A stretch of DNA of 40,725 nucleotides from an uncultured Mycoplasmatota bacterium (GTDB taxonomy: Bacteria > Bacillota_I > Bacilli_A > RF39 > UBA660), in contig CANAXT010000007.1 of NCBI GenBank assembly GCA_947365915.1, forward strand, positions 1 to 40,725, given 5' to 3'. The notes beneath the pieces were generated by a model. That model searched no databases. It was not told the DNA's origin and saw nothing but the letters and a program-made list of their open reading frames with translations. Every line of letters starts with the position of its first letter. The first letter of the stretch is position 1. Position numbers and translations under genes: made by a program. Shown here piece after piece: positions 1-40,725 of the stretch.

Positions 1-71
1 AAAGACTACTGATATTCTTTACAGTAATCTTTGTATACTTTTTCAGCAACCTCCTTATTTGGCTTATTTTT

Positions 72-1694
72 TTATATACTATCACATTGCGTAATTACTT
101 TAGGAACCACTTGTTTTTTTCTAGAAAGAATATCAGGAATATAAACTCCTAATTCAGCCTCAGACAAATTAAATGCTCCCTTTATAACATCTTTTGCCCC
201 ATCACTAAATAACATATGAGAACCATTTCGAATTACATCAGTTACAATTAAAATCGTAAATAAATAATCATTATCAAGAGAAACTTGATTTAATAACTGT
301 TGATATTCCAATTTTTTATCTAAAATCTCATCTACATCAGCTACCATAATTTGTGCAATAGACATCTTATGTTCCCCTAATGGATAAGTTTTAAAATCTG
401 TATAAAGAACCTCTTCAATCGTTTTACCAGCAATCGATAAACCAGCTTTCAACATTTTTTCCCCATACTCTTTAAAATCAAGCTCAGCGATTTTACTAAG
501 TTCACTTACAACCTTATGATCTAGATCAGTAGTAGTAGGAGACTTTAAAATCATCGTATCAGATAAAATACCAGATAACATCAAACCAGCCATAGACTTT
601 GGAATAGGAATTAAATTTTCCTGATACATTTGATAAATAACCGTATTTGAACTACCAACAGGCATATTTCGAAAATTGATTGGCATTTCAGTACCGACAG
701 ACCCAATATTATGATGATCTACAATTTCAATAATTTCAGCCTCATCTAACCCAATCGCACTTTGTTCATAAGTATTATGATCAACAAGAATTACCTTATG
801 TCTAGCAATATCATGCGCATCAGAAAGACGAACAATTCCAAGACAACGATTCTTATGATCCATAACAGGATAATAACTATATTTTGTTTTATTTGCAATA
901 GAAACAAACTCAGTGACATCCTCAGAATCTTGAATACAAAGAACATCCCGAACCGATAACACATCACAAGCATACTTACACAAACTTAAAATTCGAGTTA
1001 CCTTAAATGTATCATAATCCGTTTTAATAATATTGACCTTATTTTTTCTAGCAATCTCCAAATGCTCTGGCTTTATATCAGAAATACCAGTTAAAATAAT
1101 TAACTTAACCCCTTGATTTACTGCATATTCAATAATACTATGACGATCTCCCATAATTAAAATTTTAGAAGAATCTAACTTAACATTTTCAATAAAAGTA
1201 GTACTTTTATAAGCAGCAACTAATGTTTCTCCCTCAATCTCATCATCAAAACGACTCACTTCTTTTCCTTTTAAAACCTCTAAAATATTATCATAAGAAG
1301 CCTTAAATTGGTGTAAATCATCAGACAACTGATCATTCGCAATATCACCCATACTAAGAATACCAACCAATTTTTGATTGCAATCTACCACTGGGATCTT
1401 ATGAATATTCGCTTTAGCCATTTCTAAAAAACCATGATAAATAGAAGCCTTATCATCAATAAAATATCCCTTAGAATAATTAAGATCTTTTACCTTTGCC
1501 TTCACATCATTTAAATACTTTGGCTCTTTAACACCAAAAAAATTTAAAACAAACCTTGTTTCATTATTAATTTCGCTTAAAACAACAGGAACAGTATCCA
1601 TACCTAGTTGATTTTTTAAATAAGAAAGTGCAATCGCTCCTGCCACACTATCAGTATCAGGTCTACGATGACCAAAAATAAATACTTTTTCCAT
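72..1694 (-). CDS. ppaC: Manganese-dependent inorganic pyrophosphatase, family II, with CBS and DRTGG domains
   Basis: Hydrolyses pyrophosphate to two phosphates in the cytoplasm, pulling biosynthetic reactions forward. The DHH metal-site motif GHRRPDTDS lies at residues 8-16. A regulatory insert of about residues 70-300 follows (CBS, DRTGG-like segment, CBS), then the second half of the DHH domain with VDHNTYEQS and EIVDHHNIG, and a C-terminal DHHA2 domain. At 540 residues it matches the CBS-containing subfamily rather than the plain ~310-residue form. In that family the CBS pair binds adenine nucleotides and tunes activity. The start follows a strong AGGAGG. The gene is divergent from spoVT, with about 106 bases between the start codons. 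Confidence 0.93.
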   Translation of the reverse strand: MEKVFIFGHRRPDTDSVAGAIALSYLKNQLGMDTVPVVLSEINNETRFVLNFFGVKEPKYLNDVKAKVKDLNYSKGYFIDDKASIYHGFLEMAKANIHKIPVVDCNQKLVGILSMGDIANDQLSDDLHQFKASYDNILEVLKGKEVSRFDDEIEGETLVAAYKSTTFIENVKLDSSKILIMGDRHSIIEYAVNQGVKLIILTGISDIKPEHLEIARKNKVNIIKTDYDTFKVTRILSLCKYACDVLSVRDVLCIQDSEDVTEFVSIANKTKYSYYPVMDHKNRCLGIVRLSDAHDIARHKVILVDHNTYEQSAIGLDEAEIIEIVDHHNIGSVGTEMPINFRNMPVGSSNTVIYQMYQENLIPIPKSMAGLMLSGILSDTMILKSPTTTDLDHKVVSELSKIAELDFKEYGEKMLKAGLSIAGKTIEEVLYTDFKTYPLGEHKMSIAQIMVADVDEILDKKLEYQQLLNQVSLDNDYLFTILIVTDVIRNGSHMLFSDGAKDVIKGAFNLSEAELGVYIPDILSRKKQVVPKVITQCDSI

Positions 1695-1800
1695 AAACGC
1701 CTCCTAAAAAATGTATACAACATTATATCATATTTTTTATAAATTGTATCGTATAAATTCTTTATTTTCTCACAAAATATGGATAGAAAGTGAGGTATTT

Positions 1801-2328
1801 ATGAAATCAACAGGTGTAATTAGAAGGATTGATGAACTAGGTAGAATAGTAATACCAAAAGAAATAAGAAAAACACTTCGAATCAAAGAAGGAGAAAATC
1901 TAGAAATTTATATTGAAAACGAAAATATAATTTTAAAAAAATATTCAGCCATGAAAAACCTAAATGACTTTGCTCAAAACCTAACAGACTCCATATATAG
2001 TTTATTAAAAAATAACATTTTTATTATGGATACAGATAACATTATCGCAGCAACAGGAGAATTAAAGAAAAAGTATTTAGGAAAACCAATTAGTGAAACC
2101 ATAGAAAACTATATCAGTAGAAGAGATAGCATGCTAGAAAAATATCCTAAAAAACTAAAAATAACGGAAGAAGAAGAAGAAGGATGCTTTGCCTATTCTT
2201 CCATAGTAGCCAATGGAGATGCCGTAGGAATGATACTCATATTTTCAAAAGACGAATCATTAACTGGTAGTGAAGAACAAATTGTAAAAATAATCGCGAA
2301 TTTTTTAGCGAAACATCTTGAACAATAA
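1801..2328 (+). CDS. spoVT: Stage V sporulation protein T-like transcription regulator
   Basis: 175 residues. The N-terminal ~50 residues are an AbrB/SpoVT swapped-hairpin DNA-binding domain (KSTGVIRRIDELGRIVIPKE). The remaining ~120 residues fit the GAF-like domain of SpoVT, so this is not the short AbrB form. In Bacillus, SpoVT is a forespore regulator active with sigma G; its role here is inferred. I chose the ATG at 1801, preceded by AGTGAGGT. An upstream in-frame ATG at 1711 would add 30 residues lying outside the domain. The -35 box of the next promoter overlaps the end of this gene. Its presence suggests sporulation ability or recent sporulating ancestry. Confidence 0.88.
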   Translation: MKSTGVIRRIDELGRIVIPKEIRKTLRIKEGENLEIYIENENIILKKYSAMKNLNDFAQNLTDSIYSLLKNNIFIMDTDNIIAATGELKKKYLGKPISETIENYISRRDSMLEKYPKKLKITEEEEEGCFAYSSIVANGDAVGMILIFSKDESLTGSEEQIVKIIANFLAKHLEQ

Positions 2329-2346
2329 GAATAGTTGTGTTATAAT
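2318..2346 (+). promoter_or_regulatory. Promoter of the dut-metG operon
   Basis: TTGAAC (2318-2323), a 17-base spacer, then TATAAT (2341-2346). It lies across the spoVT stop codon and directly precedes the T-box leader. Confidence 0.8.
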
Positions 2347-2359
2347 GACGTCGTTTAAA

Positions 2360-2602
2360 AACTTTGAAAGAGAGAAAACTAGAAAATTATTTTAGAGAAC
2401 TTGTGGTAGGTGAAAACAAGCAATAAGGACTAGTAGAAATGGCTCTGGAGTTGTTTATTCGAATAATGAGAATAAAACGTGATTCGCGTTAAGAAATCAA
2501 GGCAAAAAAGATATGTGTAGAAAATGCACAAAATACCGATTTTTGCGAAAAAAGGTGGTACCACGTTACAACACGTCCTTTCAATTTAGGCGTGTTTTTT
2601 TA
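2360..2602 (+). promoter_or_regulatory. T-box riboswitch leader, methionine specifier
   Basis: The canonical T-box sequence AAGGTGGTACCACG lies at about 2551-2565. It is followed by a terminator hairpin (ACACG...CGTGT, about 2570-2595) and a T run. Upstream are the AGAGAG element and a specifier region GTAGAAATGGCTCTGGAG, in which ATG at 2439-2441 is the likely specifier codon. Uncharged tRNA-Met would then stabilise the antiterminator. That specificity agrees with metG being the second gene of the operon. Confidence 0.92.
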
Positions 2603-2625
2603 ATCATTAAGGATGGAGGAATAAA

Positions 2626-3117
2626 ATGGCAAGATATTTTGAAAAAATAAGTTGGGAACAATGGCAAAAAGATATTGGAAATGACAAACAAATTTACGAC
2701 AACCACAAACTACCAAAACGTCAAACAAAATATAGCGCGGCATATGATTTTGAAAGCCCAATCGCATTTACTTTACACACAGGAGAAATAAAAACAGTCC
2801 CAACTGGTGTCAAATTTACGATGAATGAAGACGAATTCCTCATGCTGGTAATAAGGAGTAGTATGGGATTTAAACATAACGTTCGAATGACCAACCAAAT
2901 TGGAATCTTTGAAAAAGACTTTTATAACAATAAAACAAATGAAGGACATGCCATGATTTGTCTTCAAAATCATGGAACCGAAGACTATAATGTTAAAATA
3001 GGAGACCGAATTGCACAAGGAATATTTTCAAAATTTTTAACAATCGATAATGAAGAAGAAATAAAGACAATAAGAACTGGTGGATTAGGAAGTACAAATA
3101 AGGAGGAAACCAAATGA
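2626..3117 (+). CDS. dut: dUTP diphosphatase
   Basis: Hydrolyses dUTP to dUMP and pyrophosphate, keeping uracil out of DNA and feeding dTMP synthesis. Five dUTPase motifs are recognisable in order: AAYDF, RSSMG, NQIGIFEKDFYN (a divergent motif 3, where the usual ID.DY reads FEKDFY), GDRIAQGIF, and the glycine-rich C-terminal TGGLGST. At 163 residues it is slightly longer than typical trimeric dUTPases, with an N-terminal extension of about 30 residues. It is the first gene behind the T-box and overlaps metG by four bases (ATGA), so the two are probably translationally coupled. The window also encodes ung, the other arm of uracil exclusion. Confidence 0.88.
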   Translation: MARYFEKISWEQWQKDIGNDKQIYDNHKLPKRQTKYSAAYDFESPIAFTLHTGEIKTVPTGVKFTMNEDEFLMLVIRSSMGFKHNVRMTNQIGIFEKDFYNNKTNEGHAMICLQNHGTEDYNVKIGDRIAQGIFSKFLTIDNEEEIKTIRTGGLGSTNKEETK

Positions 3118-4670
3118 AAGAAAAATTTTATATTACAACAGCCATTACATACACCTCAGGAAAACCACACATTGGAAACACATATGAAATTGTATTAGCA
3201 GATGCCATAGCCCGTTATAAAAGACTAATGGGATACGATGTATACTTTCAAACAGGAACAGATGAACATGGAGAAAAAATAGAACAAAAAGCCAAAGAAA
3301 AAGGAAAAAAACCACAAGAATTTGTAGACGAAGTCGCTCTAGAAGTCCGTCGAATTTGGGATGTAATGAATACTAGTTATGACAAATTTGTGAGAACAAC
3401 CTCACCATCTCATAAAAATCAAGTAGCCAAAATATTCAAAAAATTGTATGATCAAGGAGACATCTACAAAGGAGAATATGAAGGCCTTTACTGCACACCA
3501 TGTGAATCCTTTTTTACAGAAACTCAAGTAATTGACTCAAAATGTCCAGACTGTGGTCGTGAAGTACATAAAATGAAAGAAGAAGCTTACTTCCTAAAAC
3601 TAAGTAACTACAGCAAAAAACTAGAAGAATACATAGAAACTCATCCAGACTTTATAGAACCAATCAGTCGTAAAAACGAAATCATGAATAACTTTATCAA
3701 ACCAGGATTACAAGACTTATGCGTATCAAGAACTTCATTTGATTGGGGAATTCCAGTAGAATTTGATCCAGGACATATCGTCTACGTATGGATAGACGCA
3801 TTAAGTAACTATATTACCTTCTTAGGATACAACGTAGAAGGTAATGCAACCGAAGAATTCAAAAAATATTGGCCAGCAGATCTTCACTTAATCGGAAAAG
3901 ACATATTACGATTTCATACCATTTATTGGCCAATTATGTTAATGGCTCTTGATTTACCACTTCCAAAAAAAATATTTGGACATCCATGGTTATTAATGGG
4001 AAACGACAAAATGAGCAAATCAAAAGGCAATATTATTTATGCAGACGACCTAGTAAGTGCCTTTGGAGTAGATGCCATTCGTTATTACCTATTACATGAA
4101 ATTCCGTTTGCTAACGATGGAACATTTACCTATGAATTACTAATTGAAAGAGTAAATTCTGATTTAGCCAACATCTTAGGAAACTTAGTCAATAGAACAA
4201 TCTCAATGTCTAAAAAATACTTTGAAGGAGAAATAAAAGAACCAACAAAGAAAGAACCAATTGATGAAGAACTAATCAATATTGTCGTAAGTGCCCCAGC
4301 CAAAATAGAAGAAAAAATGAAAGAATATCGTATCGCAGATGCCATAGACGAAATATTTGAAATATTTAAAAGAAGTAACAAATATATTGATGAAACACTT
4401 CCATGGATATTAGCCAAAGAAGGAAAAAACGAAAGACTAGCTACCGTCCTTTATAACTTATTAGAATCCATCAGAATTGGAGCAATATTACTTGAGCCTT
4501 TTTTACCAGATACAGCAGATGCCATATTCAAACAATTGAACACAGAAAATCGATTTATAGAATCAATCAAAGACTTTAACGGATTAGACGTTGGAATCAT
4601 ATTAAACGATCCAACCCCATTATTTGTCAGAATTGACAAAGAAACCAAACTAAAAGAAATGTGTAAATAG
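3114..4670 (+). CDS. metG: Methionyl-tRNA synthetase
   Basis: Charges tRNA-Met with methionine using ATP. It is a class I synthetase with the HIGH-type motif as HIGN at residues 19-22 and KMSKS at 299-303. A four-cysteine zinc knuckle lies between (CTPC, then CPDC, about residues 127-148). At 518 residues it lacks the C-terminal EMAPII-like tRNA-binding domain carried by Bacillus MetG of about 650 residues. It overlaps dut and lies behind a Met-specific T-box, which fits feedback by uncharged tRNA-Met. Confidence 0.96.
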   Translation: MKEKFYITTAITYTSGKPHIGNTYEIVLADAIARYKRLMGYDVYFQTGTDEHGEKIEQKAKEKGKKPQEFVDEVALEVRRIWDVMNTSYDKFVRTTSPSHKNQVAKIFKKLYDQGDIYKGEYEGLYCTPCESFFTETQVIDSKCPDCGREVHKMKEEAYFLKLSNYSKKLEEYIETHPDFIEPISRKNEIMNNFIKPGLQDLCVSRTSFDWGIPVEFDPGHIVYVWIDALSNYITFLGYNVEGNATEEFKKYWPADLHLIGKDILRFHTIYWPIMLMALDLPLPKKIFGHPWLLMGNDKMSKSKGNIIYADDLVSAFGVDAIRYYLLHEIPFANDGTFTYELLIERVNSDLANILGNLVNRTISMSKKYFEGEIKEPTKKEPIDEELINIVVSAPAKIEEKMKEYRIADAIDEIFEIFKRSNKYIDETLPWILAKEGKNERLATVLYNLLESIRIGAILLEPFLPDTADAIFKQLNTENRFIESIKDFNGLDVGIILNDPTPLFVRIDKETKLKEMCK

Positions 4671-4705
4671 TTGTAAATTGTCGAACAAAAAACATATAGT
4701 TTTAG

Positions 4706-4735
4706 TTGCTCCAACATAAAAAAACGTGCTATAGT
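4706..4735 (+). promoter_or_regulatory. Candidate promoter of the 55-residue membrane protein
   Basis: TTGCTC (4706-4711), an 18-base spacer and TATAGT (4730-4735), about 40 bases before the start codon of the small gene. Confidence 0.5.
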
Positions 4736-4777
4736 AGTAGTGTTGTTGAGAAAATTTTAATTATAGAGGGAGAAATT

Positions 4778-4945
4778 ATGACTACTAAGAATAAAGATAT
4801 GAAGTGGGTTGTACTTGGATTCATCACTGTTTCATTACTCATCTTTGGTAGTATCGTAGTAGACTATAATTGGATGGATGTAATATATCTAATATGCTTA
4901 TTTGTATATATGATACGTTATCTCTACATAAAAATAAAATGTTAA
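4778..4945 (+). CDS. Small hypothetical membrane protein
   Basis: 55 residues, not recognised. After a charged N-terminus (MTTKNKDMK) come two hydrophobic stretches, about residues 10-26 and 33-48, separated by a short DYNWMD segment. It ends in a basic tail, so a two-pass membrane protein is likely. The start at 4778 follows a good GAGGGAG site. A longer reading from 4706 would run through the promoter and is less likely. It has its own promoter and a hairpin terminator, so it is a one-gene unit between metG and parA. No function is proposed. Confidence 0.6.
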   Translation: MTTKNKDMKWVVLGFITVSLLIFGSIVVDYNWMDVIYLICLFVYMIRYLYIKIKC

Positions 4946-4947
4946 AA

Positions 4948-4972
4948 TTATACGAAAGTATAGTTTTTTTTT
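4948..4972 (+). terminator. Rho-independent terminator after the small membrane protein gene
   Basis: Stem TTATAC/GTATAG with GAAA tetraloop (4948-4963), followed by nine T. It begins three bases after the stop codon. Confidence 0.8.
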
Positions 4973-5074
4973 GAACTCAATCAGGAATTCAAGTTTTTTT
5001 GATAAATATGATAGCTATCCACACATATTTATGATAGAATATATTATGAACGTATTTAGAAAATGGTGATGTAA

Positions 5075-5860
5075 ATGGGAAAAATAATAGCTTTAGTCAA
5101 TCAAAAAGGAGGAGTAGGAAAAACAACCTCTAGTATTAACTTAGCCGCCTCATTAGGTGTTTTAAGAGAAAAGGTATTATTAATCGATTTAGATCCACAA
5201 GGAAACGCAACAACAGGAGTAGGAATAGATAAAGGAGAAGTTCAAAAAAATGTGTATGATTTAATGATTGACAATGCAGAAATTAATGAAGTAATCATTA
5301 AAACAAAATTTAAAAACCTCTATATCATACCATCAAACATTGTACTTGCAGGAGCAGATATTGAATTATTAGAAAAAAGCAGACTAGATCCTGAATTTCA
5401 AAAAGGAGGACAACTAAAAAAACACCTAGACCAAGCAAAAACAATGTTTGATTATATTATAATTGACTGTCCACCATCCCTTGGAATATTGACAACCAAT
5501 GCCCTGACAGCAGCTGATTCAGTCATTATCCCAGTACAATGTGAATTTTTCGCCCTAGAAGGAATCATGCAACTATTAAATACCATCATGCTAGCGCAAA
5601 AAAACCTAAACCCAACATTAGATATCGAAGGCGTATTATTAACCATGTTAGATAATAGAACAAACCTAGGATTAGAAGTAGTAGAAGATATCAAAAGCTA
5701 CTTTAAAGAAAGAGTTTACGACACAATTATTCCTAGACTAGTAAGACTATCAGAAGCACCAAGCCATGGGAAACCAATTATAGCCTATGACCCAAATAGT
5801 AGAGGAACAGAAGCCTATTTGAACTTGGCAAAGGAGGTATTAGAACGAAATGGAAAATAG
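5075..5860 (+). CDS. parA: Chromosome partitioning ATPase ParA (Soj type)
   Basis: ATPase that binds DNA non-specifically and drives origin segregation with ParB. The deviant Walker A box NQKGGVGKTT is at residues 9-18. A second conserved motif IDLDPQGNATTG and the Walker B region IIIDCPPSLGILTTNAL follow. At 261 residues it matches chromosomal Soj. A possible extended -10 (TGATAGAAT) lies about 40 bases upstream. The gene overlaps parB by 11 bases, and the order parA-parB-mscS-DUF951 matches the chromosomal partition locus of many Firmicutes rather than a plasmid. Confidence 0.95.
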   Translation: MGKIIALVNQKGGVGKTTSSINLAASLGVLREKVLLIDLDPQGNATTGVGIDKGEVQKNVYDLMIDNAEINEVIIKTKFKNLYIIPSNIVLAGADIELLEKSRLDPEFQKGGQLKKHLDQAKTMFDYIIIDCPPSLGILTTNALTAADSVIIPVQCEFFALEGIMQLLNTIMLAQKNLNPTLDIEGVLLTMLDNRTNLGLEVVEDIKSYFKERVYDTIIPRLVRLSEAPSHGKPIIAYDPNSRGTEAYLNLAKEVLERNGK

Positions 5861-6719
5861 AAGAGCACTTGGAAGAGGATTAGAACAACTCTTCAACAGC
5901 GATAACTTAGACATTGAAAGTATCGAAAAACAAATATATGAAACAACACCAAACGAAGAAATCGTGGAAATTAAAATATCAGACTTACGACCAAATCCAT
6001 ACCAACCAAGAAAAAACTTTAAAGATGATAGCTTAAAAGAACTAGCAACTTCAATAAAAGAACATGGCGTATTTCAACCAATCATCGTAAAAAAAAGCAT
6101 CAAAGGATATGAAATCGTAGCAGGGGAAAGAAGATATCGTGCCAGTAAACTAGCAGGATTAGAAACTATACCAGCTATTATTCGTAAATTTACAGATGAA
6201 CAAATGATGGAAATCGCTCTACTTGAAAATCTTCAAAGAGAAAACTTAAACGCCATAGAAGAAGCAGAAGCCTATAAAGCCATGATTGACAACTTAAACT
6301 TAACTCAAGACGAACTATCAAAAAGAGTAGGAAAAAGTAGAAGTCATATCACAAACCTACTTGGAATCTTAAGACTTCCAAAAGAAGTTCAAAAAGAAGT
6401 AGCAAACGGATCCATCAGCATGGGACATGCTAGAGTATTAAGCAAACTAGAATCAGAAGAAAAAATTATAGAATTATCTCGTCAAATCATCGAAGACAAA
6501 CTACCAGTAAGAGATATCGAAGAAAAAACCAAACAAGGAATTGAACGAAAAAACAAAATCACACGACATAAAGAATCAAACGAATATCAATACGTGGAAG
6601 ACTTATTAAGAGAAAAACTAGATACCAAAGTAAAAATCAAAGAAAAGAAAATCGAAATTCAATTTAGTAATGTTGCAGACTTAAATCGAATCTTAGAAAT
6701 CTTAAACGTAAAGGAGTAA
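5850..6719 (+). CDS. parB: Chromosome partitioning protein ParB (Spo0J type)
   Basis: CTP-dependent DNA clamp that loads at parS and spreads to organise the origin. The CTP-binding motifs NPYQPRKNF and GERRYRASKLAG are at about residues 50-105. They are followed by a helix-turn-helix (TQDELSKRVGKSRSHITNLL) and a C-terminal dimerisation segment. 289 residues is usual for Spo0J. The start codon lies inside parA. No parS palindrome (consensus TGTTTCACGTGAAACA) was found in this window, so the binding sites must lie elsewhere or be diverged. Confidence 0.95.
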   Translation: MENRRALGRGLEQLFNSDNLDIESIEKQIYETTPNEEIVEIKISDLRPNPYQPRKNFKDDSLKELATSIKEHGVFQPIIVKKSIKGYEIVAGERRYRASKLAGLETIPAIIRKFTDEQMMEIALLENLQRENLNAIEEAEAYKAMIDNLNLTQDELSKRVGKSRSHITNLLGILRLPKEVQKEVANGSISMGHARVLSKLESEEKIIELSRQIIEDKLPVRDIEEKTKQGIERKNKITRHKESNEYQYVEDLLREKLDTKVKIKEKKIEIQFSNVADLNRILEILNVKE

Positions 6720-6722
6720 TAT

Positions 6723-7529
6723 ATGGATACTTTTAAAGAAGTCGTATTAGTAAAAGAAGTAATCGATCCAATTCTGATTATTACATTTAGTATTATTATT
6801 TATATGATACTTGGAAGAATAATCAAATATCTTTATAAAAAACCAGTAAAAAGAATGGATCAAAAAAAAAGAAAAACCCTTTTAACAGTACTAAAAAGTG
6901 TAATAAAATATATTATATTATGTATAGATATCATTTTGATTTTAAAAGTTTATAATATTAATACAAGTGCCATATTAACATCGATCGGAGTCATTGGAGC
7001 AGTACTAGGACTTGCAATGCAAGACTTATTAAAAGACATCATAGCAGGACTTACCATTCTATTTGAAGACCAATACAGAGTAGGCGATTGGATTCAAGTA
7101 GGAGACTTCAAAGGAGAAGTAACATTTCTAGGACTAAAAACAACAAAAATCAAAGCCTATACAGGAGAAACAAAAATTGTATCAAATCGTACCCTAACAG
7201 AAATAACAAACTTCAATATGCAAAATTCCTTAGCGATCGTTGATGTATCCGTTGCCTATGAATCAGACTTACAAAAAGTAGAAAGAGTATTATATGCACT
7301 ATGTATTGATCAACAAGATAAAATTCCATTTTTAAAAGGAAAAATTGAATTATTGGGAATCCAAGAACTAGCAGATAGCGCCATTGTTTACAGAATTGTA
7401 GCCCCTTGTAAATCTATGGAACATGTTGGAGTAGAAAGACTTTTAAGAAAAGCAGTCAAAACAGCGCTTGATAGAAACCATATTTCGATTCCATATCCAC
7501 AGGTGGTGGTACACAATGAAGGAGTATAA
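6723..7529 (+). CDS. mscS: Small-conductance mechanosensitive channel, MscS family
   Basis: Membrane channel that releases solutes on hypo-osmotic shock. Hydrophobic segments lie near residues 15-35 and 55-75. They are followed by the pore helix with the MscS glycine/alanine pattern (SIGVIGAVLGLAMQDLLKD). Next come the beta domain (GDWIQVGDFKGEVTFLGLKT, NRTLTEITNFN) and the cytoplasmic vestibule. At 268 residues it is the minimal MscS form. It starts three bases after parB with AAGGAG in front, and its 3' end overlaps the DUF951 gene by 14 bases. It therefore belongs to the partition operon, a common linkage in Firmicutes. Confidence 0.92.
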   Translation: MDTFKEVVLVKEVIDPILIITFSIIIYMILGRIIKYLYKKPVKRMDQKKRKTLLTVLKSVIKYIILCIDIILILKVYNINTSAILTSIGVIGAVLGLAMQDLLKDIIAGLTILFEDQYRVGDWIQVGDFKGEVTFLGLKTTKIKAYTGETKIVSNRTLTEITNFNMQNSLAIVDVSVAYESDLQKVERVLYALCIDQQDKIPFLKGKIELLGIQELADSAIVYRIVAPCKSMEHVGVERLLRKAVKTALDRNHISIPYPQVVVHNEGV

Positions 7530-7695
7530 ATTAGGAAGCATAGTCACCATGAAGAAAGGACATCCATGTGGAACAAACGAATGGGAAATTACAAGAATTG
7601 GAGCAGATATCAAAATAAAATGTAGAGGATGTGGTAGAATTATTATGCTACCAAGAATTGAATTTAATAAAAAATTAAAAAAAATAATTGAGTAG
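7516..7695 (+). CDS. DUF951 family small protein
   Basis: 59 residues matching the DUF951 family usually found beside mscS, parB and ychF in Firmicutes. Visible features are an N-terminal beta-rich segment (GSIVTMKKGHPCGTNEWEI) and a CRGCGRII knuckle that, with the upstream cysteine and histidine, could bind a metal. I place the start at ATG 7516, which overlaps mscS by 14 bases and follows GGTGGTGG. The longer reading from 7468 lies wholly inside mscS. The function of the family is unknown to me; conserved synteny suggests a basic role. Confidence 0.82.
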   Translation: MKEYKLGSIVTMKKGHPCGTNEWEITRIGADIKIKCRGCGRIIMLPRIEFNKKLKKIIE

Positions 7696-7703
7696 GAGGA
7701 GTT

Positions 7704-9221
7704 ATGAAAAAGAAAAAAAACAAAAAGAAGATTATGTTAGGACCAGTAATCACAATAATTCTTTTAACATTCATATTAATGATTATTAGTTCTATTTGTT
7801 CCATGTTAGGAGTAGGTGGTCAAAAAACAGCAATTGTAAATGGCTCCCTAGAATCTTCTTTCGTCACAGTGAGAAACATATTCACAATAGACGGAATGAA
7901 ATATATTTTTAGTAATGTAGTACTAAACTTTCGTGCATTTGAACCCCTAGTACTCATTATTATGTCTTTTATCGCTATTAGCATTGGAGAAGCCAGTGGT
8001 CTTTTCAAAGCCATTTTCACACCATTTAAAAGACTAAATTCGAAAACAACTACATTTTTAATTTTTCTATTAGGAATCATTTCTTCCATCATTGGAGAAT
8101 ATAGTTACATTATGTTAATTCCACTAGTAAGTGTAATGTATAAACATTTAGGAAAAAACCAAGTATTAGGAGTATTAACCATATTTTTAGGAATTACCCT
8201 AGGATATGGAACTGGCGTTTTTTATAACTTTAATACTTACCAATTAGGACAATTAACACAAGAAGCAGCAACCATAGATGTAGATAAAAATTATCAATTT
8301 GGTTTATTATCAAACATATACATAATGCTAGCAAGTACCATCATTCTAGCATTTGTAGGAACCCTACTAATTCATAAATTTTTAGAACCAAAATTCAAAA
8401 AAAGAACACTAGAAGATGATGACTTAGTAATATCAAAAAAAGCTTTAATTATAAGTAATATTACATTTTTAATCATTCTAGGAATTACAATTTACATGAT
8501 TATACCAGGATTACCAAACTCAGGAATTTTACTAGATATGAAACAAGAAACCTATATCGCACAACTATTTAGTGAAACCGCACCATTTAGAGATGGAATT
8601 ATGTTTATCTTTGTAATTATATTTATGATTTGTGGAGGCGTATATGGTTACTTTTCAGGAAACATTAGAAACACACATGAATACAGTTTAGACTTATCAA
8701 AAAGCTTTGATAACATTGGATATGTATTTGTTCTTATGTTCTTTACATCAATCATGTCAGGAATCTTAGAATGGACCAACTTAGGAGAAGTAGTTGCTGT
8801 AAACCTTGTAGAATTTATAAGTTCTCTTCAATTTTCAGGAGTCGCACTTATTGTAAGTCTAATGATAGCGATTATGATTATGAGTATTTTAATCCCATCT
8901 ACCATCACCAAATGGAGTTTAGTTTCACCAATGATCATTCCTCTTTTTATGAGAGCCAATATTACACCAGACTTTACTCAATTTGTATTTACAGTTTCAG
9001 ATGGAATTGGAAAAAGTATTACCCCATTATTCATTTACTTTATTGTTATGATTGCATTCTTACAAAAAGACAATCAAGCAAGTGAAGAAGTAACCATATT
9101 TGGAACGATGAAAAGAATGATGCCAATCATATTAATGATTACAGGACTTTGGATTTTAATACTTACTTGTTGGTTCTTAGCAGGACTTCCACTTGGAATT
9201 GGAGGCTATTCAACCCTTTAA
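7704..9221 (+). CDS. AbgT-family transporter (p-aminobenzoyl-glutamate type)
   Basis: 505 residues with about 11-13 hydrophobic segments, so an integral membrane transporter. Diagnostic stretches resemble AbgT: a helix-rich segment around EYSYIMLIPLVSVMYKHLGK, the following GYGTGVFYNFNTY, and the C-terminal SDGIGKSITPLFIYF hairpin. AbgT proteins import p-aminobenzoyl-glutamate or export sulfonamides using ion gradients; the substrate here cannot be told from sequence. The start follows AGGAGGAG, eight bases after DUF951, so it is probably in the partition operon. It ends at a strong terminator. Confidence 0.78.
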   Translation: MKKKKNKKKIMLGPVITIILLTFILMIISSICSMLGVGGQKTAIVNGSLESSFVTVRNIFTIDGMKYIFSNVVLNFRAFEPLVLIIMSFIAISIGEASGLFKAIFTPFKRLNSKTTTFLIFLLGIISSIIGEYSYIMLIPLVSVMYKHLGKNQVLGVLTIFLGITLGYGTGVFYNFNTYQLGQLTQEAATIDVDKNYQFGLLSNIYIMLASTIILAFVGTLLIHKFLEPKFKKRTLEDDDLVISKKALIISNITFLIILGITIYMIIPGLPNSGILLDMKQETYIAQLFSETAPFRDGIMFIFVIIFMICGGVYGYFSGNIRNTHEYSLDLSKSFDNIGYVFVLMFFTSIMSGILEWTNLGEVVAVNLVEFISSLQFSGVALIVSLMIAIMIMSILIPSTITKWSLVSPMIIPLFMRANITPDFTQFVFTVSDGIGKSITPLFIYFIVMIAFLQKDNQASEEVTIFGTMKRMMPIILMITGLWILILTCWFLAGLPLGIGGYSTL

Positions 9222-9243
9222 AACTGATTTTCAGTTTTTTTTT
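9221..9243 (+). terminator. Rho-independent terminator of the parA-to-transporter operon
   Basis: Perfect 7-bp stem AAACTGA/TCAGTTT with a TTT loop, then a T run that merges into the -35 box of the next promoter. Confidence 0.85.
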
Positions 9244-9270
9244 GACAAATTTTATTTTATCTAGTATAAT
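9242..9270 (+). promoter_or_regulatory. Consensus sigma-A promoter with no obvious downstream gene
   Basis: TTGACA (9242-9247), 17-base spacer, TATAAT (9265-9270), then GTAG. It points at the 3' end of the transposase on the opposite strand. It shares the block ATCTAGTATAATGTAG with the promoter after ftsH. Either it drives a short RNA or antisense transcript, or its former gene was displaced. Confidence 0.75.
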
Positions 9271-9295
9271 GTAGGTTACTACTCAGCTAATCAAG

Positions 9296-9320
9296 CCAAA
9301 AAGAGGTTAAACGATTAACC
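9296..9320 (-). terminator. Terminator of the IS66-type transposase
   Basis: Perfect inverted repeat GGTTAA (9305-9310), ACGA, TTAACC (9315-9320) overlapping the transposase stop codon. On the minus strand it is followed by TCTTTTTGG. Confidence 0.65.
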
Positions 9321-10877
9321 TTGATATCCAAACAATTCTTTATTATCAAAAATATTATGAATAGATCCTAACGGATTTATTTTTCTTTTTATACTTGTTT
9401 TGATGATACTCATTGATGATGCAAACTCCTTTGCTCCTTCTTTTGTTCTAAATCCTCCTGATACTTTTGTTTTATTTTTGATCATTCTTAAATCTCTTTC
9501 CACTAAATTATTATCAAATGGAATATTGTAATCTTTTATATAAAGCAACTGACTTTCTTTGCATTTTAATAACCTTCTTCTTAATTTCTCTGCCTTTTGT
9601 TTATATACCACTGATTCTATTTCTCTATCTTCTATCTTTGCTCTTTCTAATATCTCATCATATTCCTTTTCGTATCTTTCAATTTCATATTCATCAAAAC
9701 TTTTTTTCTTATATTGTATGGCTATTTTTCTGGTCTGATTTACTCGAAAGAAAAACGATGACATTTCTCTTTGCCAATTAGTTTCTTTCACATTTTGATT
9801 GATTTCTTCTAAGTATCTTCCTATGTGTACAATGCATTCTTGATGGCTTTTCCCATATTTGTATATTCCTGTATCATGGTCTGCTATGATACAACCCAAA
9901 TATCTTGGTAATATGTTATCTTCTTCTATTGGTTTATCTCCTTTTTTTTCATGAGCTTTATACAATACATTTTTTTTGTTACTATATCCTCTAAAATAAC
10001 ATAGTTTCCCATTCATTTTTGCTGTTGTTTCATCTGTATGCATTATGTTTTCATTCAATATATTATTTTCTATATTTTTTGTTGTTTCTTTTGATTTATT
10101 ATAAAATTCTTGATAAAAATTTTTGATTGTTCCTTCTGATATATTTATTTTATTATTTGATAAGGCACTAATAAAAGATACAATTCTATTATACAACATT
10201 GCATGTTGTTGACCTAATTCTACCACTAATGATTTTATACTATTGTCATAACTTACTTCTGGATAAAATTCTTTTGGTATACTTTCTGTATATTCTGGTT
10301 TATGAATAAATTTATGTCTTTCTAAAATTGTTATTACCTTTAATCCTACTTTATATTTGATAATATCTTCTTTCGATACTGCTCCTTTTACTTGATGGCA
10401 AAATTCTTTGATTTCAAATAATCCTTTTTTCATCATATTTTCTATTTTTCTTTTTCTTAAGCAATGTCCTTTGTGCCCAAATTGACCTCCAGATTTTTTG
10501 TAAGTTCTGGTTCTATAATTATATTGATTGGCACTTGATTTTTCTGTTTTAACAGAGACAATATCTGTACTAGGAGGCTTACTAGAATTAGTACTATTTT
10601 TATTCATATGATTTCTTAATCTATCAATTTCTGAGTCTTTCACTTGTATTTGTTCTTCTAACATTTTGATTTTTTCTTCAAAATGTTCAGTAACTTTGTT
10701 TACTGCTTTGGCTATTGAACGCTCAATATATGCATCTATTTCATCTACCTTTTTTTGTAATCTTTTATTTTCTGCTTTTATTGAATCTAATTCTATTTTC
10801 ACCTTTTCATATTTTTTTGATAATCTTTCATTTTTCGCAACTTCTTTTTCATATAATTCATATATTGGATTTGCCAT
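9315..10877 (-). CDS. IS66-family transposase (TnpC-like)
   Basis: About 520 residues. The N-terminal ~100 residues form a coiled coil (KNERLSKKYEKVKIELDSIK and onward). It is followed by the family hallmark NSSKPPSTD and a GGQFGHKGH segment. The DDE catalytic core shows HTDET, IIADHD and the C-terminal FDNNLVERDLRMIK, giving the D, D and E positions. I prefer the start at 10877, preceded by AGGAAGTGAT; an upstream ATG at 10904 has no ribosome-binding site. The usual partners tnpA and tnpB are absent and I could not define terminal inverted repeats. It may be a single-gene IS66 relative or an element that has lost its ends. The frame is intact. Confidence 0.85.
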   Translation of the reverse strand: MANPIYELYEKEVAKNERLSKKYEKVKIELDSIKAENKRLQKKVDEIDAYIERSIAKAVNKVTEHFEEKIKMLEEQIQVKDSEIDRLRNHMNKNSTNSSKPPSTDIVSVKTEKSSANQYNYRTRTYKKSGGQFGHKGHCLRKRKIENMMKKGLFEIKEFCHQVKGAVSKEDIIKYKVGLKVITILERHKFIHKPEYTESIPKEFYPEVSYDNSIKSLVVELGQQHAMLYNRIVSFISALSNNKINISEGTIKNFYQEFYNKSKETTKNIENNILNENIMHTDETTAKMNGKLCYFRGYSNKKNVLYKAHEKKGDKPIEEDNILPRYLGCIIADHDTGIYKYGKSHQECIVHIGRYLEEINQNVKETNWQREMSSFFFRVNQTRKIAIQYKKKSFDEYEIERYEKEYDEILERAKIEDREIESVVYKQKAEKLRRRLLKCKESQLLYIKDYNIPFDNNLVERDLRMIKNKTKVSGGFRTKEGAKEFASSMSIIKTSIKRKINPLGSIHNIFDNKELFGYQG

Positions 10878-10969
10878 AAGATTATCACTTCCTTTATTTT
10901 TCATTATAGAAGCATATTTCTTTTTTTTACTCTTTTGAAACTATTTTGTTATATAAATTTTTTTCTCAT

Positions 10970-11017
10970 AACCGAATAGTTACAAAACGACAAAATTAGA
11001 CTAAAAAAAGGTATACT
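10970..11017 (+). promoter_or_regulatory. Promoter and conserved upstream element of the pilin-like gene
   Basis: The block AGTTACAAAACGACAAAAT (10978-10996) is repeated exactly at 40593-40611. CGACAA (10988-10993), an 18-base spacer and TATACT (11012-11017) form a promoter-like unit with the same spacing at both sites. The direct repeat ACAAAA-CG-ACAAAA has an 8-base period, as some response-regulator sites do. The regulator is unknown. Confidence 0.6.
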
Positions 11018-11043
11018 ATAAAGATAGTAAAGGAATGATAAAA

Positions 11044-12636
11044 ATGAAAGAAAAAAGAGGTTTCACATTAATAGAGCTATTAGCAGTCATAGTAATACTT
11101 GCGGTAATCGCTTTAATCGCAACCCCAATTATATTAAACATCGTAGAAAAATCCAAAAAAAGTGCCTTTCAAGATAGTGCCTATGGACTAATAGAAAGTG
11201 CAAAATTATTATATACAGAAAGTATATTAGATGGAGATGCCAAAGATCAAGTATTTGAGTTTGGAGAAGGGAAAACAAACAACTTAAAATACAGTGGATC
11301 AGCTCCAAAAGGAGGAACCATAGTATTAACCAAAGAAGGAGAAATAGAAGTAGCAATACACAACAATGAATGGTGTGCAGTAAAGGGAAAATCAGAAAGT
11401 AAAATAACATTAAAAAAATATGAATCAGGAAAATGTGAGGTAACAAATAAACCAGATGTATCAGTAGATCCAGAAGAACCAGAAGTAACGAATTCAGATA
11501 ATTCAGGAGCAGAAAAACCAAACTTAAATGGATTAGTACCAATAAAATGGAATGGAACAACATGGATAAAAGCCGATGAAAAAAATGGTGCAGGAGCAAA
11601 TCAATGGTATGATTATAATCAACAGATGTGGGCAAATGCAGCCTCAGTAACAGAAGAATATAGAAACAAAAATGTTGGAGAAGAAATACCAGAGAGTGCA
11701 ATAAATGCATACTTTGTATGGATACCAAGATATGAATATCAGTATACAAATTTAGGAAGTAGTTATGCAGGAGGGTCTCAAGCACAACCAGGTCAGATAA
11801 ATATAAATTTCATAGCAACAAGTAAAACAAGTCCAAGTAGTAATTATAAAATTCATCCAGCGTTTACATTTGGGTCAACACAACTAGCAGGGTTCTGGGT
11901 AGGAAAATTCGAGACAACAGGAAGTGCAGGTACCCCAACAATAAAACCAAACTTAAGTTCATTAAGAAGTCAAAATGTAAGTACACAGTTCACAACAGCG
12001 CAGAAGTTCAGCGCCTCAGGAAACACATATGGAATAAGTACGTCAGCAGATGCGCATATGATGAAGAATAGTGAATGGGGAGCAGTAGCGTATTTAAGTC
12101 AAAGTAAATACGGAAAATATGGAAATAGTAGTTATAGTGGAGCAAATAAGGAAGTATATCAGAATAAATCAGATAGCTATATAACAGGATGTAGTAGTGG
12201 AGCGCCAGGAGCGTCAGGAAGCTATGGTTGCGCATATACATACGAAAAGAGTACAGGAGGAATAGGAGCGAGTACAAGTGGAACAATATACGGAGTATAT
12301 GACATGAGTGGAGGAGCATATGAATACGTAATGGGAGTATATAGTCAGGCAATAGGATCATCAGGATTTGGAAGTTTACCAGCAAGCAAATATTATGATA
12401 ATTATACAACTACCTCAGCAACAACAGCATGTAACTCAGGAATATGTTACGGACATGCACTAAGTGAGACGAGCGGATGGTATTCCGATGCCGCCGACTT
12501 CGTCGATTCGAGTGGCCCGTGGTTTCTCCGTGGCGGGATCTATAACGATACGACGCGTGCAGGAGTGTTTGCTTCAAACACCAGCTTTGGTTCTGCGAAC
12601 TACAATTTCTCGTTCCGGGTGGTAGTGCTCGGTTGA
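11044..12636 (+). CDS. Type IV pilin-like surface protein with a C-terminal C-type-lectin-like domain; probable DGR target
   Basis: 530 residues. The N-terminus KEKRGFTLIELL and its hydrophobic helix form a class III prepilin signal: cleavage after G6, F7 at +1, E11 at +5. A pilin-like region with two cysteines follows, then an acidic proline-rich linker (about 140-165). Next is a long domain with YFVWIPRYEYQ resembling the FGE/SUMF1 C-type-lectin fold, ending PWFLRGG...FRVVV. That ending is typical of the variable region of diversity-generating retroelement targets. From about 12465 the DNA becomes GC-rich with foreign codons (CTC, CGT, CGG, TCG). The start at 11044 follows AAAGGA with good spacing; ATG 11035 is too close. 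Likely exported, anchored as a pseudopilin and used for binding. The ligand is unknown. Confidence 0.82.
   Translation: MKEKRGFTLIELLAVIVILAVIALIATPIILNIVEKSKKSAFQDSAYGLIESAKLLYTESILDGDAKDQVFEFGEGKTNNLKYSGSAPKGGTIVLTKEGEIEVAIHNNEWCAVKGKSESKITLKKYESGKCEVTNKPDVSVDPEEPEVTNSDNSGAEKPNLNGLVPIKWNGTTWIKADEKNGAGANQWYDYNQQMWANAASVTEEYRNKNVGEEIPESAINAYFVWIPRYEYQYTNLGSSYAGGSQAQPGQININFIATSKTSPSSNYKIHPAFTFGSTQLAGFWVGKFETTGSAGTPTIKPNLSSLRSQNVSTQFTTAQKFSASGNTYGISTSADAHMMKNSEWGAVAYLSQSKYGKYGNSSYSGANKEVYQNKSDSYITGCSSGAPGASGSYGCAYTYEKSTGGIGASTSGTIYGVYDMSGGAYEYVMGVYSQAIGSSGFGSLPASKYYDNYTTTSATTACNSGICYGHALSETSGWYSDAADFVDSSGPWFLRGGIYNDTTRAGVFASNTSFGSANYNFSFRVVVLG
12461..12636 (+). other. Putative DGR variable region (VR)
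   Basis: My hand count of 12481-12640 gives about 54% G+C, against 30% for 12121-12180 in the same gene. Codon choice flips from AGA/TTA/CCA to CGT/CGG/CTC/CCG. It encodes PWFLRGG (residues 492-498) through FRVVVLG (524-530), the position and motif of lectin-fold variable regions. Variable residues are probably those between GG and FR. No template repeat or reverse transcriptase is in the window, so the call is inferred from architecture. Confidence 0.65.
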
Positions 12637-12637
12637 T

Positions 12638-12677
12638 CGTTGCGAAGCAACGTGCCTCAGCTTCTCCGAACGGAGAA
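12638..12677 (+). repeat. Two hairpins directly after the variable region
   Basis: CGTTGC-GAA-GCAACG (12638-12652) begins one base after the stop codon. TTCTCCG-AA-CGGAGAA (12662-12677) follows. Neither is followed by a T run on the plus strand, so they are not ordinary terminators. A GC-rich stem-loop just after the initiation-of-mutagenic-homing site is known to aid homing in studied DGRs. Confidence 0.65.
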
Positions 12678-12726
12678 AAAAAGAAAAAGAAAGAAAAAAA
12701 TAGAAAAAGAAAAAAGAAAAGAGCAC
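12678..12726 (+). other. Purine-only tract
   Basis: About 50 bases of A and G, interrupted by a single T, just after the hairpins. It is of low complexity and not coding. It may reflect drift or replication slippage, or form an unusual helix. Confidence 0.6.
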
Positions 12727-12733
12727 AGATAAA

Positions 12734-12765
12734 GAAAACGGTTCACGATGAAGGGAGCCGTTTTC
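12734..12765 (+). repeat. Long inverted repeat downstream of the pilin-like gene
   Basis: GAAAACGGTTC (12734-12744) pairs with GAGCCGTTTTC (12755-12765) as an 11-bp stem with one G-T pair and a 10-base loop. It is followed by GGCGATTTATC rather than a T run. It could be a weak terminator or a cruciform. Confidence 0.7.
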
Positions 12766-12867
12766 GGCGATTTATCTAGTAACCATACAGTTACAAGTTT
12801 ATTTTGATATTACAATTACGATATTATCAAAAATGTAATAAATATATATTTTATTAACCCATCCTCC

Positions 12868-12897
12868 TTGCACTCCCCCCAACCAACATGTTATAAT
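12868..12897 (+). promoter_or_regulatory. Promoter of ychF
   Basis: TTGCAC (12868-12873), an 18-base spacer holding an unusual run of six C, and TATAAT (12892-12897), 22 bases before the start codon. Confidence 0.65.
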
Positions 12898-12919
12898 AAA
12901 GCAGAAAAGAGGCGATAAC

Positions 12920-14011
12920 ATGAGTTTAACAGCAGGAATCGTAGGATTACCAAACGTAGGAAAATCAACCCTATTTAACGCAATTACCAAAAAAAACATT
13001 CTAGCGGCTAATTACCCATTCGCAACCATAGAACCAAACGTAGGAGTCGTAACCGTACCAGATGAAAGACTACAATACTTAGAAGAACTATATACACCAG
13101 AAAGAACAATACCAACTACATTTGAATTTACTGATATCGCAGGACTTGTCAAAGGAGCAGCAAAAGGAGAAGGACTCGGAAACCAATTCCTATCTCACAT
13201 TAGAGAAGTCGATGCCATTGTAGAAGTTGTAAGATGCTTTGAAGACACCAACATAATACACGTAGAAAATGATGTAGACCCAATCAGAGATATTGAAATC
13301 ATCAACGTAGAACTAATGTTAGCAGACTTAGAAATCATAGAAAATAGAATCTCAAAAATCGGAAAAAAAGCAGGAATGTCTAAAGACAAAGAAACCATAC
13401 AAGAATATAACTTATTAAACAAAATCAAAGAACACCTAGAAAAAAACGAACCAGTTAGAACTTTAGAACTCACAGAAGAAGAACAAAACATCTTAAAACC
13501 ATTTCACTTACTTACCAATAAACCAATCATCTATATGGCAAACATTAACGAAAACGAAATTGGAAAAACCAACAAATATGTAGAACAAGTAAAAGAATAC
13601 GCTAAAAACACACAAGTAATCACAGTATGTGCAAAAATAGAATCCGAACTAAGTGAACTAGAAGAAACAGACAAACAAGAATTTTTAAACGAACTTGGAA
13701 TCGAAGAAAGTGGACTAGATCAACTCATCAAAGCCACTTATGAGTTACTAGGACTTGCTACATACTTCACAGCAGGAAGCGATGAATGCAAAGCATGGAC
13801 CTTCAAAAAAGGAATGAAAGCACCAGAATGCGCAGGAATTATCCACACAGACTTTGAAAGAGGATTCATTAAAGCAGAAATCATGAGCTACGAAGACCTA
13901 AAACAATACGGAAACGAAAAAGCAGTAAAAGAAGCCGGAAAAATGAGACTCGAAGGAAAAGAATATATCATGCAAGACGGAGACATCTGTTACTTCAGAT
14001 TCAATGTATAA
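12920..14011 (+). CDS. ychF: Redox-regulated ATPase YchF (Obg-family P-loop NTPase)
   Basis: Universal P-loop NTPase of the Obg family that prefers ATP and associates with ribosomes. The P-loop GLPNVGKS is at residues 9-16, DIAGLVKGA is the G3 region, and TNKP takes the place of the guanine-specifying NKxD, as is normal for YchF. The C-terminal TGS domain contains DECKAWTFKKGMKAPECAG and the FRFNV ending. 363 residues is standard length. The order ychF-rpsF-ssb-rpsR is conserved in Firmicutes, here with a Fic gene inserted. Its stop overlaps the Fic start. Confidence 0.95.
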   Translation: MSLTAGIVGLPNVGKSTLFNAITKKNILAANYPFATIEPNVGVVTVPDERLQYLEELYTPERTIPTTFEFTDIAGLVKGAAKGEGLGNQFLSHIREVDAIVEVVRCFEDTNIIHVENDVDPIRDIEIINVELMLADLEIIENRISKIGKKAGMSKDKETIQEYNLLNKIKEHLEKNEPVRTLELTEEEQNILKPFHLLTNKPIIYMANINENEIGKTNKYVEQVKEYAKNTQVITVCAKIESELSELEETDKQEFLNELGIEESGLDQLIKATYELLGLATYFTAGSDECKAWTFKKGMKAPECAGIIHTDFERGFIKAEIMSYEDLKQYGNEKAVKEAGKMRLEGKEYIMQDGDICYFRFNV

Positions 14012-14600
14012 AATCACTTCCAAAAAAATAACAGAAACCATATATAGAAGCGCTAAACTAGAAGGAATCAATACAACAGAAATATATTCTTTTATTAAAA
14101 ACCAAAAAACAGACAATAACAAACTAAAAGGACTAAAAGACGGTTGGAAATTTGTACTGAATACCATAGAAGAAGAACTAACCATCGACTATATAAAAAA
14201 AGTACACTTTCAAATATGCAAAGGACAAAACATAACCCCACTTGGAGAATTCAGAAACAAAGGAGTAGGAATCACAGGAACCACATGGAGACCAAAACTT
14301 CCAAGTAAATGTGACTACGAAAAAGAACTAAAAGAGCTAAAAAACATTCCAAACGAACTAGATAGAATCATCAGTATCTTTTGCTGGATTCAAAGAAGTC
14401 AAATGTTTTTAGACGGAAACAAAAGAATAGCAAACTTAATAGCCAACAAAGAAATGATCAAACATGGACAAGGAATTATATCAGTACCAGTCGAAAAAAT
14501 AGGAAACTATTTCACACAACTCATTAATTATTATGAAACAGGAAACATAGAAAATATCAAACAATGGATCTATCAAAACTGTATAGATGGAATCGAATAA
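14004..14600 (+). CDS. Fic/DOC family protein with N-terminal inhibitory motif
   Basis: 198 residues. The Fic core motif (usual HPFxxGNGR) reads QMFLDGNKR at residues 133-141, so the catalytic histidine position is glutamine. My recollection is that a Firmicutes Fic group has RSQMF.DGNKR here, so this may be a subfamily trait rather than damage. Near the N-terminus SAKLEG (16-21) fits the class II autoinhibitory motif (S/T)xxxE(G/N). Fic proteins usually move AMP or other phosphate groups onto target proteins; whether this one is active is doubtful. The start overlaps ychF by eight bases, implying co-translation with a ribosome-associated NTPase. A hairpin terminator follows. Confidence 0.82.
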   Translation: MYKITSKKITETIYRSAKLEGINTTEIYSFIKNQKTDNNKLKGLKDGWKFVLNTIEEELTIDYIKKVHFQICKGQNITPLGEFRNKGVGITGTTWRPKLPSKCDYEKELKELKNIPNELDRIISIFCWIQRSQMFLDGNKRIANLIANKEMIKHGQGIISVPVEKIGNYFTQLINYYETGNIENIKQWIYQNCIDGIE

Positions 14601-14621
14601 AACTTTTTAGAATACAATGAA

Positions 14622-14650
14622 ATAGGGTTTACAAAAACCCTATATTTTGT
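14622..14650 (+). terminator. Terminator of the ychF-fic unit
   Basis: Perfect 9-bp stem ATAGGGTTT/AAACCCTAT with ACAA loop (14622-14643), followed by ATTTTGT. It overlaps the rpsF promoter. Confidence 0.75.
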
Positions 14651-14656
14651 TATAAT
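14628..14656 (+). promoter_or_regulatory. Promoter of rpsF-ssb-rpsR
   Basis: TTTACA (14628-14633), 17-base spacer, TATAAT (14651-14656). The spacer contains the 3' arm of the upstream terminator. Confidence 0.75.
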
Positions 14657-14659
14657 CAA

Positions 14660-14713
14660 AAACGAGTATGAAATTACTCCTTGCTTTTTTTTAAAGCCAA
14701 AAGACCATAAGGA
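14660..14713 (+). promoter_or_regulatory. rpsF leader, candidate S6:S18 autoregulatory RNA
   Basis: Two short hairpins, GAGTA/TACTC (14664-14679) and GCTTT/AAAGC (14683-14697), precede the AGACCATAAGGAGG Shine-Dalgarno region. The layout resembles the leader bound by the S6:S18 complex in many bacteria. The assignment is by memory of the motif and position. Confidence 0.5.
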
Positions 14714-14722
14714 GGTGTAAAA

Positions 14723-15013
14723 ATGACAAACTATGAAATTATGTTCATCGTTCGATCAACCCTAGGAGAAGACGAAATCAAAAAAGTAGTAGAAAACTTT
14801 GAAGGAATCTTAACAACAAACGGAGCAAAAGTAACAGACAAAAAAGAAATGGGTCAACGTGAACTAGCTTACGAAATCAAAAAATGTAAAAATGGTTACT
14901 ATTTTGTATTTGAAGTAGAAGCAAATGATGATAAAGCGATTAGAGAATTTGATCGATTAGCACTTATCAACAACGCAATCCTTCGTCACTTAATTACAAA
15001 AATAGAAGATTAG
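14723..15013 (+). CDS. rpsF: 30S ribosomal protein S6
   Basis: 96 residues, the usual length, beginning [18 protein letters not shown]. It shows the S6 core [22 protein letters not shown]6 binds the central domain of 16S rRNA as a dimer with S18, which is encoded two genes downstream. It lies behind its own promoter and leader, with GGAGG nine bases before the start. Confidence 0.96.
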
Positions 15014-15024
15014 GAGGAAAATGC

Positions 15025-15495
15025 ATGAATCGTGTTTTATTAATTGGAAGACTAACAACAAAACCAGAACTAAGATATACTGGATCAAACTTACCATATA
15101 CCCGTTTCTCACTTGCCGTAAATCGTACTTACAATAACGCGCAAGGACAAAGAGACACAGACTTTATCAACATAGTAGCTTGGAGAAAACAAGCAGAAAA
15201 TGTTTGTAACTTTTTAGACAAAGGAAGTTTAGTTTCAGTAGACGGAAGAATACAAACAGGAAGTTATGACGGACAAGATGGAAACAAACGTTACACAACA
15301 GAAGTAGTAGCAGATATGGTACAATTCCTAGAAACAAGATCTCAAAGTCAAAACAGAGCAAGTGCGAATAATGACACAGTAACACCTTATGATTATCAAA
15401 ATACACCAGAACCAACAAATGACATCAATGTAGACAATGATCCATTTGCAGACTTTGGAGACAGTGTTTCTATCGATGATAACTTCTTAGACTAA
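15025..15495 (+). CDS. ssb: Single-stranded DNA-binding protein
   Basis: Binds and protects single-stranded DNA in replication and repair. The OB fold begins [19 protein letters not shown] and includes [15 protein letters not shown] low-complexity linker (residues ~110-140) leads to an acidic tail ending SIDDNFLD. The usual DDDIPF-like tip, which recruits partner proteins, is therefore not canonical: the final proline-phenylalanine is missing. 156 residues. Placed between rpsF and rpsR as in most Firmicutes. Confidence 0.95.
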
Positions 15496-15509
15496 AAGGA
15501 GGAAATAAA

Positions 15510-15731
15510 ATGGCTGATTTTTATAGAAAAAAGAAAAAAGTTTGCCAAATGTGCGCAAAAAAAGATGTTGATTATAAAGACATCGACATCATAAAAAAAT
15601 ATATCAGTAATGGAGAAGGAAAAATTTTACCTAGAAGAATTACTGGAGCATGTGCAAAACATCAAAGACACATTGCTAATGAAATTAAAAAAGCACGTTT
15701 TATGGCACTAATACCATTTGTAAGAAAATAA
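15510..15731 (+). CDS. rpsR: 30S ribosomal protein S18
   Basis: 73 residues, normal size. The N-terminal KKKVCQMCAKK pair of cysteines and the basic core ISNGEGKILPRRITGACAKHQR are typical. It assembles with S6 on 16S rRNA. AAGGAGG precedes the start. It is the last gene of the rpsF operon; a terminator overlaps its stop codon. Confidence 0.96.
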   Translation: MADFYRKKKKVCQMCAKKDVDYKDIDIIKKYISNGEGKILPRRITGACAKHQRHIANEIKKARFMALIPFVRK

Positions 15732-15749
15732 GAGCAATCTTATTTTTTT
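15727..15749 (+). terminator. Terminator of the rpsF-ssb-rpsR operon
   Basis: Stem AATAAGA/TCTTATT with GCAA loop (15727-15744), followed by T. It overlaps the rpsR stop codon. Confidence 0.85.
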
Positions 15750-15783
15750 CATGATCTTGACGATGATTGAAATATCTATAAAT

Positions 15784-15811
15784 AAATTTTCCAGACTTGT
15801 CTGGAAAATTT
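15784..15811. repeat. Perfect 12-bp inverted repeat
   Basis: AAATTTTCCAGA, loop CTTG, TCTGGAAAATTT. It lies between the rpsR terminator and the YhcG remnant. It may be a bidirectional terminator or the remains of a mobile-element end. Confidence 0.85.
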
Positions 15812-15824
15812 AAAAAGGAAGAAA

Positions 15825-16190
15825 TATGTTAGGAAAAATAATGCTGAAATGATTCAAAAAATTAAAAAGGTTATTTTAAGTAGAAGAAAAAAGTAGCTTA
15901 CGAAATAAATAATATTATGTTATATGCATATTGGAATGTTGGGAGAATTATTGTTGAAAATGAACAGAACGGTAAAGTAAAAATGGAAAACAAATTTTAA
16001 AAGACTTATCAAAAGAATTACGAAAAAATTTTAGGATCAAGATTTTCAGTATCGAATCTTCAATATATGTGTAGGCTTTATTTAAAAAATCGAAAACAAC
16101 AGACACTGTCTGTTAAATTGAGTTGTCCACATTCTGATGATTGATTAAGCATTAAAAAAAATGATAAATATTAGAAAAATTATCATTATT
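15825..16190 (+). pseudogene. Decayed YhcG/DUF1016 nuclease remnant
   Basis: Pieces of the N-terminal YhcG domain can be read in order across three frames: NAEMIQKIKKVILSRRKK, then VAYEINNIMLYAYWNVGRII with VENEQNGKV, then KQILKDLSKELRKNF, then FSVSNLQYMCRLYLKNRK and QQTLSVKLS. The piece boundaries are frameshifts or stops, and the C-terminal PD-(D/E)xK nuclease half is absent. A GGAAG site and ATG at 15825 may be the old start. It is a relative of the better-preserved copy at 24903-25941 but not a recent duplicate. The gap to gpsA (16191-16275) shows no other coding signal. Confidence 0.75.
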
Positions 16191-16275
16191 CATCCACAAC
16201 AATCTAGTACAAAACTTTGAAAATTTGAAATAAGCCGATTTTAAGCCGAAATAATAAAACATCAAAAAAATTGTG

Positions 16276-17211
16276 TTATTTAGAAACCAAAAACTTTTCT
16301 AAATCTTCACAATTCTTTTTTTTATTCACAATATCATAAATCAAATCTACAAGCGGAATACGGTAACGACTATGAATAGAATCCAAAGAAGAAAGACCTT
16401 CAATCGTATGCTCACATTTATAAATTTTCAAATCCCTCTCATCAGCACCATCACCAATCAAATAACCAAACGCAAAATTTCTAGACTTAGAACTCGTACA
16501 AGTTAACAGCAAATCCCCAACACCAGCAAAAGACAAAACTGTATCTTCATTCTGAATACATTCCCGAATACTATCCAAACACTTTGTAATGTATAGAGAA
16601 ATACTAGACTTAGGAAAATTCATAGCCTTTAACATACCAGCTCCCATCGCAAACACATTTTTAATAGAACCACAAAACGCAACCCCACGAATATCATCCG
16701 TTACACGTAACTGAAAATGATCATTTTCAAAAACTTCTTGAATCAAACGAGCAGTCTCTAGATTCTTACTTCCAACCGATAAACCAATCGGAAACATTTT
16801 TACAATATCAGCCGCAAAAGAAGGACCAGAAATGATACCCAAATGATCTGTTTCAATATACTTTGAAACAATCTCATCTGCAAAAAGACCATCACTCATT
16901 CCTTTAGTTGCAATACATAACGATTGACCACAATAAACAGACTGTAACTCCTTAACCGTATCCTCCAAAAAAGCAATTGGAACCGCTATCACAACCAAAG
17001 AAGAATCTAAAACAGCTTCCTTCATATCATCCGTAAAAACAATATCAGCTGGAATCAAATACTGATATAACTTCAAATTGAACCTTCTTTTTTTAAACTC
17101 TGCTATTTCATCGGATAACTTAGACCACATAACAATAGAATGATGATTTTCGTGTAAAACACTCGATAAAGCTAGCCCATAAGCCCCAGTACCTAAAATC
17201 GTTACTTTCAT
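16276..17211 (-). CDS. gpsA: Glycerol-3-phosphate dehydrogenase [NAD(P)+]
   Basis: Reduces dihydroxyacetone phosphate to sn-glycerol 3-phosphate for phospholipid synthesis in the cytosol. The Rossmann motif GTGAYG is at residues 7-12. The substrate-binding and catalytic segments ISGPSFA and CGSIKNVFAMGAGML and the late TSSKSRNFAFGYLIG are all present. At 311 residues it is slightly short for GpsA (about 330-340), mostly at the C-terminus. Alone on the minus strand and divergent from tatD across a region with a 16-bp palindrome. No clear terminator follows. Confidence 0.9.
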   Translation of the reverse strand: MKVTILGTGAYGLALSSVLHENHHSIVMWSKLSDEIAEFKKRRFNLKLYQYLIPADIVFTDDMKEAVLDSSLVVIAVPIAFLEDTVKELQSVYCGQSLCIATKGMSDGLFADEIVSKYIETDHLGIISGPSFAADIVKMFPIGLSVGSKNLETARLIQEVFENDHFQLRVTDDIRGVAFCGSIKNVFAMGAGMLKAMNFPKSSISLYITKCLDSIRECIQNEDTVLSFAGVGDLLLTCTSSKSRNFAFGYLIGDGADERDLKIYKCEHTIEGLSSLDSIHSRYRIPLVDLIYDIVNKKKNCEDLEKFLVSK

Positions 17212-17253
17212 ATATTTTCACCTTAGTTCTATTGTACCACATTTAACTACAAA

Positions 17254-17269
17254 AAATGCAATTGCATTT
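17254..17269. promoter_or_regulatory. 16-bp palindrome in the gpsA/tatD divergent promoter region
   Basis: AAATGCAATTGCATTT is a perfect palindrome. It contains the tatD -35 box (TTGCAT, 17262-17267) and, on the other strand, a TTGCAT that could be the gpsA -35, with a TACAAT 19 bases further on. A regulator bound here could control both genes. Confidence 0.6.
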
Positions 17270-17290
17270 CACCAAAATATGAATTATAAT
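17262..17290 (+). promoter_or_regulatory. Promoter of tatD
   Basis: TTGCAT (17262-17267), 17-base spacer, TATAAT (17285-17290), followed by a leader of about 85 bases. Confidence 0.65.
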
Positions 17291-17381
17291 ACATGTAAAC
17301 CTTTAAAACAACATCACTCAATAAAAAAACCAAAATTATATAATAACAAAAAAGGTAATAAAATATAGAAAGAGGGATCTT

Positions 17382-18134
17382 ATGATGATTGACACACATT
17401 GCCACCTAGAAGACTACGAAAACATAGAAACTATTATCAAAAACATGGAAGGAAATAAAATGATCACAAGCGGAGTAAACGATGAAACCAACAAAGAAGT
17501 AGTAAAACTCATAAACCAATATCCCAACGTATATGGAGTTATTGGAATACATCCCAGTGAAGTCTCTATCAGTAATGAAAAATCAATATTATGGATAGAA
17601 GAACAACTAAACAACAAAAAAATAGTAGGAATTGGAGAAATTGGACTTGACTACCACTACGGAATAGAAGAAAAAGAACTACAAAAACAATTCTTTAAAA
17701 AACAACTAGAACTCGCTAGAAAATATCACTTACCAGTCGTTATACACAGTAGAGACGCAATAGAAGATACATATCAAATCCTAAAAGAATTTAAAGACTT
17801 AAAAATCATCCTGCATTGCTATAGCGGAAGCGTAGAAATGGCTCAAAAATTTTTAAAATTAAACATCTACTTTGGAATCGGAGGAGTCGTAACATTTAAA
17901 AATAGTAAAACCTTAAAAGAAGTAGTCAAAATGCTTCCACTAGATCATATCTTATTAGAAACAGACAGTCCTTACCTAACTCCAGAACCATTTAGAGGAC
18001 AAAAAAACGAACCAAAAAATATTCTTTTAGTCGCCCAAACCATAGCCAAAATTAAAGAAATATCAGTAGAACAAGTATTAAAAACAACAACAATTAACGC
18101 AGAACAACAATTTGACTTTAACAAAACCTTATGA
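17382..18134 (+). CDS. tatD: TatD family metal-dependent hydrolase/DNase
   Basis: TIM-barrel metallohydrolase with 3'-5' exonuclease activity in characterised members. The metal ligands are visible: DTHCHLED at residues 4-11, a glutamate in GEIGLDYH, VIHSRDA, LHCYSG and ETDSPYLTP. 250 residues is normal. In Bacillus the order is tatD, a 3D-domain gene, rnmV, ksgA; here rnmV is missing and degraded genes occupy the gap. Starts at 17382 or 17385 are both possible (ATGATG), after AGAGGGA. The promoter of the next gene lies in its 3' end. Confidence 0.93.
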   Translation: MMIDTHCHLEDYENIETIIKNMEGNKMITSGVNDETNKEVVKLINQYPNVYGVIGIHPSEVSISNEKSILWIEEQLNNKKIVGIGEIGLDYHYGIEEKELQKQFFKKQLELARKYHLPVVIHSRDAIEDTYQILKEFKDLKIILHCYSGSVEMAQKFLKLNIYFGIGGVVTFKNSKTLKEVVKMLPLDHILLETDSPYLTPEPFRGQKNEPKNILLVAQTIAKIKEISVEQVLKTTTINAEQQFDFNKTL

Positions 18135-18140
18135 TACTAT
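18112..18140 (+). promoter_or_regulatory. Promoter of the 3D-domain gene
   Basis: TTGACT (18112-18117), a 17-base spacer that runs to the tatD stop codon, then TACTAT (18135-18140), 27 bases before the start. Confidence 0.6.
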
Positions 18141-18167
18141 AGGAATAGTTAAAGTAGAGGTGACATA

Positions 18168-18863
18168 ATGAATATAGCGATTCTAGGAAACATAGGAAAA
18201 TGGATCAGTTGCTTATTAGTTGGATTTACTTCTTTTTTTAGTGGCTCAGTAATTGAAAAAGAAAAACTAGAAGCAACAAACTTAAATGAAAACAAAAGTT
18301 ATAGTACATTAAACGAAGTGATCCCATATGAATCAAAAATTATTTATAACTCAAAATTACCTTCTACAATACAAAAAACAGTCAAAGAAGGAGAAGTAGG
18401 AATTATTACTACCATAAACAATGAAAAACAACTTGTAAAACAACCAGTGGCAGAAATTATAGAACAAGGAACAGGAGCCAAAGGAGAATACACAGGAAAA
18501 GTAACAAGCTATAGTCCCGACTGTGCAGGTTGCAGCAAAACAGGAGCAGTAGCATGCCATACCAAAAACAGAGGAACACATAGCCTAATTAATGATGGAA
18601 TTTATTATAATGATGAAGAATTCGGAAACGTTAGAATTTTATCAACAGCATCATCACTTCCATGTGGAACCATTATAAAAATAGACAATGGAAAAATAGA
18701 ACCATATTATGGAGTTGTTTTAGATAGAGGAACCGCAATGAATAAAGCTTGGCAAAATGGAATCGTTTGGATTGATGTCGCTTACGCTTCAAACCAAGAC
18801 ATTCAATCTGGAAATACAAGTGGAACAAATGTAAACTTTAGCGTTCAAAGATGGGGATTTTAA
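18168..18863 (+). CDS. 3D-domain cell-wall protein (YabE-like)
   Basis: 231 residues. An N-terminal hydrophobic segment (about residues 4-26) suggests a signal peptide or anchor. A G5-like region (PSTIQKTVKEGEVGIITTIN) precedes a C-terminal 3D domain starting TSYSPDCAGCSKTG, with the aspartates in VVLDRGTAMN and VWIDVAYAS. 3D domains resemble the catalytic part of MltA lytic transglycosylases, so peptidoglycan cleavage outside the membrane is likely. Two cysteines in CAGC and others in the domain may pair. Gene order next to tatD matches Bacillus yabE, though this protein is shorter and lacks extra DUF348 repeats. Confidence 0.85.
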   Translation: MNIAILGNIGKWISCLLVGFTSFFSGSVIEKEKLEATNLNENKSYSTLNEVIPYESKIIYNSKLPSTIQKTVKEGEVGIITTINNEKQLVKQPVAEIIEQGTGAKGEYTGKVTSYSPDCAGCSKTGAVACHTKNRGTHSLINDGIYYNDEEFGNVRILSTASSLPCGTIIKIDNGKIEPYYGVVLDRGTAMNKAWQNGIVWIDVAYASNQDIQSGNTSGTNVNFSVQRWGF

Positions 18864-18886
18864 AAAAGTGGTAATCCACTTTTTCT
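18864..18886 (+). terminator. Terminator of the 3D-domain gene
   Basis: Stem AAAAGTGG/CCACTTTT with TAAT loop, directly after the stop codon and followed by T. Confidence 0.9.
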
Positions 18887-18939
18887 TTATATCATAAAAT
18901 TTCATTGAAAAAATGCTAAAACTATTTACCTTGAAAATG

Positions 18940-19312
18940 CTGTTGCATATTTTTAAAAGTCATAACTGTTGAATCCTTTCACTAAATATTCTTTTAGTAT
19001 AGTATTTGCCCACATGTTCCTTGATTTGATTTTACTCGATATCCAATTGCAATTATCATTTCTAGATTATAAAAATTGGTTGGTTTTGTAAAAAATTCGG
19101 AATTTCCTCATTGTGTTCATCTCTTTTTATTCCTGTTCAGCATAAATATTTTTTATATGCTCATTGATTGTTGATTTTGCTTTATTATACAACTTACTTA
19201 TTTGTTCCTGTGTTAACCAAATATTTCCATTTTCTAAGATAACTTCAACTTTAACACTATCATTTGATTCATAAATTATAAAATTATTTTTTCCCACAAT
19301 ATTATTATTCAT
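18940..19312 (-). pseudogene. Decayed RhuM-like gene
   Basis: On the minus strand from ATG 19312, a 61-residue intact N-terminus contains GNIWLTQEQISKLYNKAKST and INEHIKNIYAEQE before a stop. Downstream in other frames are NSEFFTKPTNFYNLEMIIAI followed by GYRVKSNQGT, and then WANTILKEYLVKGFN. These match in order the RhuM (virulence-associated) family, with at least two frameshifts. RhuM genes often travel with phages, islands or restriction-modification loci. The family's molecular activity is not established to my knowledge. A TTTTCTCC segment beyond the start is a ribosome-binding site on the minus strand. Confidence 0.75.
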
Positions 19313-19369
19313 CTTACTTTTCTCCTTTTATAAATATAATTAATATTTTAAAAACAACCGAAATAATAG

Positions 19370-19530
19370 CATCAATTGTAGTATTTAGTCTTATAATTCT
19401 TTTCATCAAGAGCAGTATGCAAGAAATCCTTACATACTGAATTTCTATCTAATTCGTATTCTAAAATATTATTTAAGTGCATTGTAACATTGTTTCTAGT
19501 TGTCTCAAAAAGTTCGGCTATTAATTTTTA
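19370..19530 (-). pseudogene. Second RhuM-like fragment
   Basis: Minus-strand reading gives KLIAELFETTRNNVTMHLNN, then ILEYELDRNSVCKDFLHTAL, then DEKNYKTKYYN before a stop. This is the middle of a RhuM protein, with no start and no C-terminus. It overlaps in content with the neighbouring remnant but is a different sequence, so two RhuM genes once stood in tandem. The rest of the gap (19531-19674) holds no recognisable feature. Confidence 0.7.
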
Positions 19531-19674
19531 ATTTACTACCTCACTTCCTTTTTTATATCTGCATTTAAATTATAACTGAAATCATAAACATTTAATATAA
19601 AAATTACAAAAATAGTTAAAAACTATTTTATACTAACTTTCTAAAAATAATCATTCAATAAACCAAATTGATGA

Positions 19675-19680
19675 TATAAT
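19675..19680 (+). promoter_or_regulatory. Candidate -10 box for the rsmA-ung-tilS-ftsH operon
   Basis: TATAAT 25 bases before the rsmA start, with no good -35 box at 16-18 bases (CATTCA at 17). Confidence 0.4.
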
Positions 19681-19704
19681 AGAAATAACACAAAGGAGGC
19701 AACT

Positions 19705-20523
19705 ATGGAGTACTCACCAAATAAAATGAAAACATTACTAGAAAAAAACGGATTTAACTTAAAAAAGAACTTTGGCCAAAATTTTATTATAGATGAAAAC
19801 ATCATAGACGGAATTATCAAAAAAGCAGAAATAGATCAAGATACATTAGTACTAGAAATTGGACCAGGAGCAGGCTCCTTAACTTACAAACTCAGTGAAA
19901 AAGCAAACAAAGTAATCGCTTATGAAATAGACAAACAACTAAAACCAATACTAGATACTACCTTACAAAACAAAACCAACGTAGAAATCATTTACCAAGA
20001 CTTTTTAACCTCAGATGTAAAAACAAAAATCAAAGATCACAAAAAACTATATGTAGTAGCCAACCTTCCATATTATATAACCACTCCAATTATCATGAAG
20101 ATTATAGAAGACAGGCTGCCAGTCCAAAAAATAGCAATCATGGTTCAAAAAGAAGTAGGAAACAGATTCAAAGCCAAACCAGGAACAAAAGACTATAACT
20201 CCTTATCCGTATTTCTAGACTATTACTTTGACATCAAAAAAATAATGGATATTAGTAAAAACGTATTTTTGCCCAAACCAAACGTAGACAGTATTGTGAT
20301 AGAAATGAAAAAGAAACCACAAAAACAAGTAAAAAATGAACAACTGTTATTTAAACTTATCAAAGACTCATTTAAACAAAAACGAAAAACAATCAAAAAT
20401 AACTTAAAAGCCTATCCATTAGACCAAATAGAACCAATATTAAAAAAACATAACTTTGATTTAACAACAAGAGCCGAACAAATACCACTCGAAATATTTA
20501 TAGAAATTGCCAATAATTTATAA
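19705..20523 (+). CDS. rsmA: 16S rRNA (adenine1518-N6/adenine1519-N6)-dimethyltransferase
   Basis: Dimethylates two adjacent adenines in the 3' hairpin of 16S rRNA late in 30S assembly, using SAM; also called ksgA. The SAM motif LEIGPGAGSLT is at about residues 51-61 and the catalytic NLPYYITTP at about 121-129. Residues KNFGQNFIIDENII at the N-terminus are typical. 272 residues is normal. AAGGAGG precedes the start. It heads rsmA-ung-tilS-ftsH with short gaps. The rnmV gene that commonly precedes it in Firmicutes is not present here. Confidence 0.95.
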   Translation: MEYSPNKMKTLLEKNGFNLKKNFGQNFIIDENIIDGIIKKAEIDQDTLVLEIGPGAGSLTYKLSEKANKVIAYEIDKQLKPILDTTLQNKTNVEIIYQDFLTSDVKTKIKDHKKLYVVANLPYYITTPIIMKIIEDRLPVQKIAIMVQKEVGNRFKAKPGTKDYNSLSVFLDYYFDIKKIMDISKNVFLPKPNVDSIVIEMKKKPQKQVKNEQLLFKLIKDSFKQKRKTIKNNLKAYPLDQIEPILKKHNFDLTTRAEQIPLEIFIEIANNL

Positions 20524-20545
20524 AAAGAAGTAAGGATGTGAAATT

Positions 20546-21196
20546 ATGATTAACAAAAAATGGGATATTATTTTAGAACAAGAAATGAAACAAGATTACT
20601 TTAGACAACTAGGAACATTTGTAAAAAACGAATACAGAACAAAAACAGTCTTTCCAGAATATAAAAACATATTTAATGCCCTAAGATATACAGACTATGA
20701 TGAAGTAAAAGTCGTAATACTAGGACAAGACCCATACCATGGAGATAACGAAGCACATGGATTATCATTCTCCGTAAGAGAAGGAATTCCAATGCCACCA
20801 TCACTAAAAAACATCTTTGAAGAATTACAAAATGACCTAGGAATCAAAAGAACCCAAAGTGACTTAACAGACTGGGCAAAACAAGGCGTATTATTACTAA
20901 ATTCTATCATGACAGTCGTTCGAAACTCACCCCTCTCACACAAAGAAAAAGGATGGGAAACATTTACAGACAACATCATAAAAAAACTAAACGAAAGAGA
21001 AACACCAGTCGTATTCATCCTTTGGGGAAGCTATGCCAGAAGTAAAAAAGTATTAATTACAAATCCTCAACATAAAATAATAGAAAGTGTGCATCCATCA
21101 CCATTATCTTCATATCGTGGATTCTTTGGAAGCAAACCATTCTCAAAAACAAACCAATTTTTAGAACAACACGGAATGAAAGGAATTAACTGGTAA
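20546..21196 (+). CDS. ung: Uracil-DNA glycosylase, family 1
   Basis: Removes uracil from DNA to start base-excision repair. The water-activating motif GQDPYHG is at residues 60-66 (D62 catalytic), and the DNA-intercalating HPSPLSSYRGFFG begins at H183. 216 residues is typical. Ung and Dut in this window form the two standard defences against uracil in DNA. Its last base is the first base of the tilS start, so translation is coupled. Confidence 0.97.
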   Translation: MINKKWDIILEQEMKQDYFRQLGTFVKNEYRTKTVFPEYKNIFNALRYTDYDEVKVVILGQDPYHGDNEAHGLSFSVREGIPMPPSLKNIFEELQNDLGIKRTQSDLTDWAKQGVLLLNSIMTVVRNSPLSHKEKGWETFTDNIIKKLNERETPVVFILWGSYARSKKVLITNPQHKIIESVHPSPLSSYRGFFGSKPFSKTNQFLEQHGMKGINW

Positions 21197-22467
21197 TGAT
21201 GCCATCAAAAGAAACCCCAATTGTAGTTGCAGTATCAGGAGGACCCGATTCCATGGCCCTACTATCTATGCTACAAAAACAATACAAAACCATCATAGTT
21301 GCTCATGTCAACCATAACACAGGAAGAATTGGACAAAAAGAAGAAGAAACATTTGTCAAAAACTACTGTCAAAAATACAACTTAATCTTTGAATCCATGA
21401 CCATCAAAAACCATACAAAAAAAAACTTTCATAACGAAGCCCATAAAATTAGATACCAATTCTTTGAACAACTACTAAAAAAATACAAAACAAACTACCT
21501 TTTTACAGCTCACCATGGAGACGACTTAGTAGAAACCATCCTCTTTAGAATCATGAGAGGTTCTTCCATGAAAGCCATTCATGGACCAACAAAAATAAGC
21601 AAAAAAAATGGACACACCATTATAAGACCATTACTAAATTATACCAAACAAGAACTATTAGACTATAACAAAAAACATAACATACCATATTGTATAGACC
21701 CATCTAACGAAAAAGATATTTACACTAGAAACAGAATTCGAAAACAAATCCTTCCATTTCTAAAAAAAGAAAACAAAAACATTCACCTAAAATTCCTAAA
21801 ATTTAGTGAAGAACTAAACGAAATAGAAAACTACCTGACAAACCAAACCGAAAAACAAATCCAAATAAGATGGAATACAAATGAATTATCCATACAAAAC
21901 TGGGATCAACTAGATCAAATCATACAAAAAAGAATCTTAGAACACACCCTAGGAAAAATCTATAAAGAAAGAACGCACCTAGAAAGCAAACATATAACCA
22001 TGTTACAAACACTCATAAAAAATAAATCAGGAACCACATTAGACCTTCCAGAACAAATTAAGGTCAGAAAAGAATATAATACCCTACGATTTATCAAAGA
22101 AGAAACAAACAACACCTACCAATTAGAACTAAAACAAAACCTAATACTACCAAATGGACATCAAATAAAATTAGAAGAAACAAACGAAGACTCAAACTTT
22201 GTCTGCAGACTAAATAAACAAGAACTTACGTTTCCACTCATTGTAAGAACCAGAAAACAAGGAGACAAAATGATAATAAAAGGATTAAATCATCATAAAA
22301 AAATCAAAGAAATAATGATCAACGAAAAAGTTCCAATTCACTTAAGAAACAGTTATCCAATCGTAACTGATGGGGAAGGAACTATCGTTTGGATACCAGG
22401 AATAAAAAAATCACAATTTTGTAAAACAAAAGAAGAAAAGTATGATATAATACTTAAGTATTATTAA
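21196..22467 (+). CDS. tilS: tRNA(Ile)-lysidine synthetase
   Basis: Adds lysine to C34 of the tRNA-Ile that reads AUA, an essential modification; AUA codons are frequent in this AT-rich genome. The PP-loop SGGPDS is at residues 14-19, and NRIRKQILPFL marks the end of the catalytic domain. The C-terminal TilS domain (about residues 325-423) includes VRTRKQGDKM and GIKKS. 423 residues. The start ATG overlaps the ung stop by one base, followed by a second in-frame ATG. The hpt gene usually found between tilS and ftsH is missing. Confidence 0.93.
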   Translation: MMPSKETPIVVAVSGGPDSMALLSMLQKQYKTIIVAHVNHNTGRIGQKEEETFVKNYCQKYNLIFESMTIKNHTKKNFHNEAHKIRYQFFEQLLKKYKTNYLFTAHHGDDLVETILFRIMRGSSMKAIHGPTKISKKNGHTIIRPLLNYTKQELLDYNKKHNIPYCIDPSNEKDIYTRNRIRKQILPFLKKENKNIHLKFLKFSEELNEIENYLTNQTEKQIQIRWNTNELSIQNWDQLDQIIQKRILEHTLGKIYKERTHLESKHITMLQTLIKNKSGTTLDLPEQIKVRKEYNTLRFIKEETNNTYQLELKQNLILPNGHQIKLEETNEDSNFVCRLNKQELTFPLIVRTRKQGDKMIIKGLNHHKKIKEIMINEKVPIHLRNSYPIVTDGEGTIVWIPGIKKSQFCKTKEEKYDIILKYY

Positions 22468-22482
22468 GGAGGGAAAACCAGA

Positions 22483-24474
22483 ATGAACAAAAAAGCTGTG
22501 AAAAGAGGATTAATGCCATATTTAGTATTGTTTTTAATCATAGCTGGAGTCATGTATTTTTTTAATATAATCAATCAGAAAGTAAATAACCTTACTTATG
22601 ATAAATTTATGGAGCAAGCCGAAAAAGGAAAAATAACAGAAATCAAAATTATTCCTAGAACTAGTGCTCATGTATATGAAATACAAGGAAAACTAAAAGG
22701 ATATAACGAAAACGAATACTTTATCGTAAAAGTTCCACTAGCAGAAGAAGTCATGACCAAACTACTAGCTTTAGAAAGTGAACACAAATTTAAAGTAGAA
22801 ACAATCAATGACCCAGACTCAAGTAAATTTTTACTATTTTTAATCAACATTGTACCAATGATTATTCTAATTGGAGGTGCATTCTTCCTAATTACAAGAC
22901 AAATGGGAAGTGCCAACAAATCAATGGACTTCGGAAAAAGTAGAGCTAGACTATCAGAAAACAACAAAAAAGTAACATTTAAAGAAGTAGCAGGACTAGA
23001 CGAAGAAAAAGAAGAAGTAGCAGAACTAATCGACTTCTTGAAAAGTCCAAAAAAATTCCAAAGCCTAGGAGCAAGAATTCCAAAAGGAGTACTACTTGTA
23101 GGTCCACCAGGAACCGGAAAAACATTACTAGCACGTGCAGTAGCAGGAGAAGCAAACGTACCATTTTACTTTATCAGTGGTAGTGAATTCGTAGAACTAT
23201 TCGTAGGTGTTGGAGCAAGTAGAGTAAGAGACATGTTCAAGCAAGCTAAACAAAGTGCACCATGTTTAATTTTCATTGATGAAATTGATGCAGTCGGAAG
23301 ACAAAGAGGAGCAGGATTAGGCGGAGGACATGATGAAAGAGAACAAACCCTAAACCAATTATTAACAGAAATGGACGGTTTTGGAGCCAATGAAGGAATC
23401 ATCATCATAGCAGCAACAAACCGACCAGACGTACTAGATCCCGCACTTCTTAGACCAGGAAGATTTGATCGTCAGGTAACCGTAAACTTACCAGATATCA
23501 AAGGAAGAGAAGAAATACTAAAAGTACACGCCAAGGGAAAAACATTCTCAAAAGGTGTAGAACTTTCTAACATCGCAAAAAGAACAGTAGGATTTAGTGG
23601 AGCAGACCTAGAAAACTTACTAAATGAAGCAGCATTACTAGCAGTTAGAAGAAACAAAAAAGCCATTACAATGACTGAAATAGACGAAGCTCATGACCGT
23701 GTATTAATGGGACCAGCAAAGAAAAGTCATAAATATACAGAACATGAAAAGAAAGTCGTTGCTTACCATGAAGCAGGTCATGCCGTATTAGGAATCTGCC
23801 TAGATGGAGCCAACGAAGTTCAAAAAATAACCATCGTTCCAAGAGGCTCTGCAGGAGGATATAACCTAATGCTTCCAAGAGAAGAAACATACCTTCAAAC
23901 TAAAAGTGAACTACTAGAAATGATCAGTGGATTACTAGGAGGACGAGTAGCAGAAGAATTCATATTTAATGAAATCACAACAGGAGCTCATAATGACTTT
24001 GAAAAAGCGACTAAAATCGCAAGAGCTATGGTAACAGAATATGGAATGAGTGACTTAGGACCAGTCCAATTTGAACATCAAGAATCTAGTGTATTCTTAG
24101 GAAGAGACTACAACAAAAGTAGAAACTTCTCAAGTCAAGTAGCATTCGAAATTGATCAAGAACAAAGGAAAATTATCAATGAATGCTATGAAAAAACGAA
24201 AAAAGTAATCCAAGAAAATAAAAAACTATTAGATTTGATTGCCAATGCTTTATTAGAACATGAAACACTAACCAAAGAACAAATCGATTACTTAGTAGAA
24301 AATGGTTGTATGCCAGATGATGATAAAGAAATTGATGAAAGCGATTTCAAAGAAGCCAGCTTAGAAGATTTAACACTAGAAGAATTACAAGAACTTGCCA
24401 AAGAAAAAGGATTAGAAAACTATCATGTTTTAACCAAAGAAGAAATCATAGAAATATTAAATGAAAATCACTAA
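22483..24474 (+). CDS. ftsH: ATP-dependent zinc metalloprotease FtsH
   Basis: Membrane-anchored AAA+ protease that degrades misassembled membrane proteins and short-lived regulators. Two membrane segments lie near residues 12-28 and 115-136. Walker A GPPGTGKT is at 207-214, Walker B LIFIDE at 262-267, the second region of homology at ATNRPD...RPGRFDR, and the zinc site HEAGH at 429-433. The C-terminal ~37 residues (627-663), [20 protein letters not shown] through EEIIEIL, look like a Rho-N/SAP-type helical domain, which FtsH does not usually carry. 663 residues. AAGGAGGG precedes the start. The terminator overlaps the stop codon. Confidence 0.96.
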
Positions 24475-24489
24475 AAGTGGTTTTTTTTT
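24467..24489 (+). terminator. Terminator of the rsmA-ftsH operon
   Basis: ATCACT/AGTGGT stem (one G-T pair) with AAA loop spanning the ftsH stop codon, then a T run that merges into the next TTGACA. Confidence 0.75.
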
Positions 24490-24515
24490 GACAAACTCAA
24501 ACTATCTAGTATAAT
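24488..24515 (+). promoter_or_regulatory. Consensus promoter after ftsH
   Basis: TTGACA (24488-24493), 16-base spacer, TATAAT (24510-24515), GTAG. Same terminator-fused design and shared ATCTAGTATAATGTAG block as the promoter at 9242. Confidence 0.75.
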
Positions 24516-24520
24516 GTAGC

Positions 24521-24600
24521 TATAATAAACAATCAAATGGTTGTACAAAAAATGGTATCAATCAAAAATTATTATTAAAAGTATGAATTTACTTTTTTAA
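24521..24600 (+). ncRNA. Candidate short transcript 1
   Basis: Between the promoter at 24488 and a hairpin with T run (AAAAGTA/TACTTTT, about 24578-24598) lie about 80 bases without a credible reading frame. Either a short RNA or a leftover leader. Confidence 0.35.
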
Positions 24601-24632
24601 CTCACAGAACAAAAAAACTAAGCACTTAAAAC

Positions 24633-24660
24633 TTGATAATAACGAAGAATAATGTATAAT
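24633..24660 (+). promoter_or_regulatory. Promoter of candidate short transcript 2
   Basis: TTGATA (24633-24638), 16-base spacer, TATAAT (24655-24660). Confidence 0.6.
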
Positions 24661-24666
24661 CTAATC

Positions 24667-24765
24667 ATCAAACCTTAACTGAAAGTTTGCTTTTAAATTG
24701 TTAAGATCGGAGATGGTTGAAGTAAGATTGCTTAGAAGAAGGCTACTTACTTCTTTTATTTTTAG
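24667..24765 (+). ncRNA. Candidate structured small RNA
   Basis: A compact unit of about 100 bases from a good promoter to a strong terminator. CTTAAC (24674-24679) pairs with GTTAAG (24700-24705), and flanking CAAACC and GGTTG can extend the stem across an internal loop GATCGGAGAT. It ends in an 8-bp terminator stem GAAGTAAG/CTTACTTC (24719-24753) and TTTTATTTTT. There is no reading frame or ribosome-binding site. It does not match any riboswitch or housekeeping RNA that I recognise. It could also be a leader whose gene was replaced by the YhcG pseudogene downstream. Confidence 0.45.
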
Positions 24766-24902
24766 TTTCAACAATTTGATTATTTTATTACCTTGTCTGA
24801 ATTATTATTAAATTTGAATAGGAGTATAGAAAATTTTTACCATATATAGTATAATCTAGACATAAGATTTCTTATGTTTAAATTAAAGAAAGGAGGCAAT
24901 TA

Positions 24903-25941
24903 ATGGACAACGAACTAATTAAAAATGATAATGAAATTAATAATATATTTAATAATATTAAAGAACTAGTAATTAGTAGTAGAAATAAAGTATATAGTAC
25001 TGTAAATACTGAAATGATTAGTTTATATTGGAAAAGCAATTATGGAAATACAACAGGGTGATGAAAGAGCAAACTATGGTGATGCTGTTTTAGAAAAACT
25101 ATCACAAAAACTAACTGATGAATTTGGAAAAGGTTTTTCCTCAAGAAATCTGCGAACTATGAGAAAATTCTATCTAATATATCCAATTTGGCAGACAGTG
25201 TCTTCCAAATTGAGTTGGTCACATTATTTAGAATTAATAAAAATAGAAGAAGAACCTAAAAGAAATTTTTATATTAAAGAATCTATTAATTCTAAATGGA
25301 GTGTAAGAGAACTTCAAAGACAAATCGGGTCTCTATTATATGAAAGATTAGCTCTATCTGCTAATAAAGAAAAAATCTTAGAACTTGCTGAAAAAGGTCA
25401 AATTTTAAAGTCAAGTAAAGATTTAGTCAAAGATCCATTTGTTCTAGAATTTCTTGATATTAAAGAAAATACAGACTATTTAGAAACAGATTTAGAGAAA
25501 AATATATTAGAGCATTTAAAAGAATTCCTATTAGAATTAGGAAAAGGATTTATGTTTGTAGGCTCCCAAGTAAGATTAACATTAGAAGAAGATCATTTTT
25601 ACCCCGATTTGGTTTTCTATAACAGACTCTTAAAGTGTTTTGTAATAATTAAAATTGGTAAAGTAAGTCACCAAGATATTGGTCAAATGCAAATGTATGT
25701 TAATTACTATGATAGAGAAATAAAAAACAGGGATGAAAATCCAACTGTTGGCATTTTATTATCAACATTGAAAAACAAAACAGTTGTAAAATATACTCTA
25801 CCAGAAGACAATAAAAATATTTTTTCTTCCAGTTATAAATTACATTTACCTACGGAGCAAGAATTAATAGAAGCAGTAGAAGAAGAAAAGAAAAATTTTG
25901 AGTTAAATAAATTCAATTATGGTGAATTTGCTATAATTTAG
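24903..25941 (+). pseudogene. Broken YhcG/DUF1016 PD-(D/E)xK nuclease gene
   Basis: AAGGAGG and ATG 24903 begin a frame of 51 residues (MDNELIKND to MISLYWKSNYGNTTG) that stops. The rest continues from about 25042 in another frame for 299 residues. Family members read LYWNIGK here, so 8 bases, probably one copy of an ATTGG-flanked repeat, have been lost. The C-terminal domain reads CFVIIKIGKVSHQDIGQMQM, whereas the family has an aspartate-leucine before the lysine (IDLK). A 6-base in-frame loss thus removes the catalytic acid of the nuclease motif. The remainder is well preserved (SWSHYLEL, WSVRELQRQIGSLLYERLAL). YhcG proteins are found in islands and near restriction loci; their role is uncertain. 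Confidence 0.85.
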
Positions 25942-26198
25942 GAATTGTAATTTGAACTGATTCTAGCGACAAATTTCTTTGTAAAAAAACATAGATAAAA
26001 TAAGAAACCAAACAATAGTAAAAAAGAAAACACACCGATAATAATATTTTATCTGAAGTTATTCGAAAATTCATGGAAATTAGACATAAAGCAATTGACA
26101 ATAATAAAAAATAGTGTAACAATATTAATTGTTGTACTGGCGACTATAAGTTTGTCAGTCATTTTTTACAATTTTATTTTTTACTGATCTTCTACTAC

Positions 26199-26217
26199 TA
26201 GGAGGAAAAACCTCCTA
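26199..26217. repeat. Hairpin TAGGAGG-AAAAA-CCTCCTA
   Basis: Perfect 7-bp inverted repeat. The left arm is a Shine-Dalgarno-like sequence, but no start codon follows and there is no T run. Confidence 0.7.
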
Positions 26218-26320
26218 CATAAGACAATTACAACACAAATATTGTATTAACAAAAAAACTTTATAATAGTCGAACAAAATCTATAAAAGCAATATCTAAC
26301 AATCAAACTTTACTTATTCA

Positions 26321-26357
26321 AAAAGAGTACAATATATTTTTATTCTCTTTTTTTTCG
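26321..26357 (+). terminator. Terminator upstream of the S10 promoter
   Basis: AAAAGAG paired with CTCTTTT across an AT-rich loop, followed by T; it would stop readthrough into the S10 operon. Confidence 0.55.
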
Positions 26358-26418
26358 CACCAACTTCCAAATAATTACCAAAATTGTAAATTTGTAATGA
26401 ATTTGTCATAAAAAACAC

Positions 26419-26447
26419 TTGATTTTCATACAATTTTCATGTATACT
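26419..26447 (+). promoter_or_regulatory. Promoter of the S10-spc-alpha cluster
   Basis: TTGATT (26419-26424), 17-base spacer, TATACT (26442-26447), about 135 bases before rpsJ. Confidence 0.75.
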
Positions 26448-26454
26448 TTTGAAT

Positions 26455-26576
26455 GTGTGGCATGCATTGATGTGTGAGGTTGCTGAAACACCCGGTTAAG
26501 TTGTTTTGAAAAATAATCGGAATTTCAGGTTTTTACACGGAGCAAGTCTATACTGGATATAGGCGAGAGGAGGATA
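26455..26576 (+). promoter_or_regulatory. Structured S10 operon leader RNA
   Basis: Three nested helices can be drawn: GTGT/ACAC (26472-26475 with 26535-26538), CTGAAA/TTTCAG (26483-26488 with 26523-26528) and CCGGTTA/TAATCGG (26492-26498 with 26514-26520). The segment ACACGGAGCAAGTCTATAC resembles leaders before rpsJ in many Firmicutes. It is probably an autoregulatory leader; the ligand protein is not known from sequence. Confidence 0.65.
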
Positions 26577-26581
26577 TAAAT

Positions 26582-26890
26582 ATGTCTAAAACGAGAGTTC
26601 GTATCAAATTGAAAGCATTTGAACACAAAAACTTAGATACAGCTTGTGCCAAAATCGTTGAAACTGTAAAAAGAACAGGCGGCGAAGTTAGCGGACCAAT
26701 TCCACTTCCAACAGAAGTAGAAAAAATCACTATCTTAAGAGCTGTTCATAAATACAAAGATTCACGTGAACAATTTGAAAAAAGAACACACAAAAGACTT
26801 ATTGATATCAATAATCCAAGTAAGGAGACTATTGAGGCATTAACTCATTTAGATATTCCAAGTGGTGTTGATATTCAGATTAAACAATAG
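26582..26890 (+). CDS. rpsJ: 30S ribosomal protein S10
   Basis: 102 residues, standard. It contains [28 protein letters not shown], and the C-terminal [15 protein letters not shown]10 is part of the 30S head and, as NusE, of transcription antitermination complexes. It is the first gene of the S10 operon, behind a structured leader and an AGAGGAGG site. Confidence 0.97.
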
Positions 26891-26901
26891 GAGGAAAAGT
26901 T

Positions 26902-27660
26902 ATGAAAAAAGGAATCTTAGGTCGTAAAATTGGAATGACTCAAGTATTTACAAAATCAGGTAAATTGATTCCAGTAACCGTTATCTCAGTAGAACCAAAC
27001 GTAGTAACACAAATCAAAACAAAAGAAAACGACGGTTATGAAGCAATTCAACTTGGTTTCGATACAAAGAGAGAAAAGTTAGCGACAAAAGCATCTATTG
27101 GACATACCAATAAAGCAAACACTACACCTAAGCGCTTCTTTAGAGAAATCAGAGGTGTAGACATTAACAACTACTCACTAGGTCAAGTAATCACAGTAGA
27201 TACTTTTACCGTAGGAGAAGCTGTAGACGTTACAGGAGTAACAAAAGGAAAAGGTTTCCAAGGAGTGATCAAACGTCATGGACAAAGCCGTGGACCTATG
27301 GGACATGGATCACATTACCATAGAAAACCAGGATCAATGGGAACCATGAGACCAATGCGTGTTTTTAAAGGAAAAAAACTTCCAGGACATATGGGACAGT
27401 TAACAGTAACTATTCAAAACTTAGAAATCGTTGCTGTAGACGTAGAAAACAATGTAATCTTAGTCAAAGGTAATGTACCAGGTGCCAAAAAATCACTAGT
27501 GATTATCAAATCAGCTGTGAAAAAACCTGACACCATTAACGAAAGAGAAGAACTTATCTCTTATGTTGCAGAAGAAAAACCTCAAGAAAACACAGAACCA
27601 GTAGAAACTGAAACAACAGAAGAATCAGTGGAAACTGAACCAGTGACTGAGGAGGCATAG
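26902..27660 (+). CDS. rplC: 50S ribosomal protein L3 with acidic C-terminal tail
   Basis: The L3 core is complete: [16 protein letters not shown] at the start, [20 protein letters not shown] in the loop reaching the peptidyl-transferase centre, then GKKLPGHMG. The family is usually about 205-215 residues; this protein has 252. The extra ~45 residues (EERE-type start, then [18 protein letters not shown] and onward) are acidic, of low complexity and probably disordered on the ribosome surface. The gene is one base short of rplD. Confidence 0.96.
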
Positions 27661-27661
27661 T

Positions 27662-28285
27662 ATGGAAAAGATATCTGTATTAAACTTAAAAGGTGAAAAA
27701 GTAAAAGACATTACCTTAAACGAAACAGTATGGGGAATTACTCCAAATGACGCTGTACTATATGACGCGATTACATTATCAAGAAACTCATTAAGACAAG
27801 GAACCGCAGACACAAAAACACGTAGCGAAGTTCGTGGTGGAGGAAAAAAACCATGGAGACAAAAAGGGACTGGACGCGCTCGTCAAGGAAGTACCCGTGC
27901 ACCTCATTGGATTAAAGGTGGGATCGTATTCGGACCACATCCAAGAAGTTATGCAAAAAAAATGAACAGAAAAGAAAGAAGATTAGCTTTAAAATCAGCT
28001 TTATCTTATAAAGTATTAGATAAAGAACTTACGATTGTAGAAAACTTTACAGTAGAAACAAATAAAACAAAAGACATGAAAAATATTTTAACAAACTTAA
28101 ACGCAACTAGAAAAACACTAATCGTTGTAGAAGAACTAACTGATAACGTGATCTTAGGAACTAGAAACCTAAACAATATCGTGTTATTAGAAGCATCTGA
28201 AATAAACACACTAGACATTGTTGCAGCAGACAAAATGATCATCACAGAAGCAGCAGTAAAAACAATTGAGGAGGTGCTTGCATAA
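27662..28285 (+). CDS. rplD: 50S ribosomal protein L4
   Basis: 207 residues. It shows the conserved loop [19 protein letters not shown], which lines the exit tunnel, and [18 protein letters not shown]. In many bacteria L4 represses its own operon through the leader; whether that applies here is not shown by the sequence. It overlaps rplW by one base, with its own GGAGG just inside rplC. Confidence 0.97.
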
Positions 28286-28560
28286 TGAATTATAGAAATA
28301 TTATAAAAGCCCCAATAATTACAGAAAAAACAACTGAACTTGCGCAACAAAACACTTACGTATTCAGTGTAGACGTAAAAGCAAACAAAACACATATCAA
28401 GCAAGCAATCGAAAACATCTTCGATGTAAAAGTAGAAAGCGTTAATACAGTTAACGTAAAACCAAAGAAAAAAAGAGTTGGTAGATATACAGGAAAAACC
28501 AACCATGTAAAAAAAGCAATTGTTAAATTAAAAGAAGGAAGTTCAATTGAACTTAACTAA
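28285..28560 (+). CDS. rplW: 50S ribosomal protein L23
   Basis: 91 residues. It contains [15 protein letters not shown] and [17 protein letters not shown], the typical L23 core, and the basic extended loop. L23 sits at the tunnel exit and docks trigger factor and SRP. The start overlaps the rplD stop by one base, after GGAGGTG. Confidence 0.96.
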
Positions 28561-28580
28561 TCCAGAAGGAGGACACATAT

Positions 28581-29411
28581 ATGGCAATTAAAACATATAA
28601 ACCAATGACGAATGGAACTCGTGGAATGTCAACATTGATCAATGACGAAATTACAAAAACAACTCCAGAGAAATCATTAGTCGTTACACTAAAGAAAAAC
28701 GGTGGTCGTAACAACCAAGGAAGAATCACAGTAAGACACCGTGGTGGAGGAGCAAAAAGAAAATACCGTATCATCGATTTCAAAAGAAATAAAGATGGAA
28801 TACTAGGAACAGTTGCTTCAATCGAATACGATCCAAACAGAACAGCTAACATTGCTTTAATTAAATATGCCGATGGAGAAAAACGATATATCATCGCTCC
28901 AAAAGGACTAAAAGTAGGAACAAAAATTGAAAGTGGAGAAAACGCAGACATCAAAGTCGGGAACGCATTACCACTCGCAAACATTCCAGAAGGAACAACC
29001 GTTCATAATATAGAACTAAAACCTGGAAAAGGAGGAGAACTAGCACGTTCCGCTGGATCTTCAGTTCAAATATTAGGACGAGAAGGAAAATACACATTAC
29101 TTCGATTAACCAGTGGCGAAGTGAGAAAAGTACTAAGCGTATGTAGAGCAACCATTGGAGAAGTAGGAAACGCAGATCATGAATTAGTAAAAATCGGAAA
29201 AGCAGGAAGAAAAAGACACATGGGAATTCGTCCAACCGTTCGTGGATCTGTAATGAACCCTAATGATCACCCTCATGGTGGTGGAGAAGGACGCGCACCA
29301 ATCGGACGTAAAGGACCAGTTACTCCTTGGGGTAAACCAGCATTAGGATATAAAACGAGAGACAGCAAAAAAGCTTCAAATAAGTTAATTGTTCGTCGTC
29401 GTACGAAATAG
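28581..29411 (+). CDS. rplB: 50S ribosomal protein L2
   Basis: 276 residues, standard. Conserved segments: [33 protein letters not shown], and the C-terminal [20 protein letters not shown], whose histidine lies near the peptidyl-transferase centre. It is one of the most conserved proteins in the window. AGAAGGAGG precedes the start. Confidence 0.98.
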
Positions 29412-29427
29412 TGAAAGGATGGTTTAA

Positions 29428-29700
29428 ATGGCTAGAAGTATAAAAAAAGGACCTTACGTAGCACCAAGCCTTATGAAAAAGGTCGAAAAATTAAATGAAT
29501 CTGGAAAAAAAGAAGTAATCAAAACATGGTCACGTCGCTCAACAATTTTTCCTGAATTTGTAGGACACACATTTGCCGTTCACAATGGAAAAGAACATAT
29601 TCCTGTTTATGTAACAGAAGATATGGTCGGACATAAATTAGGAGAATTTGCTCTAACTCGTAAATGTGGTGGACATGGTGATAACAAAGGTAAAAAATAA
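29428..29700 (+). CDS. rpsS: 30S ribosomal protein S19
   Basis: 90 residues. [15 protein letters not shown] and the core [20 protein letters not shown] are diagnostic. S19 works with S13 in the 30S head. Separated from rplB by 16 bases containing GAAAGGA. Confidence 0.97.
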
Positions 29701-29723
29701 CATTACCAGAAGGGAGGACTAAA

Positions 29724-30059
29724 ATGGAAGCAAAAGCGATTGCAAAGGGAATTAGAATCCCAGCTCGTAAAGCTCGTTTAGTGATCGATTTAATACGTGG
29801 AAAAGACGTAATCGAAGCTGATAAAATATTGAATAACATGAACAAAGAAGCTGCAAGATTAATTAGAAAAGTATTAACCTCAGCAGTAGCAAACGCTGAA
29901 AACAATTTAGGACTAGACAAAACAAAACTATTTGTAAAAGAAGCGTATGTAAACGAAGGAGCTACAATGAAAAGAATGAGATTTGGTTCTCGTGGACATG
30001 TAGATCCAATCAAAAAAAGAACGAGTCACATTACTGTGATTGTAAGTGAAAAAAATTAA
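29724..30059 (+). CDS. rplV: 50S ribosomal protein L22
   Basis: 111 residues. RIPARKARLVIDLIRGKDV and the beta-hairpin region MKRMRFGSRGHVDPIKKRTS that reaches into the exit tunnel are present. The hairpin is where macrolide-resistance changes occur in other species. AGGGAGG precedes the start. Confidence 0.97.
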   Translation: MEAKAIAKGIRIPARKARLVIDLIRGKDVIEADKILNNMNKEAARLIRKVLTSAVANAENNLGLDKTKLFVKEAYVNEGATMKRMRFGSRGHVDPIKKRTSHITVIVSEKN

Positions 30060-30076
30060 GCAAAGGAGGGTAACTG

Positions 30077-30757
30077 ATGGGTCAAAAAGTTAGTCCAATC
30101 GGACTTAGATTGGGAATCAATAAAACTTGGGAATCAAAATGGTATGCAAATAACAAAGACTTCGCTAAGTTTTTAAACAACGATATCAAAATTCGTAAAT
30201 ACTTATCAAAACGATTAAAAGACGCAGCAGTTTCAAGTATTCTAATAGAAAGAACCACTAAAAAAACAGACGTAATTATCAATACCGCAAAACCAGGTGT
30301 TGTAATTGGTCACGGTGGAGATGAAATTGAAAAAATCAAAAAAGAACTATCAAAACTAGTAAACGAAGAAATTCAAATTTCTATTATGGAAATCAAAAAA
30401 CCAGATGTTGATGCAGCACTAGTAGCAGAAAATATTGCACATCAAATAGAAAACCGTGTATCATTCAGAATCGCCCAAAAAAGAGCAATTCGTAACGCAA
30501 TGAAAGCCGGAGCAAAAGGAATCAAAACCGCTGTATCAGGCCGTTTAGGTGGAGCTGACATGGCTAGAACCGAAGGATATACAGAAGGAAACATTCCACT
30601 TCATACATTAAGAGCCGATATTGATTATGCACACAAAGAAGCAGATACAACTTATGGAAAAATTGGCGTAAAAGTATGGATTTATAAAGGAGAAATACTT
30701 CCTGGTGCAAAAAATAAGGGAGGTAATGAAAATGGCAGTCATTCCAAAAAGAACTAA
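30077..30757 (+). CDS. rpsC: 30S ribosomal protein S3
   Basis: 226 residues. It starts [20 protein letters not shown]. The KH domain has [18 protein letters not shown], in which the usual IGKGG loop reads IGHGG. The C-terminal domain holds [21 protein letters not shown]3 forms part of the mRNA entry channel. The 3' end overlaps rplP by 26 bases, so the last eight residues are encoded inside the rplP start. Confidence 0.97.
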
Positions 30758-31163
30758 ATATCGTAGACCACATCGTTTAAAATATGATGGAGTAACACGT
30801 GGAAATAAAGAACTACATTTTGGACAATATGGATTAATGGCAATGGAAGGAGCTTGGATTACTCAACAACAAATCGAAGCTGCCCGTGTCGCTATGACTC
30901 GTTACATGAAACGTGGAGGAAAAATATGGATTAATATATTCCCTCACTTATCATTAACAAAAATTCCATTAGAAACACGTATGGGTAAAGGTAAAGGTCA
31001 ACCAGAAGCTTGGGTTGCAGTAGTAAAAAAAGGAAAAATTATGTTTGAAGTAGCAGGAGTAAGTGAAGAAGTAGCACGTGAAGCACTAAGACTAGCAATG
31101 CACAAACTTCCAATCAAATGTAAATTTGTCATGAGAGAAAGTGGTGAGGCAAATGAAAAATAG
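30732..31163 (+). CDS. rplP: 50S ribosomal protein L16
   Basis: 143 residues from ATG 30732, which has AGGGAGG eight bases before it; ATG 30726 is too close to that site. [20 protein letters not shown] and [20 protein letters not shown] are diagnostic. L16 contacts tRNA in the A site. It overlaps rpsC upstream and rpmC by 11 bases downstream. Confidence 0.97.
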
Positions 31164-31347
31164 TGAAATTAGAGAAATGTCTAACGAAGAAATCATGAAG
31201 AAAATTGAAGAATCTAACGAAGAATTATTTAACTTACGTTTTAGCCAAGCTACTGGGAACTTAGAAAAACCATCAAGAATCAAAGAACTTAGAAAATTAG
31301 TAGCACGTATGAAAACGATTCTTCGTGAACGTGAAATAGGGAGGTAA
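31153..31347 (+). CDS. rpmC: 50S ribosomal protein L29
   Basis: 64 residues from ATG 31153; an upstream GTG at 31141 in the same frame lies in rplP and has no ribosome-binding site. [20 protein letters not shown] and [20 protein letters not shown] are typical. L29 lies next to L23 at the tunnel exit. Confidence 0.95.
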
Positions 31348-31350
31348 CAT

Positions 31351-31611
31351 ATGAAAGAAAAAAAAGCTCGTGAATTAGTTGGTAAAGTAGTTAGCGACAA
31401 AAACAACAAAACAATTACTGTTTTAGTTGAAACTTATAAAACTGACCCATTATACAAAAAACGTGTGAAATATTCTAAAAAATTTACTGCACATGACGAA
31501 AAAAACGAAGCAAAAACTGGAGACATTGTACGTATTGCAGAAACTAGACCGCTATCTAGAACAAAACGTTTCCGTTTAGTAGAAATAGTTGAAAAAGCAG
31601 TTATCTTATAG
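31351..31611 (+). CDS. rpsQ: 30S ribosomal protein S17
   Basis: 86 residues. [20 protein letters not shown] and the OB-fold segment [20 protein letters not shown] identify it. A primary 16S rRNA-binding protein. Only three bases separate it from rpmC. Confidence 0.97.
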
Positions 31612-31638
31612 CTGTAACGGATAAAGGAGGATTCATAT

Positions 31639-32007
31639 ATGATTCAACAAGAAAGCCGTTTGAAAGTTGCAGACAACTCTGGAGCACGTGAACTATTAGT
31701 CATTCGCGTTCTAGGTGGAAGCAAAGTTAAAACAGGAAATATTGGTGATATAGTTGTTGGAACTATTAAAAAAGCAACTCCTAATGGTACAGTTGGACGC
31801 GGTAAAGTAGTGAAAGCTGTAATCGTTAGAAGTAAATTTGGTCTAAGAAGAGAAGACGGATCTTATATCAAATTTGATGACAACGCTTGCGTAATTATCA
31901 AAGATGATAAAAGCCCAATAGGAACTCGTGTTTTTGGACCAGTAGCACGTGAATTACGTGAAAAAGATTTTATGAAGATTGTATCACTTGCCAAAGAAGT
32001 GCTATAG
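31639..32007 (+). CDS. rplN: 50S ribosomal protein L14
   Basis: 122 residues, standard. [20 protein letters not shown], then [20 protein letters not shown] and [21 protein letters not shown]14 forms an intersubunit bridge and is the docking site of the silencing factor RsfS. AAAGGAGG precedes the start. Confidence 0.98.
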
Positions 32008-32022
32008 TTTGGAGGGAAAAGC

Positions 32023-32331
32023 ATGAACTTAAAAACTGGAGATAAAGTAGTAGTCATTGCTGGTTCTAATAAAGGAAAAGAAGGAACAATTACAAAAGTA
32101 CTTCGTGACCAAAACAGAGTAGTCATAGAAGGCGTAAACGTTCGTAAAAAGCATATCAAACCAATGGGTGGAAATGCTGGAAGTATTGTAGAAATCGAAG
32201 CACCAATACACGCTTCAAATGTTATGATACTAGATCCTAAAAAGAAACAGAGAACTAGAATCGGACACACAACAAACAAAGAAGGAAAAAAAGTTAGAAT
32301 TTGTAAAAAATCTAATGAAATCCTTAACTAA
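32023..32331 (+). CDS. rplX: 50S ribosomal protein L24
   Basis: 102 residues. The KOW motif is visible in [20 protein letters not shown], followed by VEGVN-type and basic segments ([20 protein letters not shown]). An assembly initiator of the 50S subunit. GGAGGG precedes the start. Confidence 0.96.
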
Positions 32332-32349
32332 TTGGAAGGAGGGTTAAGA

Positions 32350-32889
32350 GTGAACCGCCTAAAAGAAAAATACTTGAATGAAATCGTACCAAGCTTAAGA
32401 GAAAAATATAATTACAAAAGTATTATGGAAGTTCCTAAATTAGACAAAATCGTAGTAAACATTGGAGTAGGAGATGCAGCACATAACAGTAAAATGTTAG
32501 AAGCATCAATGAGAGACCTAGAAGTAATTACAGGTCAAAAACCAATCGCAACAACAGCAAAAAAAGCCATTGCAGGATTCAAACTTAGAGAAGGTCAAGC
32601 AATCGGTTGTAAAGTAACATTACGTGGAGAAAACATGTATAACTTCTTAGACAAACTAATTAGTATCACATTACCACGTGTACGTGACTTTAGAGGAATT
32701 TCAAACAAATCTTTTGATGGAAGAGGAAACTATACATTAGGACTAACAGAACAATTAATTTTCTCAGAAATTGAATACGATGATGTTGTTAAAGTTCGTG
32801 GTATGGATATCGTTTTTGTCACAACAGCACATACCAACGAAGAAGCACATGACTTATTAAAAGGTTTCGGAATGCCTTTTAAGAAATAG
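32350..32889 (+). CDS. rplE: 50S ribosomal protein L5
   Basis: 179 residues using a GTG start at 32350, which has AAGGAGGG seven bases before it. An in-frame TTG at 32332 lies before the ribosome-binding site and is rejected. [20 protein letters not shown], then [19 protein letters not shown] and [12 protein letters not shown] are diagnostic. L5 binds 5S rRNA and contacts P-site tRNA. Confidence 0.96.
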
Positions 32890-32904
32890 TTATAGGAGGA
32901 TATT

Positions 32905-33090
32905 ATGGCTAAAAAAAGTATGATCGTAAAAGCTAGTCGTAAACCTAAGTATAAAGTACGTGAATACACACGCTGTGCAAGATGCGGAAGACCTCACGCT
33001 GTACTTAGAAAATATGGAATTTGCCGTATTTGCTTTAGAGAATTAGCTTACAAAGGACAAATACCAGGGGTTACAAAATCTAGCTGGTAG
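32905..33090 (+). CDS. rpsZ: 30S ribosomal protein S14, zinc-binding type Z
   Basis: 61 residues. It is the short zinc form, with [20 protein letters not shown] giving the four cysteine ligands. The longer zinc-free paralogue that some Bacilli use under zinc shortage is not in this window. AGGAGG precedes the start. Confidence 0.97.
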
Positions 33091-33107
33091 TAGATGGGAG
33101 GATATAT

Positions 33108-33503
33108 ATGGTAACAGATCCAATCGCAGATATGCTTACAAGAATTCGTAACGCCAATCAAATGCGATACAAAGAAGTTGAAGTACCCGCTTCAAAAATG
33201 AAAACTGAAATTGCCAGAATCTTAAAAGAAACAGGATTTATAAGCGATTACAAAGTAACAAAAAAAGACAAATTTAATGTAATAACATTGAACTTAAAAT
33301 ATGGAGAAAAAAAAGAACGTGTAATTACTGGACTGAAAAGAATTTCAAAACCAGGATTACGTGTATATGCCAAAGCCGAAGAAGTACCAAGCGTATTAAA
33401 TGGACTTGGAATTGCCATTATTTCTACTTCAAAAGGAATTATGACTGACAAAGAAGCAAGAGAACAAACACTTGGTGGAGAAGTATTGGCTTACATTTGG
33501 TAG
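33108..33503 (+). CDS. rpsH: 30S ribosomal protein S8
   Basis: 131 residues. [20 protein letters not shown] at the N-terminus and the C-terminal [20 protein letters not shown] are diagnostic. S8 binds helix 21 of 16S rRNA and is the spc operon repressor in E. coli; no matching leader is evident here. Confidence 0.97.
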
Positions 33504-33521
33504 AAAGTTAGGAGGATGATT

Positions 33522-34052
33522 ATGAGTCGTATAGGAAATAGAATATTAACTATACCAGAAAACGTTACAGTATCAAAACATGATTGTGTTGTTACAGTAA
33601 AAGGTCCTAAAGGTGAACTTTCTACTGAAATTAACGAACACATTGATATTAATGTAAATGGAAATGAATTAACAGTTACAAGAGATAATGATAACTACAA
33701 AAAATTTCATGGTACAGCAAACGCAAATATCAGTAATATGATTGAAGGAGTAACCAAAGGATTTGAAAAAAAATTAGAAGCCCTTGGTGTTGGATATCGT
33801 TTTACATTAAAAGGAAAAGACTTAGTAGTAACAGCTGGGTATTCTCATCCAGTAGAAGTAGAAGTTCCAGAAGGAATCACACTAGAATGTCCAAGCAACA
33901 CCGAACTTACAATAAAAGGAATCAACAAATGCCAAGTCGGAGAATTTGCTGCTAACGTTAGAAAAATTAGAGAACCTGAACCATACAAAGGAAAAGGAAT
34001 TCGTTATAAAGATGAAATCGTTCGTCGTAAAGAAGGAAAGAAAGCATCTTAA
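33522..34052 (+). CDS. rplF: 50S ribosomal protein L6
   Basis: 176 residues from ATG 33522 (MSRIGNRILTIPENV). The ATG at 33516 overlaps the AGGAGG site and is unlikely. VEKKLEALGVGYR-type core and the C-terminal EPEPYKGKGIRYKDEIVRRK are characteristic. L6 lies near the sarcin-ricin loop. Confidence 0.96.
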   Translation: MSRIGNRILTIPENVTVSKHDCVVTVKGPKGELSTEINEHIDINVNGNELTVTRDNDNYKKFHGTANANISNMIEGVTKGFEKKLEALGVGYRFTLKGKDLVVTAGYSHPVEVEVPEGITLECPSNTELTIKGINKCQVGEFAANVRKIREPEPYKGKGIRYKDEIVRRKEGKKAS

Positions 34053-34080
34053 TATTGAATAGTAAAGGAGAGTAATACTT

Positions 34081-34443
34081 ATGATTAAGAAAGTATCTCG
34101 TAACGATGTACGTAAAGCTAGACATACACGTGTAAGAGCTAAAGTAGCTGGTACTACAACAACCCCAAGACTAAATGTGTTTAGATCAAACGGAAACATT
34201 TTTGCGCAAATCATTGATGATGTAAGCTCTGTTACATTAGTAAGCGCATCTTCTATTGATAAAGAACTAAAACTTAAAAATGGTGGAAACATTGAAGCCG
34301 CTTCTAAAGTAGGAGAACTGCTAGCTAAAAGAGCAAAAGAAGCAAAAATAAAAACTGTAGTATTTGATAGAGGTGGATACCTATATCATGGACGTGTAAA
34401 AGCTTTAGCTGAAGCTGCTCGCGAAAACGGATTAGAATTCTAA
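34081..34443 (+). CDS. rplR: 50S ribosomal protein L18
   Basis: 120 residues. It contains [20 protein letters not shown], then [14 protein letters not shown] and [21 protein letters not shown]18 carries 5S rRNA into the 50S subunit with L5. AAAGGAG precedes the start. Confidence 0.97.
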
Positions 34444-34457
34444 AAGGAGGAAAACAC

Positions 34458-34961
34458 ATGGAAAAAAGAAGAAGAGAACCAAGACCAAAACAATTTGAAG
34501 AAGAAGTTATCAACATTGGTCGTGTTACAAAAGTAACAAAAGGTGGTCGTCATTTCCGTTTCTCTGCTACTGTTGCTGTAGGAGATAGAAAAGGTCAAGT
34601 AGGACTTGGAACTGGTAAAGCAAATGAAGTACCAGATGCTATCAAAAAAGCCGTTGCAGCAGCAACAAAAAACGTAGTAAGAGTATCTATTGTTGATGGA
34701 ACTATCCCTCACGAAGCAATCGGAGTAAGAAGCGCTAGTAGAGTTATGTTAAAACCTGCATCTAAAGGTACTGGAGTAAAAGCAGGAGGACCAGTTAGAG
34801 CAGTATTAGAACTTGCTGGTGTAAAAGACATCTTATCAAAATCTCTTGGATCAAACACAAAAATCAATATGGCATACGCAACCCTTAATGCACTGAAATC
34901 ACAAAAAACAATTGAAGAAGTAGCAAAACTTCGTGGAAAAAAAGTAGAGGAGATCAGATAG
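34458..34961 (+). CDS. rpsE: 30S ribosomal protein S5
   Basis: 167 residues. [20 protein letters not shown] and [20 protein letters not shown] are diagnostic. S5 takes part in decoding fidelity and, with S3 and S4, in mRNA unwinding. It is followed after one base by rplO: rpmD (L30), which normally lies between them, is absent. Confidence 0.97.
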
Positions 34962-34962
34962 T

Positions 34963-35406
34963 ATGAAATTACATACAATGTATCCAAATGAAGGCGCAAC
35001 AAAAAAGCGTAAAATCGTTGGACGTGGAACAAGCAGTGGACACGGAAAAACTGCCGGAAAAGGACATAAGGGACAAAATGCAAGAAGTGGTGGAGGAGTA
35101 AGACCAGGATTCGAAGGAGGACAATTACCACTATTCCGTCGATTACCAAAAAGAGGATTTACCAATGCCAGATTTAAAACAGAATATGCCGTAATTAATT
35201 TAAGTGATTTAAACAGATTTGAAGAAGGAGCAGTAATTACTCCAGAACTATTAAAAGAAATGGGACTAGTAAAAAATCAATTAGATGGAATCAAAGTACT
35301 AGGAAATGGTACATTAGAAAAAAAAGTAAACGTAAAAGCACACAAATTTTCTAATGTAGCAAAAGAACAAATAGAAAAATTAGGTGGAAAAGCAGAGGTG
35401 ATCTAA
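34963..35406 (+). CDS. rplO: 50S ribosomal protein L15
   Basis: 147 residues. The glycine-rich N-terminal segment [20 protein letters not shown] and [17 protein letters not shown] are diagnostic. A late-assembling 23S rRNA-binding protein. The ribosome-binding site (GAGG) lies in the end of rpsE, and the stop is followed by secY after one base. Confidence 0.97.
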
Positions 35407-35407
35407 A

Positions 35408-36679
35408 ATGTTTGCAACAATGAAGCAAATATTTAATCCCAAGAATAAAGACTTAAGAAAGAGAATCTATTTTACTTTCTTCTGTTTATTTATTTTTAAA
35501 CTAGGAACCACAATTATCGTTCCGGGAATAGACTCTAATGCATTTGACACCGGAAAACTAGGGTTCTTAGAACTCATGAATGCAATGGGTGGAGGAGCAA
35601 TGGAAAAATTTTCAATCTTCTCACTAGGCGTAATGCCTTATATCACAGCATCCATTGTCATGCAACTATTACAAATGGATATCATTCCATACCTTTCTGA
35701 ACTTTCCAAACAAGGAGGAACAGGAAGAGCAAAACTAAACCAAATTACAAGAGTCGTAGGAATTGCTTTAGCATTCTTCCAAGGATATATTTTCTCATTC
35801 TCAGTAATTAAAGGTGGAACACCATTAGAATATATGGAATTCGCGCTTATCTTAACAGCAGGAACAGCCTTCCTATTATGGTTAGGAGACCAAATCACAA
35901 CCAAAGGAGTAGGAAATGGAATATCCTTACTCATCATGGCTGGTATCATCGCAAGCCTTCCAGCAATGTTTGTAAGCGCTTGGCAAAGTTTAATCGTAAC
36001 AACAACAACACAAGCAATGACTTTAGGAATTATTAAATTTATTTTATTAGTCCTAGTATATGTCGCAATCGTAGTAGGAGTTGTATTCGTTCAAAGCGCC
36101 GAACGAAGAGTTCCAATTCAGTACGCAAACCGTACAGTGAACAATGTTGGAGCAAAAAACAGTTATATTCCATTCAAACTAAATTCAGCTGGTGTAATTC
36201 CTGTCATATTCGCATCCGCATTAATGTCGATTCCAGCCATTATCGCCGGATTTGTAAAAAAAGACGGATTTACATTATTTGTAAATAAATGGATGTCAAT
36301 GACTTCAGGAACAGGATTTATTCTATATATCCTACTTATCATTGGCTTCGCATATTTCTATACATATTTACAACTAAAACCAAAAGAACTAGCAGAAAAC
36401 TTAAACAAAAGTGGTGGATTTATACCAGGAGTACGCCCAGGAGAAGCAACCGAAAAACATGTAAGTGAAGTACTAAACAAAATTACCATTGTAGGAGCTA
36501 TTTTCCTAGCTGTGATTGCAGGACTTCCAATTGTATTAGGAGCAGTTACAAGCCTACCAACAAGCGTACAACTTGGAGGAACAGGACTTCTAATCGTAGT
36601 AGGAGTCGCACTAGAAACCTACAAACAATTAGAAAGCCAGTTAGTGAGCCGCCAATATAAAAGAGGAAGAAGAAGGTAA
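35408..36679 (+). CDS. secY: Protein translocase subunit SecY
   Basis: Forms the channel through which unfolded proteins cross or enter the membrane, with SecE and SecG. 423 residues and ten hydrophobic segments. Conserved parts are FKLGTTIIVPGIDSNAF near the N-terminus, the cytoplasmic VQSAERRVPIQYANR loop that contacts SecA or the ribosome, and SGGFIPGVRPGEATEKH. It lies in the usual place between rplO and adk. Confidence 0.97.
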   Translation: MFATMKQIFNPKNKDLRKRIYFTFFCLFIFKLGTTIIVPGIDSNAFDTGKLGFLELMNAMGGGAMEKFSIFSLGVMPYITASIVMQLLQMDIIPYLSELSKQGGTGRAKLNQITRVVGIALAFFQGYIFSFSVIKGGTPLEYMEFALILTAGTAFLLWLGDQITTKGVGNGISLLIMAGIIASLPAMFVSAWQSLIVTTTTQAMTLGIIKFILLVLVYVAIVVGVVFVQSAERRVPIQYANRTVNNVGAKNSYIPFKLNSAGVIPVIFASALMSIPAIIAGFVKKDGFTLFVNKWMSMTSGTGFILYILLIIGFAYFYTYLQLKPKELAENLNKSGGFIPGVRPGEATEKHVSEVLNKITIVGAIFLAVIAGLPIVLGAVTSLPTSVQLGGTGLLIVVGVALETYKQLESQLVSRQYKRGRRR

Positions 36680-36682
36680 AAT

Positions 36683-37345
36683 ATGGAAAGTATTATCTTT
36701 ATCGCTCCACCAGCAGCAGGAAAAGGTACACAATCAAAACTACTTTGTGATACCTATCATATTCCTCATATCTCAACAGGAGATCTATTAAGAGAAGCAT
36801 CAAAAACAGAAAATGAAAGAGGAAAACTCATCAAAGAAAAAATGGAACAAGGAGCATTTGTAAGTGATGATATTATATTAGAACTGATAGAAGAACGTCT
36901 AAAAGAAAAAGACTGTGATAATGGTTATATCTTAGACGGTTTTCCAAGAAACATAGAACAAGCAATTGCCTATGAAAAAATTCTAGAAAAACTAAATAAA
37001 AAATTAGGAATCGTAATTTTACTTGAAGTAGACAAAGATCTTGCATGTAAAAGAATTACAGGAAGATTGAACTGTCCAGAATGTGGATCAGTATATAATG
37101 AAATCATAGAAGAATCCAAACCAAAAGAAGCAGGAATCTGTGACCGTTGTGGAGGAAAACTAAAAAAACGTAGTGATGATAACAGTACGACCTTTAGTAC
37201 TAGATATGATACATACTTAGAAAAAACTGGACCACTAATAAAATATTATCAAGATAAAAACATTTTATTCCGTGTAGAAAGTAATGATTCTAAAGAAACA
37301 TTTGAACAAATAAAAAACATTCTACAAGGGAGAAATGAATTATGA
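36683..37345 (+). CDS. adk: Adenylate kinase
   Basis: Interconverts AMP and ATP with two ADP. The P-loop reads PPAAGKGTQ near residues 8-16, where GxPGAGKGT is usual, so the first glycine is changed. DGFPRN and the arginine-rich RITGRLNCPECG follow. The LID domain carries a four-cysteine zinc site (CPEC and CDRC), typical of Gram-positive long-form enzymes. 220 residues. It overlaps map by four bases. Confidence 0.96.
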   Translation: MESIIFIAPPAAGKGTQSKLLCDTYHIPHISTGDLLREASKTENERGKLIKEKMEQGAFVSDDIILELIEERLKEKDCDNGYILDGFPRNIEQAIAYEKILEKLNKKLGIVILLEVDKDLACKRITGRLNCPECGSVYNEIIEESKPKEAGICDRCGGKLKKRSDDNSTTFSTRYDTYLEKTGPLIKYYQDKNILFRVESNDSKETFEQIKNILQGRNEL

Positions 37346-38088
37346 TTTCTATCAAAAGTGAAAGAGAAATCGAACTTTTAAGAATTGCTGGAAAAATAAC
37401 AGGAGATACGCACAACTATCTGTTACCATATATAAAACCAGGAATTACAACAAAAGAATTAGATGACCTTTCTTATAATTATATTATAAGTAGAGGAGCC
37501 ACTCCTTCATTTAAAAATTATGATGGATTTCCAGGGAGCATATGCACTTCCATTAATGACGAAGTAGTTCATGGAATTCCAGGAAACAGAAAACTAAAAA
37601 ATGGTGATATCATTAAAATCGATATCGGAGCTTGTTACAAAGGTTACCATGGAGATTCTGCTTGGACTTATCCAGTTGGAAAAATCAGCACTCGATTAGA
37701 AAACTTATTAGCCCAAACAGAAGAAGCCTTATTCAAAGGTCTTTCTGTAATCAAAGAAGGAACAAGAATCGGAGATATCGGTTATGCCATAAGTGAGATT
37801 GCAAACAAATATCACTTAGGCGTAGTAAAAGAATTGGTCGGTCATGGTGTCGGAAGAGACATACATGAAGAACCAGATGTTCCAAATTATGGAAAAAAGA
37901 ATACTGGACCTATCTTGAAAGAAGGAATGGTCATAGCTGTAGAACCAATGCTCAATCTAGGAACACCAAACATATTCATAGAAGATGATGATTGGACCAT
38001 TGTAACAGCTGACGAAGAACCATCTGCTCATTTTGAGCATACCGTTCTAGTTACCAAAGATGGGTATGAAATTTTGACAAAGAGGTGA
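37342..38088 (+). CDS. map: Methionine aminopeptidase, type I
   Basis: Removes the initiator methionine from new proteins. Metal ligands are seen in order: DIGACYKGYHGDSA (two aspartates), ELVGHGVGRDIHEEP (histidine), AVEPMLNLG (glutamate) and the final EHTVLVT (glutamate in AHFEH). 248 residues is standard for type Ia. The ATG overlaps the adk stop. Followed closely by infA. Confidence 0.97.
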   Translation: MISIKSEREIELLRIAGKITGDTHNYLLPYIKPGITTKELDDLSYNYIISRGATPSFKNYDGFPGSICTSINDEVVHGIPGNRKLKNGDIIKIDIGACYKGYHGDSAWTYPVGKISTRLENLLAQTEEALFKGLSVIKEGTRIGDIGYAISEIANKYHLGVVKELVGHGVGRDIHEEPDVPNYGKKNTGPILKEGMVIAVEPMLNLGTPNIFIEDDDWTIVTADEEPSAHFEHTVLVTKDGYEILTKR

Positions 38089-38092
38089 TTAG

Positions 38093-38308
38093 ATGGCAAA
38101 AACAGACGTAATTGAAGTAGAAGGTAAAGTATTAGAAGTCTTACCAGGCGGACAATTCAAAGTGGAATTAGAAAACAAACATACAATAGTTGCCCACGTT
38201 TCTGGTAAAATCCGAATGAACTATATTCGTATTTTAGCAGGCGACAAAGTCACTGTAGAATTGTCACCATATGATTTAACACGTGGGCGCATAACCTATA
38301 GAAAATAG
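38093..38308 (+). CDS. infA: Translation initiation factor IF-1
   Basis: 71 residues. The single OB fold with [20 protein letters not shown] and [20 protein letters not shown] is unmistakable. It binds the A site of the 30S subunit during initiation. The start is four bases after map, with AGAGGTG in the map 3' end. Confidence 0.97.
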
Positions 38309-38322
38309 TAGGAGGGATCTAG

Positions 38323-38436
38323 ATGAAAGTAAGACCATCAGTAAAAAAAATGTGTGAAAAATGTAAAATTATAAGACGAAAAGGAAAAATACAAGTAATT
38401 TGTACAAATCCAAAACATAAACAAAGACAAGGGTAA
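38323..38436 (+). CDS. rpmJ: 50S ribosomal protein L36
   Basis: 37 residues: [20 protein letters not shown], then [17 protein letters not shown]. The three cysteines and the histidine form the zinc site of the C+ type. AGGAGGG precedes the start. It lies in its normal place between infA and rpsM. Confidence 0.96.
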
Positions 38437-38450
38437 TAGGAGGTGTTTTA

Positions 38451-38816
38451 ATGGCACGTATTAAAGGTGTAGATATACCAAACAATAAAAGAATTGAAAT
38501 TGCTTTAACTTATATCTATGGAGTAGGTAGAAGCTTATCAAAAACGATCTTAAAAGAAGCAAATATCGACATGAATAAAAAAGCTGGTGATTTAACAAAC
38601 GAAGAATTAGTTAGCATTCGTGATGTATTAAACAAATATCCAACAGAAGGAGACTTACGTCGTGAAGTAAGTATGAACATCAAAACAAAAATGGAAATTA
38701 ATTCTTATGAAGGAACACGTCATAAAAAAGGATTACCAGTAAGAGGTCAAAGAACCAACCGTAACGCAAGAACACGTAAAGGTAGAGGAAAAGTAGTTGC
38801 TAATAAGAAAAAATAA
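38451..38816 (+). CDS. rpsM: 30S ribosomal protein S13
   Basis: 121 residues. [20 protein letters not shown] and the basic tail [20 protein letters not shown] are typical. S13 contacts P-site tRNA and forms bridges to the 50S subunit. TAGGAGG precedes the start. Confidence 0.97.
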
Positions 38817-38846
38817 AAAAGCACACGAATAAAGGAGGTTATATAC

Positions 38847-39230
38847 ATGGCTTATAAACCAAGAAAACGTAAAGTGAAAAAGAATGTTCCAGAAGGAAAA
38901 GCATTTATTAAATCTACATTCAATAACACAATTGTCACAATTAGTGATAAAGAAGGAAATGTAATTAGCTGGGCTTCTGCTGGAACATTAGGATTCAAAG
39001 GAAGTAAAAAATCAACTCCATTTGCAGCAGGAATGTCTGCAGAAGCAGCAGGAAAAGCAGCCGCAGAAATGGGTATGAAAAAAGTTGAAGTTTTCGTAAA
39101 AGGATTAGGTTCAGGAAGAGAAACCGCAATTCGTTCATTACAAACAGCTGGATTAGAAATTACTTCAATTTCGGATGTAACACCAATTCCGCATAATGGT
39201 TGTCGTCCACCAAAACGTCCACGCGGTTAA
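38847..39230 (+). CDS. rpsK: 30S ribosomal protein S11
   Basis: 127 residues. [39 protein letters not shown], and the C-terminal [20 protein letters not shown] are diagnostic. S11 lies on the 30S platform near the mRNA exit. AAAGGAGG precedes the start. Confidence 0.98.
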
Positions 39231-39247
39231 TGAAGGGGAGTGATTAA

Positions 39248-40198
39248 ATGTTAAACTTTGAAAAACCAATATATAAAATAACAGAATATGTTGAAAATAA
39301 TAATTTTGGAAAATTTGAATTAGAACCTTTAGAAAGAGGATTTGGAACAACAATAGGAAATGCACTTAGAAGAATCATGCTATCAAGTATGCCAGGAAGT
39401 GCAATTGTAGCAGTAAAAATAGATGGAGTTATGCATGAATTTCAAGCAATGGACGGCGTTGTAGAAGATGTAACAACAATTATATTAAACCTAAAAAATG
39501 TAGTAGTAAAAAATCACTCAGAAGAAGAGAAAGTATTACATTTATCAGTAAATGAAGCAAGAACCGTAACAGCAGCTGATATAGAAGCAGATCCTGATAT
39601 TGAAATAGCAAACCCAGATCAAGTAATTGCAACCCTATCAAAAGGCGGAAAACTAGATATGGAGCTTATTGTAGCAAATGGCAGAGGATATGTTCCATCT
39701 AATGAAAACAAAAAATATACTGGGGATAATAAACTAGGATATATTCCAATTGATGCCCTTTATTCACCAATTGAAAGAATCAGTTACGAAGTAGAAAATG
39801 CTCGTGTTGGGCAAGATGCAAACTATGACAAATTGATTATGAATGTAACAACAAACGGATCAATTCGTCCAGAAGAAGCAATGGCCTTAGGAGCAAAAAT
39901 CTTAATAGAACATTTAAATATTATTACGAATTTAAGTGAAATCGCAGATGTAACTGGAATTATGAATGCCAAACAAGAAGACAGCAAACAAAAGAAATTA
40001 GAAACATCAATTGATGATCTAGATTTCTCAGTACGTGCTTACAATTGTTTGAAAAGAGCAGGAGTAAATACATTAGGTGATTTAACAGAAAAATCAGAAT
40101 TAGAAATGATGAAAATTCGTAACTTAGGAAAAAAATCTTTAAAAGAAGTTATGGACAAAATTAAAGATATGGGACTTAGATTCCGAGATGAAGATTAG
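39248..40198 (+). CDS. rpoA: RNA polymerase alpha subunit
   Basis: 316 residues. The N-terminal assembly domain has [20 protein letters not shown] and [14 protein letters not shown]. The C-terminal domain that contacts UP elements and activators starts near residue 255 ([20 protein letters not shown], then [15 protein letters not shown]). Length and order between rpsK and rplQ are standard. Confidence 0.98.
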
Positions 40199-40212
40199 TT
40201 AGGAGGAATATT

Positions 40213-40569
40213 ATGGCTTATAGAAAATTAGGACGCACAAATAAACACAGAAGAAGCATGCTTGCCAATTTAACCAAAGACCTAATCATGAATGAAAGCA
40301 TTAAAACAACAGAACCAAGAGCCAAAGAAACTCGAAAATTTGTTGATAAAATGATTACGTATGGAAAAGATGGTTCATTAGTAGCAAGAAGAAAAGCATT
40401 AGCTTTTCTACAAAATGATAAAGCTGTAGTCAAAAAAGTATTTGATGATCTAGCACCACGTTACCAAGGACGTAATGGAGGTTACACAAGAATTTTAAAA
40501 TTAGGAGAACGCAGAGGAGACGATGCTTTAGAAGTAATTTTAGAACTTGTTGAAGGAGATGCAGAATAA
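40213..40569 (+). CDS. rplQ: 50S ribosomal protein L17
   Basis: 118 residues. [20 protein letters not shown] and [20 protein letters not shown] are diagnostic. Last gene of the S10-spc-alpha cluster; AGGAGG precedes the start and a terminator overlaps the stop codon. Confidence 0.98.
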
Positions 40570-40581
40570 GCATCTTTTTTT
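40558..40581 (+). terminator. Terminator of the ribosomal protein cluster
   Basis: GATGC/GCATC stem spanning the rplQ stop codon, followed by seven T. Confidence 0.8.
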
Positions 40582-40584
40582 ATT

Positions 40585-40632
40585 AACCAAATAGTTACAA
40601 AACGACAAAATACGATATAAAAAAGTTATACT
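40585..40632 (+). promoter_or_regulatory. Second copy of the pilin-gene promoter block
   Basis: AACCAAATAG and the 19-base AGTTACAAAACGACAAAAT (40593-40611) match the block before the pilin-like gene. CGACAA (40603-40608), an 18-base spacer and TATACT (40627-40632) repeat the same geometry. No gene begins before the window ends, so the controlled gene lies beyond position 40725. Confidence 0.6.
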
Positions 40633-40725
40633 ATGTTTATAGAATAGATTTCAGAAATTGTAAGTAATTTATTATAGATAAGCAAAATAAAATGATGTAA
40701 AAAAAGAAAAAAAATGCAAATTAAT

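What the first reader, a model, noticed from the sequence alone, without database searches (positions are those of the whole stretch)
10970..11017. A 19-base promoter block shared by the pilin gene and a site after rplQ
AGTTACAAAACGACAAAAT occurs exactly at 10978-10996 and 40593-40611, both followed 18 bases after CGACAA by TATACT. The -35 is non-consensus and the block contains ACAAAA repeated with an 8-base period. Two matches 30 kb apart with conserved geometry point to a dedicated regulator and a family of co-expressed genes, possibly several DGR targets.
Basis: seen in the sequence. Interest (0 to 1): 0.62.

Follow-up and report, generated by a model that had tools for sequence, protein, structure and literature searches.

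The report
Shared promoter of switchable pilin genes
The repeated 19-base block is the core of a promoter that an uncultured bacterium places in front of a large family of surface-fibre (type IV pilin) genes, most of which also carry a run of G bases that could flip each gene on or off, so one cell line may show a changing set of fibres.

Summary
The exact 19-mer occurs at 10978 and 40593 only (0.06 expected), each with TATACT at the stated spacing. Across the genome about 26 copies of a ~60-bp block share a fixed 18-nt gap to TATACT; sequence outside the block is random. Every copy with readable downstream sequence (18 of 18) leads into a type IV prepilin gene or a decayed remnant. The other 8, including 40593, run off contig ends.

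The ACAAAA 8-base repeat is not conserved: five sibling sites lack it. Conserved is a palindrome, GTAACY-N4-RGTTAC, ending 28 bp before the -10. Related species keep that geometry but lose the -35. The palindrome occurs twice between a pilin gene and a divergent small XRE regulator gene in all 6 genomes of the genus, so XRE is my candidate regulator (inferred).

Most of these pilin genes also carry a G9-G11 tract in the leader. All 18 such tracts in the genome are there; 12 of 14 readable genes are out of frame although their ORFs stay open. This suggests poly-G phase variation. One DGR (RT, Avd, MutS-like, four TRs) diversifies several pilin C-termini, including the window gene, but the promoter does not mark DGR targets as such.

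The parts
10968..10983 (+). Palindromic operator ATAACCGAATAGTTAC (11 of 12 to GTAACYNNNNRGTTAC)
10978..10996 (+). The 19-mer AGTTACAAAACGACAAAAT: right half of the operator plus the -35 region (ACGACA at 10987-10992, a poor TTGACA; 19-bp spacer)
11012..11017 (+). -10 box TATACT, invariant in the sites compared
11044..12636 (+). Type IV prepilin (MKEKR|GFTLIELL...), long C-terminal domain; no poly-G tract in the leader
   Evidence: N_methyl PF07963 9.7e-08, TIGR02532 3.5e-08
12498..12632 (+). DGR variable region (VR); differs from the TR at C30:14207 at 15 of 34 A positions and 9 of 101 others
12779..12794 (+). Perfect operator copy GTAACCATACAGTTAC downstream of the pilin gene, without a recognisable promoter
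40583..40598 (+). Palindromic operator TTAACCAAATAGTTAC, second copy
40593..40611 (+). Second exact 19-mer, after rplQ
40627..40632 (+). -10 box TATACT of the second copy; the following ~60 nt match the 5' leader of the pilin-type promoters at C13, C56 and C6 (85-89%); the contig ends before any gene

Best explanation
The block is the operator plus promoter of a many-gene type IV prepilin regulon. A dimeric regulator, most likely the small XRE-family protein encoded on contig C93 (85 aa, divergent from a pilin gene), binds the palindrome GTAACYNNNNRGTTAC at about -56 to -41 and activates a weak promoter (degenerate -35, 19-bp spacer, TATACT). It probably also controls its own locus, where two operator copies lie just downstream of a consensus promoter. 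On top of this common control, most member genes carry a G9-G11 tract inside the prepilin leader just before the GFTLIE cleavage site. Slippage of that tract puts each pilin in or out of frame independently, without touching the mature protein. A DGR elsewhere in the genome varies the C-terminal domain of some members. Shown by sequence: the block family, its position before prepilin genes, conserved operator/-10 geometry, poly-G tracts and frame states, the XRE-pilin arrangement, adenine-biased VRs. Inferred: that XRE binds the palindrome, that it activates, and that the tracts switch in living cells.
For: Two exact copies, 0.06 expected; 24 genome hits against 2 in control. Twenty-five aligned sites with invariant GTTACA and TATACT and a fixed 18-nt gap. 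Pairwise identity 0.70-0.79 inside, 0.30 outside. All 18 readable downstream sequences are prepilins or remnants. Palindrome at 11 of 12 or better: 28 hits against 2.4 (max 10) for 60 shuffled palindromes in the same DNA; apart from the blocks they concentrate around the XRE gene on C93. Prepilin genes of the related genomes keep [A/G]GTTAC-N28-(-10) (exact in three poly-G genes; G004 and the non-poly-G variants have weaker operators, same spacing) while the CGACAA part is lost. XRE ortholog (74-85% identity) next to and divergent from a pilin gene, with two operator copies between them, in 6 of 6 genomes of the genus; HTH_3 1.7e-12; nearest solved relative is the ICEBs1 Xre regulator, 2.3e-07. 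Poly-G: all 18 runs of 9 or more G (0.16 expected) are in pilin leaders; 2 ON and 12 OFF of 14 readable genes, with ORFs of 885-1219 aa behind the OFF tracts that are complete in the assembly; tracts recur in G002, G003, G004 and in another genus, G035. Prepilin peptidase present. Window VR adenine bias p = 1.8e-5.
Against: No expression, binding or read-level data. Most block copies sit before related pilins, so part of the conservation could be recent duplication. The non-block operator hits are few. Eight sites, including 40593, end at contig breaks. Some relatives' promoters have only 8-10 of 12 operator matches. The genome is a 101-contig assembly, so homopolymer lengths are consensus values. 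TTG-type leaders (C11, C85, C95, C96) could in principle start at the TTG beside the tract. Activation rather than repression rests only on site position.
Confidence: 0.68

Rival explanations
1. The block is simply an ordinary constitutive promoter copied along with duplicated pilin genes; its conservation reflects recent descent or gene conversion, with no dedicated regulator.
For: Most carriers are close paralogs of one subfamily; gene conversion is common in repeated surface genes (general knowledge).
Against: Leader and upstream flanks of the same copies have diverged to chance; two members of a distant pilin subfamily (window gene, C45:115) carry it; other species keep operator and spacing while the -35 is lost.
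Confidence: 0.17
2. The operator is real but is read by another regulator (for example a TetR- or Spo0A-type protein); the XRE gene is beside it by coincidence.
For: CGACAAA resembles half of a Spo0A box (own knowledge, not tested); palindromes of this size are read by many families.
Against: CGACAAA is not conserved in relatives and its C is lost in the TTTT-type sites, while the palindrome is kept, and it is duplicated beside the XRE gene in 6 of 6 genomes.
Confidence: 0.25
3. A dispersed or mobile repeat (for example part of an insertion element) unrelated to gene starts.
For: An IS66 transposase gene lies just upstream of the first copy, and several copies are near insertion-element ends.
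Against: Copies are oriented toward prepilin starts at similar distances and have random flanks.
Confidence: 0.04
4. The poly-G tracts act through transcriptional or ribosomal slippage giving constant low-level expression, rather than heritable on/off switching.
For: Long ORFs are intact behind out-of-frame tracts, which slippage during expression would also explain.
Against: Tract length varies 9-11 among near-identical leaders, which points to DNA-level instability.
Confidence: 0.15

Closest known systems
Poly-G phase variation of Neisseria pilC and other surface genes
   Same: Homopolymer G tract of 9 or more in the coding region switches a pilus-related surface gene by frame (PMC5953494: pilC G 9-20, genic).
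   Different: Here the tract lies in the leader of the pilins themselves, in about 18 paralogs at once, in a Tenericutes-type lineage, most of them under one shared promoter.
DGR-diversified pilus tip proteins of Bacteroides (Macadangdang et al., cited in PMC12632263)
   Same: A DGR varies the tip proteins of pili in a gut bacterium.
   Different: Those are type V pili of Bacteroidota; here type IV prepilins with GFTLIE leaders, dozens of genes carrying the C-terminal domain, four TRs, and poly-G tracts in many of them.
ICEBs1 Xre regulator / RstR-type small XRE repressors
   Same: Small HTH_3 protein; best solved relative 7t8i, best NCBIfam hit RstR family below cut-off.
   Different: Sits beside a pilin gene rather than in a recognised phage or conjugative element; its operator and binding are untested.

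Membership tests
Sigma-70-type promoter | TTGACA-like and TATAAT-like hexamers 16-18 bp apart | tested here: not met
   Standard scan does not list the block at either site: -35 ACGACA, spacer 19, -10 TATACT. TTTT-type siblings have TTGACA with the same 19-bp spacer. It may work as an activator-dependent promoter.
Type IV prepilin | Short leader, G/A before FTLIE, hydrophobic stretch; prepilin peptidase in the genome | tested here: met
   PF07963 and TIGR02532; PF01478 found once at C14
DGR target (window pilin) | VR differing from a TR mainly at adenines, with a DGR RT and Avd in the genome | tested here: met
   15/34 A against 9/101 other, p 1.8e-5; RT, Avd (bAvd 1.9e-22), MutS_I and 4 TRs on C30
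Poly-G phase-variable gene | Tract of 8 or more G in coding sequence whose length sets the frame | tested here: met
   for 14 readable siblings; the window gene itself has no tract
Poly-G phase-variable gene | Tract length changes within a population | not testable with these tools
   No reads available; only 9-11 variation between paralogs
XRE-controlled regulon | XRE protein binds the operator and changes transcription | not testable with these tools
   Only gene order and operator conservation

The most novel reading that the evidence does not exclude
A three-layer surface-variation system in an uncultured Tenericutes-type lineage: one small XRE regulator opens a whole prepilin regulon, a poly-G tract in each cleaved leader chooses at random which pilins are made, and one multi-template DGR rewrites the binding tips of some of them.
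Probability: 0.4. Interest if true: 0.8.

Novelty: new variant of a known kind. Interest (0 to 1): 0.62.

Why it matters
Phase variation by G tracts, and pilus-tip variation by DGRs, are each known; I found no paper in the searched library that joins them on type IV pilins, or that describes poly-G switching in this lineage (the library is open-access only). If right, it gives a readable case of combinatorial surface variation whose on/off states can be scored directly from metagenome reads, and a small candidate regulator to test.

Tried and rejected
Two pattern searches had a one-base error in the gap (too noisy, one search found nothing even in the own genome) and are not used as evidence of absence in relatives. 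An apparent inverted repeat between the end of C27 and the starts of C19 and C51 looked like an invertible promoter; it looks instead like the end of an insertion element shared with C34 and C92. The ACAAAA direct repeat as binding site was rejected because sibling sites lack it. Synteny behind rplQ in five relatives gave no pilin, so the gene after 40593 stays unknown. No plasmid match to the block.

Full report
What was checked. The 19-mer AGTTACAAAACGACAAAAT is exact at 10978-10996 and 40593-40611, with no third copy within 3 mismatches (0.06 expected), and TATACT follows CGACAA after exactly 18 bases at both. The shared stretch is about 76 bp at 78% identity.

Genome-wide family. The window is contig C7 of a 1.55 Mb, 101-contig genome. 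The 19-mer has 24 hits with up to 3 mismatches, against 2 for the control. Reading them, 21 have TATACT at the same place; one (C58) keeps the block without it and leads into a pilin remnant; L022 lies in a coding sequence and L023 lacks the -10, and I count both as unrelated or decayed. Five more sites of the form GTTACATTTTGACAA were found upstream of pilin genes, making about 26 complete sites. Downstream: 14 lead to a poly-G prepilin leader (C5, C8, C11, C14, C34, C37, C44, C45, C60, C74, C83, C85, C95, C96; on C8 the leader is broken and a second-type pilin follows; on C74 and C83 the contig ends at or just after the tract), 2 to a prepilin without the tract (window gene, C45:115), 2 to a decayed remnant of the pilin C-terminus (C21, C39), and 8 run off a contig end (C6, C7:40593, C13, C27, C48, C56, C89, C97). 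So all 18 readable cases are pilin-related.

Shape of the block. In 25 aligned sites GTTACA, GACAA and TATACT are invariant or nearly so. Mean pairwise identity is 0.70-0.79 inside and 0.30-0.32 more than 30 bp upstream or more than 90 bp downstream. The left end is a palindrome, GTAACYNNNNRGTTAC; at 11 of 12 or better there are 28 hits in 363 kb of fetched DNA, against a mean of 2.4 and a maximum of 10 for 60 shuffled palindromes. Because most of those 28 are the homologous blocks, the independent support is the group of four on contig C93, three of them around the XRE gene, and the relatives.

Relatives. Five genomes of the same genus (public records of close relatives are titled uncultured Tenericutes MAGs) carry relatives of the pilin. 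Their poly-G pilins have AGTTAC or GGTTAC followed by exactly 28 nt and a -10 (G002 C12, G003 C36, G005 C89, whose tract is interrupted; G004 C20 with a weaker operator), although the CGACAA part is gone; the non-poly-G pilins of G001, G002 and G005 keep the 28-nt spacing with a variant operator. This is what an activator site fixed relative to the -10 would look like (inference).

Candidate regulator. On C93 an 85-aa XRE protein (HTH_3) is divergent from a pilin of the same subfamily. The intergenic region holds a consensus promoter TTGACA-N17-TATAAT, then GTAACCATTCGGTTTC and GTAACTAAATGGTTAC. The arrangement, with operators, recurs in all five relatives. Binding, and activation at the blocks against repression at its own locus, are inferences from position.

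Poly-G tracts. The genome has 18 runs of 9 or more G (0.16 expected) and all are in prepilin leaders with the common core ACAAATAGTAA. Frame test: 12 of 14 readable genes are OFF and 2 (C60, C73) ON, not significantly different from one in three (p 0.11). Behind the OFF tracts the ORFs stay open; those complete in the assembly are 885-1219 aa long, which is not what pseudogenes look like. The tract is in the part that prepilin peptidase (present) should remove. Poly-G leaders recur in G002, G003, G004 and in another genus, G035.

DGR. Contig C30 carries RT, Avd and a MutS domain I protein with four template repeats. The DGR-type C-terminal domain is found in dozens of places. The window VR has 15 of 34 A changed against 9 of 101 others (p 1.8e-5); C30's own VR 16 of 35 against 1 of 100. 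Many other VRs are too far from the present TRs to show a clear adenine bias, so the number of active targets is probably smaller than the number of genes. A second pilin subfamily with the same C-terminus has another promoter with its own palindrome, TAGTCTATAATAGACTA. The block therefore marks one prepilin regulon, not DGR targets as such.

Limits. No reads, expression or binding data; a fragmented assembly with many breaks at exactly these genes; literature search limited to open-access papers.

Noticed in passing
L246, L247, L255, L256, L257, L259, L260 (other genera of the family): Runs of 9-16 G lie between TTGACA-like and TATAAT-like hexamers, suggesting promoter-spacer phase variation is widespread in this family.
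   Followed up: partly
contigs C1, C2, C8, C14, C31, C47, C90 (L095, L091, L087, L116, L115, L093, L108): The second pilin subfamily (MKKKGFTL) shares a different promoter with palindrome TAGTCTATAATAGACTA, perhaps a second regulon.
   Followed up: no
ends of C6, C13, C48, C56, C97 (L263-L267): Five block sites run into a nearly identical sequence with a short hairpin (CTAACTATTAAAAGTCAATAGTT) at the same leader position; possibly an insertion element with a fixed target.
   Followed up: partly
window 9236-9274 and 24481-24519: Another shared promoter-like block, TTTTTTTTGACAAA...CTAGTATAATGTAG, also found upstream of second-subfamily pilins.
   Followed up: no
L053 and L083 (contig C30): One DGR with four template repeats in two pairs about 10 kb apart, RT, Avd and a MutS domain I protein.
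   Followed up: partly
5' leaders of C14, C21, C34, C44, C45 (L055, L071, L061, L067, L058): The pilin leaders hold a GTTTC...GAAAC-type inverted repeat just before the ribosome binding site.
   Followed up: no
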